Of a DNA stretch of 61,278 nucleotides, positions 1 through 61,278 are shown one piece after another. The DNA is taken from the NCBI GenBank assembly GCA_028697255.1, contig JAQVFM010000003.1, forward strand, positions 1 through 61,278. Reading direction: 5' to 3'. A program made the position numbers and the translations under genes. Each line of letters opens with the position of its first letter. Positions within the stretch are counted from its first letter, which is position 1. Source of the DNA: Oscillospiraceae bacterium (GTDB lineage: Bacteria; Bacillota; Clostridia; Oscillospirales; Acutalibacteraceae). The notes under the pieces are model-generated. The model was not told where the DNA came from. It was given only the letters and a program-made list of their open reading frames with translations, and searched no databases.

Positions 1-2
1 AA

Positions 3-824
3 GTGATTGAACAGGTTTATGTATCGGACACGCTGAAAAAAGCAGGCGTATCCGAACAGCAAACAAAGCTTGCGCTGTCCGACATAACCTATACAATTGT
101 ATCCGCCGGTAAGATGGATGCAACAGGGTATGCACTTGGCGTAGTCCTAACTTTACTTATGTTCTTTTCAATCTATTATTACGGTTACGGTGTATCAATG
201 TCAGTGGCTTCAGAAAAAACATCCCGCGTGATGGAAACACTTATTGTATCGGCAAAGCCGTCGCGTATTCTTTTGGGCAAATGCTTGGCAATGGGCACAC
301 TGGGTCTTTTACAATTGTCTGTGTTTATTATTGCTGGTGCGTTAGGTTACACTTTTATAGTTCCAAACGACTTTACAATTTCCGGTGTTCCCCTCGCCCT
401 ATCCTCTTTCACACCGATATCGGCTCTTCTCATTCTTGTATATTTCCTGTTAGGATATTCCTTATACGCAATGATAAACTCGGTCTGCGGCTCTACGGTA
501 AGCCGTGTTGAAGATTTACAGTCGGCAATGATGCCATCAGTGCTTATAAGTCTAATTTCATTTTATGCAGCATATATGGTATTGTTTTTACCCGATCAGA
601 CAATTCGCCGTGTAATTAGCTATATACCGTTTACTTCTTCGTTTATAATGCCGTTCAGACTCCTAAACGAAACAGTTGCCGCTTTGGACGTAGTAATTTC
701 AGTTATGCTTCTGCTTGTCGCAATTATAGTGGTCTCCATCGTATCTGTAAGACTGTACTCGGCATCAGTGATGCATTACGGACAACGATTAAAAATCCGC
801 GATTTGTTTCGTCTAAGTAAGTAA
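3..824 (+). CDS. ABC-2 type transporter permease (NatB-like), 5' truncated by window
   Basis: Multiple TM segments; motif SVASEKTSRVMETLIVSAKPSRILLGK typical of ABC-2 permeases; ORF open at the left edge. Confidence 0.8.
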   Translation: MIEQVYVSDTLKKAGVSEQQTKLALSDITYTIVSAGKMDATGYALGVVLTLLMFFSIYYYGYGVSMSVASEKTSRVMETLIVSAKPSRILLGKCLAMGTLGLLQLSVFIIAGALGYTFIVPNDFTISGVPLALSSFTPISALLILVYFLLGYSLYAMINSVCGSTVSRVEDLQSAMMPSVLISLISFYAAYMVLFLPDQTIRRVISYIPFTSSFIMPFRLLNETVAALDVVISVMLLLVAIIVVSIVSVRLYSASVMHYGQRLKIRDLFRLSK

Positions 825-898
825 TCACTTTAAAAATTATTCAGATTATGCTACAATAAGCAAGAACCTTCCGCATAAAAATAATATGGCGAACGATA

Positions 899-942
899 AT
901 GAAAGGCTCTCTTACGAATGTGGGTCTTTCATTTTTATGCGC
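899..942 (+). terminator. Hairpin followed by T-run (terminator or attenuator between the ABC permease and the PII-like/antiporter pair)
   Basis: atgaaaggctc...gggtctttcat stem followed by ttttt; nested inside a wider inverted repeat gcataaaaat/atttttatgc (about 873-945). Confidence 0.5.
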
Positions 943-1018
943 AGGTTTTTATATATTAACATTTTTACATTTATATTATTACGCCCTTCATGCAGGGGTG
1001 GAAAGGAATGGTGGTTTT

Positions 1019-1375
1019 ATGAAGCTGTTTGTTTTAATATTAAACCAAACAGAAAAACTTGATGATCTAATGGTATCCTATGCCAAAGAGGAGATCTGCG
1101 GCGCAACGATACTGGACAGCACCGGAATGGTGCGCGAGCTTTCAGGTTTAAGGTTTCACGAGGAGGAAATACCCTTTTGGGGTTCGGTTCGCAAATTCTT
1201 AAATAATGAAGATCATAAAAAAAGCAAAACCATTTTTACAGTAATTCGTGACGATCAAAAGGATAAGATCATTCGAATTACTGAAGAAGTAGTAGGTGAT
1301 TTCACAAAGCCTGATACAGGGATTATGTTTATCATCCCCCTTGATTTTGCGCGTGGAAAGGGACTTGAAAAATGA
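1019..1375 (+). CDS. Small PII-like regulator-type protein upstream of a cation/proton antiporter
   Basis: MKLFVLILNQTEKLDDLMVSYAKEEICGATILDSTGM resembles a PII-like fold start; ATG at 1019 chosen over 899; overlaps the antiporter start by 4 nt. Confidence 0.6.
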   Translation: MKLFVLILNQTEKLDDLMVSYAKEEICGATILDSTGMVRELSGLRFHEEEIPFWGSVRKFLNNEDHKKSKTIFTVIRDDQKDKIIRITEEVVGDFTKPDTGIMFIIPLDFARGKGLEK

Positions 1376-2535
1376 GCATCCTTTTCTACACCGGATTATT
1401 GTTGATTTGCGGACTGTTGTTTGGGCGACTTGCAAAGCTTGTGGGACTTCCAAATGTCACTGGATACCTTATTGCAGGACTTATAATCGGTCCATATGTT
1501 TTGGGCGTAGTCTCTTTTGAGGCAGTCGACAGCATTAACATTGTATCCGAAATGGCACTTGCATTCATTGCGTTATCAATTGGTTCTGAATTTAAATTAT
1601 CATATCTAAAAGAGCTTGGAATAACTCCGTTTATCATCGCACTTGTTCAAGGAGTATTAGCAATCGTATTTGTCACCACTGGGTTAGTTGCCCTTGGTTT
1701 TGATTTTTCAATTTCATTAATGCTCGGAGCCATCGCATCTGCCACTGCCCCTGCCGCTACAGTAATGGTTATAAAGCAGTATCGCGCAAAGGGGCCTGTT
1801 ACGAGAACACTACTTAGCGTAGTTGCAGTTGATGACGCGATTGCGTTGATTGCGTTTGGCTTTGTTGTAACTTATATAAAGACAATGAAAGCGGGCAGCG
1901 ATAATATTGTAATGTCGGTACTCGACCCTTTTATTGAGCTTGGCATATCAGTTTTAATAGGCGTCATTTTCTCACTTGCTCTAACTGCTTTGCTACACTT
2001 TTTCAAAAAAGATTCTAACCGTATATGTGCAATAGTAGGCATACTGTTTGCCGTTTCGGCAGTTGCCGGTTATTTCAGGGCATCATCGTTGCTTGTTTGT
2101 ATGATGCTGGGCGCAATTTTTGTAAATATTTCAAAAGACGCTGTGCCGGTATTCAAAATAACTGACATAGCAACCCCGCCAATATTAATGCTTTTTTTTG
2201 TAATATCCGGTGCAAAGCTTGAGATTTTGCTAATACCTTCTATTGGAATTATCGGCATAATTTATGTAGTAATGCGTGTTGTGGGTAAAGTTTTCGGTAC
2301 ATGGCTTGGTGCGGTAATTACAAAATCACCTGAAACCGTAAAAAAGTATATGGGTTGGACAATGATTCCGCAAGCCGGAGTTGCCATCGGACTTACACTT
2401 GTAGTCGATAAGGTTTTACCGGAATATGCAGGACAAGTGCGGGCAGTTGTACTTTGTGCCACTTTAATTTATGAGTTGGTCGGCCCTGTTGCTACAAAGC
2501 TATCATTGAAAAAAGCCGGTGAAATCAGCGAATAA
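1372..2535 (+). CDS. Cation:proton antiporter, CPA2/Kef-type membrane domain
   Basis: 387 aa, about 12 TM; GRLAKLVGLPNVTGYLIAGLIIGP and SATAPAATVMVIKQ motifs. Confidence 0.9.
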   Translation: MSILFYTGLLLICGLLFGRLAKLVGLPNVTGYLIAGLIIGPYVLGVVSFEAVDSINIVSEMALAFIALSIGSEFKLSYLKELGITPFIIALVQGVLAIVFVTTGLVALGFDFSISLMLGAIASATAPAATVMVIKQYRAKGPVTRTLLSVVAVDDAIALIAFGFVVTYIKTMKAGSDNIVMSVLDPFIELGISVLIGVIFSLALTALLHFFKKDSNRICAIVGILFAVSAVAGYFRASSLLVCMMLGAIFVNISKDAVPVFKITDIATPPILMLFFVISGAKLEILLIPSIGIIGIIYVVMRVVGKVFGTWLGAVITKSPETVKKYMGWTMIPQAGVAIGLTLVVDKVLPEYAGQVRAVVLCATLIYELVGPVATKLSLKKAGEISE

Positions 2536-2589
2536 GATATTTGTATAATGCTTATTAAATTGACAACGACATTATTCAGTGAGCATTAT

Positions 2590-4242
2590 TTATTTTTGAA
2601 TTATCTTGCCGTCGCAAAGCTCGATTATGCTGTCACAAACTGCCAACGCAGCCTGCCGATGGGATACAAAAATACATGTTTTATCAGACATAGCGCGCAA
2701 GTTATTAAGAATTTCTGCCTCTGTTTTTTCATCCAGGGCCGAAGTCGCCTCGTCAAAAAGCAAAATTGGTGCATCGCATAGTATACCCCGTGCGATTGAC
2801 AATCGCTGAATTTGCCCCTCCGAGAGTCCCGTCCCTCGTTCACCGAGCCTTGTTTCCATGCCGTTAGGAAGCTCTTTGATAAAATCTGCAATTCCCGCCG
2901 TCTCAACGGCACGCCAAACTTGGTCGTCTGTGGCATTGGGGCACCCGAACATAATATTCTGTTTTATAGTGCCCGACAGTATCAAATTCCCCTGAGGAAC
3001 ATATGAAAATAACGAACGGGTATGCGCCCCGATTTCAATGTCACCTTGCGAAGTATCGAGAATTATTTTACCTTCACTTGGCTCAAGAAAACCCAAAAGC
3101 ATTTTTAAAAGAGTGCTCTTTCCAATTCCGGAGTGGCCTTTAACAGCAATGAAATTACCCTTTTTTAAATACGCATTGGCATGCGAAAAAATTTGCTCAT
3201 TACCATAATAAAAGGACATATCCTTAATTGCTATACCTCTTATTTTTTGATAATCGCAAACATAAGGCACATCAAAACATTCTTCCTGCGGCAGGTCTTC
3301 AAGCTCTATAAGTCGTTCGGCAGATGCCAGCATATTGTAATATTGTGGAGTCATACCCGACATATTGCGAAAAGGCAATTGAATTTGTTGCACGATTTGC
3401 AAAAAAGCTGTAAGGGCACCAAAAGTAATCATACCGCTTGCCAAACGCCATGCGCCCCATGCAAGCGCAACATAATAGCTGCCGGAAAAAAGCAGAAACA
3501 CTGCGGTGCTTGCCAAACTGCCCAAAGTGTTTCTATGAATTTTCCTTTTAAAATTCAGATTTTGTAGCTCATTTAGCTGTTGCCCCGCCTGATTTTGCGC
3601 GTTAAAAGACTTAACGACAATCCAGTTCTCGATACACTCCTGAATAAATGAACGCATCTTCCCCTGAGTTTCTTGGCACTGCCGATGGATTTTTTTCATT
3701 TTAATACCGTAAAATCGGCTTAAAATGAACACCATCAGCCCCACCATGAGCAATATCACCGTAAACAATACATCCACAATCAGCAGCACTACAATACACG
3801 CAATCAGCCTTGTTATCATAGATAACCAGCGCGGTATCAATGTTATAAGAGCGTTTACAACTACAGTAACATCGCTGGTCATGCGTGTTAAAATGTCCCC
3901 CGAATGATAACTGCTTACCGACTGCCACTTTTTTGTGAATATCCGTGAAAAAAGTCTTTGATTAATTCGTATTTCGGTTTTTCCGAGTACATGTATGTTA
4001 AGACGGCTTTGCACAATACGAAGAACGGCCTGAAGTATTAAAACACCTAACAGCTTAGTGCTTTCTCGCCACATATCGCCCTCGGCGGCGCCGGTGGCGA
4101 TATCAACGACAGTCCGTGAAATTAAAGCAAACCAAATAGTACACAAAGATATAATAATGCCAAGCAGGGTTAGGATTATTATTATTGAAATATCTTTTCC
4201 GGCAGCTTTTAATATCCATTTTTGTGTATTGATATTCTTCAT
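2590..4242 (-). CDS. ABC exporter, fused TMD-NBD
   Basis: Walker A GHSGIGKST, signature LSEGQIQRLSIARG, Walker B ILLFDEATSALD; N-terminal TM domain without a C39 peptidase domain. Confidence 0.92.
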   Translation of the reverse strand: MKNINTQKWILKAAGKDISIIIILTLLGIIISLCTIWFALISRTVVDIATGAAEGDMWRESTKLLGVLILQAVLRIVQSRLNIHVLGKTEIRINQRLFSRIFTKKWQSVSSYHSGDILTRMTSDVTVVVNALITLIPRWLSMITRLIACIVVLLIVDVLFTVILLMVGLMVFILSRFYGIKMKKIHRQCQETQGKMRSFIQECIENWIVVKSFNAQNQAGQQLNELQNLNFKRKIHRNTLGSLASTAVFLLFSGSYYVALAWGAWRLASGMITFGALTAFLQIVQQIQLPFRNMSGMTPQYYNMLASAERLIELEDLPQEECFDVPYVCDYQKIRGIAIKDMSFYYGNEQIFSHANAYLKKGNFIAVKGHSGIGKSTLLKMLLGFLEPSEGKIILDTSQGDIEIGAHTRSLFSYVPQGNLILSGTIKQNIMFGCPNATDDQVWRAVETAGIADFIKELPNGMETRLGERGTGLSEGQIQRLSIARGILCDAPILLFDEATSALDEKTEAEILNNLRAMSDKTCIFVSHRQAALAVCDSIIELCDGKIIQK

Positions 4243-4718
4243 TGCGCCCTTTTCCCGTCAGATATTTTCTTTACAATGCGATGTGACTTAAGCAAATACG
4301 GGCGAATTCTGCGCAAATGCCACCACAAGCTGACCCAGCACCGATAAACAGCACCGTTGCAATCAATAAACCGTCCTTTTCGATAAAAGCCTTTGGCAAC
4401 TGCGACAATTTGTTCGGGTTTTATACCTTTTTCCAGAACAGTCTGCGCATCGCCCAACATGGTATAAACCCCTTCATTAACCGCAACAATTCGATGCAGG
4501 ACATACTGGCCGTTCTTTCTGATATACAATGGCACATCGCCCTTTTTTAGCTTGCTGGCTTCCGGCTTTTGGAGCACAACCTGGTCGCGGTTGTGCTCTA
4601 AAAGCGGCTGCATACTATTGCCGGTTACAGTTAAAATTACATCCAGACCGTTGTCAAGACAGCCGTTTATTAAAGGCGATATTTCTTCTAAAGAGGTCTT
4701 AACAACTTGTTTTTCCAT
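4239..4718 (-). CDS. S24/S26 peptidase, ER/SipW-type signal peptidase-like
   Basis: GNSMQPLL (Ser), VLHRIVAV (His instead of Lys), LGDAQ motifs; overlaps the ABC gene by 4 nt. Confidence 0.75.
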   Translation of the reverse strand: MEKQVVKTSLEEISPLINGCLDNGLDVILTVTGNSMQPLLEHNRDQVVLQKPEASKLKKGDVPLYIRKNGQYVLHRIVAVNEGVYTMLGDAQTVLEKGIKPEQIVAVAKGFYRKGRFIDCNGAVYRCWVSLWWHLRRIRPYLLKSHRIVKKISDGKRAQ

Positions 4719-4722
4719 ATGA

Positions 4723-4986
4723 TTACTCCATTAAATTGTTTTGATCAAGATTCTCTATAAACTTATCAACGTCATGTGACGCCGTATGCTCGTCCACTTC
4801 AAACTCCTGAAGCAAAGCATCGATTAGTTCCTGACGGTTGCATCCTTTTTCAAGCTTTTTCCAAAGAAATGCGGCAGTGTCATTAAGCTTGATAATGCCT
4901 CGTAAATCTACCGTACGCGATCCCACCGGCACCACAATTGACTCCCCGCCTATTTCGCGCAGCATATACCCGTTTTTGATTTTCAC
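4723..4986 (-). CDS. PqqD family protein (RiPP-recognition-like)
   Basis: 87 aa; LRGIIKLNDTAAFLWKKLEKGCNRQELIDALLQEFEVDEHTASHDVDKFIENL pattern of PqqD-like proteins. Confidence 0.8.
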   Translation of the reverse strand: MKIKNGYMLREIGGESIVVPVGSRTVDLRGIIKLNDTAAFLWKKLEKGCNRQELIDALLQEFEVDEHTASHDVDKFIENLDQNNLME

Positions 4987-5864
4987 GGCATATTCCTCCC
5001 TATTATTTCTTTATACACAGTCTCAACCGCTTGGCGGCTTATATTACAGCTCAGTCTATATACAGCAACGCTTTTCATAAGCTTTTCCATCGAATCAAGC
5101 AGTCTGACACCAAGTGCCTGGTCACAGGCAGGACGAGCAACGGCGTTTGCCATTTCGTAATATGTGTCGCCAATATTAAGCCGTTCAATACGGTTTTCCT
5201 CCGACCTTTGTAAAAACACAATTGCACTAAGAGGGGCACATATATTGTTGTTAATATCGGTTTTGCCGCTCCATGGTGTACCGTAAAGAAAGGGCTGCCC
5301 GCCCACAAAGCGGACTGCCGGTTTGTCGTCATTAATAATTTCAACGCTATCTGACAAATATTTTCGCCACAAGCCGGCATGTGTGGATTTGCCTGTACCG
5401 GAAACCGCCGAAAATGCAATTCCCTTGTCTTTATATTTAAGAGCCGACGCGTGAAGAACTAAACCGCCTTCAATTGCAAGCCGGTTGGAAAATGCCATTC
5501 CCGTATACATATATTCAAAATCTGTCAATGAAAAGACCGAATGTCTGCGGGTGGAAAGCTGCGAAATTTCAACCATTGAATAATCACTGTCATATATTGT
5601 ACAACTGACAACTTGCTTGTTTTTGTTAACACTATAATAATAAAAGCGACCCTCCGGCGTTTCTGCTAAAGTAAGTGCACGAATTTTTTCGATGGTATTT
5701 CCCTTGGGCAACACCACCTCGTCACTTACGCTGCTTTTTATTGTCATTCGAGGATTTATATGCTCATCGTCCGGCAGCCTGTATGCCTTAAGCCTTTTTT
5801 TAAAAAACTCGCTGTCATGGCAAGTTATATTTATCGGAATTTCCGCCACTTTGATTTGTATCAT
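4983..5864 (-). CDS. HPr kinase/PEPCK-fold kinase-like protein
   Basis: P-loop SGTGKSTHAGLW, INDDKPAV acidic motif, GTPWSGK; HprK-like proteins are found in some RiPP clusters. Confidence 0.75.
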   Translation of the reverse strand: MIQIKVAEIPINITCHDSEFFKKRLKAYRLPDDEHINPRMTIKSSVSDEVVLPKGNTIEKIRALTLAETPEGRFYYYSVNKNKQVVSCTIYDSDYSMVEISQLSTRRHSVFSLTDFEYMYTGMAFSNRLAIEGGLVLHASALKYKDKGIAFSAVSGTGKSTHAGLWRKYLSDSVEIINDDKPAVRFVGGQPFLYGTPWSGKTDINNNICAPLSAIVFLQRSEENRIERLNIGDTYYEMANAVARPACDQALGVRLLDSMEKLMKSVAVYRLSCNISRQAVETVYKEIIGRNMP

Positions 5865-5914
5865 CTTAATACCTCATATGTTGAACTACACAGTCGTATG
5901 TCAATGCCGGTAAA

Positions 5915-6340
5915 TTACCGAGAGGCAAGTGTTCCAAAATTTGTTTCATCAAGCTTATTTATTACCATTTGCGTGATTTCATCAAAAACTGTTCGGAAAG
6001 GACAAACCTCTACTGGTAAGCAATTGCAGTCATAATCCCCGTCCATACATCTGCTAAACCGATAAGGTCCCTCGACGGCTTCAATTACCTGCCGCAAAGT
6101 AATTTGATCGGGCTGCCGCGCTATCATATATCCGCCATGTGCCCCTTTATACGATTTAACTAACCCCGCTGCCACAAGCTTGCGCATTATCTTAAGGGTA
6201 AAACGCGGTGAAACCGAAGTTTTATCGGCTATGGTCGCAGCATCAAGCCTTTTGCCTGTCGGCTTTTCGTGGCTTAAATATTCCATGGCAAGACAATGCA
6301 CAATACGCACTGCATAGTCGGACTCAAGATTTATATGCAT
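5915..6340 (-). CDS. Rrf2 family transcriptional regulator with Cys cluster
   Basis: N-terminal winged helix (TSVSPRFTLKIMRKLVAAGLVKSYKGAHGGYMIAR) and RCMDGDYDCNCLPVEVC, Fe-S type. Confidence 0.88.
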   Translation of the reverse strand: MHINLESDYAVRIVHCLAMEYLSHEKPTGKRLDAATIADKTSVSPRFTLKIMRKLVAAGLVKSYKGAHGGYMIARQPDQITLRQVIEAVEGPYRFSRCMDGDYDCNCLPVEVCPFRTVFDEITQMVINKLDETNFGTLASR

Positions 6341-6389
6341 TTTAAAAATTCCTGCCTTTCAATAGAAAAATTTCTTAAAACGAAAAGCA

Positions 6390-7664
6390 TTAGTCAAGAA
6401 AATCCTTAAGCTTTTTGCTCCTGCTCGGATGTCTTAATTTTCGCAATGCTTTTGCCTCAATCTGGCGGATACGCTCACGAGTAACTTCAAACACCTTGCC
6501 CACTTCCTCAAGTGTGCGCGGCCTTCCGTCCTCTAAACCAAAACGCAGTTTCAGCACTTTCTCCTCGCGCGCGGTTAAAGTAGACAACACATCGCCAAGC
6601 TGCTCTTTAAGCAAAATTTGTGATGCTGCATCAGCAGGGGCGGGAGCATCATCATCGGGTATGAAATCGCCAAGATGGCTGTCCTCTTCCTCTCCGATAG
6701 GCGTTTCAAGAGAAACCGGCTCTTGTGCAACGCGCATAATTTCCCGCACTTTTTCAACCGGCATATCAAGTTCGTTCGATATTTCCTCGGCATTTGGTTC
6801 ACGCCCGTTCTTGTGCAAAAGCTGGCTTGAAGCCTTTTTAACTTTATTTATGGTTTCAACCATATGAACAGGAATGCGAATAGTGCGTGCCTGATCGGCG
6901 ATCGAACGTGTTATGGCCTGACGAATCCACCATGTTGCATAAGTGGAAAATTTAAATCCTTTTGTATAATCGAACTTTTCAACAGCCTTAATAAGACCGA
7001 GATTGCCCTCCTGAATCAAATCCAAAAACTGCATTCCCCGACCCACATATCGCTTGGCGATACTGACAACCAGCCGCAGGTTGGCCTCGGATAGGCGTTT
7101 TCTGGCAACCTCGTCACCGTTACTTATACGTATTGCCAATTCAATCTCCTCTTCGGGCGTCAGCAGCGGAACTCGTCCTATCTCTTTAAGATATACCTTA
7201 ACAGGGTCATCAATCGCAATTCCCTCAGAGTTTACCGCAACGTTAAGCTCCTCAGCTTCGGAAGGTGCCTCAAGCTCAAGATCTATATCCGAAAAGGCTT
7301 CGGACTCAAAATCGTCTACGATTTCAATGTTTTGAGACTCGAGCACATCATAAACCTTATCCATTTGTTCGGGATCAAAATCCACATCTTCAAGCGTATC
7401 AAGAATTTCCTGGGTAGTAAGCTTACCCTTGGAGCGACCCTTTTCAAGTAATTCTTTAATCAACGTTTTGGGGTCCTTTTTTTCAGTCTCTCCGTTTTCA
7501 TTCTGATGCGAATTGTCTTTAGATGCGACCCGTTTATTGTTTTGCTTTTCGTCTTCTTGTTCCGATTCGGAAATATCCTTATCAACTTTTTCAATTTCAT
7601 CCAATTCATTCTCGTCCGGAAACTCTTCAAGTAATGACATATTATCAAATTCCTGATTAAACAT
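6390..7664 (-). CDS. rpoD: RNA polymerase primary sigma factor RpoD/SigA
   Basis: [59 protein letters not shown]; start at MFNQEF preceded by gaaagagg. Confidence 0.97.
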
Positions 7665-7771
7665 TTGCTTTTCCTCTTTCTTAACTGCTTTTATTAATAA
7701 CAATCACAATAAAACTTCACCGCTTAATACTTTACAAAAATGCGAGTGAGTCACATTGTATGCATAATATA

Positions 7772-9553
7772 CTAAGTTTTTTTTGCCCTAAGCACATCAA
7801 GTACTTCCTTAATTTTATCGTCTTCAATCTGTTCGGGATTTCTCAAAACCTTAAGTCTGTGTTCGCTTTTAATAACGCTTGCAAGCTCTAACACATGCTC
7901 CGGTGTATGCACAGTTTCTCGCGCATTCTGGACCATACGCGAAACATAAGACATCTCGTCATCATGGTAATCAGCCGCTAAAAATGAAAGCTCTGTCATT
8001 TTTCCCTGCCGGTGCCTTTCAACAATGCACTGATAAAGTCCGCGATTAAACCGGGTCACAATTGAATCGGGTTCAAGATTTTCGCAGATAATATCTATAT
8101 AATCAGGATGAAGTATCAGCAACCCCAACAGCTCCTCTTCGGCGCGTGCAGCACGTAAATGCTCGCCCGCTTCGGGATTAACCTTGCGAACGACTTCTTC
8201 AGAATTTCTGACCGCATGCGAAAGCTCCCTTTTTTTTCGCTGTTTTGTGTCCGTTTTTTTATACCTCATCACTTGGTCCAAAATTGCCTGCTTACTAACC
8301 GACAGCTCGTCCGAAAGCTTGCTTGCATATACATCACGCTCAATCGGGCTGGATAGCTGCGAAAGAATCTTAGTCGCTTCTCTGAGATATGAAATTCGCC
8401 CGTCGGTTGTATTTAATGAATGCTTAAGCCCAAGCTCAATAAGCTGGTATTCAACATCATTGACAGAACGCTCTATCAAAAGTTTAAACCGTTCAGGCCC
8501 ATATATTCGGATAAATTCTTCCGGATCTTTGTTATCGGGTAAGGTAACAACACGAATTTGCACACCGGTTTTTCTAAGCAGTGAAATTGCACGCTGCGCA
8601 CCCTTTTTGCCTGCGGCATCAGCGTCAAAAACCTGTATAACCTCGCGTGCATATCTGGAAATCAGACGTGCGTGCTCCTCGGTAAAAGAAGTGCCCAGTG
8701 CAGCAACTGCGTTATCAAACCCTGCCTGATGAAGGGCAATGACATCCATATATCCCTCACATAAAATTAAGCTTTCCTTTTTTGAAGACTTGGCAAAGTT
8801 AAGAGCAAAAAGCCCGTTCGTCTTTTTAAAAACAAGCGTGTCCGACGAATTAATATATTTTGGTTTAGAACCATCAAGTACACGCCCGCCGAAAGCTATG
8901 ACATTACCGCGTATATCAATAATTGGAATAATAATGCGCCGTCTAAAGATATCATAATAACCGCCTGACCTTGAGCTTTTCTTTATTAAGAAAGCCGCGG
9001 CAAGCTCTTCATCCTTATAGCCCATTTTTCTCATCTCGTTGAGCAATGCAAAGCCATCCGGCGCATAACCCAGTCCGAAATGCTTTATTGTTCTGTCGGT
9101 ATACCCTCGGCTGTAATAATACTCAAGCCCGACACGACCTTCTGAAGTATACAATATATTGTGGTAAAATCGTGCGGCGCTGCGGTTTATTTCAAGAATT
9201 TTAACACGCAGCCTGGAGGTCGCATCATCTGCTTTGTCCTCGGGCATTTTCATTCCCGCACGGTCTGCAAGAAAACGGACTGCATCGATATAACTTAAAT
9301 TTTCAATTTTTTTAATAAAGGTAATGACATCCCCGCCTGCACCGCAGCCAAAGCAATAAAAGGATGTCGTTTCGGGATAAATGGTAAACGAAGGCGTTTT
9401 TTCACCATGAAACGGACAAAGCCCAACCGCCGTGCGCCCCCTCTGCTTTGTGCGCACATAAGCAGACACTACGTCCTCTATTCGATTTCTACTAATAAGA
9501 TCTTGTAAAAAAGCATCGGGTAACGACACGGTTATATCCCCCCTTAAAGCCAC
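7772..9553 (-). CDS. dnaG: DNA primase
   Basis: N-terminal zinc finger CPFHGEKTPSFTIYPETTSFYCFGCGAGGDVI; Toprim EGYMDVIALHQAG. Confidence 0.97.
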   Translation of the reverse strand: MALRGDITVSLPDAFLQDLISRNRIEDVVSAYVRTKQRGRTAVGLCPFHGEKTPSFTIYPETTSFYCFGCGAGGDVITFIKKIENLSYIDAVRFLADRAGMKMPEDKADDATSRLRVKILEINRSAARFYHNILYTSEGRVGLEYYYSRGYTDRTIKHFGLGYAPDGFALLNEMRKMGYKDEELAAAFLIKKSSRSGGYYDIFRRRIIIPIIDIRGNVIAFGGRVLDGSKPKYINSSDTLVFKKTNGLFALNFAKSSKKESLILCEGYMDVIALHQAGFDNAVAALGTSFTEEHARLISRYAREVIQVFDADAAGKKGAQRAISLLRKTGVQIRVVTLPDNKDPEEFIRIYGPERFKLLIERSVNDVEYQLIELGLKHSLNTTDGRISYLREATKILSQLSSPIERDVYASKLSDELSVSKQAILDQVMRYKKTDTKQRKKRELSHAVRNSEEVVRKVNPEAGEHLRAARAEEELLGLLILHPDYIDIICENLEPDSIVTRFNRGLYQCIVERHRQGKMTELSFLAADYHDDEMSYVSRMVQNARETVHTPEHVLELASVIKSEHRLKVLRNPEQIEDDKIKEVLDVLRAKKT

Positions 9554-9594
9554 TTAAAATGATAAATTCAGGTTTATTAAGTGTTAGTATGCCA

Positions 9595-10626
9595 CTAATT
9601 GGAAAACTTCATTCCCTTTACTTGCCAACTTCGAGGAATGAAGAGACTATTATACACTTCCAATGCATAATTATCGGTCATCCCCGCTATATAATCACAT
9701 ACCGCCCTGCTTACGCCATCACGATCTGCTATTGCACGATATTCGTCAGGTAAAAGCTGGGGGTTGTCTTTAAAATAATAAAACATACGCTTGATAAGAC
9801 CGTCTACTTTTTTCTCCTCACCTTTGGCAACAGGATTAGTATAAACACTTTCAAACATGAATTTATGCAACTGATCAAATGCTTTGGCAGTATGCATGTC
9901 CATCTCAATATTATCGATGCTGTTTTCAATTATCGAAACAACAAGTGTATCAATACGCTTTGTCCGACCTTTTCCCAACACTGTCAAAATTTCGGAAGGA
10001 ATCATTTCCTCTTTAAGCAAACCGGCGCGTATTGCATCATCAATGTCATGGTTTAAATATGCAACCCTGTCCGAAATTCGGACAATGCGCCCTTCCAACG
10101 TTGCCGCCTGGTCTCCACATGTATGATGAAGTATGCCGTCGCGCACCTCCCATGTAAGGTTAAGCCCCTCACCGTCTTTTTCGAGTGCCTCAACCGTGCG
10201 TACGCTTTGCTCATAATGGCGAAAGCCTCCCTCCATTACATCGTTAAGTGCGCGCTCGCCGGCATGTCCAAAAGGTGTATGCCCCAAATCATGCCCGAGC
10301 GATATAGCCTCGGTCAAGTCCTCGTTCAGCAACAGAGCGCGGGCAATTGTACGGGCAATCTGAGACACTTCGGTTGTATGTGTAAGACGAGTTCTGTAAT
10401 GGTCACCCTCCGGGGATAAAAACACCTGTGTTTTATGCATTAAACGTCTGAAAGCTTTGCTGTGCAGTATACGATCTCTATCACGTTGAAAGGCTGTACG
10501 ATATTCGCAGCACTGCTCCGGCCTTTCTCTCCCACGGCTTTGAGATGAAAGTGCCGCCCGCTTAGACAAATACTGTTTTTCAAACGTTTCGCAGCGTTCG
10601 CGTATCGTCATACAGACATCCCCCAT
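9595..10626 (-). CDS. dgt: dGTP triphosphohydrolase-like HD protein
   Basis: RLTHTTEVSQIARTIAR and LGHDLGHTPFGHAGE HD motifs; upstream of dnaG-rpoD. Confidence 0.92.
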   Translation of the reverse strand: MGDVCMTIRERCETFEKQYLSKRAALSSQSRGRERPEQCCEYRTAFQRDRDRILHSKAFRRLMHKTQVFLSPEGDHYRTRLTHTTEVSQIARTIARALLLNEDLTEAISLGHDLGHTPFGHAGERALNDVMEGGFRHYEQSVRTVEALEKDGEGLNLTWEVRDGILHHTCGDQAATLEGRIVRISDRVAYLNHDIDDAIRAGLLKEEMIPSEILTVLGKGRTKRIDTLVVSIIENSIDNIEMDMHTAKAFDQLHKFMFESVYTNPVAKGEEKKVDGLIKRMFYYFKDNPQLLPDEYRAIADRDGVSRAVCDYIAGMTDNYALEVYNSLFIPRSWQVKGMKFSN

Positions 10627-10635
10627 TATTTCGCT

Positions 10636-10872
10636 TTATTTAATGCCTGCTGAATAATTAAAAAATGCTGCAAAAAATGCTGCTAATATAAGGTTTAAGT
10701 ATTTTTTAATTATTCAGGTGCAAGGTTTTTTATTAAGAAATCGAAAAAACCCTGCACTTATATGAAACGGTTGTCCCCCGACCGTTTCATAATACAGGCG
10801 GCAATCAAGGCGAGCTGACCACAAAAATCATGATTTTTGTGGTTTTAGATACACATTAATGAGTATCTAAAG
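10636..10872. repeat. Dispersed structured intergenic repeat, family 1 copy A
   Basis: Reverse complement closely matches 19545-19745, including ctgaataattaaaaaatgc, gaaacggt...accgtttc and acaaaaatc/gatttttgt stems. Confidence 0.85.
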
Positions 10873-11019
10873 ATAATATCGTTTAGCAAACGGTATTATT
10901 AAGTGAGCATTACATATACTTATACTCACTTTTAGCGTCTTTCACCTCTTTTTTAACAAAAAATTTACGAAATGGTTTTTGTCGAAAAAACACGAAATCC
11001 TACGCAGCTTTATAGACGA

Positions 11020-11056
11020 AACTAAACGCCGCCGGTCATCCGAAGACTGGCGGCGC
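11020..11056 (-). terminator. GC-rich hairpin, probable terminator of the minus-strand lipoprotein gene
   Basis: cgccgccggtcatccgaagactggcggcg stem; on the minus strand it is followed by tttagttt. Confidence 0.45.
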
Positions 11057-11155
11057 CTGAATGCGTTAAGCAGTTGGATTGAATTAAATATGGCAACATA
11101 ATTACCGATATCCGCTCGCTCACTTTTATTCGATTAAAGGGCGAGGCTCTGTGCT

Positions 11156-12424
11156 TTATGAAGCCCTGGCCGCATCCTTTTCAAGCCGCTTGGGAGTGCA
11201 TTTTTTGACAACTGTTTTATTAAATTCGACATCCAATGTTTTTATATATTTTTTAATTTCCTTGTCAAATTCCTCAAATTTTGCGCCGTATATTACACGT
11301 TCACGGCTTTTTTCAAACCTGTATTGTGTATCTTCGGGATTAATGCGCAATATCAAGGCGGCTGTGTTTGATGTTCCGCCCTGTTTGTACTCAACTATTT
11401 TTGCCTTCCCTACCTTAACAGATTGAACAGCTTTTACAATATTCTCATCGTCAATATTTGCGTCAAGAGTTCTTAGATTTGGGTCGGTTGGCTCATCATC
11501 CTCCTCGTTTTGCTTATCTGATTCACCGCCGGTAGCAGTGGTAGAAGTGGTCGTGGTCGTAGTCGTAGTTGTAGTTGTAGTTGTGGTCGTGGTTGTGGTA
11601 GTAGTGGAGGTTGTTCCGGTTGTGGAATCGATAGATGCCGTTGTTGTGGTAGATGGTGTCGAAGTGCTTTCTGCTTGGCTGTCCTCGTTGAATTTTTCAA
11701 TCACTTTATCAAAATCGCCGTTTTTTTCGTACATATCAAGATAACCCTGCAGCTTAGCCTTGACTTCAGCAATACCGTCCTCGTCAAGGTCGGAACCCTG
11801 TTGGTCAGTAAGCGGCATTTCAATTATTTTATATGTCATAATGTTTTTGTCATAATATTCGCGAATATCCTTGTCGCTCATTGCGCGTTTGCCGCCTTTG
11901 TCATACAGGCCGTAAAACAGCGTTGACTCGTTAAAGGTTGTCGCCTTATACATTTTGCCATATGATTCTTTATTAAACCCCATTGCAATCATCATATCGT
12001 TAGATACAGACTGCATATGCGATTCGTAATTTTTTAAATCCTCATCCGACAGCTTTAACTTAAACTCTTCAAGCTTGTTGGCAATTGCCGCCTGACGTAT
12101 CATAGTATCCTTTGTTAACTGTTTTATATATTCCTCAACGGGCAACTCCTTTTCGTCGTCGCCCTCGCCATAGGGCAGCTTTTGCCCCCATGGATCCATA
12201 TCGTATTGAGCATAAGAACTGAGGTTGTAGCTATAAAATGTCATCTGATATGCATTGAAAAGGTACGCTAAGTATTCTCCCGTTGTAAATTTCCTGCCGT
12301 CAATTACTGCAGCAGTTTTGGGTGTGGAACATCCGGAAAACAGCAAGCTGCCGGAAAGCAGCGCCGCACAAATTGCAAAGCAACCTATAACCTTGAGATT
12401 ATGAGGCAAATCGCGTAAACGCAT
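11156..12424 (-). CDS. SurA/PrsA-like foldase-type lipoprotein with a long poly-Thr tract
   Basis: Lipobox LLFSGC; SurA_N-like helical region; roughly 45-aa Thr-rich segment. Confidence 0.65.
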   Translation of the reverse strand: MRLRDLPHNLKVIGCFAICAALLSGSLLFSGCSTPKTAAVIDGRKFTTGEYLAYLFNAYQMTFYSYNLSSYAQYDMDPWGQKLPYGEGDDEKELPVEEYIKQLTKDTMIRQAAIANKLEEFKLKLSDEDLKNYESHMQSVSNDMMIAMGFNKESYGKMYKATTFNESTLFYGLYDKGGKRAMSDKDIREYYDKNIMTYKIIEMPLTDQQGSDLDEDGIAEVKAKLQGYLDMYEKNGDFDKVIEKFNEDSQAESTSTPSTTTTASIDSTTGTTSTTTTTTTTTTTTTTTTTTTTSTTATGGESDKQNEEDDEPTDPNLRTLDANIDDENIVKAVQSVKVGKAKIVEYKQGGTSNTAALILRINPEDTQYRFEKSRERVIYGAKFEEFDKEIKKYIKTLDVEFNKTVVKKCTPKRLEKDAARAS

Positions 12425-12625
12425 GATATATTTCCTCCCTGTGTATACTCATTTTCATATTATACATGCCAAATCAATGTTTGTCCATACAAAATTGAAT
12501 TTAGAATTAACGCGGCAAAATTACAGCGCGCAATATAGACTGCAATATTTTTCCGTGTTATACTAAATTTCGATTGATACTATATTATGTTTAATGACAG
12601 TATATAAAGGGGACATCGGCAGACA

Positions 12626-14305
12626 ATGACGGTAGTTATTTGTACGCTGAATTCAAAGTATATCCATTGCTCACCTGCACCGTGGTACCTGCTTGCGGGC
12701 ATCAAAGAACATTGCTTGCCGGGAATTAGCGGTGTGGTCGTTGAGGGTACAATTAACGAACAAACCGACGAGGTTTTAATGCGTATATGCGACAAAAAAC
12801 CACATGTTGTAGGATTTAGCTGTTATATCTGGAATATTGAAGCGACAATACGGTTAATAAAAAAATTAAAAGTAATAATGCCCGATGTAATAACCGTGCT
12901 GGGTGGGCCCGAAGTAAGCTATAATGCAGGACAAATTCTCAAAACTGAATCGTCTGTAGATTATATCATTTCAGGAGAAGGCGAAAAACCTTTTGCCCTG
13001 TTTCTTAACGATATTTTACAAGGTAAATGGCCTCAAAGCATCCCCGGCTTGTGTTTTCGCGATAACGATCAAATAGTACTTTCAAAGCCATATATTTCCT
13101 GCGAGCAGCCGCCGTCACCCTATACCGAAGAATATTTTGAAGCTTTAAAAGGACGTATAGCATACCTTGAAACCAGCCGCGGTTGTCCCTACCATTGCGC
13201 ATACTGCCTTTCGGGGCGTTGCGGCAGTGTGCGTTTTTTTGATATTGACCGTGCAAAAAAAGAGCTTTTGCTGCTTGCCAACAGCGGCACCAAAACAATA
13301 AAGTTAATTGACCGCACCTTTAACGCAAACAGCAAAAGGGCAAATGAACTGTTTTTATTTATTATAAACAATTATGGAAAAGCCATTCCTTATGGAACCA
13401 GGTTTCATTTTGAAATAGCAGGCGATATTCTCGATAATCAAACACTTGATATATTGGCCTTAGCACCTTTGGGTGCAATGCAGCTTGAAATAGGCTTGCA
13501 AAGCTTTAATGACAAAACACTAAACGCCGTAAACCGTAAGACAAACTTAGAGCGGCTCAAATACAATATAAAAAGGCTTGTTGATAATGCCAATTTGCAT
13601 ATCCATATTGATTTGATTGCAGGTCTGCCCTATGAAGATTATGAAAGCTTAATGCATAGCTTTAATACAGCATTTGAGCTAAGACCAAACATGCTTCAGC
13701 TTGGGTTTTTAAAACTGCTTCACGGTTCTCCCATGCGCGACCGGCCCGACAAATATCCGTGCCGTTTCAGCTCCCGACCGCCGTACGAAGTTATTGAGAC
13801 ACCATGGATGTCAAAAAGTGATTTGCAAAGCTTGCATAGAACAGAAGACGCACTGCAACGCCTATATAACAGCGGGCGCTTTACCCGCACAATCGAGTAT
13901 TTGCTTGAAAAAATCTCTTGTTCTCCATTTGAGCTTTTCACAAGCTTTGGTGAATATTTCGAGCAATGTAGATGCAAGCGAATATCACTTGACGATTTTA
14001 CTGCACTTGTATTTGAGTATTTTTCAAAGCAAACAAATATTGACAAAGCTGTTTTGCGAGACATAATGGTGTGCGATCGTCTTTCTTCCAACCCGTCAGG
14101 GCATATCCCTTTAACATTAAAAATCAAGGATGAAATAATTGATAAAAAACTAAAAAAATTAAAGAAAAGCAATACTAAAAAAGGAGTAAGACGGGGCGTA
14201 GCCTACCTTTATTCGCAAAAATGCGCAGTATATGCCGATTATGTTGACAAAAACCCCGTGACAGGGCAATACCCGCTGACAAAGGTTCAATTATTAGCCG
14301 ATTAA
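12626..14305 (+). CDS. B12-binding-domain radical SAM protein with DUF4080-like C-terminus
   Basis: TSRGCPYHCAYCLSG (CxxxCxxC); N-terminal cobalamin-binding-like domain; IGLQSFNDKTLNAVNR. Confidence 0.88.
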   Translation: MTVVICTLNSKYIHCSPAPWYLLAGIKEHCLPGISGVVVEGTINEQTDEVLMRICDKKPHVVGFSCYIWNIEATIRLIKKLKVIMPDVITVLGGPEVSYNAGQILKTESSVDYIISGEGEKPFALFLNDILQGKWPQSIPGLCFRDNDQIVLSKPYISCEQPPSPYTEEYFEALKGRIAYLETSRGCPYHCAYCLSGRCGSVRFFDIDRAKKELLLLANSGTKTIKLIDRTFNANSKRANELFLFIINNYGKAIPYGTRFHFEIAGDILDNQTLDILALAPLGAMQLEIGLQSFNDKTLNAVNRKTNLERLKYNIKRLVDNANLHIHIDLIAGLPYEDYESLMHSFNTAFELRPNMLQLGFLKLLHGSPMRDRPDKYPCRFSSRPPYEVIETPWMSKSDLQSLHRTEDALQRLYNSGRFTRTIEYLLEKISCSPFELFTSFGEYFEQCRCKRISLDDFTALVFEYFSKQTNIDKAVLRDIMVCDRLSSNPSGHIPLTLKIKDEIIDKKLKKLKKSNTKKGVRRGVAYLYSQKCAVYADYVDKNPVTGQYPLTKVQLLAD

Positions 14306-14364
14306 TACTATTCTCAGATTAAACCGAAGACAATCGTGTCTCATTTTCAAGCTGAGAATAGTAT
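14305..14364. repeat. Inverted repeat atactattctcag/ctgagaatagtat at a gene end
   Basis: 13-bp perfect arms at 14305-14317 and 14352-14364; similar pair at about 53516-53557. Confidence 0.7.
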
Positions 14365-14430
14365 AAAAATGCACGGACGACCACATGCCGCCCGTGCAAG
14401 TATGGTTTCATTGAAAACCCGCTTGGCTCA

Positions 14431-15315
14431 TCACAGTTCTTGCTCGGCTTGTTTAATATACCTTTTCAGGTTATCAAGACCAATGCGAATACCTAAAATC
14501 GGGTCCTCCATGCCTTCATATTCAATTGAAACCGAACCATTATATCCTGCACTCATCAGTGCGGATATGCATTGCTTTACCGGCACGTTACCGTGCCCTA
14601 TTATTGCACCGCGCAGATAGTTGCCGGCTCTCGATTTAAAAAAGCCCTCTCCCGGTGATGGGTGCATTCCGCTCTTTACATGAAAATCCTTGGCGTGGAC
14701 ATGAAAAGCATAGGGTGCAGCACGCCCTACTGCAGTAACAGGGCTTTCATCCGCACACAAAAAATTGCCGATATCAACAAGCCAACCAAAATTGGGATGA
14801 GCAACTGTATTTACAAGCTTTTCAACACGTTTGCTATCCTGACAGAAAAATCCGTGATTTTCCACCATTGTGCGCACACCTAAGTTAGCGGCATATTCGG
14901 TGACTTGTCTGCATGCATCGGCAATATGCGGCAGTGCGTTGTCAAACCCCCTATATTCCCGCTTATCTTTTGCAAAGCCGTTTGTTGCATCATGGCGCAC
15001 ACCGCCCGCTCCCAACAACACAGCCAAGTCAATTTGCTTTTTAACCCGCTCAATTTCGGCGTTAACATCGCCGCCGCTTCCGGTCAAAAAATCGGCCCCA
15101 AATGTGTAAGTCAAAACATCAATTTTGCATTCGTCCGCCTTTTTACGCAGCTTTTCGGCATATGTTTGTTGTGACGAGCCGTCATGGGGGATAATATCGA
15201 CAAACTCAATAGCGTCAAATCCCATATCGGCTGCACGCTCAATGCAGTCTAACTGGGACATTGCACCATTATTGATAAGGCGGGAAAAGCTGTAAGAACT
15301 AACTGCAGTCTTCAT
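14431..15315 (-). CDS. Sugar phosphate isomerase/epimerase (xylose isomerase-like TIM barrel)
   Basis: GFDAIEFVDI, TMVENHGFF, GWLVDIGNF, AFHVHAKDFH motifs. Confidence 0.88.
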   Translation of the reverse strand: MKTAVSSYSFSRLINNGAMSQLDCIERAADMGFDAIEFVDIIPHDGSSQQTYAEKLRKKADECKIDVLTYTFGADFLTGSGGDVNAEIERVKKQIDLAVLLGAGGVRHDATNGFAKDKREYRGFDNALPHIADACRQVTEYAANLGVRTMVENHGFFCQDSKRVEKLVNTVAHPNFGWLVDIGNFLCADESPVTAVGRAAPYAFHVHAKDFHVKSGMHPSPGEGFFKSRAGNYLRGAIIGHGNVPVKQCISALMSAGYNGSVSIEYEGMEDPILGIRIGLDNLKRYIKQAEQEL

Positions 15316-15330
15316 TTATAGCCTCCGTTG

Positions 15331-16395
15331 TCAGTTGATAATCACTTCATGACCTGTACGGGCAGATTCGTAAATAGCATCTAAAATTTTCATTAAATCT
15401 ACACCGTCACTTGCCGGTGATTTGCAAGGCACGTTATTGCGTATACAATCAACAAAATGGTTGATTTCATTTTCAAACAGACCGTCAAATGAAAGCGCTG
15501 TCGGAGTAGCCAGACTGACATCTGCTAAATAATCGTTTATTTCAGTATAAATTTCGAGCTCTGGATCAAGCTTTGCACCGGCTTTTGTGCCGAACAGCTC
15601 AATTTTGCCCTCGTCCTTTTTAATGTTCAGACTGAAACTGGCTTCTATTGAAAGCACCGCTCCGTTGTCAAACCTAATTAGTGCAGTTGCCAAATCCTCT
15701 ACATCGCAAATATCGCCGGAGCTTTTATCGGCCGATGAATATCCGATGCTGCCCTTTATGTTTTTGCGGTCCTTTAGCTTGTTAAATGTCGCCCCATAAA
15801 CAGATATCGGCTTGGGATTGCCGAAAAGGTAGCGTACCAAATCAATTACATGCACACCCAGATCAATCAGCGGACCGCCGCCCGAACGGGATTTGTCGCC
15901 GAACCAGCCACCCGGATTACCGTTTCGCCGCAGATAAGTGGCCTTGGCATAATATAAATCTCCAAAATATCCTGTGTCAATAAAATCTTTAAGCACCAAG
16001 CAGTCATTCCCAAAACGACGGACAAACCCAACCATCAACAGCTTGCCGCTTTTTTGTGCGGCTGCTTGCATATTGCGCGCACTTTCGGCAGACGTTGCCA
16101 TAGGCTTTTCGCAAAGAACATGCTTTCCCGCTTCAAGCACGGCAATAACACATGGCTCGTGGGCACAATTCCATGTGCACACACTGACGGCATCAAGTTC
16201 GGGCAATGATCTTAACATTTCATCCTTGTCGGTAAAAAGTCTTGTTACATCATAGCGTTGCCCCATTTCACGCAACCGCTTTTCATTTATATCACAAAAA
16301 GCATACAGCTCGACATCGGGGTTCTTTTTATATGCGTCAATGTGCACTGTCGAAATGCTGCCTGTGCCGATAATACCTATTTTTGTCTTGCTCAT
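15331..16395 (-). CDS. Gfo/Idh/MocA family oxidoreductase
   Basis: IGIIGTGSISTVHIDAY, GKHVLCEKPMA, GGGPLIDLGVHVIDL. Confidence 0.95.
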   Translation of the reverse strand: MSKTKIGIIGTGSISTVHIDAYKKNPDVELYAFCDINEKRLREMGQRYDVTRLFTDKDEMLRSLPELDAVSVCTWNCAHEPCVIAVLEAGKHVLCEKPMATSAESARNMQAAAQKSGKLLMVGFVRRFGNDCLVLKDFIDTGYFGDLYYAKATYLRRNGNPGGWFGDKSRSGGGPLIDLGVHVIDLVRYLFGNPKPISVYGATFNKLKDRKNIKGSIGYSSADKSSGDICDVEDLATALIRFDNGAVLSIEASFSLNIKKDEGKIELFGTKAGAKLDPELEIYTEINDYLADVSLATPTALSFDGLFENEINHFVDCIRNNVPCKSPASDGVDLMKILDAIYESARTGHEVIIN

Positions 16396-16411
16396 TTCAC
16401 TATACCTTCCT

Positions 16412-17254
16412 TTAACCTATAAGATTTTCCAAAAACCGGACGGCATCCCGGATATCCTTTTCGGGATTTTGTCCCACTTCGCGTTCAATGGTAAGATATC
16501 CATGATAGCCGATGTCATCAAGCGCTTTCAGGTAATTTGGAAAATCCACGTCACCTTGCCCGAGTGGCAATTCAACAAACGCTTGTTCCTCCTGAATGGC
16601 ATCCTCTATCATGCCGTATATAATTTCCGGGTCACATTCAATAAGCCGGCGGCCATCCTTTGCATGTGTATGTACAATATAGTCGCGCAAGGTATATACT
16701 GCCTGAACAGGATCGTCACCCGTCACCATCACAAAATTTGCAGGATCAAAATTCACAGCAACGCCTTTTGAACCCAACGAATCCAAAAACTTTTTTAACG
16801 TAACTGCAATTTCGGGTCCTGTTTCCACTGCAAAATGAGAATTTAAGCTATCGGCATAGCTGCAAAGCTGTCCGCAAGCGTCCTGCATAATTTTGTACCG
16901 CTCGTGCGAGGTATCTTCGGGAACAACACCGATATGCGTTGTGACTATGTCAGTTTCAAGCTCTTTAGCCATATAAAGAATACGTTTTGAGCGTTCGATT
17001 AAATCGGGGTTTTTTTCAGGATTACCAAATCCATGCCCCAAATCACCGCACAGGGCTGAAATCACAAGCCCGTGGTCTTTAACCAGTTTTAAAAATTCGC
17101 GGCGTTTTTCTCCCACAAGAACATCGGCCGACAACTCACCGTTTGTCGCATAAACCTGTATGCCCTGTGCACCGACATCGACGGCTTTTTTTAGTGCAGA
17201 GCGTACATCCGTACGAAACGAGTCCAGCATAACTCCAATAGAAAATGAATACAT
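16412..17254 (-). CDS. Sugar phosphate isomerase/epimerase
   Basis: TIM-barrel isomerase motifs: VNFDPANFVMV, YIVHTHAKDG, VELPLGQGDVDFPNYL. Confidence 0.88.
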   Translation of the reverse strand: MYSFSIGVMLDSFRTDVRSALKKAVDVGAQGIQVYATNGELSADVLVGEKRREFLKLVKDHGLVISALCGDLGHGFGNPEKNPDLIERSKRILYMAKELETDIVTTHIGVVPEDTSHERYKIMQDACGQLCSYADSLNSHFAVETGPEIAVTLKKFLDSLGSKGVAVNFDPANFVMVTGDDPVQAVYTLRDYIVHTHAKDGRRLIECDPEIIYGMIEDAIQEEQAFVELPLGQGDVDFPNYLKALDDIGYHGYLTIEREVGQNPEKDIRDAVRFLENLIG

Positions 17255-17378
17255 TGCTATCCCCCATTTAAAATGATGTTGCTTTCTTTATCTTTATTTT
17301 ATAAAATACTATTATCTGAGTAAAGGCACTATATTAACGGTTATTAACACAATATTGCTTTTTTAGGAGGAATTGAGC

Positions 17379-18203
17379 TTGCCCGCCAAATATGAGCATC
17401 ACATACTTCACGATCCGGATTTTCCGGTTATATTTCATTTTGATACACTGCATGAAAATCAATCAATTTTCGTGCACTGGCACGAAAACCCGGAGCTTTT
17501 ATTCTTTAAGCGGGGAGATGCTGTTGTATACTGTGACACTGTTGAAATAAACTCCTGTGCCGGGGACTTGATTGTGGTTAACAGCGGGGCGTTGCACACA
17601 ATACATAGCAAATCACCTTTATGCGAATATTACTGTCTGATAATTGATAAGACTTTTTGTGAAAATTTTGAACTTCCTGTTAGAGAAATACACTTGCGCA
17701 GTCCGATAAGCGATGAAAAGGTGCAAGCAAGCTTTGACTTTATCGCAAAGGAAATGAATGAGCAAAACTTATATTTTAAGGCTGCGATAAAAGCAGAGGT
17801 TATATCACTTATGGTAAGACTTTTTCGTATTTCTCCGGCACAACCTGCCTGTGAAAACAAACATAGCCGTCACCTTGATATGGTGCGCAAGAGTATCAGA
17901 TACATACGTCAAAATTACAAGGAGCAAATTTCAATAGACGACATATGCAACCATGTTGGTTACACGAAGTATTATTTCTGCCGAGTATTTCGCGAAATAA
18001 CAGGAAAAACTGTAATAGACACCGTCAACTTCATGCGATGCGATTATGCACGTACATTGCTGCTCAGCGGACGCTTTAATGTTGGCGAAAGTGCAGAGCT
18101 TAGCGGATTTAATAATCTTTCGTATTTTTCTAAAATGTATAAACGACACATGGGGGTTTTGCCGTCCGAAACATGGCAAATTTCTGAACGAGAAAAGATA
18201 TAA
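17379..18203 (+). CDS. AraC family regulator with cupin N-terminus
   Basis: C-terminal HTH YIRQNYKEQISIDDICNHVGYTKYYFCRVFREITG; TTG at 17379 is about 8 nt after taggagg (TTG at 17373 also possible). Confidence 0.88.
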   Translation: MPAKYEHHILHDPDFPVIFHFDTLHENQSIFVHWHENPELLFFKRGDAVVYCDTVEINSCAGDLIVVNSGALHTIHSKSPLCEYYCLIIDKTFCENFELPVREIHLRSPISDEKVQASFDFIAKEMNEQNLYFKAAIKAEVISLMVRLFRISPAQPACENKHSRHLDMVRKSIRYIRQNYKEQISIDDICNHVGYTKYYFCRVFREITGKTVIDTVNFMRCDYARTLLLSGRFNVGESAELSGFNNLSYFSKMYKRHMGVLPSETWQISEREKI

Positions 18204-18341
18204 TTTTTGGCACTATGTAAAAAACTATAGTCTTACTAAAAAACTATAGGTGCAATCGCTTGCAAAAACAGGAAATATACTATAATATATTCTTTTGTAG
18301 ATTATCTGATAAAAATTCTATTTTGGGAAAGAAGGTATTAT

Positions 18342-19532
18342 ATGAACTTTTTAAACAAAAAAACAATAGAAGATATCCAAGTTAATGGGAAAAAGGTTCT
18401 TGTACGGTGTGATTTCAACGTTCCGTTAAACGATGGTGTTATTGCTGACGACAAGCGTATAAGGGAATCTATTCCTACAATACAATATCTGATTGACAAC
18501 GGTGCAGCCGTAATTCTTTGCTCGCACCTGGGCAGACCAAAAGACGAGGAGTCAAAAAAGAAATTCACGCTGGCACCTGTCGCAAAACGACTTTCCGAGC
18601 TTATGCAGCGTGAAGTCAAATTTACGACCGATATAATTGGTGAACATGCCCATTCAATGGCAGCTGCCCTAAAATCAGGCGAAATCATGGTTATCGAAAA
18701 TGTGCGTTTTTACAAGGAAGAAACAAAAAACGATCCTGAATTTGCAAAATCACTTGCCTCACTTGCAGAAATCTTTGTAAACGACGCATTTGGAACCGCG
18801 CACCGCGCCCATGCATCTACTGCCGGTGTTGCAGATTATCTGCCCGCTGTTTGCGGCTATTTGATTAAAAAAGAAATTTCGATAATGGGCGGCGCACTCG
18901 AAAATCCCAAACGCCCATTTGTTGCAATTCTCGGTGGTGCAAAGGTTTCGGACAAAATCGGTGTGATTACAAATCTTCTTGAAAAGGTCGACACACTTAT
19001 AGTGGGCGGCGCAATGGCCTACACTTTCCACGCTGCGATTGGTAAAAAAATCGGCGATTCAAAATTTGAAGCCGATAAGCTTGAATTGGCAAAAGAAATA
19101 TTGAAAAAAGCTAAACAAAAAGGTGTTAAATTTTTGTTGCCGGTTGACAATGTGGCAGCAGATGAATTTAGCGAAAATGCCAATATCAAAGTATTTGAAG
19201 GCGGAATTGACGATGGCTGGATGGGTCTTGATATTGGACCTAAAACTCAAAAAATCTTTGCGGACGCTATTGACGGTGCCGGCACAGTAGTCTGGAACGG
19301 CCCAATGGGTGTAAGTGAAATGGCACCCTTTGCCGCCGGTACGATTGCCGTTGCAAAAGCGATTGCGGACAGCGGGTCTGTCTCGATTATCGGCGGCGGT
19401 GATTCGGCCGCCGCGGTAGAACAGCTTGGCTTTGCCGATAAAATGACGCATATATCAACAGGCGGCGGAGCTTCGCTTGAATTTTTAGAGGGATTAGAAC
19501 TTCCCGGTATAGCCTGCCTCAACGATAAATAA
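18342..19532 (+). CDS. pgk: Phosphoglycerate kinase
   Basis: [38 protein letters not shown]. Confidence 0.98.
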
Positions 19533-19544
19533 TGCTCGCTGGGT

Positions 19545-19745
19545 GAGTATCTAAAGACAAAAATCTTGATTTTTGTGGTAAGCTCGTATTGATTGCCGCC
19601 TGTTATATGAAACGGTCGGGGGACGACCGTTTCATATAAGTGCAAGTTTCAATTTATTATAAAAAATCTTGTACCTGAATAATTAAAAAATACTTATACC
19701 TTATATTAGTAGCATTTTTTAATTATTCAGCAGGCATTAAATAAT
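19545..19745. repeat. Dispersed structured intergenic repeat, family 1 copy B
   Basis: Inverted copy of 10636-10872, filling the pgk-tpiA spacer. Confidence 0.85.
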
Positions 19746-19766
19746 CAAATAAAGGATGATATTTTT

Positions 19767-20522
19767 ATGAGCCGCAAATATGTAATTGCAGGCAACTGGA
19801 AGATGAACAAAAACCCCCAGCAAGCTTACAAGCTTATTGAGGAGATTAAACCACTTGTCACCAACGCCGCATGCGATGTTATAGTCGCAGTTCCTTTTGT
19901 TGACATTCCTGCTGCCCTTGAAGCCGTAAAGGGCAGCAAAATCAGCGTGGCCGCACAAAATTGCCACTGGGAAGAATCCGGCGCATTTACGGGCGAAATT
20001 TCTGCCTGCATGCTTAAAAGCATGGGCGTTAACACAGTAATAATAGGTCATAGCGAACGCCGAACCTATTTTGGAGAAACCGACATCACAGTAAACAAGC
20101 GTGTCAAAGCCGCTCTTAATGCCGGGCTAAACGTTATACTTTGTGTGGGCGAGCAGCTTGAACAACGCGAGCAGGGCATTACCGACGAAGTGGTTGCGAT
20201 CCAGGTCAAAATTGCGCTGAATGGTGTCAGCGTTCAACAATTGGATCGCGTTATAATCGCATACGAGCCTGTATGGGCAATCGGTACCGGCCGCACAGCC
20301 ACAGCCGAACAAGCAAATGAAGTGTGCGCATTGATACGTTCTACGATATCCCGTCTATATGGTGATGCAGCAGCCCAAAACATTGTAATACAATACGGTG
20401 GTTCGATGAATGCATCAAATGCGGCAGAATTGCTGGCATGCGAGCATGTTGACGGCGGCCTTATCGGTGGCGCATCTCTCAAACCGGCCGACTTTGCCCA
20501 AATAGTATCTGCAGCTAAATAA
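19767..20522 (+). CDS. tpiA: Triosephosphate isomerase
   Basis: IAGNWKMNK, GHSERR, AYEPVWAIGTG, QYGGSM. Confidence 0.98.
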   Translation: MSRKYVIAGNWKMNKNPQQAYKLIEEIKPLVTNAACDVIVAVPFVDIPAALEAVKGSKISVAAQNCHWEESGAFTGEISACMLKSMGVNTVIIGHSERRTYFGETDITVNKRVKAALNAGLNVILCVGEQLEQREQGITDEVVAIQVKIALNGVSVQQLDRVIIAYEPVWAIGTGRTATAEQANEVCALIRSTISRLYGDAAAQNIVIQYGGSMNASNAAELLACEHVDGGLIGGASLKPADFAQIVSAAK

Positions 20523-20597
20523 TATTTTGATTATTATAGATGATGCAGCTTTTTGTTGTTCAGTTGGCATTATAGTCGATTGCGTCATATAAAGATT

Positions 20598-20622
20598 GCG
20601 GGCGAACACAGTTCGCCCCTAC
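20598..20622. repeat. GTAGGGGCG-type dispersed palindrome
   Basis: gcgggcgaacacagttcgcccctac; related to 25075-25100, 31638-31663 and 33778-33803. Confidence 0.7.
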
Positions 20623-20638
20623 TTTTGACCACTATAGC

Positions 20639-20674
20639 AGCAGCGTTTTTAATTATACAGCAGGCATTAGGCAT
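20639..20674. repeat. Partial copy (one end) of family 1 repeat
   Basis: gcagcgtttttaattatacagcaggcatta matches the end of copy B. Confidence 0.6.
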
Positions 20675-20690
20675 TAAAGGAGCTTTATTG

Positions 20691-22223
20691 ATGAAAAAAC
20701 CCGTAACACTGATTATAATGGACGGTTTCGGCTTAAATACCGAAACACAAGGCAACGCTATAAAAAGCGCAAACACCCCAAATCTTAATAAGCTGTTTTC
20801 ACAAAACCCATATACTGAAATAGGCGCGTCGGGTATGGACGTTGGGTTGCCCGATGGTCAGATGGGCAACAGCGAGGTCGGTCACACAAATATCGGCGCA
20901 GGACGCATTGTTTATCAAGAACTGACAAGAATATCCAAATCAATTGATGACGGTGATTTTTTTAATAATCCTGTTTTGCTTGCTGCGATGGAAAATGCCA
21001 AAAAACCGGGTGCTGCACTGCATTTAACGGGACTGTTGTCGGACGGCGGCGTACACAGTCATAACACACATCTTTATGCACTTCTTAAATTTGCAAAAAC
21101 ATGCGGTGTTAAAGACGTTTTTATTCACGCCATGCTTGACGGCCGTGATGTGCCCCCCACCTCGGGCGCAGCATACATTCGTGAACTTGAGGATAAAATA
21201 AAAGAGATTGGCATTGGAAAAATTGCCACAGTAATGGGCCGATATTACGGAATGGACCGCGACTCTCAGTGGGATCGGGTTGAAAAAGCGTATGACGCCA
21301 TGGTAAATCGGCGTGGTCTTAACGCTGATGATGCCGCCGCTGCTGTCGAAAAATCTTACTTAACGCTCGATAACGAAGGAAAATACACAACCGACGAATT
21401 TGTGGTTCCGACGGTTATTGAGGGCGGCAGAGCGGTTTGCACCAATGACAGCGTAGTTTTCTTTAACTTTCGACCCGACCGTGCCCGTGAAATAACACGC
21501 GCCTTTGTCGACCCTGAATTCACCGGCTTTGAGCGCAGTGGCGGCATGCTGTCTTTGTGTTTTGTGTGTATGACCGAATACGATGCAACGATGCCTAATG
21601 TAACGGTGGCATTCGCACCCCAAACACTGACAATGACCATGGGAGAAACCGTAAGCAAAGCGGGCAAAACACAGCTTCGTATTGCTGAAACAACCAAATA
21701 TGCTCATGTTACTTTCTTTTTTAATGGTGGCAGGGAAGTCATGTTCGAGGGCGAAGACCGTGTTTTAATCCCAACACCTGATGTTGCCACATTTGACCAA
21801 AAGCCAGAAATGAGTGCCTATCCCGTATGCGAAGAAGCGGAAAAGCGAATATTGTCCGGGAAATATGACATGATTGTGCTCAACTTCGCAAACTGCGATA
21901 TGGTAGGACATACAGGTATATTCGATGCTGCCGTTAAAGCGGTTGAAGTCGTGGACGAGTGTGTCGGACGCGTTGTGGATGCAACAATAAAAATGGGCGG
22001 TACGGCTATAGTAACAGCCGACCACGGTAACGCCGACAAGCTAACCGATTCGGACGGCTCACCATTCACCGCACACACCACATTTAATGTACCGTTTTGC
22101 ATAGTCGGATTCCCTTGCATGCTTCGCAAAGGCGGACGGCTGGCAGACATTTCGCCAACCATGTTAAAAATAATGGGGCTGCCTCAGCCGCCCGAAATGA
22201 CCGGCAAAAGCCTAATAGAATGA
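20691..22223 (+). CDS. gpmI: 2,3-bisphosphoglycerate-independent phosphoglycerate mutase
   Basis: [38 protein letters not shown] at 20691 after aaaggag. Confidence 0.97.
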
Positions 22224-22243
22224 CATTCTATTAGGCTTTTTTG
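22206..22243 (+). terminator. Intrinsic terminator overlapping the gpmI stop codon
   Basis: aaaagcctaatagaatg-a-cattctattaggctttt perfect 17-bp stem plus T-run. Confidence 0.9.
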
Positions 22244-22284
22244 TGAAACAACAAGGTTCCCGGGTACCCGCCCACAATCTTTGA

Positions 22285-24450
22285 TTATGAGTGGGTAGGG
22301 TTCTTTTTTGATTTCATGGTCAGCGATATGCGATTTTTTTCAACATCAACACTTAATACCCATACCTTTACAATATCACCGATACGGACAACCTCTGACG
22401 GGTGCTTTACAAAATGATCCGCCAACTGCGAAACATGAACAAGTCCGTCCTGCTGAACGCCAATGTCAACAAAAGCTCCAAAATCAACCACGTTGCGAAC
22501 CGTGCCGTCCATTTCCATACCCGGCTTTAAGTCCTCGATGCCGATAACATCTTTTCGCAATAGAGGGGGCGGCAATTCGTCGCGCGGGTCACGGCCCGGG
22601 CGTGTAAGCTCAGAAATAATGTCCTGCAAAGTGGGCAGTCCTACACCAATTTTGTCGGCAAGGTTTTCGATGCCCAATTCCTCAGCCTTTTTAGGCAGCT
22701 CATCAACACGGCGGTGCTTTACATCGTCAGGCGTATATCCGCAAAGCTCAAGCAGCATTTTTGCCGCGTCATAGCTTTCCGGATGCACAGCAGTGTTATC
22801 AAGCACATTATCGCTTTCAGCCACGCGCAAAAATCCCGCACATTGCTCGAATGCTTTTGGACCCAGTCTTGGCACTTTTTTTAGCTGACTACGCGAGTCA
22901 AACAGACCGTTTTCTTCACGAAATGCAACAATATTTTTTGCCACAGATGAATTTACGCCGGCAACTTGCGACAACAATTCAACTGATGCCGTATTCAAAT
23001 CCACACCAACAGCATTCACACATTCTTCCACAACACCATAAAGCGCCTCCGACAGCCTGTTTTGAGGCATATCGTGCTGGTATTGCCCAACGCCGATAGC
23101 CTTAGGCTCGATTTTTACAAGCTCGGCCAACGGGTCTTGAAGCCGACGGGCTATTGAAACAGCCGAACGCAGCGACACATCAAAGTCGGGAAATTCCTTT
23201 GCCGCAAGCTTTGAAGCCGAATACACCGATGCACCCGCCTCGCTTACGACCATATAAGAAAGGTCGGTGTCAAGCCCGCTTATAAGCTCGGTAACAAACA
23301 CCTCGGTTTCGTGAGAGGCAGTACCGTTGCCTATCGCAATTACCTGAACACCATATTTTTTAATAAGGTCTGTTAAAATCCGGCTGGCTTGTTCCTTTTT
23401 GTTGTGTGGCGGAGTGGGATAAATCACCCCTGTATCAAGTACCTTTCCGGTACAATCAACAACCGCCACCTTGCACCCTGTTCGGTAACCGGGGTCAAGC
23501 CCCAGCGTCACGCGTCCTCTTACCGGCGGCTGCATTAAAAGGTGGCGCAGATTGAGCGAAAACAGCTTTATTGCATCCTCGCTTGCACGGTCAGTCAGCT
23601 CGTTTCTCAACTCGCGCTCAATAGACGGAAATATCAATCTGTCATATGCGTCCTCGGCCGCCAATCGCACGATATCTGTGCAGGGCGAACCTTCTTTTAC
23701 ATGCGCCGAGCAGACTATTCCCACACCTTTGATTCTGTCAAACTCAACACTGACTTTTAAAAATTCCTCTCGTTCTCCCCTGTTTACGGCAAGTACGCGA
23801 TGACCTGCCATTCGTTTGAGGGGTTCGCGAAAATCGGCATACATTTCATAAACGTCCATATCTTCTTTTAAGCCTTTGGCAACAACCTCGCCGCTTTCCA
23901 TGCATACGACGCGCAGCCTGCGGCGCACATTGGCATCGTCCGAAATCATTTCGGCTATTATATCCTGCGCCCCCTGTAACGCGTCTTGTGCACTGTCAAC
24001 TCCTTTATCCTGATTTATATAATCGGCGGCAAGACTAAGTGGATTGGCACAATCCGCTTGCTGCAAATATATTAAATCCGCAAGCGGCTGCAATCCTTTT
24101 TCACGCGCAACTGATGCGCGTGTTTTTCTTTTGGGGCGGAAAGGGCGATATATATCCTCAATTTCGGTAAGTGTCACTGCAGCATCCAGCGCCGAGGCAA
24201 TCTCGTCGGTCATCGCACCCTGCTTTTCAATTGTATCACGCACCTTTTCACGCTGTTCGTCAAGATTACGAAGATATTCAAGGCGCTTTGAAAGCTCGCG
24301 CAGCAATTGGTCGTCAAGAGACCCTGTCATTTCCTTGCGATAACGAGCAATAAACGGGATTGTGTTTCCATCATCAATTAACTGTATTGTAGTCTGCACC
24401 TGTCCCGGACGCAGCCCAAACTCCTTTGCCAAAACGGCGATAATATCCAT
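22285..24450 (-). CDS. tex: Tex family RNA-binding protein (S1 domain)
   Basis: IPFIARYRKEMTGSLDD; LGLDPGYRTGCKVAVVD; HhH and S1 domains at C-terminus. Confidence 0.96.
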   Translation of the reverse strand: MDIIAVLAKEFGLRPGQVQTTIQLIDDGNTIPFIARYRKEMTGSLDDQLLRELSKRLEYLRNLDEQREKVRDTIEKQGAMTDEIASALDAAVTLTEIEDIYRPFRPKRKTRASVAREKGLQPLADLIYLQQADCANPLSLAADYINQDKGVDSAQDALQGAQDIIAEMISDDANVRRRLRVVCMESGEVVAKGLKEDMDVYEMYADFREPLKRMAGHRVLAVNRGEREEFLKVSVEFDRIKGVGIVCSAHVKEGSPCTDIVRLAAEDAYDRLIFPSIERELRNELTDRASEDAIKLFSLNLRHLLMQPPVRGRVTLGLDPGYRTGCKVAVVDCTGKVLDTGVIYPTPPHNKKEQASRILTDLIKKYGVQVIAIGNGTASHETEVFVTELISGLDTDLSYMVVSEAGASVYSASKLAAKEFPDFDVSLRSAVSIARRLQDPLAELVKIEPKAIGVGQYQHDMPQNRLSEALYGVVEECVNAVGVDLNTASVELLSQVAGVNSSVAKNIVAFREENGLFDSRSQLKKVPRLGPKAFEQCAGFLRVAESDNVLDNTAVHPESYDAAKMLLELCGYTPDDVKHRRVDELPKKAEELGIENLADKIGVGLPTLQDIISELTRPGRDPRDELPPPLLRKDVIGIEDLKPGMEMDGTVRNVVDFGAFVDIGVQQDGLVHVSQLADHFVKHPSEVVRIGDIVKVWVLSVDVEKNRISLTMKSKKNPTHS

Positions 24451-24611
24451 GTTTAATACTCCTTTCCAAAAGGGATGCAAAAGATTATATCACAGCCTCA
24501 AACAGCGCGCAACGTGATGAATACTATTCTTAAAATAATAGATGTTTAAAATTTCCAGCTCTCATCATCAGTAGGTGCGATTGGAAAATAAAAATATTTA
24601 AAAATTTATAC

Positions 24612-24639
24612 TTGCAAATTATTACAATACATGTATAAT
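24612..24639 (+). promoter_or_regulatory. Sigma-A-like promoter TTGCAA-N16-TATAAT
   Basis: ttgcaa at 24612-24617, tataat at 24634-24639. Confidence 0.7.
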
Positions 24640-24645
24640 AGTAAT

Positions 24646-24672
24646 CGAACACTTGTTCGGAACGTTTGTTCA
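24646..24672 (+). promoter_or_regulatory. Tandem LexA/DinR-type operators (SOS boxes)
   Basis: cgaacacttgttcg (24646-24659) and ggaacgtttgttca (24659-24672), both GAACnnnnGTTC, just downstream of the -10. Confidence 0.8.
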
Positions 24673-24694
24673 TAGACGAAAAGGGGTATTCATT

Positions 24695-25027
24695 ATGTTG
24701 TTAAGCATTTTAAGCATTATTTTAATGAGCATCATGTCGTTATATATGATTAATAAAGCAAAGTTTGCAAGCACTCGCCGTATGGCGCTTATACCGCTGT
24801 GCTGCGTTTTTGTCGAGCTTATGACTGCGGGTCTTTTGTCTATATCTTCGTTTTGGGTGTTGACCTTAATACTGATAATATTGCGTGCCGTGATTTTAAT
24901 TAGCTGTATCGGTGAATTACAAAGAGATGCAGCAGCCGCCCGGCGCAGGGCACACCGCTGTGCTGTACATAAATACAGGGCTGCAACAGTATACGCAAAA
25001 GCCCACCAGCCAAAGCGCTGCGCTTAA
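24695..25027 (+). CDS. Small membrane protein of unknown function, predicted SOS-regulated
   Basis: 110 aa, 2-3 hydrophobic segments then a cationic tail (RRRAHRCAVHKYRAATVYAKAHQPKRC); aaaggggt RBS. Confidence 0.65.
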   Translation: MLLSILSIILMSIMSLYMINKAKFASTRRMALIPLCCVFVELMTAGLLSISSFWVLTLILIILRAVILISCIGELQRDAAAARRRAHRCAVHKYRAATVYAKAHQPKRCA

Positions 25028-25074
25028 AAACTTAGCCGTTAAATTTATGATAAATTTACAAGTATATTTTCTTT

Positions 25075-25100
25075 GCGGGCGAGCACAGTTCGCCCCTACA
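25075..25100. repeat. GTAGGGGCG-type dispersed palindrome
   Basis: gcgggcgagcacagttcgcccctaca. Confidence 0.7.
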
Positions 25101-25218
25101 CTTTTTTATAGTTAGATTAGTAAGTTATAATAAATTTTCCTTTTGACTTTTAATTTGTTCATCTTTGTGGTAGAATACTGTAAAATCAACGGTTTACCGT
25201 GAACAGGAGATGAACGAT

Positions 25219-25704
25219 ATGAAAACTGAACATTTCACTGCAAAACGCCTGTTTGCAGCCTCTGCGCTGCGGAATATATTGATAATTTGTTTAATTGCTG
25301 TTACCGCCCTTTCAGGCTGTAAAAAAGATCAGGAAAATTCATCGCAAATTTCTACAACCACAACTACACAAACAACCTCCACACAAACCGCTGATTCAGA
25401 CACAACAATTTTAAATACGGACACAACCACTGTTACGGCAGCAACCGGTATTCCGCCTTATGGGTGGTGCAACGCCTCCACCATGCACATACGCAGTGGT
25501 CCCGGCACTGAATACGGAGCAATCGGGGGACTCAAAAAAGGCGAAAAGGTTACGATTGTAGACCGCGAGGGTGATTGGTTTAAGATTGAGTTTAAGGACG
25601 GCTTCGGATATGTCAGTGCGCTTTATATTCAAGACACCGAGGTTATGCCCGACGAAACCACTATGACAGCTGAAACTACTCCAGCCACCACTGTAGCTCA
25701 ATAA
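25219..25704 (+). CDS. SH3b-domain lipoprotein with Thr-rich linkers
   Basis: Lipobox TALSGC; ASTMHIRSGPGTEYGAIGGLKKGEKVTIVDREGDWFKIEF bacterial SH3. Confidence 0.85.
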   Translation: MKTEHFTAKRLFAASALRNILIICLIAVTALSGCKKDQENSSQISTTTTTQTTSTQTADSDTTILNTDTTTVTAATGIPPYGWCNASTMHIRSGPGTEYGAIGGLKKGEKVTIVDREGDWFKIEFKDGFGYVSALYIQDTEVMPDETTMTAETTPATTVAQ

Positions 25705-25717
25705 AAATAAAACATTT

Positions 25718-25746
25718 ACCCGCGGAATGAGTCCGCGGGTTTTTTG
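25718..25746 (+). terminator. Intrinsic terminator
   Basis: acccgcggaatgagtccgcgggttttttg. Confidence 0.92.
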
Positions 25747-25833
25747 TCAGTGCTATCGGCGGGATGGGGCATCTCGCCCTACAAATGCCGGGGAAAACAT
25801 AGGGCACAGTGCCCTTAAGTACGCTGCTTTTAA

Positions 25834-26787
25834 TCAAGCCTTTGCCTTGATTGCTAACGCCTCTTTTGCCTTGCTTGCAATATTTTTGCCCGTAAGTCCG
25901 TAAATTTCAAGCAGCTCTAACGCGGGGCCCGACTTGCCAAACTCGTCGTTAATACCGACTCTTACAACCGGTACAGGCTGTGTTTCGCATACTGCCTCGC
26001 ACACAGCACTACCCAGCCCGCCAATTATGTTGTGTTCCTCTGCAGTTACGATAGCACCGGTTTCTGCCGCTGCCTTTAATACAATTTCCTTGTCCAATGG
26101 CTTAATTGTCGAAATATTAATTACTCTTGCCTTAATGCCGTCATCTTTTAAAATTTCTGCCGCTTCGAGCGCCGCCGACACCAAAATGCCCGTAGCGATA
26201 ATGGACACATCGTCGCCCTCTAAAAGCTGCACTCCCTTGCCAATCTTAAATTCATATGCATTGTCAAACAATACAGGCACGGCCAACCGCCCTAACCGCA
26301 GATAAGCCGGTCCGTTAAGTTCCATAACTGCATGCATTGCCTTGATTGTCTCGACTACGTCGGCAGGACATATTATCGTCATACCGGGGATACTGCGCAT
26401 CAATGCAATATCCTCACAGCATTGATGTGTTGCACCGTCTTCGCCAACCGAGATTCCGGCATGTGTCGCACCGATTTTAACCGGAATATGCGGGTATCCG
26501 ATAGAATTTCTGATTTGCTCAAAAGCCCTGCCTGCGGCAAACATTGCAAATGATGAAGCGAAAACCTGTTTTCCGGACGTTGCAAGTCCTGCCGCAATCG
26601 ACATCATGTTCTGCTCTGCAATTCCGCAATCAAAAAACCTGTCAGGATATGCCTTTTTAAAGGTCACGGTTTTAGTAGCTGCCGCAAGATCGGAATCGAG
26701 CACAATGAGATTTGGATATTTTGCCGCCAGCTCCACCAGACCTTCTCCGTATGCCTCTCGGGTTGCTTTTTTAACAGTGCCCGCCAT
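25834..26787 (-). CDS. Transketolase, C-terminal subunit
   Basis: FDCGIAEQNMMSIAAGLA; split transketolase pair. Confidence 0.95.
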   Translation of the reverse strand: MAGTVKKATREAYGEGLVELAAKYPNLIVLDSDLAAATKTVTFKKAYPDRFFDCGIAEQNMMSIAAGLATSGKQVFASSFAMFAAGRAFEQIRNSIGYPHIPVKIGATHAGISVGEDGATHQCCEDIALMRSIPGMTIICPADVVETIKAMHAVMELNGPAYLRLGRLAVPVLFDNAYEFKIGKGVQLLEGDDVSIIATGILVSAALEAAEILKDDGIKARVINISTIKPLDKEIVLKAAAETGAIVTAEEHNIIGGLGSAVCEAVCETQPVPVVRVGINDEFGKSGPALELLEIYGLTGKNIASKAKEALAIKAKA

Positions 26788-27635
26788 TATACCGCCTCCT
26801 CATAAAGTTTCAGCTGCGCTTTCAGCTCATTCATTGCCTGCTCGTACTGCTCTTTATTTGGGGCAGATCCGTGCCAATTAACCTGATTTTCCATAAATGA
26901 AACGCCCTTGCCCTTTATACTTTTCTGTATAATTGCGGTAGGCTTGCCCTTGCAGGCTTCGGCAGCGTTAAACGCAGCTTCTATTTGTTCCATATCATGA
27001 GCATCAATTTCAATAACGTTGAATCCAAAAGCTTTAAATTTTTCGGGTATGGGGTACGGGGAATTTACCTCGTCCAAAGTCCCGTCAATTTGCAAGTCGT
27101 TGTAATCTATTACAATGCAGAGGTTATCAAGCTTTTTATGCGCGGCAAACATCGCTGCCTCCCAAACCTGACCTTCCTCAAGCTCTCCATCGCCAAGAAT
27201 TGCATAAACACGGCGTTGTCCGCCGTCTATTTTGGCAGCCAATGCCATTCCTGTCGCGGCTGAAACACCCTGTCCAAGCGAACCCGTAGTCATATCGACA
27301 CCGGGCGTGCCTTTCATGTCAGGGTGACCCTGAAGATGTGAATCCACCTTGCGCAACGTTGGAATATCATCTTGCGGAAAATATCCGCGCAGCGCCAGCG
27401 CACCGTATAAAGCGGGCGCCGTATGTCCTTTTGACAGAACCAGGCGGTCACGTTCAGGCCATGCCGGGTTTGACGGATCAATGCGCATTTTATCAAAGTA
27501 TAAAAATGCGAGCACATCAGCAATAGACAGTGAACCGCCGGGATGACCGCTTTTAGCGTGATATGTTCCTTCAATCACAGCCATTCTTATTTTTGTGGCC
27601 GCAATCAAGAGTTGCTTTTTCTTCAATGCATCCAA
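26787..27635 (-). CDS. Transketolase, N-terminal subunit
   Basis: TYHAKSGHPGGSLSIADVLA; GDGELEEGQVWEAAMFA; IDYNDLQIDG (TPP binding). Confidence 0.95.
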   Translation of the reverse strand: MDALKKKQLLIAATKIRMAVIEGTYHAKSGHPGGSLSIADVLAFLYFDKMRIDPSNPAWPERDRLVLSKGHTAPALYGALALRGYFPQDDIPTLRKVDSHLQGHPDMKGTPGVDMTTGSLGQGVSAATGMALAAKIDGGQRRVYAILGDGELEEGQVWEAAMFAAHKKLDNLCIVIDYNDLQIDGTLDEVNSPYPIPEKFKAFGFNVIEIDAHDMEQIEAAFNAAEACKGKPTAIIQKSIKGKGVSFMENQVNWHGSAPNKEQYEQAMNELKAQLKLYEEAV

Positions 27636-27868
27636 ACTTCAATCATCCTCTCATCAGTCCCATTAAAAAACTAAACCGGACTAAAAAATTATGTTAAAAT
27701 GACTGCCGGCATTATACCATATTTATAAAATCTTGAACAGGGTAAAATTGGTATTATTTTCTTTTCATTGTGTCCCAACAAATGTTTGGGTTTAAAGTTG
27801 CGCTAAAAGCCTTGCAAGGGTATAATATTTACCCGATATACCGTATGCAGGTTTTAGTGAGGTAAATT

Positions 27869-28702
27869 ATGAACATTACTAAAAATAAAAAGATTATTGA
27901 CAAAATCCTAACCGCGCACGAGCTTGCCCTGCACGGCTATTGCGATTTTGATATGTTAAAGGACAAACTTATTACTTGCCGTGCATCTTTGAGTCTTTTT
28001 GATGCTTTTAGCCCCGATCTTCCTAATACAATAATTTGCGTATTATTTCCCTATTGCTTTGATAAATTACAAGGCAACCTGTCGCAATATGCGCGCGTTC
28101 CCGATTATCATTCATCTGCCGGAGCCGTACTTGAAAATGCGGCCAAGGATTTAAAATCTGCTTTGCCTAAGTACAATTTCTTATCCTTTATTGATAATTC
28201 GCCGATACCCGAGGTGCTTGCAGCGGCGCTCTCAGGCCTTGGATGCGTCGGTGATAACGGACTGCTGATAAATCCTATTTACGGCTCATGGGTGTTTATC
28301 GGCACTATTGTCACTAACATACCTTTCGATATGCCGCCCGTCAGTATTGCTAAGTGTACGCAATGCGGCGCATGCTCGACCGCCTGTCCTGGCGGCTGCA
28401 TCGGCAAATCGCGTGACACCTGTGTGTCACGCATATCGCAGAACAAAGGAGAACTAAGCCAAGACCAAATAGCGCTTTTGCAAAAAAGCGGTATGGCGTG
28501 GGGCTGCGATCGTTGCCAGCACATTTGCCCGCTAAATGCAAATGCTCTTATCAATCCGCATCCTTGCTTTGGCGACAAACCATTTAATCCCGACCTTACA
28601 GATGAGTCCTTAAACGACCTTAAAGGCAAAGCATATGGATGGAGAGGCGTCGGGGTTTTAAAAAGAAACATTTCATTTCTTGGACGAAATAAAGGTGAAT
28701 AA
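27869..28702 (+). CDS. QueG-like epoxyqueuosine reductase family protein (DUF1730 + 4Fe-4S)
   Basis: GDNGLLINPIYGSWVFIGTIVT; two 4Fe-4S motifs CTQCGACSTACPGGC and CDRCQHICPLN. Confidence 0.85.
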   Translation: MNITKNKKIIDKILTAHELALHGYCDFDMLKDKLITCRASLSLFDAFSPDLPNTIICVLFPYCFDKLQGNLSQYARVPDYHSSAGAVLENAAKDLKSALPKYNFLSFIDNSPIPEVLAAALSGLGCVGDNGLLINPIYGSWVFIGTIVTNIPFDMPPVSIAKCTQCGACSTACPGGCIGKSRDTCVSRISQNKGELSQDQIALLQKSGMAWGCDRCQHICPLNANALINPHPCFGDKPFNPDLTDESLNDLKGKAYGWRGVGVLKRNISFLGRNKGE

Positions 28703-28703
28703 C

Positions 28704-30068
28704 ATGGAAATTCCCATCTTTGAAATGCTTTCAAAATACGTGGCAAAAGGGCGCGCTTCGTTTCATACACCGGGACACAAAAACCGCGCCGGGCTGCTCG
28801 ACTCCTTACAATTTTTAACCTATGACTTAACCGAGCTGCCCGACACGTCAAGCCTATTTAGCGCAGGCAGTGCTGATGCCATTGAACAGGCGGAACGCAT
28901 GGCTGCCGATGTGTTTGGCTCAGAGCTTACATTGTTCAGCACAGGTGGTTGTACGCTGTGTATACAAACCATGCTGCTGCTTAGCAAGTGTCAGGGCAAG
29001 CGTGTGCTGTTTGCCCGCAATTCGCATATTAGTGCGGTACATACTGCCGCTTTGTTAGGAATTTGCCCTGTATGGATCTGGCCAAGCGGTAAGAACTATC
29101 AAATAACTTGCAGTGATATAGAAAAGGCACTGACATCTTATCCCGATGTACGCACTGTTTTTATAACAAGTCCGGATTACTACGGTAATATAGCCGATGT
29201 AAGGTCAATTGCCTCGTTATGCCGACGTAAAGGTGCATTGCTTATTGTGGACAACGCACATGGCAGCCATCTCGGGGCATTTGGTATGCACCCGTTATCT
29301 TTAGGTGCAGATATGACGGCTGACTCATGCCATAAAACCCTGCCTGTGTTGACCGGTGGTGCAATGCTTCATATTAAGAATTTGCATAAACACGGCATTG
29401 ACAGGTCAACCGCAAAAGCTGCAATGATGATGTTTGGCTCAACCTCGCCATCCTTTCCGGTGCTGGCGTCACTTGATATTGCACGGGACTGGTGGTGGCG
29501 TGCAGGAATTCAAGCCTATCAGCTACTTGCAGAATCTGTTGAACAACTGGCAAACAAAGCGCTCAAAAACGAAATAGGAGTTTTAAGAGGCAAGTTAAAC
29601 GATCCAACCAGACTAACTCTTGATATCGGCACTGTGGGGGCAGATGGTGTGACGGCCGCTGAGTTTTTCCGTGAAAAGGGCTGCGAGCCGGAATACTCTG
29701 ATTCTCGTTTTATCGTTTTTATAATTACACCCTTTAACACTCCCAACGAGCTTAGTCGGCTTGGCGAGGCGATAAATCAATTTCCTATCGCTCTAAGACG
29801 AGGAAGATTTTTAAAACGTTCACAAAGCTTGCCGAATTATGTTGACAATACACCACCCGAAACTGTTCTTTCTCCCCGCGATGCATTGCTACTACCGTGT
29901 GAAACGGTAAACACCGACTCGGCCGCCGGGCGCATTGCCGCGCGTGCGGTCTGCCCTTGCCCACCGGGTATCGCCGCTGTCGTTCCGGGTGAAAAAATAA
30001 GCCGGGATACTGCTGAAATGTTAAATCTTCATGGGTTTAAAAGGCTGACCGTGGTTAAAACTTCCTGA
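28704..30068 (+). CDS. Orn/Lys/Arg decarboxylase family PLP enzyme (YaaO-like)
   Basis: FHTPGHKNR; DNAHGSHLG; DSCHKTLPVLTGGAMLH (PLP Lys). Confidence 0.9.
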   Translation: MEIPIFEMLSKYVAKGRASFHTPGHKNRAGLLDSLQFLTYDLTELPDTSSLFSAGSADAIEQAERMAADVFGSELTLFSTGGCTLCIQTMLLLSKCQGKRVLFARNSHISAVHTAALLGICPVWIWPSGKNYQITCSDIEKALTSYPDVRTVFITSPDYYGNIADVRSIASLCRRKGALLIVDNAHGSHLGAFGMHPLSLGADMTADSCHKTLPVLTGGAMLHIKNLHKHGIDRSTAKAAMMMFGSTSPSFPVLASLDIARDWWWRAGIQAYQLLAESVEQLANKALKNEIGVLRGKLNDPTRLTLDIGTVGADGVTAAEFFREKGCEPEYSDSRFIVFIITPFNTPNELSRLGEAINQFPIALRRGRFLKRSQSLPNYVDNTPPETVLSPRDALLLPCETVNTDSAAGRIAARAVCPCPPGIAAVVPGEKISRDTAEMLNLHGFKRLTVVKTS

Positions 30069-30221
30069 TTGTCTTGTTTATTGTTAAAAAATGCGATATA
30101 ATAAACAAAAAGATAATAGTTTTGTTTTAACCCGGGGTTTGATATAAATAGCATTTTTTATATTAAAATTGTAATAAATATAGTAATGATACATTTATTT
30201 TACAAGAACGGAGGAATAATG

Positions 30222-30542
30222 ATGAAGCTTGTTCTTGCAATCGTAAACAAGGACGACAGCAGCACTGTTTCTGCAGCTCTTACAAAGGAAGGCTTCTCGG
30301 TTACAAAACTTGCTACAACAGGCGGGTTTTTGATGGCGGGCAACACCACATTCCTTGTGGGCACAGACGACAGCCGCGTTGAAGAGGTTTTGTCCGTTAT
30401 AGAGAAGCATTCTAAAAAGCGCAGCCAGATGATACCGAGCACCACTTACGGCAATGCGGCCTACGCATCGATACCCGTCGAAGTTACGGTTGGCGGTGCA
30501 ACGGTTTTTGTTCTTAACATTGAGCGATACGAACGGATATAG
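30222..30542 (+). CDS. darA: Cyclic-di-AMP receptor DarA/YaaQ family (PII-like)
   Basis: MKLVLAIVNKDDSSTVSAALTKEGFSVTKLATTGGFLMAGNTTFLVG; located between yaaO and holB. Confidence 0.92.
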   Translation: MKLVLAIVNKDDSSTVSAALTKEGFSVTKLATTGGFLMAGNTTFLVGTDDSRVEEVLSVIEKHSKKRSQMIPSTTYGNAAYASIPVEVTVGGATVFVLNIERYERI

Positions 30543-30595
30543 CTCGTCGCACTTAATTTTTAATTGTTATGTCTTAAAAGAAGCGGTTGATTTAG

Positions 30596-31582
30596 ATGAA
30601 GTTTGAGGGATTTGCCGGAAATGAAAAGGTTAAACAAACGCTCTCGGCTTTTGTCGACGGGGGGCGGCTTCCACATGTGCTGCTCATCGAAGGCCCGGAG
30701 GGCAGCGGACGGCGCACATTGGCACGGCTGATTGCCAAAGCCGGTCTGTGTAAATCCAAAGAAGAAAAGCCTTGCGGCGAATGCAGCTCGTGTATAAAAG
30801 CAAAAGGCGGCAATCATCCCGACATACTTGAAATTAAAGACGATTTTACTTCACAGTATAAAATACAACCGATGCGCGATCTTCGTCAAAGCGCATATAT
30901 CATGCCCAACGAATCCGAGCGTCGCTTTATTATTATGCCTGACATACAACATATGTCGGAAACCGTTCAAAATGTGCTTTTAAAAATTCTTGAAGAGCCG
31001 CCCGGTTATTTATTATTCATACTTACCTGCGAAAACCGAACTCAGCTTTTGCCAACCATTTTGTCACGCACCGTATGTGTTGCCCTAAGTTCGGTTGACA
31101 TCCCGCTCGCAACTGATGTGATAAAAAGTGCACTGCCCGACACTCCACATCAGGACGCTTGTAATGCGGCGGCAGTTTTCGGCGGCATTATCGGACAGGC
31201 CATAAAGGGAATATCCGACGGCTCATTTCGCCAAGTGCTTGAGCTGTCGCCCGAGTTAGCACTGGCTGTGATTGCTCCCGACGAGCTAACACTTCTGCGG
31301 CTTACCGCCCGTATGGAAAAGGATAAAGATCTGGTCGACGGTGTTCTTAACCTGTTAGCACTAATATTCAGGGACGCGCTTGTGCGCCGAGCCGGAGTTG
31401 AGGATGATATGTCTCCAAGCCCTGAAACGGCTCAAACACTTGCCCGCGCGCTGAAACCTAAAAATTTAATTGAGTTGATTTCTACAGTTGACGAGCTTCG
31501 CTCTCTTAGGCAGCAGCACATTAATCACACCCTGTTTTTGACCTTGCTTTGCAGCCGTTTTAGAACCGCGGCGGGGCGCTGA
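30596..31582 (+). CDS. holB: DNA polymerase III delta' subunit
   Basis: EGPEGSGRRTLARLIAK; zinc-binding CGECSSC; LLKILEEPPGYLLFILTC. Confidence 0.92.
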   Translation: MKFEGFAGNEKVKQTLSAFVDGGRLPHVLLIEGPEGSGRRTLARLIAKAGLCKSKEEKPCGECSSCIKAKGGNHPDILEIKDDFTSQYKIQPMRDLRQSAYIMPNESERRFIIMPDIQHMSETVQNVLLKILEEPPGYLLFILTCENRTQLLPTILSRTVCVALSSVDIPLATDVIKSALPDTPHQDACNAAAVFGGIIGQAIKGISDGSFRQVLELSPELALAVIAPDELTLLRLTARMEKDKDLVDGVLNLLALIFRDALVRRAGVEDDMSPSPETAQTLARALKPKNLIELISTVDELRSLRQQHINHTLFLTLLCSRFRTAAGR

Positions 31583-31592
31583 AAACTGTTTT

Positions 31593-31710
31593 ATGATGTA
31601 ATATACGATATGTAATAACCCAAATCGATTAATTGGTGTAGGGGCGGATTCCATATCCGCCCGTACGATAATCAAAGGATGGAGTAGGGGCATCTACCCG
31701 AAATACAATA
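31593..31710. repeat. Dispersed intergenic repeat family 2, copy 1 (divergent)
   Basis: tacgatatgtaataacccaaatcgattaattggtgtaggggcggattccatatccgcccg; matches 39736-39870 and 44484-44680. Confidence 0.65.
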
Positions 31711-31756
31711 ATTATTTTTGTGTGCTGTAAAGGCACGGGAAGGCTTGGTAAACTGC

Positions 31757-32623
31757 ATGGCTGATATTATAGGTGTCCGTTTTAAAAATATGGGGAAGCT
31801 TTATTACTTTGATCCGGATGGTCATAGTTTTCAAAGGGGCGACAAGGTGGTTGTTGAAACCTCTCACGGGCTGGATTGCGGCGAGGTTGCCATGGCAAAC
31901 CGTGAGATTGACGATAAAGAACTCGTCAAGCCACTTAAAAAAGTGGTGCGTCCGGCATCACCGGATGATATTCAGCACGCCCAAGAAAATGTTGAAAAAG
32001 AAAAGCGGGCGTTTGAGATATGCCTGGAAAAGATAAAATTGCATAAGCTTGACATGAAGCTTGTGAACGTGGAGTATACTTTTGATAATTCCAAAATTCT
32101 TTTTTATTTTACTGCTGACGGACGTGTGGACTTCCGGGAACTTGTAAAGGACTTAGCATCGGTATTTCGCACACGGATTGAACTGCGACAAATCGGTGTC
32201 AGAGACGAGGCAAAAATGCTCGGCGGTCTCGGAATATGCGGCCGGCCTTTTTGTTGCTCCCAATTTTTAAGCGATTTTCAACCCGTATCAATAAAAATGG
32301 CAAAAGAGCAGGGGCTTTCACTTAATCCAACAAAAATCTCCGGCGCATGTGGCCGGTTGATGTGTTGCTTAAAGTATGAGCAGGAGTTATACGAAGATCT
32401 GATTAAAATCACCCCGAAAACCGGTGCAATTGTGAGCACAAAAGAAGGGCGCGGCATTGTGACAGGTTCTAATCTGCTGTCCGGTGAAGTAATGGTGCTG
32501 CTTGATAAATCTCCCGATTCTCCCCCTATCGTTGTCAATGTGCGGGATATTAAGGTTATACGCGACAACCGCAGCAGGGATGATATGGACGAAATCGAAG
32601 ACCTTGAAATCCTTGAAGACTGA
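31757..32623 (+). CDS. ricT: PSP1 domain protein RicT/YaaT
   Basis: GLGICGRPFCCSQFL; ISGACGRLMCCLKYEQ. Confidence 0.95.
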   Translation: MADIIGVRFKNMGKLYYFDPDGHSFQRGDKVVVETSHGLDCGEVAMANREIDDKELVKPLKKVVRPASPDDIQHAQENVEKEKRAFEICLEKIKLHKLDMKLVNVEYTFDNSKILFYFTADGRVDFRELVKDLASVFRTRIELRQIGVRDEAKMLGGLGICGRPFCCSQFLSDFQPVSIKMAKEQGLSLNPTKISGACGRLMCCLKYEQELYEDLIKITPKTGAIVSTKEGRGIVTGSNLLSGEVMVLLDKSPDSPPIVVNVRDIKVIRDNRSRDDMDEIEDLEILED

Positions 32624-32765
32624 TTCAAAATAAAATTTTAGCGCAAAGCTCAACAATATGCTTAGAAATGCTTTTACGAAACGGTCACACTGTTTATTAA
32701 AAAAATAATTGATTTTTTGTTTCATTATGTTATTATAGGAAAGAACATAAAAAGGAGGTGCCTAA

Positions 32766-32936
<171 letters not shown>

Positions 32937-32955
32937 ATTGCTATAGGCTTTCCTT

Positions 32956-32987
32956 TGCCGGGCCATCCCTTTACGGGTTGCCCGGCA
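32956..32987 (+). terminator. Hairpin downstream of ferredoxin, possible terminator
   Basis: tgccgggc...gcccggca; weak T-tract. Confidence 0.5.
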
Positions 32988-33010
32988 AATTAAATTTTGA
33001 GGTGGTGCTT

Positions 33011-33733
33011 ATGCAGCCTGCCAATAGATTCGAGGATATTGGCGGTGGTGTTTTTGTTGAGGTTTCGCGCGAGCACGGCTTTGGTGAGGATGCGTTGCTG
33101 CTTGCGCAATTTGCTGCACCCCGCCCATACGAATACGCTTGCGATTTGGGTACAGGCTGCGGCATTATTCCTCTTTGGTGGTGTCGGCGGCAGCCGGCTC
33201 CTTTCGTACAAGCTATTGAGCTTCAGCCAACGGCAGCGATGATGGCCAAGCGCTCGGTAGAACGGGCAAATCTACAACATCTTATAACCGTATATCAGGC
33301 TGACTTAAAGGACTGGCGCACTTTATTAAAGCCCGGCTCTCAACATTTGGTGACAATGAATCCACCTTATTTCGCTGCCGGCTCGGGCGCCTTAAGCCGT
33401 TCAAAAGCAGCACGAATATCGCGCCATGAAGGCGAGGGCTGCACATTGGCGGAAGTGACACAAGCTGCATACGGACTTTTGCGGCAGGGCGGACGGTTCT
33501 GTATATGCCACAAACCCGTAAGGCTATGTGATGTCCTTAGCATACTGCGTGCTTCACGTATTGAACCTAAATGCCTGCGCTTTGTATACAATAACGATAA
33601 TTCTCAAGCGTGGCTGTTCCTGTGTGAAGCTCACAAAGGCGGCTCAAAAGGCCTTAAGGTCATGCCCCCGTTTATATGTTATGATGCACACGGCAACCCC
33701 ACAAAAGAGTATTTAAATTTATTTAATATTTAA
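33011..33733 (+). CDS. tRNA1(Val) adenine N6-methyltransferase-like (TrmN6/YabB)
   Basis: DLGTGCGIIPLWW (SAM), MNPPYF (NPPY), between ricT and rsmI as in B. subtilis. Confidence 0.9.
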   Translation: MQPANRFEDIGGGVFVEVSREHGFGEDALLLAQFAAPRPYEYACDLGTGCGIIPLWWCRRQPAPFVQAIELQPTAAMMAKRSVERANLQHLITVYQADLKDWRTLLKPGSQHLVTMNPPYFAAGSGALSRSKAARISRHEGEGCTLAEVTQAAYGLLRQGGRFCICHKPVRLCDVLSILRASRIEPKCLRFVYNNDNSQAWLFLCEAHKGGSKGLKVMPPFICYDAHGNPTKEYLNLFNI

Positions 33734-33777
33734 TTAATATCAATACAAAACGCAGGAAACAGCATGCTGCACAACTT

Positions 33778-33803
33778 GTAGGGGCGACCTGTGGTCGCCC
33801 CTG
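33778..33803. repeat. GTAGGGGCG-type dispersed palindrome
   Basis: gtaggggcgacctgtggtcgcccctg. Confidence 0.75.
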
Positions 33804-33850
33804 TATTTCGCATTTGACTAATTTTTAACACTTGAAAGGGAGGTGCTGAT

Positions 33851-34681
33851 ATGGCCGGCACATTAACACTTGTGGGTACACCCATAGGCAATCTTTCTGA
33901 TTTGACGCCGCGCGCACAAGCTGCTCTTAACGAATGCGATTTTATTGCAGCGGAGGATACCCGCGTAACATTGAGATTGCTAAATCATCTAAATATAAAC
34001 AAGCCGCTGATAAGCTATTACGAGCACAACAAACGCGAGCGCGGTGAGCTGATATGCTCAAGAATAATATCGGGACAAAACTGTGCGCTTGTTACTGATG
34101 CGGGAATGCCGGCAATATCCGATCCCGGAGAGGATTTAGTGGCTCTGTGCCTTGAATACGGCATTAAGGTGCAGGTTGTGCCCGGTCCCAGTGCCGTTAT
34201 AACTGCACTGTCAGTATCCGGATTGCCGGCCGGCAGATTTACATTCGAAGGCTTTTTAAGCGTCAACAAGCGCAATCGGCGTGAGCATCTGGAGGCACTC
34301 AAGGATGAACGACGCACGATGGTGTTTTATGAGGCACCCCATAAGCTGCGTGCAACTCTTAAGGATTTGCTTGATACTTTTGGCAACAGGCGTGTCACGA
34401 TTGCACGCGAGCTTACAAAGCTTCATGAGGAAGTTATATACACCACGCTTGAACAGGCGTCTGAAAAATACCGCAATATGCAACCAAGGGGAGAATTTGT
34501 ACTGGTAATTGAAGGTGCGCCGCAACAGCAAAAAGACGAGATTACAGCCGATCAAGCTGCTGCAATTGCCTGCGACTTGATGAAGCAGGGCCACTCTACC
34601 TCTGAAGCGGCAAAATTGGCTGCAAATCAAACCGGTGTGAAAAAAGGTGAAATATATCGTTTAATCTGTAAAGAAAGCTGA
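33851..34681 (+). CDS. rsmI: 16S rRNA (cytidine1402-2'-O)-methyltransferase
   Basis: LVGTPIGNLSDLTPRA; AEDTRVTLRLLNHL; TDAGMPAISDPG. Confidence 0.97.
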   Translation: MAGTLTLVGTPIGNLSDLTPRAQAALNECDFIAAEDTRVTLRLLNHLNINKPLISYYEHNKRERGELICSRIISGQNCALVTDAGMPAISDPGEDLVALCLEYGIKVQVVPGPSAVITALSVSGLPAGRFTFEGFLSVNKRNRREHLEALKDERRTMVFYEAPHKLRATLKDLLDTFGNRRVTIARELTKLHEEVIYTTLEQASEKYRNMQPRGEFVLVIEGAPQQQKDEITADQAAAIACDLMKQGHSTSEAAKLAANQTGVKKGEIYRLICKES

Positions 34682-34720
34682 AAACCGTGCGGATTTATTT
34701 TAATTCAGCACGGTTTTCTA
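34681..34720 (+). terminator. Intrinsic terminator after rsmI
   Basis: aaaaccgtgc...gcacggtttt stem. Confidence 0.75.
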
Positions 34721-34876
34721 ATTTTGCTTTAACTAAAAACATTCAATGCAAGGAGATTTCATACCAATTCGCTGCTACCAAATTTGGTATTACTGATAAA
34801 TGATTGACCTTTTCTATAATATGGAGTAGAATAATGGTTGCTTTTAATGTCATCTATACTAAACGGAGGTAATTCA

Positions 34877-35524
34877 ATGAAGGTATCCCCCTCTATTCTA
34901 AACAGCGATTTTTCCAATCTTGCCGAAGTGATAAAATTTGTTGAGCGTTCAGGCGCCGATATGGTGCATTTGGATGTGATGGACGGGGTATTTGTTCCTA
35001 ATATGTCTTTTGGTCCGCCTGTAATCAGCGACTTACGCCCGCTAACAAACCTGACGTTTGATGTACATCTTATGATGCAGCACCCCGACAGATTGATAGA
35101 TGCATTTTGCGAGGCAGGCGCCGATATAATTAATATCCATCTTGAAAGCCAGGCCCCAATAGACTCAACGCTTGACCATATCCGCTCGCTCGGCAAAACT
35201 GCCGGATTGACGATTAAGCCCAAGACACCGGCCCAGGCGGTTTTCCCTTATCTTGACAAAGTCGGTCTGGTTCTTATCATGACGGTAGAACCGGGCTTCG
35301 GCGGACAGCGCTTTATGTCCGATATGATGCCAAAGGTAGAGGCGGTACGAAAAGAAATCGACCGCCGCAATCTCACGGTAGAGCTTGAAGTTGACGGTGG
35401 AATCAATGCAGATACAGCATTGATAGCAGCAAAATCGGGCGCCGATATAGCGGTTGTGGGAAGCGCCCTTTTCAAATCTGACGACGCACCAGCGCTGGTC
35501 AGCAGTATCCAGTCCATAACATAA
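34877..35524 (+). CDS. rpe: Ribulose-phosphate 3-epimerase
   Basis: VSPSILNSDFSNL; HLDVMDGVFVPNMSFGP; MTVEPGFGGQ. Confidence 0.97.
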   Translation: MKVSPSILNSDFSNLAEVIKFVERSGADMVHLDVMDGVFVPNMSFGPPVISDLRPLTNLTFDVHLMMQHPDRLIDAFCEAGADIINIHLESQAPIDSTLDHIRSLGKTAGLTIKPKTPAQAVFPYLDKVGLVLIMTVEPGFGGQRFMSDMMPKVEAVRKEIDRRNLTVELEVDGGINADTALIAAKSGADIAVVGSALFKSDDAPALVSSIQSIT

Positions 35525-35551
35525 AAAGATAGCGCTTGTTATAACAACTGA

Positions 35552-36133
35552 TTAGTTTGCCGTATCATTGTTTTTGGAGCACATTGCGTCACAAATTCGG
35601 TTGAGCGCATCGCCAATTGCAATCGACTCACCGTGCTCGGCTGTATAAGCGGCAGCAATGTCGCCCTCACCTGCCGGGTGTGCAAATTCATAAAGCAAAT
35701 TGCCAAGCTCCTTTGACAAAGGTGTCCCCGGATACAGCACAAGACGATACCTATTGTCAAAGCGATATAGTGAGCTTCCGAACATCGGCGGAGTTTGCTC
35801 CCCTACACTTTGAGCCAGACGCAGCACGGCATCTACATCGTCCAGCTCAAATATGTATGGCCCCGCCGCACGTTTAATACGCACATGCCGCTTGCCGCCC
35901 GTGGGCGTCAACAGCAACAAGCACCCGCCGTCCACCGGCAGCACCTCAATAATCAGGCTGCCGGTAAAATCAAATCCGGTTTTGCTCCGTGCCATATCTA
36001 ATAGCTGATGCAGAGCATTTCGTGTGCTTTCATTATTGTAATCCAGATCTTCAAATGTAAGATCAAAACCGAGAAGGTCCTCCTCCGTCAGTAAAATTTT
36101 CAAGCAACCGTTTTCCAGTAAATCCATTTTCAC
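35552..36133 (-). CDS. mecA: Adaptor protein MecA-like
   Basis: LEVLPVDGG/SLYRF organisation and N-terminal LKILLTEEDLLGFDLTFEDLDYNNESTRNALHQLLDMA. Confidence 0.85.
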   Translation of the reverse strand: MKMDLLENGCLKILLTEEDLLGFDLTFEDLDYNNESTRNALHQLLDMARSKTGFDFTGSLIIEVLPVDGGCLLLLTPTGGKRHVRIKRAAGPYIFELDDVDAVLRLAQSVGEQTPPMFGSSLYRFDNRYRLVLYPGTPLSKELGNLLYEFAHPAGEGDIAAAYTAEHGESIAIGDALNRICDAMCSKNNDTAN

Positions 36134-36262
36134 GACCGTCCCCCCATAGTTATTGTGCTTCCTAATGAGCTTTCAACCCGGATACAAATCCTTATCCGGG
36201 ATATTTCCCTCCTATTCTATGATATTACCCGGACAGGCTCTTTGCAAGAGGTGAATTACAGG

Positions 36263-37516
36263 TTGTCGAAATTTACTAAAAAAGGCGTATCACTTATCAC
36301 AGCCAAAGAACCGGCTGCATCACGCCCAATCGTTGATATAGCGCCATTATCACAGGTTACAGTCCCGCTTCTGTCAGCCAGCGGCGACAGCTTGCGTTCG
36401 GCTGTAAAGATTAACCAAACTGTGCTTCAGGGCGACCTGTTAGGTCTTGCCGAACCTGGGGCAGGATATCCTGTATATGCGCCGGTATCCGGGTTGTTGG
36501 TCGGTTTTCGTGAAATACAGCACCCACTGCTTGGAAACGTAAGCTGTGCGGTGCTTAACTGCACTATAGCCGGCAGCAAATATAATAAGCAAGATCAAAG
36601 GTCGGTTGACAAATCGGCTGATTATATAAAGCTTGCTCAAACGATGGGAATCATTGATGAGCTTGACGGCATGCCGCTTGCAAAAAAACTTGCGCAGTGG
36701 AAAAAAATTAATTCGGTTTGTCTTGTTGCCGATGCCAGTGAACAGGAGCCTTACAGCTCATCGGCATGGAGCGTGCTGAACGAGTCGACTGCCGAGGTTG
36801 AAAAGGGTCTTGAGCTTATCTCGCTTGCAATACAGGCATCAAGCCGTCATATAGCGGTTATGCAGCCCAAAGCAAATTATAAAAAATTAAAATCCTTAAT
36901 AAAAAACACCGATCTTTTGCAGGTAAGCGGAAAATATCCTGCAAAATTAGTTTCGGGTGCCAAAAATATATGCCGCGTAGGAGTACAGGCGTGTCTTGCG
37001 CTTTACCATGCTGTTGAATACAACCGGCCGCCCTGCAATGTTGTTGTAACCGTGACCGGTGATGCTGTGACCAACGCGCAGAATGTACGTGTACCTATAG
37101 GCACTTTAGTAGACGATGTTTTACACTTTTGCAGGCTTTCGCCCCGCCCTGAATATGTAATAATCGGCGACGCAATGACCGGAAACACGATTAATCGCAC
37201 CGATATTCCCATAGTTCCCGGCATTACATGTATTATTGCACTTAAAGCATGCCCGCGTTCATCGGTACACCCGTGTATCGGGTGCGGGCGCTGTGTCAGT
37301 GCGTGTCACGCCGGCTTGCTTCCCTATGAAATTATGCGTCGGCTTGACAATATGCAATATGAACGGCTGGCATCACTGCTGGCCGAGGAGTGCGACGGTT
37401 GCGGCGCGTGCTCTTATGTCTGCCCTTCGGGTCTTGATGTTGCGGCAAAGGTAATCGAGGCAAAAGATGCACACGGCAATATTTTTTTAAAGTGGGGTAA
37501 CGGTGATGACATATAA
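36263..37516 (+). CDS. RnfC-like protein with two 4Fe-4S motifs and degenerate NADH/FMN region
   Basis: CIGCGRCVSAC and CDGCGACSYVCP; PLSQ...VSGLL barrel-sandwich region; VTVTGDAVTNAQNVRVPIGT; TTG start proposed at 36263 (ORF open from 36155). Confidence 0.82.
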   Translation: MSKFTKKGVSLITAKEPAASRPIVDIAPLSQVTVPLLSASGDSLRSAVKINQTVLQGDLLGLAEPGAGYPVYAPVSGLLVGFREIQHPLLGNVSCAVLNCTIAGSKYNKQDQRSVDKSADYIKLAQTMGIIDELDGMPLAKKLAQWKKINSVCLVADASEQEPYSSSAWSVLNESTAEVEKGLELISLAIQASSRHIAVMQPKANYKKLKSLIKNTDLLQVSGKYPAKLVSGAKNICRVGVQACLALYHAVEYNRPPCNVVVTVTGDAVTNAQNVRVPIGTLVDDVLHFCRLSPRPEYVIIGDAMTGNTINRTDIPIVPGITCIIALKACPRSSVHPCIGCGRCVSACHAGLLPYEIMRRLDNMQYERLASLLAEECDGCGACSYVCPSGLDVAAKVIEAKDAHGNIFLKWGNGDDI

Positions 37517-38498
37517 GCTTGCATATGCACCTTACATAAGGCGCACCGAACGCGCCGCAAAGCTGTCGGCAGACGTTTTGATAGCGCTGGTTCCGCTTTG
37601 TATCTTTTCAGCCGTATATTATGGACTACGACCTGTTTTATTGGTGCTGTCGGGTTTATTAAGCGCACTGATTTGCGAACTGTTTGCCTGCCTGCTGATG
37701 AAGCGTGTACCTACTGTAGGCGATGGCTCGGCTGCTGTCACAGGTTCAATTATCGGATTTCTGGTCTCCCCTCTCTCACCTTACTGGCTTCCTGCTGTGG
37801 GTGCTGCTTTTGCGATTTTAATAGTCAAAATGCCTATGGGAGGAAGCGGCCGCAATTTGTTTAATCCTGCCGCAGCAGGGCTCGCTGCAATTACACTTTT
37901 ATTTCCCAAATATATGTTTACATACCCTGATCCCGGTTTAGGCATTCCGCTGCCGATTTCGAACGAAGCTTTAGAAACCGTAGTAACACAGGCGTCGCCC
38001 GCATCACTGCTTATGAGCGGCGGCAAAACTTTATATACCCCCGCGATGCTTCTGCTTGGCGATTTTCCGGGTCCAATTGGTGCAACGGCTGTATTAATTC
38101 TTGTTTCCTGCGGGGTTTTCCTGTTTGCAAGACGAACGATTTCATCTTTTATAATACTTCCCTATCTTTTGGTTTGTGCAGTGATTGCGGCTGTGTTTCC
38201 GCGTGTCCTGGGAGGACAAGCAGACAGCATTATGGTTGAATTGTGTGCGGGATACCTTTTATTTGCCGGAATTTTTCTGCTAAATGATCCGGTAACCGCT
38301 CCCCGTCACTGGTTGGGACGAATAATCTGCGGAGTAATAGCCGGGCTTTTTGTAATGCTAATGCGATATTTCGGAAGGTTTGAGGAGGGCACCTGTTTTG
38401 CAGTTCTGCTCGTAAACGCCTTCTCATCAACATTCGACCGTCTCGGATGGTATGCGCTCAATTATAAACGAATAAGAAAAAGGAGGCGCAACAGATGA
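37503..38498 (+). CDS. RnfD-like membrane subunit
   Basis: FNPAAAGLAAITLLFP; DFPGPIGATA; NDPVTAP; overlaps rnfC-like gene. Confidence 0.87.
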   Translation: MMTYKLAYAPYIRRTERAAKLSADVLIALVPLCIFSAVYYGLRPVLLVLSGLLSALICELFACLLMKRVPTVGDGSAAVTGSIIGFLVSPLSPYWLPAVGAAFAILIVKMPMGGSGRNLFNPAAAGLAAITLLFPKYMFTYPDPGLGIPLPISNEALETVVTQASPASLLMSGGKTLYTPAMLLLGDFPGPIGATAVLILVSCGVFLFARRTISSFIILPYLLVCAVIAAVFPRVLGGQADSIMVELCAGYLLFAGIFLLNDPVTAPRHWLGRIICGVIAGLFVMLMRYFGRFEEGTCFAVLLVNAFSSTFDRLGWYALNYKRIRKRRRNR

Positions 38499-39154
38499 GT
38501 AAGCTGGAAAAGCAGCCGTTTTCAAAAGCAGACGGAGAGCTTCGTTATGTATTTTTATCCGCTTTTTTGGAGAATAATATAGTTCTTGTTCAGGCAATAG
38601 GCATCTGCCCTATTTTGGCAGTGGGCATTACATTGCAAAACGGAGTCGTGCTTTCTGTATGCACGGCCGCTGTGCTATTGCCATCCAGCCTATTTATGTC
38701 ACTGCTGGGCGAAAGGCTTCCGGCATGGCTGCGCCCTCCTATATATACGGTCGGGGCCGCATTGATATTGCTCGGTGCTGCAATAATAATTGACAGCTTT
38801 ATTTCTCATGAGCTATATGCCGCCCTATATGTTTTTTTGCCTTTAACAGCGGTGAATACGCTTATTTCATTCCGCGCCGGCGGCTTCTCGGTTAATCATA
38901 ATCCGGTCGTTGCTCTGACTGACGCTTTAGCTTCAACAATGGGATTCAGTCTTGTGATTTGTATTGTATCGGCAATTAGAGAAGCCGTGGCTCTCGGCAC
39001 ATTATGGGGAAAACCCGTAAAACTGGATATTCGGATACCAGAAATGGCGTTGCCGTTTGCGGCTTTTTTGCTGTTGGGATTTATATCTGCACTCCTGCAA
39101 TGGTCAAAATCTGTGATTGTCCGCCGCACGCGCCGAAAGGAGTTGTATAAATGA
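38495..39154 (+). CDS. RnfE-like (Rnf-Nqr family) membrane subunit
   Basis: ENNIVLVQAIGICPILAV; REAVALGTLWG; 4-nt overlaps on both sides. Confidence 0.87.
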   Translation: MSKLEKQPFSKADGELRYVFLSAFLENNIVLVQAIGICPILAVGITLQNGVVLSVCTAAVLLPSSLFMSLLGERLPAWLRPPIYTVGAALILLGAAIIIDSFISHELYAALYVFLPLTAVNTLISFRAGGFSVNHNPVVALTDALASTMGFSLVICIVSAIREAVALGTLWGKPVKLDIRIPEMALPFAAFLLLGFISALLQWSKSVIVRRTRRKELYK

Positions 39155-39738
39155 GCAGCTTTTTATGGAGCTTTTTTGCAGCCGCTGTTTTTCAAAATGC
39201 CGTACTTATGACAGGGTTTGGATCATCGGTATTGATTAGAATGACGCGCAAGCGCACCAATATCATACCATTTGGCATTCTGCTTTGTGTTTTTGCAACA
39301 TTAACTATGCTTATATGTTATCCAATCGACATGCTTATCGGCACCGAAGTGCTCGTAAAATGGATTCGTCCGTTTATAATAATTGCGATAACGTCTATCC
39401 TATATATTATAATAACACTAATATTAAACAAAAAATTTTCAGCGCTTTATTCCCGTATCAAACGGCTTGTGTCCATAGCAGCCTTTAACAATCTTGTAAT
39501 CGGAATTGTTATTGTTGTAAATCATCGGTTTGCAGTGTCGCTGTTAGGCGCTTTAGGGCTCTCCCTTGGCGCCTGTGCCGGTTTTTTGTTGCTGTCGTGG
39601 CTCATGGCCGACGGAATAGAGCGGCTCGACAATTCAGATGTGCCGGCATCTTTTCGCGGACTGCCTTCGGTGCTTATTTATCTTGGCATACTTGCATTGG
39701 CGCTTATGGGTTTTTCGGGTAGCGTTTCTATGGTATAA
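39151..39738 (+). CDS. RnfA-like (Rnf-Nqr family) membrane subunit lacking conserved cysteines
   Basis: C-terminal DVPASFRG...ALMGFSG matches RnfA; expected Cys positions are Ser and Asn. Confidence 0.82.
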   Translation: MSSFLWSFFAAAVFQNAVLMTGFGSSVLIRMTRKRTNIIPFGILLCVFATLTMLICYPIDMLIGTEVLVKWIRPFIIIAITSILYIIITLILNKKFSALYSRIKRLVSIAAFNNLVIGIVIVVNHRFAVSLLGALGLSLGACAGFLLLSWLMADGIERLDNSDVPASFRGLPSVLIYLGILALALMGFSGSVSMV

Positions 39739-39870
39739 TATAAAAATATTCTGGTGATACGATATCTAATAAACTAAATCAATTAAATTGGTGTAGGGTC
39801 GAATTCCATATCCGCCCGGAAGATTGGCAATTATCGTGAATACGCATCTATATAAATCAATAGAAAACGG
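39736..39870. repeat. Dispersed intergenic repeat family 2, copy 2
   Basis: aatattctggtgatacgatatctaataaactaaatc shared with 44498 onward. Confidence 0.75.
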
Positions 39871-39962
39871 GCGAAGGTAGAAGTAGAGGTATAATAAAAC
39901 AAATGACGATGTAATGTGGTATTGAGTCATGATATAATACATTAGACAGGGGGTACAATGGG

Positions 39963-41216
39963 ATGCGTAGCAGAAATAAAAGAAGAAAAATTCGTCGGCG
40001 ATCCAATGTGTTTAGTCGGAACACCCGGAGAAAAGACATTTTAAAAGTAATTGGATTGGCTGTTTTAGCTGCTGCAATCGTCTTTTCAGGATTTTTTGCT
40101 GCTAAATTTATTAATGAAGGCTCCTTGCCCGTATCCGATCCGTCCTCAGAATCTTCAATGACAAATTCTGATACAACGCGCCAGCCTACAAAAACTACCG
40201 AAACTAAGCCTAAGGGTTCGGACAATACCAAAAGTCTTCGTGCTTTTTATTTACCGGTTTTAAACCTTGAAACGAATGATTCGCTTTTTGACGATGCGGC
40301 CGATGCCGGCTTTAACGCCGTGGTTTTTGACCTTAAAAGCGAGGATGGCATTCTATATTATCAGTCCACAACCGAGCTTAGCGAAAAATCTAAAGCTATT
40401 GCGGACAATGCGCTTACCTTAAATCAATTAAGTTCGCTGAAAAAACAATTACAGGATAAGGGCTTTACGCCGATACCAAGGCTGTATGCATTCCGCGACC
40501 CGATTTCACCAAGCAATATTCCTTCTGCAAAAATATTGCTTAAAGATTATCCGGGATACACTTGGCTGGACAACTCAAGGGAAAAAGGAGGAAAGCCATG
40601 GCTTAATCCTTACGCTCCTGATGCCCACAGCTATATTATCGGGCTTGCAGAGGAGCTTTCGGGCATTGGGTTTTCCAAAATCATTCTTGATGGAGTGCAA
40701 TTCCCCAACCAGACTTCGCGCGCCTATTACGGCGAATCCGATCTTATTTCTCTTTCAAAACAGGAAGTTTTAAAAAAATTTATTAATGATATAAAAACAG
40801 CAGTAGGATCAAACTGCGAAATTATACACAGCATGCCCGGGTTGCCGGTTTTCAAAGACGGTACAGAACCTTTTGGCGGTAACCCGGTTACGCTCGGTGC
40901 CGACGTCATTGCGCCGCAGCTTTTGCCCTCAATGCTTGGCAAAAGCCTAAAAGCCGGCGAAACCACGCTTGGCGACCCCTCGTCCAATCCGTCAGACGCA
41001 GTCGAGCTTGCGGCGGGACAGGTTAAACTACGACTTGAGCTTATTGATGAGACACAACGACCGTCGGTAATGCCTTGGCTACAGGCCTTTGACTATACAG
41101 CCGAACAAATTAACGGACAGATAAGCGCCACGACAAAGATATTGGGCAACAATGCACCATACATTCTTTATAATCCGGACGGCGTCTATGATTTCAAAGA
41201 AATTAAACAGCGCTAA
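39963..41216 (+). CDS. Membrane-anchored putative glycoside hydrolase (DUF4015-like)
   Basis: N-terminal TM; RAFYLPV...FNAVVFDLKSEDG; LDNSREKGGKPWLNPYAPDAHSYIIGLAEEL; ILDGVQFP. Confidence 0.75.
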   Translation: MRSRNKRRKIRRRSNVFSRNTRRKDILKVIGLAVLAAAIVFSGFFAAKFINEGSLPVSDPSSESSMTNSDTTRQPTKTTETKPKGSDNTKSLRAFYLPVLNLETNDSLFDDAADAGFNAVVFDLKSEDGILYYQSTTELSEKSKAIADNALTLNQLSSLKKQLQDKGFTPIPRLYAFRDPISPSNIPSAKILLKDYPGYTWLDNSREKGGKPWLNPYAPDAHSYIIGLAEELSGIGFSKIILDGVQFPNQTSRAYYGESDLISLSKQEVLKKFINDIKTAVGSNCEIIHSMPGLPVFKDGTEPFGGNPVTLGADVIAPQLLPSMLGKSLKAGETTLGDPSSNPSDAVELAAGQVKLRLELIDETQRPSVMPWLQAFDYTAEQINGQISATTKILGNNAPYILYNPDGVYDFKEIKQR

Positions 41217-41232
41217 AGGGAGATTAAAGATT

Positions 41233-42084
41233 TTGATTATTGATATTCATACCCACCTGTTTCCGGATGCACTTGCCGAAAAGGCATTGAAACGGTTGGT
41301 TCAAAACCTGCAAGATTACGATCCTTATTATAACCCGTCTGCCCCCTATACAGATGCTACAATGAGCGGGCTTGCGGCATCTGCCGAGGCTGCCGGGATA
41401 GATGTTTGTGTTGTAATGCCAATTGCAACCTCCCCTCGCCCGTCTGCAACCTTAAACGATTTTGCGACCAAGGTAAACAGCATGCCAAAATTTCGTTCAT
41501 TCGGTAGCGTACACCCTAAAAGCCATGACGCACTGCATGAGCTTGAACGAATAAGAGAGCTTGGTATACGCGGCATAAAGCTGCACCCCGAATATCAGAA
41601 ATGCTATGTGGACGGCGCCGAAACTGTTGCTGTTGTTCGGCACGCGGCACAACTTGGAATGTGGGTGCTGTTTCACGCCGGCGCCGATGCCGGTATGCCA
41701 CCGCCGGTACACGGTGCGCCCGAACATTTTGCAAGACTGCGCGACGCCGCACCGGACGCTAAAATCATTCTTGCGCACATGGGTGCATACCGCCTTTGGC
41801 ATCAAGCTGTAAGCCTGTATAGAGGACTGGGCTTTTACGCCGATACGAGCTACAGCATTGATGTGCATCCTGAAGAACAAGAAATATTCGCCGAGTTAAT
41901 CAGGATATTGGGCGCAGACCATGTGATGTTTGGCACCGATTCACCATGGGCCTGCCAAACAACAGCACTTAAAGCAACAAAGGCGTTTCTATCAAAATAC
42001 GGTTTCACGGCTAACGAATGCTCGGATATTTTGGGCGGCAACGCTGTGCGTATATTAGACATAAAACAGGAATGTAATCAGTAA
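41233..42084 (+). CDS. Amidohydrolase family (metal-dependent, TIM barrel)
   Basis: IIDIHTHLFPDALAEKAL; IRGIKLHPEYQ; VMFGTDSPWA; proposed TTG start after agggag. Confidence 0.87.
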   Translation: MIIDIHTHLFPDALAEKALKRLVQNLQDYDPYYNPSAPYTDATMSGLAASAEAAGIDVCVVMPIATSPRPSATLNDFATKVNSMPKFRSFGSVHPKSHDALHELERIRELGIRGIKLHPEYQKCYVDGAETVAVVRHAAQLGMWVLFHAGADAGMPPPVHGAPEHFARLRDAAPDAKIILAHMGAYRLWHQAVSLYRGLGFYADTSYSIDVHPEEQEIFAELIRILGADHVMFGTDSPWACQTTALKATKAFLSKYGFTANECSDILGGNAVRILDIKQECNQ

Positions 42085-42106
42085 AGACTGCTGGTGATTA
42101 TAGCTA

Positions 42107-42976
42107 ATGCAAAATTTGCTGTCAAACAAAAAAGCACCCTTACCTTATTGGGCTGCGACCACAGGCTGGGCGCTGCTTATTTTTATACTGTACTCAATGC
42201 CGGACAGTGCAATATTTTTATTAAACAGCAAGGCAGCCGATGGTATCACAACTTTAATAACAATCCTTTTTGGTACTGAATTTAAGAAAGACATACTCTT
42301 AATTACAATAGCCATTGTCGAAAAAGGGCTGATGACTCCGTTTTTTGCTGTCCTATCCTTACTCTTTTGGGTTTCTCTTTACAAAAACGGGTACAAACCG
42401 GTTAAAGCCTCTGTGTTTTCTTTTTTTATTTCGTCTGCTGCCGCAATGCTGTTTGAGCTGTACCGACTGCAGTTTATAGGGGATAAGCCGTTGTCGCCCG
42501 GTTTTAACATCGCTGCTGCTTTGGCGGCGCAGGCCGCAGTGCTTTTCGTACGGTGGCTTAAAAAACGATTTCCATGGGCAATTAACCGCGAAACAATCAG
42601 TTATATAGTTTTTGGTGTACTTACTACATTAATCAATTTATTAGTATACGGTATTTGTTATAATACATTCAAAATTCACAACCTGATAAGCAATATAATT
42701 GCTTGGGTTGCTGCGGTTTTGTTTGCATATGTCGTAAACAAGCGATTTGTCTTTCGTTCAAAAACATATACCACCGCACAAACAATACGCGAATTTAAGT
42801 TATTTGTAGGTGCAAGGCTTTTTTCGCTTGCGTTCGATGAATTAGGCATGTGGCTAACAGTGAACAAACTGTCGTTAAACGGCGGCATTTCAAAAATTAT
42901 CATGAATATATTTGTTCTTGTAAGCAATTACTTTTTCAGCAAATTAATAATATTCAAATCTGAAAGGCCGGATTAA
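42107..42976 (+). CDS. VanZ-like domain fused to GtrA family domain
   Basis: N-terminal WALLIFILYSMPDS...LFELYRL; C-terminal YIVFGVLTTLINLLVYGICYN...VNKRFVFRSK (GtrA). Confidence 0.7.
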   Translation: MQNLLSNKKAPLPYWAATTGWALLIFILYSMPDSAIFLLNSKAADGITTLITILFGTEFKKDILLITIAIVEKGLMTPFFAVLSLLFWVSLYKNGYKPVKASVFSFFISSAAAMLFELYRLQFIGDKPLSPGFNIAAALAAQAAVLFVRWLKKRFPWAINRETISYIVFGVLTTLINLLVYGICYNTFKIHNLISNIIAWVAAVLFAYVVNKRFVFRSKTYTTAQTIREFKLFVGARLFSLAFDELGMWLTVNKLSLNGGISKIIMNIFVLVSNYFFSKLIIFKSERPD

Positions 42977-42977
42977 T

Positions 42978-44000
42978 ATGCAAGGATACAATACGGGCGG
43001 ATGGATGCCCCCCAACCCAAAAGCAGCAAATCAAAAACAAGCATTGCGGCGCGACGCTAACTTTGTAGGCGCTGTTGCATTCTCAACCACTCTTTTGCCA
43101 CAGCTAATGTTTTTTATGGCATTCTTTTTGCTTTCCATGCTGGGCATATCCCAGCCGGGTACAGACAAATACTATGGGCTAAGCAGTACCGGCTTTTTAA
43201 TAATATACTCAATTATTTACTGTATCGGTATTGGTCTGCCTGCCCCCTTTTCAGCCCTGATAACAGATCGCAAAATAAGACCCTTTGACCGATTTGATGA
43301 AACAGATGAACAAATTCGCCCTAATGCACAACAGATCATTCTAATACTTTTTGCGGGCCTGTCAATATGCGTGCTGTCTAATTTTGCGGCTTCGTACATT
43401 ATGATGATTTTAAACGAGCTTGGTTTGCAACCTCCTGAAATGCCTTCATATTTTGATAAAAGCGTTTTAAGTTTGGTTATAAATATAATTATTTTTGCAC
43501 TGTTCCCCGCAATACTTGAAGAAATGGTATATCGCGGCTATATTTTAAGAATACTTAAAACCCACGGTGACTCCTTTGCAATGGTTGTCTCATCACTGTT
43601 ATTTGCGTTGATGCACGTAAATATAATGCAAATTCCTTTTGCATTCATAATAGGGTTAACCTGCGCATTTATCGTGCTTAAAACCGGTTATGTGTGGATT
43701 GCTGTCATGCTGCACTTTCTTAATAACTTTATGTCTTTATTGCTTCAATATGCAGGTTTGTTTTCGGCAAATGAAGAACAAAACCAGCGTATGATAATGA
43801 TTGTATTTTCAATTGTCGGTATTTTGGGGCTTGTTTCAATTCTGATATTATATGCAACCGCTAACAAAGCGGTACGCCGTATTGAGGATAAGGCACAACC
43901 ACTGACTACCTCTCAGAAAACCGGTGTACTCCTGCTATCTCCGGGAATAATTATCAGTATCTTGCTTTCTTTATTCTTTACGGTTATAACAACTCGGTGA
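42978..44000 (+). CDS. CPBP family intramembrane metalloprotease
   Basis: EEMVYRGYILRIL (EExxxR), ALMHVN, FLNNFMSL. Confidence 0.9.
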   Translation: MQGYNTGGWMPPNPKAANQKQALRRDANFVGAVAFSTTLLPQLMFFMAFFLLSMLGISQPGTDKYYGLSSTGFLIIYSIIYCIGIGLPAPFSALITDRKIRPFDRFDETDEQIRPNAQQIILILFAGLSICVLSNFAASYIMMILNELGLQPPEMPSYFDKSVLSLVINIIIFALFPAILEEMVYRGYILRILKTHGDSFAMVVSSLLFALMHVNIMQIPFAFIIGLTCAFIVLKTGYVWIAVMLHFLNNFMSLLLQYAGLFSANEEQNQRMIMIVFSIVGILGLVSILILYATANKAVRRIEDKAQPLTTSQKTGVLLLSPGIIISILLSLFFTVITTR

Positions 44001-44011
44001 GGAGGAAGCGC

Positions 44012-44473
44012 ATGGATAAATCGAATGAACCGAAAGAGTACATGAAGCAGGCAATTGAACTTGCGAAGCTTGCCGCAAAAAACGGAGAAGTCCCGGTAGG
44101 TGCCGTGATAGTGCATAACGGCAAAATTATCGGTCGTGGCTTTAACCGCCGTGAAAGTGAACGAAATGCACTTGCCCATGCCGAAATCCAGGCTATTGAC
44201 GAAGCATGTCGCCGACTTAACGGCTGGCGTCTTATAGACTGTGAAATGTATGTTACGCTCGAGCCATGCCCAATGTGTGCCGGAGCAATAATAAACTCCC
44301 GTATAGACAAGGTAATATACGGTGCTTTTGACCCAAAAGCCGGCTCATGTGGGTCGGTTTTTGATTTGTTTTCATTGCCATTTAATCATCGGCCGGTAAG
44401 CGAAGGCGGTTTGCTGGCCGACGAATGCTCTGCTTTATTAAAAGATTTTTTTAATAATCTTAGAAAAAGCTAA
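44012..44473 (+). CDS. tadA: tRNA adenosine deaminase
   Basis: HAEIQAIDEACRRL; TLEPCPMCAGAIINSRI. Confidence 0.96.
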   Translation: MDKSNEPKEYMKQAIELAKLAAKNGEVPVGAVIVHNGKIIGRGFNRRESERNALAHAEIQAIDEACRRLNGWRLIDCEMYVTLEPCPMCAGAIINSRIDKVIYGAFDPKAGSCGSVFDLFSLPFNHRPVSEGGLLADECSALLKDFFNNLRKS

Positions 44474-44483
44474 ACATTTATCT

Positions 44484-44680
44484 ATTCGTGATATAATAAA
44501 AATATTCTGGTGACACGATATCTATTAAACCAAATCCGATTAAATCGTTGAAGGTGCATCTATATAAATCAAATATAGTAACACCCCGCCCATTGGTGAC
44601 GAAAACAGGTGTAGGGCGCGATGCACTCATCCCGCCGATAAAAATCTTGCTATTCGTGATATACTAAAGCTTATATACTA
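44484..44680. repeat. Dispersed intergenic repeat family 2, copy 3
   Basis: aatattctggtgacacgatatctattaaaccaaatccgatt; gcatctatataaatcaa shared with copy 2. Confidence 0.75.
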
Positions 44681-44699
44681 AAAACTTGGAGGCATTGTC

Positions 44700-47282
44700 A
44701 TGCGCTTGCTGCTGCTTGATGCAAACAGCATTATAAATCGTGCTTTTTACGGTATCAGAATGTTAACCACAAAAGACGGTCGATACACAAATGCACTGTA
44801 CGGTTTTTTGCTTATTTTAAATAAACTGCGCGAGGAAATAAAGCCTGACGGCATAGCGGCAGCATTTGATATGCATGCCCCAACATTTCGTCATAGTGAA
44901 TATGCTGAATACAAGGCCGGACGCAAAGGTATGCCAGACGAGCTTAGCCAGCAGGTCCCGGTTCTAAAAGAGCTCCTATCTCTGATGGGCTGCCATGTGG
45001 TAGAATGTGAGGGTTATGAGGCTGACGATATACTCGGCACTCTTGCATCTTCTGCCGATATTTCAAACGATGAATGTTTTATTGCAACCGGCGACAGGGA
45101 TTCTTTACAGCTTGTACGCGACGGTGTTACCGTTTTGCTTGCTACAACAAAAAGGGGACAACCGCAAACCGATGTTTACGACACTGCTGCAATTTTAGAC
45201 AAATATGGTCTTGCCCCTCGGCAATTGATTGATTTAAAAGCGTTGATGGGCGATGCAAGCGATAACATACCGGGCGTGCGCGGCATAGGTGAAAAAACTG
45301 CACTTGATTTAATAAATCGGTTTGGCAATATTGATTATATTTATGAAAATCTTGACAAGCTTGAAATCCGCGACAGCATACGTGAAAAACTGTGCGCCGG
45401 TCGCGACAGCGCATATTTAAGCCGGCAGCTTGGTACAATTTGTTGTGATGTTCCGATAGAGCGTTCAATTAAAAACTATAAGCAGGCACCCGTCCGTAAA
45501 GCCGAGCTTTCGTCACTACTTATCCGATTAGAATTTTTCTCATGGATTGGCAAGCTGGGTTTAGAAGACGCAAGTGCAAACCACGACAATGAGCAAATTA
45601 AATTGACAAAAACCATAACGGTTGAGGGTGCTGAGGCACTACCGGATTTGACTGCCTGGGTTGATAAACACAAAACGCTATATATAACTGCAGAGGTTGA
45701 CAACCGGCGCCTTAAATCAATTTCTGCCGCTTTTGGTGATCGCATTGTGACAATATGTTGCGAAACACAAGGATTTGATATTTTAAAAGACCTTATATGC
45801 GACGACAGTATAAAAAAATGCGTTGCAGACGTAAAGCCCCTTTGCGCGGCACTACTCGCCGAAGGAAAGAGACCTGCCGGTATTGAAATGGACACAATGC
45901 TTGCCGGTTATCTGTTAAATCCACTTGCAAATGACTACTCTCTTGGTCGTCTTGCAAAGGAATATACAATTACTGCTCCCTTTGTCGAGGGCAAAGACGG
46001 CGGAGTATCATTACTTCCCGCCGTTGCCGACAAACTGACGAATCTGATAAAATCAAATAATCAGTATGACTTGCTTTGCAAAGTGGAACTGCCGCTTGCT
46101 CTTGTACTGGCCGAAATGGAAAACTCCGGTTTTGCTGTGGATGCAGCAGGAATTGAGGCCTTTGGCATACAAATTGAAGCTCAAATTACCGAAATACAAA
46201 AAAATATATTCTCTGCAGTCGGCTATGAATTCAATCTTAACAGCCCAAAGCAGCTTGCAAAAGCATTGTTTGAGGATTTGGGACTGCCTGCAAAGAAAAA
46301 AACCAAAACCGGTTATTCCACAAACGCCGAGGTGCTTGAAAGCCTGCGCAACGCACATCCGGCCGTTGCAATGCTGCTGGAATACAGAATGCTTGCAAAG
46401 CTAAAATCCACTTATTGCGACGGGCTGCTTAAGGTAATAGGCTCGGACGGCCGAATTCATACTTCATTTAACCAGACCGAAACGCGAACCGGCCGAATAT
46501 CCTCAACTGAACCAAACCTGCAGAATATACCTGTTAGGCAGCGGCTTGGCAGGGAATTAAGACGCTTTTTCCATGCTCAGGACGGTTGGGTTCTGTGCGA
46601 CGCCGACTATTCTCAAATTGAGCTTAGAGTTCTGGCCCATATGGCAAACGACAAAAATATGATAGCGGCATTTAATACCGGCACCGATATTCACACTGTT
46701 ACGGCTTCACAAGTATTCGGTATTCCCGAGGATATGGTAACACCTCTTATGCGTTCCCGTGCTAAGGCTGTCAATTTCGGCATTGTGTACGGCATAGGCC
46801 CACATTCATTATCCGAGGATATTGGCGTTAGCTATTACGAGGCCAAAAAGTATATCGAACAATACATGGCGCATTACTCGGGTGTCGCACAATTCATGGA
46901 AAACATGGTCGACATCGCAAAACAAAAGGGATATGCCGAAACAATGTTTGCAAGGCGTCGTCCCTTGCCCGAACTCAAATCATCAAACAGGGCAATGCGT
47001 TCATTCGGCGAAAGAGTGGCGCGCAACATGCCCATTCAAGGCACCGCAGCCGACATTATAAAAATAGCAATGGTGCGTGTACGCAACAGACTGATAAAGG
47101 AAAATATGCTCTCACGTCTGATATTACAGGTGCATGACGAGCTTATTATCGAAGCGCCCGAAGCAGAAGCCGAAAAAGCAGCAGCATTGTTAAAGGAAGA
47201 GATGGAATCTGCCGTCTCAATGTCTGTTAAGCTTACGGCCGATGTCAATATCGGAAAAACGTGGTATGATGCGAAAGGATGA
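44700..47282 (+). CDS. polA: DNA polymerase I
   Basis: 5'-3' exo domain plus polymerase motifs DADYSQIELRVLAH, KAVNFGIVYG, VHDELIIEAP. Confidence 0.98.
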   Translation: MRLLLLDANSIINRAFYGIRMLTTKDGRYTNALYGFLLILNKLREEIKPDGIAAAFDMHAPTFRHSEYAEYKAGRKGMPDELSQQVPVLKELLSLMGCHVVECEGYEADDILGTLASSADISNDECFIATGDRDSLQLVRDGVTVLLATTKRGQPQTDVYDTAAILDKYGLAPRQLIDLKALMGDASDNIPGVRGIGEKTALDLINRFGNIDYIYENLDKLEIRDSIREKLCAGRDSAYLSRQLGTICCDVPIERSIKNYKQAPVRKAELSSLLIRLEFFSWIGKLGLEDASANHDNEQIKLTKTITVEGAEALPDLTAWVDKHKTLYITAEVDNRRLKSISAAFGDRIVTICCETQGFDILKDLICDDSIKKCVADVKPLCAALLAEGKRPAGIEMDTMLAGYLLNPLANDYSLGRLAKEYTITAPFVEGKDGGVSLLPAVADKLTNLIKSNNQYDLLCKVELPLALVLAEMENSGFAVDAAGIEAFGIQIEAQITEIQKNIFSAVGYEFNLNSPKQLAKALFEDLGLPAKKKTKTGYSTNAEVLESLRNAHPAVAMLLEYRMLAKLKSTYCDGLLKVIGSDGRIHTSFNQTETRTGRISSTEPNLQNIPVRQRLGRELRRFFHAQDGWVLCDADYSQIELRVLAHMANDKNMIAAFNTGTDIHTVTASQVFGIPEDMVTPLMRSRAKAVNFGIVYGIGPHSLSEDIGVSYYEAKKYIEQYMAHYSGVAQFMENMVDIAKQKGYAETMFARRRPLPELKSSNRAMRSFGERVARNMPIQGTAADIIKIAMVRVRNRLIKENMLSRLILQVHDELIIEAPEAEAEKAAALLKEEMESAVSMSVKLTADVNIGKTWYDAKG

Positions 47283-47746
47283 CAAAATTGACCATTTTGT
47301 TTGTATGCACGGGCAATACTTGCCGCAGCCCTATGGCGATGGCATTGATGAGGCGCGCGCTTGACAAGCGAAACCGGAAAGATATAATTATAGAAAGCGC
47401 GGGGCTTTCCGCACACGGGCAGCCGGCCGCATTAAACGCGATCCTTGCAATTGCAGAGCTTGACAATCAATATGCGCAGCCACTAAAAGCCCATATATCG
47501 CAGAATATTACGGCAGACCAGCTTGACCGTGCCGACTTTGTCGCGGTTATGAGCAGTGGACACGCTGAATCTGTAGCGGCACTTGGAAAGGATAAGGACA
47601 AAATACACATACTTTCAGCCGGCGAGGTTGCGGGTATTGCCGATCCTTTCGGCGGGGATATGGAAATATACCGTAAAACTCGTGACCAGCTTGAAAAAGC
47701 GGTTGAATCACTGGCCGATATTGTCTGCTCTAAAGAAAGGATTTGA
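47279..47746 (+). CDS. Low-MW protein phosphatase, YwlE-like (possible arginine phosphatase)
   Basis: FVCTGNTCRSPMA P-loop with Thr after CTGN; ADPFGGD. Confidence 0.88.
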   Translation: MTKLTILFVCTGNTCRSPMAMALMRRALDKRNRKDIIIESAGLSAHGQPAALNAILAIAELDNQYAQPLKAHISQNITADQLDRADFVAVMSSGHAESVAALGKDKDKIHILSAGEVAGIADPFGGDMEIYRKTRDQLEKAVESLADIVCSKERI

Positions 47747-47752
47747 CTGATA

Positions 47753-48226
47753 ATGGCGGACATACAAGCCGTCCCGCATATAAATTTTGTGATAACAAAT
47801 ATGCAAACTGAGCATCTTGATGACCTTGCAGAAATCGAAAAATTAACTTTTTCGCGTCCCTGGTCATATGACGCGCTTGCGGAGGAACTGCAAAACCCGC
47901 TTGCTGTCTTTTTTGTGGCAAAATTGCCTGAAACCGGTCGTGCAGTCGGTTACCTCGGCATGCACCATATACTAAACGAGGGTTCAATTTCAAATATAGT
48001 TGTACATCCCGATTATCAAAGACAAGGCATAGCCTCGGCTTTAATGCATAAAGCAATAAAATATGTAAAAACCAATCGATTAACCAGGCTTACTTTGGAG
48101 GTTCGCGTATCAAACACGCCTGCTATAGCGTTGTATAAACGTTTTGGGTTTGAGTGCGACGGTATTCGCCCCGGCTTTTATGATTCGCCGAAAGAGGACG
48201 CCGCAATATATTCGCTATATTTTTAA
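47753..48226 (+). CDS. rimI: Ribosomal protein S18-alanine N-acetyltransferase
   Basis: GNAT fold; ISNIVVHPDYQRQGIASALM; LEVRVSNTPAIALYKRFGFE. Confidence 0.92.
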   Translation: MADIQAVPHINFVITNMQTEHLDDLAEIEKLTFSRPWSYDALAEELQNPLAVFFVAKLPETGRAVGYLGMHHILNEGSISNIVVHPDYQRQGIASALMHKAIKYVKTNRLTRLTLEVRVSNTPAIALYKRFGFECDGIRPGFYDSPKEDAAIYSLYF

Positions 48227-48282
48227 CAGAAATATTATTGATTTTAATTTATTTAAAATTATAAACCAGGGAGCCAATATTG

Positions 48283-49299
48283 ATGAAAATTCTTGCAGTT
48301 GAAACTTCCTGTGATGAAACGGCGGCCGCTGTAGTACGCGACGGCCGCCATATGTTATCCAATGTTGTTGCGTCGCAGGTAGAAGAACACAAGCTTTACG
48401 GCGGTGTTGTGCCCGAAATCGCTTCACGCCGCCATGCCGAAATAATATCGGATGTTGTAAGACAGGCACTTTCGGACGCGAACACCCCTGTGTCCGATAT
48501 TGATGCACTTGCCGTCACCCATGCACCCGGTCTTATCGGCTCTTTGCTGGTCGGCGTTAATTTTCAAAAGGGGCTCGCCTTATCAACAGGTTTGCCTCTT
48601 ATTCCTGTTCATCATCTGCGTTCGCACATTGCTGCCAACTACCTTGTTACAAAGCCTGAACAGCCTCTGTTAACCCCCCCATTTTTATGCCTTGTAGTAT
48701 CAGGCGGTCACAGTCATATTGTTAATGTGCGAGATTATACAAGCTTTGCAGTACTTGGTCGCACACGCGACGACGCCGTCGGAGAATGCTATGACAAGGT
48801 TGCCCGTACAATGGGAATGCCTTATCCCGGGGGTTATCATCTTGATTCGCACGCAGCCTCGGGCAATGCTGATGCATTTAAGCTGCCGCGCCCTCATGTT
48901 GAGGGTAGTCTATATGATTTCAGCTTTTCCGGCCTTAAAACCGCAGTGATTAATCTTATCCACAACGCAAGCCAAAAGGGCGAATCTATCAACTACAACG
49001 ATTTATCCGCCTCATTCCAACAAACAGCAGTTAACATGTTGGTAGAAAATACTCTGCGTGCGGCAAAAGATATAAAAGCAAAAACGATTGCTCTTGCAGG
49101 AGGCGTTTCGGCAAACTCAGCTCTACGATCAAGAATGGTGCAAGAATGCAGGCGGCTTGGCATAAATTTATATTTCCCGCCAATTGAACTTTGCGGCGAC
49201 AATGCAGCAATGGTCGGTGCGCAAGCCTATTACGAATTTCAAAACGGAAATATCAGTGGCTTAAATTTAAATGCATATGCCACAATGGAAATAGATTAA
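48283..49299 (+). CDS. tsaD: tRNA N6-adenosine threonylcarbamoyltransferase
   Basis: MKILAVETSCDETAAAVV; PEIASRRHAE; SGGHSHIV; CGDNAAMVG. Confidence 0.98.
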   Translation: MKILAVETSCDETAAAVVRDGRHMLSNVVASQVEEHKLYGGVVPEIASRRHAEIISDVVRQALSDANTPVSDIDALAVTHAPGLIGSLLVGVNFQKGLALSTGLPLIPVHHLRSHIAANYLVTKPEQPLLTPPFLCLVVSGGHSHIVNVRDYTSFAVLGRTRDDAVGECYDKVARTMGMPYPGGYHLDSHAASGNADAFKLPRPHVEGSLYDFSFSGLKTAVINLIHNASQKGESINYNDLSASFQQTAVNMLVENTLRAAKDIKAKTIALAGGVSANSALRSRMVQECRRLGINLYFPPIELCGDNAAMVGAQAYYEFQNGNISGLNLNAYATMEID

Positions 49300-49491
49300 T
49301 AAAATATGCAATTTAAGGGTAATAATACTTGCAAAATTCTGTTTTTTATTTTCATACTATTTTCATACTATTATTAAAATATTCACACTTTGCCTATTGC
49401 AATTTTAAGGCAATTTAAGGTATAATAATATGCGATATCGTTTTTTTCCGGTAAGAAAATCATGGTATACACGGAAAGGAGAATCGCAATC

Positions 49492-51249
49492 ATGACTAAA
49501 AATCAATCACTACTATCTTGGATTGATGAAATGAAGGATTTGGTGCAGCCTGACAAGGTTGTTTGGATTGATGGCTCAAAAGAGCAAACTGAATTACTGC
49601 GCGCTGAATCCTGCAAAACCGGTGAAATGACTAAACTTAATCAGGATAAACTTCCCGATTGTTATCTTCACAGGACCGCAATCAATGACGTTGCCCGTGT
49701 CGAGCACCGGACATTTATTTGTTCAGAAAAAGAAGAGGATGCCGGTCCGACAAATAACTGGATGAACCCGGCCGATGCATACAAAATGCTTTACGACATT
49801 GCACGCGGCAGTTATAAAGGCCGCACAATGTATGTAATACCATATTCTATGGGGCCTGTCGGGTCACCCTTTGCAAAATATGGTATTGAGCTTACTGACT
49901 CAATATATGTTGTGCTCAATATGTTGATTATGACGCGTGCGGGCAAAGAAGTCCTTGATGCACTGGGTGACAGCACAGATTGGGTAAAGGGCCTGCACTG
50001 CAAATGTGATATTGATGAGGAAAAGCGCTATATTTGCCATTTCCCCCAGGATAACACAATAATATCAGTCAATTCGGGCTACGGTGGCAATGTGCTGCTT
50101 GGTAAAAAATGTTTTGCATTGAGAATTGCCTCTTATTTAGGCTATACAGAAGGCTGGATGGCCGAGCACATGCTTATCCTCGGGGTTGAAAATCCGCAGG
50201 GAGATGTTAAATACATCGCTGCAGCGTTCCCGTCAGCCTGCGGCAAAACCAATCTTGCCATGCTTATACCGCCCGAAATATATAAGAAAAAGGGTTACAA
50301 GGTTTGGTGTGTCGGAGACGACATTGCGTGGATGCGCATTGGCGAAGACGGCCGGCTGTGGGCTGTAAATCCCGAAAACGGCTTTTTCGGAGTTGCTCCC
50401 GGTACCAACATGAAATCTAATCCAAACGCATTGATTTCCACCCAAAGGGGCACAATCTTTACAAATGTGGCTCACAATCTTGACGACAACACGGTGTGGT
50501 GGGAAGGCTTGGACAAAAACCCGCCCAAAAATGCCGTCAACTGGAAAGGTGAGCCATGGGATAGCACCGACGGCTCTAAAGGCGCACATCCAAACTCCCG
50601 TTTCACCGCGCCCGCCAAAAATTGCCCATGTCTGTCAAGCGAATTTGATTCGGGCAAGGGAGTGCCAATTTCAGCTATTGTCTTTGGTGGCAGGCGTGCC
50701 AAAACTGCACCTTTAGTCTACCAATCAAGTGACTGGAACAACGGCGTTTTCGTAGGCTCTATCATGGCATCCGAAACCACCGCAGCAGCGGCAGGTGCAG
50801 TTGGTGTTGTACGCCGTGATCCGATGGCCATGCTGCCCTTCTGTGGCTATCACATGGGTGATTACTGGACACACTGGCTTGAAATGGGCAAAAAGCTTGG
50901 TGACAAAGCGCCAAAGATATTCAACGTTAACTGGTTTAGACTTGACGATGACGGGAACTTCATCTGGCCCGGATTTGGTGAAAACCTGCGTGTTCTGGAA
51001 TGGATCATTAAACGCTGTGAAGATAAGGTTGGCGCTGAAGAAACTCCGATTGGCTTTATACCAAAGGTTGAGGACATTAACACAGAGGATCTTGACATTT
51101 CGGTTGATGCGCTTAAGTCAATTCTTGAAGTTGATAATGACATTTGGAAAGAAGAAGCCGACGGCATTGCTGAATTTTATAAAAAATTTGGCGATAAGCT
51201 ACCCAAAGAGCTTGAAAATCAGTTAAACGCCCTTAAAGCAAGGTTATAA
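49492..51249 (+). CDS. pckG: Phosphoenolpyruvate carboxykinase (GTP)
   Basis: FPSACGKTNLAMLIPP; GDDIAWM; NPENGFFGVAPGTN. Confidence 0.97.
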   Translation: MTKNQSLLSWIDEMKDLVQPDKVVWIDGSKEQTELLRAESCKTGEMTKLNQDKLPDCYLHRTAINDVARVEHRTFICSEKEEDAGPTNNWMNPADAYKMLYDIARGSYKGRTMYVIPYSMGPVGSPFAKYGIELTDSIYVVLNMLIMTRAGKEVLDALGDSTDWVKGLHCKCDIDEEKRYICHFPQDNTIISVNSGYGGNVLLGKKCFALRIASYLGYTEGWMAEHMLILGVENPQGDVKYIAAAFPSACGKTNLAMLIPPEIYKKKGYKVWCVGDDIAWMRIGEDGRLWAVNPENGFFGVAPGTNMKSNPNALISTQRGTIFTNVAHNLDDNTVWWEGLDKNPPKNAVNWKGEPWDSTDGSKGAHPNSRFTAPAKNCPCLSSEFDSGKGVPISAIVFGGRRAKTAPLVYQSSDWNNGVFVGSIMASETTAAAAGAVGVVRRDPMAMLPFCGYHMGDYWTHWLEMGKKLGDKAPKIFNVNWFRLDDDGNFIWPGFGENLRVLEWIIKRCEDKVGAEETPIGFIPKVEDINTEDLDISVDALKSILEVDNDIWKEEADGIAEFYKKFGDKLPKELENQLNALKARL

Positions 51250-51252
51250 TTA

Positions 51253-51286
51253 AAACCCCGGCAGAATTTCTGTCGGGGTTTGTTTT
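51253..51286 (+). terminator. Terminator of pckG
   Basis: aaaccccg...cggggtttgtttt. Confidence 0.85.
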
Positions 51287-51321
51287 AGCGTGGGCGTAAT
51301 ATTCGCAAAATATAAAATGAT

Positions 51322-51350
51322 AAAAAAAGCCCGCCAAATTGATGGCGGGG
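51322..51350 (-). terminator. Terminator of rpsT
   Basis: Minus strand: cccgccatcaatttggcgggctttttttat. Confidence 0.88.
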
Positions 51351-51361
51351 TTAATTTTGCT

Positions 51362-51616
51362 TTATGCTCCGGCCTTTTTGGAAAGAGCCGATTTTTTGCG
51401 TGCGGCAGTATTTTTATGCAAAATACCTTTTGCCACAGCCTTGTCAATTACTTTAAAGGTTGAGCGTAAAATCTCCGCTTTATTATCCGCACCGTTTTCA
51501 ATTGCAAGATTTGCTTTTTTAATCTCTGTTTTAAGTGCGGAACCAGCCGCCAAGTTACGGGCGGTTTTAGATGCAATCACCTTAACGCGTTTCTTTGCTG
51601 ATTTTATATTGGGCAT
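51362..51616 (-). CDS. rpsT: 30S ribosomal protein S20
   Basis: MPNIKSAKKRVKVIASKTARNLAAGSALKTEIKKA. Confidence 0.95.
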   Translation of the reverse strand: MPNIKSAKKRVKVIASKTARNLAAGSALKTEIKKANLAIENGADNKAEILRSTFKVIDKAVAKGILHKNTAARKKSALSKKAGA

Positions 51617-51831
51617 GTTTATTCCCCCCTTTAAAATCAATAATTTGTAACAGCGCAACAGTTATATTAACACGAATTGCATGACATTGCAACTGTTTTT
51701 TGGTTTTATCATTCTTTTTGTTCTTGATTATAATATAAATCTTTATTTTTTAAACACACTTGACTTATTAAAGTCTGAGTGTTATTATATTTCCAGAAAT
51801 AACTAAAATGTGATTGAATGGAGGATAATCT

Positions 51832-52266
51832 TTGAAAAAGGGTTATTCATTGCCCTGCAACATTGCACAGACACTAAATTTAATCGGCGACCGTTGGACC
51901 CTTCTAATTCTCCATAGACTAATGACAGGCCACTGCACATATAAGCAGCTTAAGGATTGTCTTGACGGCATACCGAGCAACCTTTTGTCCGGCCGACTTA
52001 AATCACTTGAGGCTGACGGTCTTATTAAAAGCGAGCTGTATCAAGAACACCCTCCGCGTTATCGCTATACTTTATCTGAAAGCGGCAGTGAGCTTAACGA
52101 CGTTTTTAACTCACTTGTTCTTTGGGGCGAAAAGCATTTAACCACATGTTATAAACACCTGACTCACAAAGGCTGCAAAAGCGGATTAGAGCACCGTTAT
52201 TATTGTAAACACTGCGGCAAAATAATTACTTCCGCTGAAATAGCGGTTTGTGACAAGCAGGAATAA
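51832..52266 (+). CDS. HxlR-type regulator with C-terminal zinc-ribbon-like tail
   Basis: CNIAQTLNLIGDRWTLLILHRLM; tail YYCKHCGKIITSAEIAVC; TTG start. Confidence 0.87.
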   Translation: MKKGYSLPCNIAQTLNLIGDRWTLLILHRLMTGHCTYKQLKDCLDGIPSNLLSGRLKSLEADGLIKSELYQEHPPRYRYTLSESGSELNDVFNSLVLWGEKHLTTCYKHLTHKGCKSGLEHRYYCKHCGKIITSAEIAVCDKQE

Positions 52267-52309
52267 TATCATATATATTTAGGTATTATAATTCGAAAGG
52301 AGAATTATA

Positions 52310-53176
52310 ATGGGCAATCGCACTGATATTGCGATAATCGGCGGCGGTCCTGCCGGTCTGTCAGCTGCCGTTAACGCAATTGCTCGCGGCAAAAGCGTGC
52401 AATTAATGTCAGCAGCCGGCAACAACCTTGAAAAATCCGAAAATGTTGACAATTATCTTGGGTTCTATAAAATTTCCGGCACTGAGCTTATGAACAAGTT
52501 TGAGGAACACGCAGCTGCTCTTGGTGTATCTGCAATGAAAGGTCGCGTATCCAATATTATGCCTCTTGGCGACCACTTTTTAATCAATTTTGGCGGCGAA
52601 ATTTCCGAATCAACCACTGTGATTTTGGCGATAGGTGTAGCCAAAGCACGCCAAATCCCCGGCGAAGCCGACCTGCTGGGGCGTGGTGTCAGCTATTGCG
52701 CCACCTGCGACGGCATGCTTTATCGCGGTAAAAAAGCTGCGGTTTGGGGCATGGCACAAGATGCGATTGAAGAAACAAATTTTCTTCATGGCATAGGTGT
52801 TGATGTTACATTAATTGCCCGTGGCAGCAGACCTTCGGAGCTAAAAGCTGATATACCTTTTATATCGGGAGCTGTCGGGGAAATCATTGGTGAAGATAGG
52901 GTTGCAGCAGTAACGGTTGGACAAAACACAATCGAAGTTGACGGGGTTTTCATACTCCGCAGCTCAATTGCTCCTTCCTCGCTTGTTCCGGGACTTGAAA
53001 CACAGGACGGATATATCAAAGTCACAAACAGAATGGAAACTAATATCCCAGGCTTATTTGCCGCCGGCGACTGCACCGGCACTCCCCTCCAAATCTCTAA
53101 AGCAACAGGAGAAGGACTTATTGCAGCCCAACAGGCTGCCAAATACATTGATGCATACCAATCAAAGTTATTATAA
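52310..53176 (+). CDS. Thioredoxin reductase-like flavoprotein with atypical pyridine nucleotide region
   Basis: IIGGGPAGLSAA; CATCDGMLYRG; FAAGDCTGTPLQISKATGEGLIAA. Confidence 0.9.
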   Translation: MGNRTDIAIIGGGPAGLSAAVNAIARGKSVQLMSAAGNNLEKSENVDNYLGFYKISGTELMNKFEEHAAALGVSAMKGRVSNIMPLGDHFLINFGGEISESTTVILAIGVAKARQIPGEADLLGRGVSYCATCDGMLYRGKKAAVWGMAQDAIEETNFLHGIGVDVTLIARGSRPSELKADIPFISGAVGEIIGEDRVAAVTVGQNTIEVDGVFILRSSIAPSSLVPGLETQDGYIKVTNRMETNIPGLFAAGDCTGTPLQISKATGEGLIAAQQAAKYIDAYQSKLL

Positions 53177-53194
53177 ACGAAAGAGGTTGATGTT

Positions 53195-53518
53195 ATGTCT
53201 ACAACAATTGTTTATCCTAACGCAACAGAGTTTGACCAGCTTATAGCAGGCGACAAACCCGTTTTAGTTGATTTTTGGGCGGAATGGTGTATGCCCTGCC
53301 GTATGCTCGGTCCGGTTATTGAGCAGATCGGAGAAGAGTATTCGGACAAAGTTGCAGTTGCAAAAGTCAACGTCGATGAACAACCCGCTCTTGCAGCACG
53401 CTATAATATTCAATCTATCCCAACCGTAATAATATTCAACAACGGTAATATTGTGGATACACAAATCGGGATGCATCCGGCCGATGTCTATACCCGCATT
53501 CTTGATACGATAATATAA
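53195..53518 (+). CDS. trxA: Thioredoxin
   Basis: VDFWAEWCMPCRMLGPVIEQ; IQSIPTVIIF. Confidence 0.96.
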   Translation: MSTTIVYPNATEFDQLIAGDKPVLVDFWAEWCMPCRMLGPVIEQIGEEYSDKVAVAKVNVDEQPALAARYNIQSIPTVIIFNNGNIVDTQIGMHPADVYTRILDTII

Positions 53519-53557
53519 TATTATTCTCTTGTCTTCTTTTTTAACCGAGAATAGTAT
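53516..53557. repeat. Inverted repeat related to 14305-14364
   Basis: atattattctc...gagaatagtat, one mismatch. Confidence 0.6.
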
Positions 53558-53564
53558 AATGCTA

Positions 53565-53600
53565 ACCCCGTAAGCCATATTTTTGGTTTACGGGGTATTT
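53565..53600. terminator. Bidirectional terminator between trxA and the methyltransferase gene
   Basis: accccgtaa...ttacggggt stem. Confidence 0.75.
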
Positions 53601-53607
53601 ATTATAA

Positions 53608-53645
53608 AGCTTCAATTTTCAATTGTTCAGCAGGCACTAAATAAT
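53608..53645. repeat. Partial end copy of family 1 repeat
   Basis: tcaattgttcagcaggcactaaataat matches the ttcagcaggcattaaataat end. Confidence 0.55.
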
Positions 53646-53654
53646 GCAATTTTC

Positions 53655-54863
53655 TTAAAAAACGACTGCACCGTATTTAGATGCAATATCTTCTAAAAGC
53701 GGCCTTTCAATTTCGCACAAAGAGTCAACGATTAGACGACCGGTAAAGCGATGCAGCGCATCATCAAGAAGAACGGCGTTATCTGTGTGAAGTGCAATCG
53801 GCAATCGGCTCATGCCACCAAATTCGATTAAATTGTCGACATCACCCTGGCAGCTTATCTGCAAAAGTGCCGCATTTGAGCAATCTTCGGCCTCTATCAA
53901 CCGCTGTGCCAGATCACTGTCGCACGGTATTGGTTCGCAAAATTCAATATTATCATCAATGAAAAAGGCTTCACTCTCAACAGCAACGGCATTTATGTCA
54001 ATCTCACGCGGTACTACAAGCGGATGGTTATCAACTGCTCCACGCAGCACAGCAATATGTTCCGGTGTCGTGCCGCAGCACCCGCCAACTATTACTGCGC
54101 CCGCATCAAGAAGCATCTGCATTTCCTGCCCAAACCTAAGCGGAGACAACTCACCTTGCGAGTCCATTGCGTTAGGCTTTGCAACAAGCGGAACAGCGGC
54201 GTGTGGTAAAGCCTCGGCAAGCGGTTTTGCCATTGCAGTTACACCTTCCGAGCAATTAAGACCTACGGCTGCAGCACCAAGCGACTGAAGTGTAATAACG
54301 CAAGGCAGCAAGCGTGCCCCTGACATTGTGCGACCGTTTTTGTCTATTGTGAAAGTCACAATAACCGGCAGTCCGGTATTCCGGGCGGCAAGCAATGCCG
54401 CGCGTGCTTCAGTCAGGTTTGTCATAGTCTCACAAACCAGCAAATCCACACCTGCCTCATAAAGAGCCGTCGCTTGTTCACTGAATATTTCCTCAAAAAC
54501 ATTAAATGGCGTTTCACCCCACGGAGCCGGAAACAGTCCGGTCGGAGACATCCCGCCTGCAACCAACACTTGGCGCTTTGAGGACTTAGCAGTGTTTATT
54601 GTCAACTCGACCAGGCTTTTGTTAAGTTCAATGACTTTGTCACCCAATCCAAAATCACTAAGCCGTGCGCGGTTTGCACCAAATGTCGGAGTGTATAAAA
54701 CATCGCTTCCCGCAAGCACATAACGGTGCTGTACTGTAGTTATGACATCCGGGTGTTCGAGTACCCACTGCTCGGGGCAAGCGTCGGAGGCCATACCGGC
54801 ATCCATAAGCTGTGTACCTGTAGCTCCGTCAAGCAACAAAGGCACTTTCCATGGTAGCTTCAT
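53655..54863 (-). CDS. Homocysteine S-methyltransferase domain protein with short C-terminal extension
   Basis: LLDGATGTQLM; GLNCSEG; VGGCCGTTPEHI (zinc ligands). Confidence 0.9.
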   Translation of the reverse strand: MKLPWKVPLLLDGATGTQLMDAGMASDACPEQWVLEHPDVITTVQHRYVLAGSDVLYTPTFGANRARLSDFGLGDKVIELNKSLVELTINTAKSSKRQVLVAGGMSPTGLFPAPWGETPFNVFEEIFSEQATALYEAGVDLLVCETMTNLTEARAALLAARNTGLPVIVTFTIDKNGRTMSGARLLPCVITLQSLGAAAVGLNCSEGVTAMAKPLAEALPHAAVPLVAKPNAMDSQGELSPLRFGQEMQMLLDAGAVIVGGCCGTTPEHIAVLRGAVDNHPLVVPREIDINAVAVESEAFFIDDNIEFCEPIPCDSDLAQRLIEAEDCSNAALLQISCQGDVDNLIEFGGMSRLPIALHTDNAVLLDDALHRFTGRLIVDSLCEIERPLLEDIASKYGAVVF

Positions 54864-54887
54864 TATCAAAACCTGCCTTTCGGCTTT

Positions 54888-56579
54888 TTACATAGATAAA
54901 GGTGCTTCTATTTTAAGCAATGACAACGAATTTTTGAGTGTATGGCGTGTGGCAGCGCAGAGTGCCAGCCTTGCCTGCATCAGAGGTTCCTCTTCCCCTT
55001 TTACGCGGCAAGAATTATAAAACTTGTGAAACAGTGTTGCAAGCTCAAGGCAGTACCGTGTAATCCTTGCAGGATCTCTTGTTTTTGCAGATTCAACTAT
55101 TTCATCAGTAAATAGTGATAAATGACGAATTAGCTCCTTTTCTTCGGCTTGCACAAGTTGTGACAACTCGGAAATTGTGCAATCTCTTGGCACAATTCCC
55201 TCCTGCTCAAGATTGCGGAAAATAGAGCATATGCGTGCATGTGCGTACTGCACATAGTATACAGGATTTTGCGAAGACTGTTCAACCGCAAGGTCAAGGT
55301 CAAAATCCATTTGTGTATTTGCTTCTCGCTGATTAAAAAAGAAGCGTGCTGCGTCAACAGGCACCTCGTCAAGCAAATCCGCAAGCTGTATTGCTTTGCC
55401 CGACCGCTTTGACATACGGACAACCTCACCGTCCCGCATAAGGCGCACAAGCTGGATTAAAACTACCTCAAGCTTGCTGCCATCATAACCTGCGGCATCC
55501 ATTGCACCCTTCATACGGGCTACATGCCCGTGATGGTCGGCTCCCCAAATATTAATGCAAATATCAAATCCGCGTTTGAATTTATTTATATGATATGCAA
55601 TATCCGCAGCAAAATATGTGGGTATTTTGTTAGCACGGATTAAAACCTCGTCTTTTTCGCCATTGTTTTCGGATGCTTTATACCACAATGCACCGTCTTT
55701 TTCGTATGTCATGTTCCGCTCGCTCAGCAGTCTTATCGCATCAGCAATATCACCGTTATTATGCAAAGTTGATTCGGAAAACCAGCAATCATATTCGATA
55801 CGGTATTTTTTTAAATCGTTACGCATTCGTTCAACATTAAGCGGCAATGCATATTTCACCAATGCATCACGCCGTTCACGACTATCTGTATTTAAATACT
55901 TGTCACCATAAATCTTGGCAAAGCCGGCGGCATGCTCGCGAATATCGTCTCCGTGATACGCATCCTCCGGAAATTCAACCGCGTCTTCACCTTTCAAAAG
56001 CTGAATATACCTCGCCTCGAGTGATATACCAAATTTTTCAATCTGGTTACCCGCATCATTTACATAAAACTCGCGCCAGACCGAATATCCTGCCGCCTCC
56101 ATTACCGAAGCAAGGCAATCACCCAGTGCGCCGCCGCGTGCATTGCCCATATGCATCGGTCCTGTCGGATTAGCCGACACAAATTCTACAATCACTTTTT
56201 TGCCTTTGCCAAAATCCGAGCGGCCGTAGTTATCACCTTGACTGAGTACATCCTCAACAACTTTTGCGTAATAGTCATCAGACAGTCTGAAATTAAGAAA
56301 CCCGGGGCCCGCCACTTCAGCAGATTTTAACATAGTATTTTCAAGCTCTAAATGCTTCATTATCATCTCGGCAATCTTACGCGGAGGGCGCCCAAACACC
56401 TTGGCCGAAACTAACGCCACATTGGACGACAAATCTCCATGTGCGCGCTCGGCCGGTATTTCTATGCCGAAATCGGGCACGGATACCTCTGGCAATTCGC
56501 CCTCGACAACTGCTGCACGCACTGCATCAAGCACGGCTTGTTTTAGCTGCTTATGAGCGAGCTCAACTATTTTTGACAT
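54888..56579 (-). CDS. argS: Arginyl-tRNA synthetase
   Basis: VEFVSANPTGPMHMGNARGGALGD; MSKRSGKAIQLADLLDEV. Confidence 0.98.
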   Translation of the reverse strand: MSKIVELAHKQLKQAVLDAVRAAVVEGELPEVSVPDFGIEIPAERAHGDLSSNVALVSAKVFGRPPRKIAEMIMKHLELENTMLKSAEVAGPGFLNFRLSDDYYAKVVEDVLSQGDNYGRSDFGKGKKVIVEFVSANPTGPMHMGNARGGALGDCLASVMEAAGYSVWREFYVNDAGNQIEKFGISLEARYIQLLKGEDAVEFPEDAYHGDDIREHAAGFAKIYGDKYLNTDSRERRDALVKYALPLNVERMRNDLKKYRIEYDCWFSESTLHNNGDIADAIRLLSERNMTYEKDGALWYKASENNGEKDEVLIRANKIPTYFAADIAYHINKFKRGFDICINIWGADHHGHVARMKGAMDAAGYDGSKLEVVLIQLVRLMRDGEVVRMSKRSGKAIQLADLLDEVPVDAARFFFNQREANTQMDFDLDLAVEQSSQNPVYYVQYAHARICSIFRNLEQEGIVPRDCTISELSQLVQAEEKELIRHLSLFTDEIVESAKTRDPARITRYCLELATLFHKFYNSCRVKGEEEPLMQARLALCAATRHTLKNSLSLLKIEAPLSM

Positions 56580-57079
56580 ATACCTTTTTCCCCTTTGGAT
56601 TCACTTTTTTTGCGGCACCTAACAACTTTGCGTCGTCTTTTTGCAGCTGCCTGTCGTTCAGGCTGTGCCGCCCGAACCGATACATATACATCATGTGCAA
56701 AGGCCATGCCTGAATTTATATCAAGGGTATAGTGAAAATCAAAGTCTCCCCCGCTCTCTGCAAGCGAATATCGTATATCATGCGCATAAACACCCATCAT
56801 CATACTGCCGTACTCTGTATCGTAATTGCATATAGTCCGCTTACCCTTTTCCAGCACCATTATCGAATTAAAGGCTCCCTGCCGTTTGAGTGTAATTGCT
56901 GACGGATTAACAATCATTGAGGTGGTTACTCCCTTCATACCGGTGGTTTCGCTTTCCTCATATGTAATGTGAAATCCGTCTTCAGTCCGTTCCATAAATC
57001 CCAGCGTGCTAAGCTCAAGTGAACTGCTTTCGCCATCGGCGTGCTGCACGCCCTTTATAGAAATCCATACGTCCATCAA
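56567..57079 (-). CDS. DUF1934 (YwiB-like) protein
   Basis: Lipocalin-like ISIKGVQ...LGFMERTEDGFHITYEES; upstream of argS. Confidence 0.8.
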   Translation of the reverse strand: MMDVWISIKGVQHADGESSSLELSTLGFMERTEDGFHITYEESETTGMKGVTTSMIVNPSAITLKRQGAFNSIMVLEKGKRTICNYDTEYGSMMMGVYAHDIRYSLAESGGDFDFHYTLDINSGMAFAHDVYVSVRAAQPERQAAAKRRRKVVRCRKKSESKGEKGICQK

Positions 57080-57114
57080 AGCACCTCTTTGAAAAATTTA
57101 TACTATTATTTATT

Positions 57115-57957
57115 TTAAACACCGCATTCGACGGGAATATCTACATTATCAATATTTATTGTGTGCACATCACCGTTGACGTCGCGCCCCAAAAACATAC
57201 CGGCAACTCGTGCAAAATCTTCGGTGCGGTCGCTTAAATAAAATCGCAAACTGCCATTGCCGCTCTTTTCACACAGCATATCATTTTCTGCAAGCATCTG
57301 GGCACATTTTGTTGCGGCAATTTTGCCCGGATCTATAAGAGTAACACTTGGCCCTAAAATTTTTGATATAATAGGTTTCAATAACGGAAAATGCGTGCAT
57401 CCAAGCAGAAGTGTATCAACACCCTGGTTTAATAATGGAAGAAGATAGCGGCGTGCTGTAAGGCAAGTCACCTCGTCATTTTCATCAATCCAACCGTTTT
57501 CCACCAAAGGCACAAACAGCGGACATGCTTGCTCTACCACTTGTGATGATGGGCGGATTTTTCGGATATTTATTAAAAACGAACCTGAATTTATGGTTGC
57601 CGACGTTCCGATGACGCCAATAATTCCATTTCGCGTAACCGTGGCTGCGGCTTTTGCGGCCGGTTCAACCACACCTAAAGCAGGCACAGGGAGGGTGTTT
57701 AAGACATGAGGCGCCACAGAACTGACCGTGCCACAAGCGGCAATAATCAGCTTTACATCCTCTTTAAGCAGAAAATTGCAATCCTGCCGAGTATATTTTT
57801 CAATCGTTTCAGGGCTACGCGTCCCATAGGGAACACGGCCCGTATCGCCGAAATAAATTATTTGCTCACCCGGAAGCTCACGAATTAACTGACGCACCAC
57901 TGTAAGCCCGCCAAGCCCGGAATCAAAAACGCCAATCGGCCTGTTATCCACTATCAT
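57115..57957 (-). CDS. murI: Glutamate racemase
   Basis: IGVFDSGLGGLTVVRQL; YFGDTGRVPYG; LLGCTHFPLL. Confidence 0.97.
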   Translation of the reverse strand: MIVDNRPIGVFDSGLGGLTVVRQLIRELPGEQIIYFGDTGRVPYGTRSPETIEKYTRQDCNFLLKEDVKLIIAACGTVSSVAPHVLNTLPVPALGVVEPAAKAAATVTRNGIIGVIGTSATINSGSFLINIRKIRPSSQVVEQACPLFVPLVENGWIDENDEVTCLTARRYLLPLLNQGVDTLLLGCTHFPLLKPIISKILGPSVTLIDPGKIAATKCAQMLAENDMLCEKSGNGSLRFYLSDRTEDFARVAGMFLGRDVNGDVHTINIDNVDIPVECGV

Positions 57958-58090
57958 CCCCCCTTTTTACTATAAAGTTACAGAAGTTCGATAAGCATTA
58001 TATTACCATATATGCACTGTTATATCAACGACAAAAAAGATTTGGTATAATTCAATAAATCAAAAAGCCCGACTGTTTGTCTAAGAAAGA

Positions 58091-58120
58091 TTGACAATTT
58101 TAAAACAAACAGATTATAAT
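58091..58120 (+). promoter_or_regulatory. Sigma-A promoter TTGACA-N18-TATAAT upstream of acn-rex
   Basis: ttgaca at 58091, tataat at 58115. Confidence 0.75.
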
Positions 58121-58150
58121 GTTATCAGCATAAAAACAGGAGCTGAAAAA

Positions 58151-60091
58151 ATGGGTTACACTTTGGCACAAAAACTAATACGCTCGCATTTGCTGAACGG
58201 CGATATGAAGCCGGGCAGTGAAATCGGGCTTCGCATTGACCAAACCCTTACACAGGACGCCACCGGAACCATGGCATATCTCGAATTTGAAGCGATGGGT
58301 ATTCCGCGCGTTAAGACAGAGCTGTCGGTTGCTTATATAGACCACAACACACTTCAAACCGGATTTGAAAACGCTGACGATCACCTTTACATCCAGTCGA
58401 TATGCAAAAAGCACGGGTTGTATTTTTCCCGACCGGGCAACGGAATATGTCATCAGGTGCATCTTGAGCGATTTGGCATACCCGGCAAAACATTAATCGG
58501 TTCTGACAGCCATACACCGACTGCCGGCGGCATAGGCATGCTCGCATTCGGCGCAGGTGGCATGGATGTTGCTGTGGCAATGGGCGGCGGCGCATATTAT
58601 ATCACAATGCCCAGAATTGTAAAAGTTAATCTCACGGGACAGCTTAGCCCTTGGGTTGCGGCAAAGGACATTATACTTGAAGTGCTGCGAATTATGTCGG
58701 TAAAGGGCGGTGTCGGCAAAATTATCGAATACGGCGGCCCCGGCGTAAAAACGCTAAGCGTTCCCGAAAGAGCAACCATTACAAACATGGGGGCAGAGCT
58801 TGGTGCATCTACATCCATCTTCCCTTCCGACGAAATAACACGCGAGTTTATGCGCGCTCAGGGGCGTGAAGCAGACTGGACTCAGTTGCAGCCTGATGAC
58901 GATGCAGTATATGACGAAATTGTGGAAATAGACCTATCCAAATTGCAGCCTTTGGCAGCATGTCCTCATTCGCCGGATAATGTAAAGCCTGTCCAAGACC
59001 TGCAGGGCATACCGATTAACCAATGTCTTATTGGTTCGTGCACAAATTCATCACTGTTGGATCTTCTAAAAGTCGCGGCCATACTCAAGGGAAAAACGGT
59101 CCACCCCGCCGTCAGCCTTTCAATTGCACCGGGTTCAAAGCAGGTATACAATATGTTAGCTGAAAACGGTGCACTTGCAGATTTGATAGCCGCCGGCGCA
59201 AGAATTTTAGAATGTACATGCGGTCCGTGTATTGGCATGGGACAGTCACCAAATTCAGCGGGCGTATCGCTTCGCACCTTTAACCGCAACTTTGAGGGAC
59301 GTTCGGGCACAGCCGACGCGCAGGTCTATCTTGTAAGCCCGGAAACCGCTGCTGCATCGGCAATTACCGGCTTGTTTACCGATCCGCGCACATTGGGACA
59401 GCCGCCAAAAATAAAAATGCCTGACAAATTTTTGATAAACGACAATATGATTATACCACCGGCACCTGAATCCGAAATGGAGGATATAGAAATTCGCCGG
59501 GGACCTAATATAAAGCCTTTTCCAGACACTTCTCCTATGTCAGAAAGTATCAAGGCAAAGGTTCTGCTCAAAGTCGGCGACAACATCACAACTGACCACA
59601 TCATGCCTGCCGGGGCAAAAATTTTGCCTCTGCGCTCAAATATTCCTGCAATATCTGAGCACTGCTTTACCCGCTGCGATGAAGAATTTCCGTCACGCTG
59701 CAAAAAAGAAAAGCAGGGAATAATAATTGGCGGCTCAAACTATGGTCAAGGAAGCTCGCGCGAGCACGCGGCGCTTGCCCCTCTCTATCTTGGCATCAAG
59801 GCCGTTATTGTAAAATCCTTTGCTCGCATTCATGTTGCCAACCTTATAAATGCCGGTATATTGCCACTAACCTTTGCAAACGAGTCGGATTATGATAAGG
59901 TTTCGATGTGGGATATGCTTTGTCTACCCGACATCAGCAAGAGATTAAAGGATGGCAAAGAAATTGCACTATTAAACGAAACAACCGGCGATACTATACC
60001 ACTTCATGCTAACTTTACAAAACGGCAGGCAGATATACTGCTCGCCGGCGGTTTACTAAACTATACACGCGAACAAAGCAGCACTAAATAA
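58151..60091 (+). CDS. acn: Aconitate hydratase
   Basis: GSDSHTPTAGGIGMLAFGAGG; IGSCTNSSLLDLL; CGPCIGMGQSP; GSSREHAALAP. Confidence 0.95.
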   Translation: MGYTLAQKLIRSHLLNGDMKPGSEIGLRIDQTLTQDATGTMAYLEFEAMGIPRVKTELSVAYIDHNTLQTGFENADDHLYIQSICKKHGLYFSRPGNGICHQVHLERFGIPGKTLIGSDSHTPTAGGIGMLAFGAGGMDVAVAMGGGAYYITMPRIVKVNLTGQLSPWVAAKDIILEVLRIMSVKGGVGKIIEYGGPGVKTLSVPERATITNMGAELGASTSIFPSDEITREFMRAQGREADWTQLQPDDDAVYDEIVEIDLSKLQPLAACPHSPDNVKPVQDLQGIPINQCLIGSCTNSSLLDLLKVAAILKGKTVHPAVSLSIAPGSKQVYNMLAENGALADLIAAGARILECTCGPCIGMGQSPNSAGVSLRTFNRNFEGRSGTADAQVYLVSPETAAASAITGLFTDPRTLGQPPKIKMPDKFLINDNMIIPPAPESEMEDIEIRRGPNIKPFPDTSPMSESIKAKVLLKVGDNITTDHIMPAGAKILPLRSNIPAISEHCFTRCDEEFPSRCKKEKQGIIIGGSNYGQGSSREHAALAPLYLGIKAVIVKSFARIHVANLINAGILPLTFANESDYDKVSMWDMLCLPDISKRLKDGKEIALLNETTGDTIPLHANFTKRQADILLAGGLLNYTREQSSTK

Positions 60092-60147
60092 AATAAACGG
60101 GGATAACCGCAAAAGTACAGTTTTTCCTCTTGCAAGGAGGGGTCGTA

Positions 60148-60792
60148 ATGGCTAAAGAAAATCAGAACATTTCCATGTCTGTAATCCGCCGACTCCCGAG
60201 ATACTACCGGTTCCTGCACAACCTTAAGGAAAATGGCATAATCCGCATTTCATCGCGCGAATTGTCCATGCGTATGGGATTGACTGCCTCACAAATCAGG
60301 CAGGACCTCAACTGCTTTGGAGGTTTCGGTCAGCAGGGTTATGGCTACATCGTTGATCAGCTTTATAATGAAATCGGGCATATCCTTGGTGTTGATGTAC
60401 CTACGCCTACAGTTTTGTTGGGTGCCGGCAACATGGGGCGTGCTATTGCAAACCACATGGATTTTGAAAAGCGCGGTATTCGATTAGTCGGAATTTTTGA
60501 TGATTCGCCTCATGTTGTGGGCAGCAAAATCCGTAACAACGAGGTTCTGCCTATTAGCAAAATCGACGAGGTATGCAAAGCTAATAAAGTTGAGGTTGCA
60601 ATCCTTTGCATACCGGAAGAAGTTACGCCCAAGATTGTCAAACACATGATATCACTTGGCATTAGCGGGTTTTGGAATTTTACCCATTATGATATAGCTT
60701 ATCATTTTCCCGATGTTGCTGTGGAAAATGTTCATCTTAGTGATAGCCTTATGACACTAACATATCAAATGAACAAAAGAAGAAAAAAATAA
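60148..60792 (+). CDS. rex: Redox-sensing transcriptional repressor Rex
   Basis: ISSRELSMRMGLTASQIRQDLNCFGGFGQQGYGY; LLGAGNMGRAIANH. Confidence 0.97.
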   Translation: MAKENQNISMSVIRRLPRYYRFLHNLKENGIIRISSRELSMRMGLTASQIRQDLNCFGGFGQQGYGYIVDQLYNEIGHILGVDVPTPTVLLGAGNMGRAIANHMDFEKRGIRLVGIFDDSPHVVGSKIRNNEVLPISKIDEVCKANKVEVAILCIPEEVTPKIVKHMISLGISGFWNFTHYDIAYHFPDVAVENVHLSDSLMTLTYQMNKRRKK

Positions 60793-60930
60793 AAAAATGA
60801 GTTTATGCGTCTTGTTATACTATTAAACGGCAAAAAATATAAGTAGATATTAATGCCGCGCTATGCTATACTGTTATACGCACCTTATTATCAGCCGCTT
60901 GGCACTCTATTAAGACGGCTGATATTATAC

Positions 60931-61278
60931 GGGGGCGTAAAGGTTTCGACGGGGATTGTGAACCTTGGTAAGCGAGCAGCGGGGCGGGCCCGCTATAAAA
61001 TCCGCACTTTTAAAAACAAACGACAACAAAACTGTTGCGTACGCAGCCTAATTAGGCTGCCGTCTTTACTCGGAATACCGCGACCGGGATAAAGGCGTCG
61101 ATTAGCGGTGCACGTGAATAAAGATGAGCCGTGCTCTTTATCATGAATTAACGGCTACCGTAATCGGAAGCTTGCCTGTCAGCGTCCGATGAGGGGAATC
61201 TAAAAAGACCGGCTGCGCTCGGAGAAAGCCAGGGCAAGTGATTTTCGGACAGGGGTTCGATTCCCCTCGCCTCCACCA
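60931..61278 (+). ncRNA. ssrA: tmRNA
   Basis: 5' gggggcgtaaaggtttcgacggggat pairs with 3' cgcctccacca; tRNA-like ttcgattcccctcg; encoded tag ...KTNDNKTVAYAA then taa at 61049. Confidence 0.97.

Follow-up and report, generated by a model that had tools for sequence, protein, structure and literature searches.

The stretch of DNA analysed here (the window, 61,278 nucleotides) is contig C72 of a genome of the genus Candidatus Avimonas (1.59 Mb in 79 contigs, 88.5% complete). Four coupled and intact genes for homologues of RnfC, RnfD, RnfE and RnfA lie on its plus strand at 36263-39738, each overlapping the next, and the D/E and E/A gene pairs share ATGA. Neither rnfG nor rnfB was found within this CDEA operon. 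A Pfam search gave matches above cut-off for all four proteins: RnfC_N (1.9e-11) and Fer4 domains in the RnfC-like protein (417 residues, TTG start; 36263..37516, + strand), PF03116 (1.3e-69) in the RnfD-like protein (about 330 residues; 37503..38498, +), and PF02508 in both the RnfE-like (219 residues; 38495..39154, +; 7.2e-34) and the RnfA-like protein (195 residues; 39151..39738, +; 4.9e-16). Reading frames and Pfam matches agree with an earlier sequence-only reading of this DNA, which had described four overlapping, intact Rnf genes lacking G and B. The NCBIfam models for rnfC, rnfD, rnfE and rnfA also matched, with scores below their curated cut-offs, indicating that the proteins are divergent. 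The subunits fitted Rnf models better than Nqr models, and sequence matches to solved Rnf subunits confirmed the four assignments. No gene for NqrF (FAD/[2Fe-2S]) or NqrC was detected in the operon or among its conserved neighbours.

The operon is flanked upstream by a divergently transcribed mecA homologue (PF05389; 35552..36133, - strand) and downstream by a gene for a DUF4015 protein (PF13200; 39963..41216, +), a putative glycosyl hydrolase with an N-terminal hydrophobic segment; both neighbours are conserved. Promoter and terminator scans of the locus gave results at chance level. A second Rnf locus in the same genome, on contig C69, is a complete canonical rnfCDGEAB operon that encodes all four intramembrane cysteines, and the genome contains one copy of ApbE. 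The host lives in guts and digesters; like many related bacteria, it maintains under strong selection a stripped second copy of Rnf, an electron-driven sodium pump.

Cofactor sites of the variant subunits

Canonical RnfA and RnfE together provide four cysteine ligands to an intramembrane [2Fe-2S] cluster. Three of these were said by the sequence-only reading to be gone, and this was borne out by the alignments. The sole remaining ligand is Cys38 of RnfE (38606..38608, +), in a retained GICP motif. The second position in RnfE is Thr122 (38858..38860, +; VNC to VNT), and the two positions in RnfA are Ser26 (39226..39228, +; GICP to GSSV) and Asn114 (39490..39492, +; TTNC to AFNN). Both RnfA cysteines and the second RnfE cysteine are lost in all 11 congeners, several of which have Thr, Ser or Ala at the Cys38 position as well. 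The losses hold across six families, and no locus of the main variant clade has more than one of the four ligands; canonical loci retain the cysteine motifs, only a few failing to match the regular expression applied. The first cysteine position of RnfA is Ser, Thr or Asp in 21 of 23 variants. Gly24 and Asn113 of the window RnfA, close to Ser26 and immediately before Asn114, are nearly invariant; they correspond to Gly27 and Asn116 in the numbering of c_L005, which rank second and third in conservation among 196 columns. An AlphaFold model of the A subunit, built from an alignment of the window genus and of moderate quality (pLDDT 69), matched NqrE/RnfA first.

We set 36 variant RnfD proteins against 30 canonical ones, using Clostridium tetanomorphum numbering and the residue roles taken from the structure of that protein (PMC9588780). 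The FMN site has been dismantled: Arg130 and Gly237 are present in 30/30 canonical and 0/36 variant sequences, Glu185 in 30/30 and 3/36, and Ser284 in 27/30 and 1/36. At the position of the FMN-bearing Thr153, 25 of the 36 variants have Ser, and the Asp upstream of it is lost; in the window the flavinylation motif DxxTxAT reads TVVTQAS, with the Ser codon at 37995..37997 (+). The proposed extracellular-side Na+ residues Asn90 and Glu185 are also lost in the variant. Residues of the ion path and gate are widely present, namely Asp248 (31/36), the gate residue Phe244 (33/36) and, at gate position 240, Phe in place of Leu (33/36), the residue found there in NqrB. The window RnfD retains the Asn124/Asp248 riboflavin/Na+ site and the Phe gate. 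Riboflavin is predicted to occupy this site in the variant. A likewise moderate model of the D subunit from the window-genus alignment (pLDDT 62) matched RnfD/NqrB first and then urea transporters, with UT-B proteins matching at a probability of 1.00.

The RnfC-like protein of the window retains the N-terminal barrel, the SLBB-type region and the domain for two [4Fe-4S] clusters. All cysteines are present in the first (CIGCGRCVSAC; 37274..37306, +) and second (CDGCGACSYVC; 37391..37423, +) cluster motifs, and the eight ligands are complete in 24/24 loci that carry RnfC, despite heavy divergence elsewhere in the protein. The two clusters are predicted to be present in the variant. The FMN/NADH loop, by comparison, has changed from GGAGFP to ELDGMP, and its glycines G137, G139 and G140 are each found in only 0-2 of the 24 variant RnfC proteins. 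The earlier statement that most electron-carrier ligands are missing was thus too sweeping with respect to RnfC, while the loss of cofactor sites extends beyond what it had claimed, to the RnfD FMN pocket and the RnfC FMN/NADH loop. TIGR04481, the model for PrdC-type proteins, matched the window RnfC with a score far under its cut-off.

Distribution and conservation of the variant

This is an old variant: the same four genes occur in the same order in 12/12 genomes of the genus (the window host and 11 congeners), at a conserved site, rpe-mecA'-CDEA-DUF4015, with mecA on the opposite strand. Among the named genomes that carry the nearest loci are those of several Candidatus Avimonas species and of Ruminococcaceae bacterium UBA5423 (Clostridia). 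The CDEA arrangement is also seen in four named loci at the margin of the genus or beyond it (L066, L067, L069, L070; G and L codes are genome and locus labels, and f1-f84 label the families of this analysis). In other families of the order the same site carries a variant with RnfC (L049, L052, L055, L072-L075, L077, L079, L125) or D-E-A only (L047, L048, L050, L071, L076, L078, L080-L083, L090), and in L084 the D and A genes accompany an E gene that a stop codon interrupts. RnfC is absent from twelve loci in all. Pairwise dN/dS was 0.04-0.37 for all subunits, D-E-A-only loci included, indicating that the variant genes are under purifying selection; together with the gene order and cysteine losses shared by all 11 congeners, this shows that neither chance nor decay is at work. 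The variant is also present in near-complete genomes (G206, two contigs, 99% complete; G127, one contig).

Within RnfD, the riboflavin-side motif (Gly119, Asn121, Asn124 and Asp248) tracks RnfC at the sequence level, being kept where RnfC is present and eroded where it is not. Gly119 is found in 24/24 loci with RnfC and 3/12 loci without it, Asn124 in 21/24 and 6/12, and Asp248 in 23/24 and 8/12; the three C-bearing exceptions at Asn124 have His. The C-less loci form two separate clades in the tree described below, so this association represents about two events, not twelve, and the Fisher test values for it take no account of shared ancestry.

In a survey of the class with PF02508, each sampled Rnf-bearing genome outside the order had one or more strong canonical matches; some of these genomes have four matches and may hold divergent extra copies. 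A profile of the variant RnfA run across the class did not separate variant from canonical RnfA.

Occurrence without RnfB and RnfG

Five genomes (G206, G030, G053, G123 and G167) carry no PF02508 locus other than the variant. No FMN_bind (RnfG) domain was detected in any of them, and no RnfB FeS domain except for one sub-threshold match in G123. Two further genomes (G070 and G113) have divergent PF02508 pairs only and lack FMN_bind. G022 (79% complete) agrees with this pattern, having no canonical PF02508 pair and no FMN_bind, and its one PF04060 match lies in a longer frame of 451 residues elsewhere. In the variant-only genomes the complex cannot depend on borrowed RnfB or RnfG, because both are absent. 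The sequence-only reading had regarded rnfG and rnfB elsewhere in the genome as evidence against it if they served the same complex; both genes do occur on contig C69, but within a complete complex of their own, and genomes that lack both still hold the variant.

No ApbE was found in six variant-only genomes (G030, G053, G070, G113, G123 and G167), and no ApbE-type covalent flavin is therefore expected in these. Absence of ApbE was considered as a universal marker of the variant and rejected, as G206 and G022 contain the gene.

Origin of the variant locus

Where no contig end truncates them, intact canonical loci sampled in the order are CDGEAB. The same DUF4015 gene comes after the intact operon in families f2, f3 and f7, and in f18 a mecA homologue precedes an intact operon. 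Given these neighbours beside intact operons, the variant locus is best read as the native Rnf site. Comparison of the loci shows the variant to derive from a complete rnfCDGEAB operon, with a reconstructed ancestral site mecA'-CDGEAB-DUF4015; the canonical operon of the window's family is best read as a second operon elsewhere.

In a tree of concatenated D, E and A sequences, all CDEA and DEA loci fell on one side with high support. This side also includes L085 and L086 (f7, genus g20) and L089 (f21, genus g79), and it adjoins the canonical operon of f7. Branches are long, and the deepest joins (L085, L089) could reflect attraction. Two loci of f3, L087 and L088, keep all six genes (CDGEAB-DUF4015) and have lost both RnfA cysteines and the second RnfE cysteine. 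We considered them as an ancestral stage of the variant and rejected this, since the tree groups them with canonical f3 operons (support 89-97); by sequence they are a separate, independent loss of [2Fe-2S] ligands. L116 (f19) is a partial independent loss, again with all six genes kept. The intramembrane cluster site has thus been damaged at least three times in the order.

Relation to known complexes

The variant shares with the Rnf complex (ferredoxin:NAD+ oxidoreductase RnfABCDGE; structures 7ZC6, 9ERI and 8AHX) the C, D, E and A homologues, their order and folds, the RnfC [4Fe-4S] domain and the RnfD ion-path residues. It differs in lacking RnfB, RnfG, the [2Fe-2S] ligand set, the RnfD FMN site and the RnfC FMN/NADH loop, and some lineages lack RnfC itself. 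With Na+-NQR (NqrABCDEF) it has in common the fold of the membrane core and two gate Phe residues as in NqrB (equivalents of F338 and F342); unlike the variant, NQR has a [2Fe-2S] cluster, covalent FMNs in NqrB and NqrC, and NqrF. NqrA provides a precedent for a relative of RnfC without any redox cofactor (PMC12174285). Urea and ammonium transporters (UT, Amt) are structural and evolutionary kin of RnfD/NqrB (PMC12174285), but in sequence the variant D is firmly an RnfD, and the hydrophobic gate and the E-A partner dimer are still present. PrdC-type electron-transfer proteins share an RnfC-like architecture with the window RnfC, which differs in being coupled to D-E-A and in lacking a proline reductase context. 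No description of Rnf without B or G, of incomplete Rnf or of Rnf paralogues in Clostridia was found in the searchable literature, outside which most subscription journals lie.

Possible functions of the variant complex

In the published path, electrons pass through RnfB, the [2Fe-2S] cluster of A/E, FMN of G and FMN of D, and then through riboflavin of D and the [4Fe-4S] clusters and FMN of C to NAD+ (PMC12174285, PMC9588780). Of this path the variant would retain just the riboflavin site of D and the [4Fe-4S] clusters of C, with their occupancy judged from conserved ligands. This predicted remnant relay lies on the cytosolic side and offers electrons no way through the membrane. With RnfB, RnfG, the [2Fe-2S] cluster, FMN of D and the FMN/NADH site of C lost, there should be no transmembrane or NAD+ electron transfer. 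We consider it very probable that the variant is an Rnf-derived complex under selection whose transmembrane electron path has been lost. The earlier proposal that selection acts on a role different from ferredoxin:NAD+ electron transfer is supported by the cysteine losses in six families, the missing FMN site of RnfD and FMN/NADH site of RnfC, the purifying selection and the variant-only genomes. The anatomy is well supported, and it is the mechanism that we infer.

Two explanations are contradicted by the data. The genome of the host is fragmented and incomplete, as might be expected if the locus were a decaying relic or an error in assembling a metagenome bin; open frames, an identical order in 12 genomes of the genus and presence in many genera, dN/dS well under 1, and near-complete genomes that carry the variant make this hardly credible. 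It is also very improbable that CDEA borrows canonical RnfB and RnfG to form an alternative working Rnf. The host does encode both in its complete operon, but three to four of the [2Fe-2S] ligands, the D FMN pocket and the C FMN/NADH loop are gone, and the variant persists in genomes without either protein. A cytosolic or envelope redox sensor, in which the RnfC/D relay would signal to a partner such as the DUF4015 protein or MecA without any transport, would account for the retained RnfC clusters and for the linkage to DUF4015 and mecA across families. We regard it as improbable, because the same neighbours lie beside intact canonical operons, so that the linkage is probably ancestral synteny, and beside D-E-A-only loci that have no redox centre.

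The reading we tentatively prefer, at a little short of an even chance, is that the variant is an ion or small-solute conductance, possibly redox-gated through RnfC, and not a ferredoxin:NAD+ pump. Selection has kept the D-E-A membrane core with its discontinuous-helix motifs and Asp248, Asn124 and Phe240/Phe244 of RnfD and, where RnfC remains, the two predicted [4Fe-4S] clusters of that subunit, which adjoin the RnfD riboflavin pocket. D-E-A would then conduct ions (Na+/H+) or small solutes by a route akin to the translocation path of the pump, as suggested by the kept residues and the kinship of RnfD with urea and ammonium transporters. In C-bearing forms, the dead-end cytosolic relay from the RnfC clusters to RnfD riboflavin may sense the cytosolic redox state and gate the conductance instead of driving it; D-E-A-only forms would have discarded the gate and be ungated. 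An open pore is made less likely by the hydrophobic gate, whose residues are if anything larger than in canonical RnfD. Also counting against this reading are the loss of Asn90 and Glu185 and the His at position 124 in three of the 24 C-bearing D proteins. A redox-silent complex accounts for the data nearly as well as a redox-gated conductance, although taken alone it seems rather unlikely. Here D-E-A would have gone back to being a simple channel or a secondary transporter composed of a urea/ammonium-transporter-like RnfD and an alternating-access RnfA/E, and the RnfC clusters would be structural or vestigial. Consistent with this are the twelve loci without C, the mostly Ser, Thr, Asp or Asn residues at the former RnfA cluster positions, the UT-B match of the D model, and the several hosts that lack ApbE, RnfG or RnfB. 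It does not readily explain why the eight RnfC Fe-S cysteines are complete in all 24 loci while the protein diverged elsewhere, or why the riboflavin-side motif follows the presence of RnfC. It may also be, though this is less likely than not, that within one order a respiratory redox pump became a membrane complex that no longer pumps, initially a channel gated by the dead-end cytosolic Fe-S/flavin relay (CDEA) and later a plain channel or transporter (DEA).

How electron and ion movement are coupled in Rnf and NQR is unsettled, with either a Na+ path in RnfD/NqrB or a cluster-driven switch of RnfA/E taken as central (PMC12174285, PMC9588780). In the variant, evolution removed the electron path and has long preserved a defined portion of the protein. 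The surviving Asp248, Asn124 and gate Phe residues of RnfD and the half-helix Gly and Asn of RnfA/E amount to a natural-mutant map, marking what may serve ion handling and not electron transfer. For genome annotation, the presence of rnfA, rnfC, rnfD and rnfE does not imply energy conservation by ferredoxin:NAD+ oxidoreduction, because some genomes have the variant only.

Neighbouring genes and second Rnf operons

The variant operon is preceded by a gene for a MecA homologue (window 35552-36133, minus strand) and followed by one for a DUF4015 putative glycosyl hydrolase (39963-41216, plus strand). Both adjoin Rnf-type operons in multiple families of the order, as kept neighbours, and are also found beside some intact canonical operons. 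Five genomes (G107, G025, G042, G097 and G111) each carry a pair of Rnf operons that belong to different types, and in loci L119 and L120 one of the two types adjoins DUF4015. The six-gene operon L116 (G042, contig C9) encodes an RnfA with the first cysteine displaced by one residue and an RnfE with glycine at the second cysteine position; the second Rnf operon of this genome, L117, is intact.

Altered components and damaged cluster sites

Among the variant loci, L089 contains a 189-residue ORF (4643-5212) between D and E, the usual place of RnfG, with a single N-terminal hydrophobic helix and a low-complexity, D/T-rich tail; it is possibly an RnfG remnant. The RnfE-like proteins of L085 (4857-6374) and L086 (4852-6363) carry low-complexity N-terminal extensions of ~300 residues, and C-terminal tails are lengthened in the variant E proteins of L047, L048, L050, L067 and L071. 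The RnfC-like protein of L074 (3485-4507) is shortened to 340 residues with both [4Fe-4S] motifs present, and its host genome holds no further Rnf.

Operons L087 (1023-5948) and L088 (2374-7426) retain all six CDGEAB genes, followed by DUF4015. In both, neither of the two [2Fe-2S] cysteines of RnfA is left, one is lost from RnfE, and RnfB lacks its N-terminal FeS domain; no match to this domain (PF04060) was found in genome G084. The loss of cysteines and FeS domain in these operons is an independent event, at an earlier stage.
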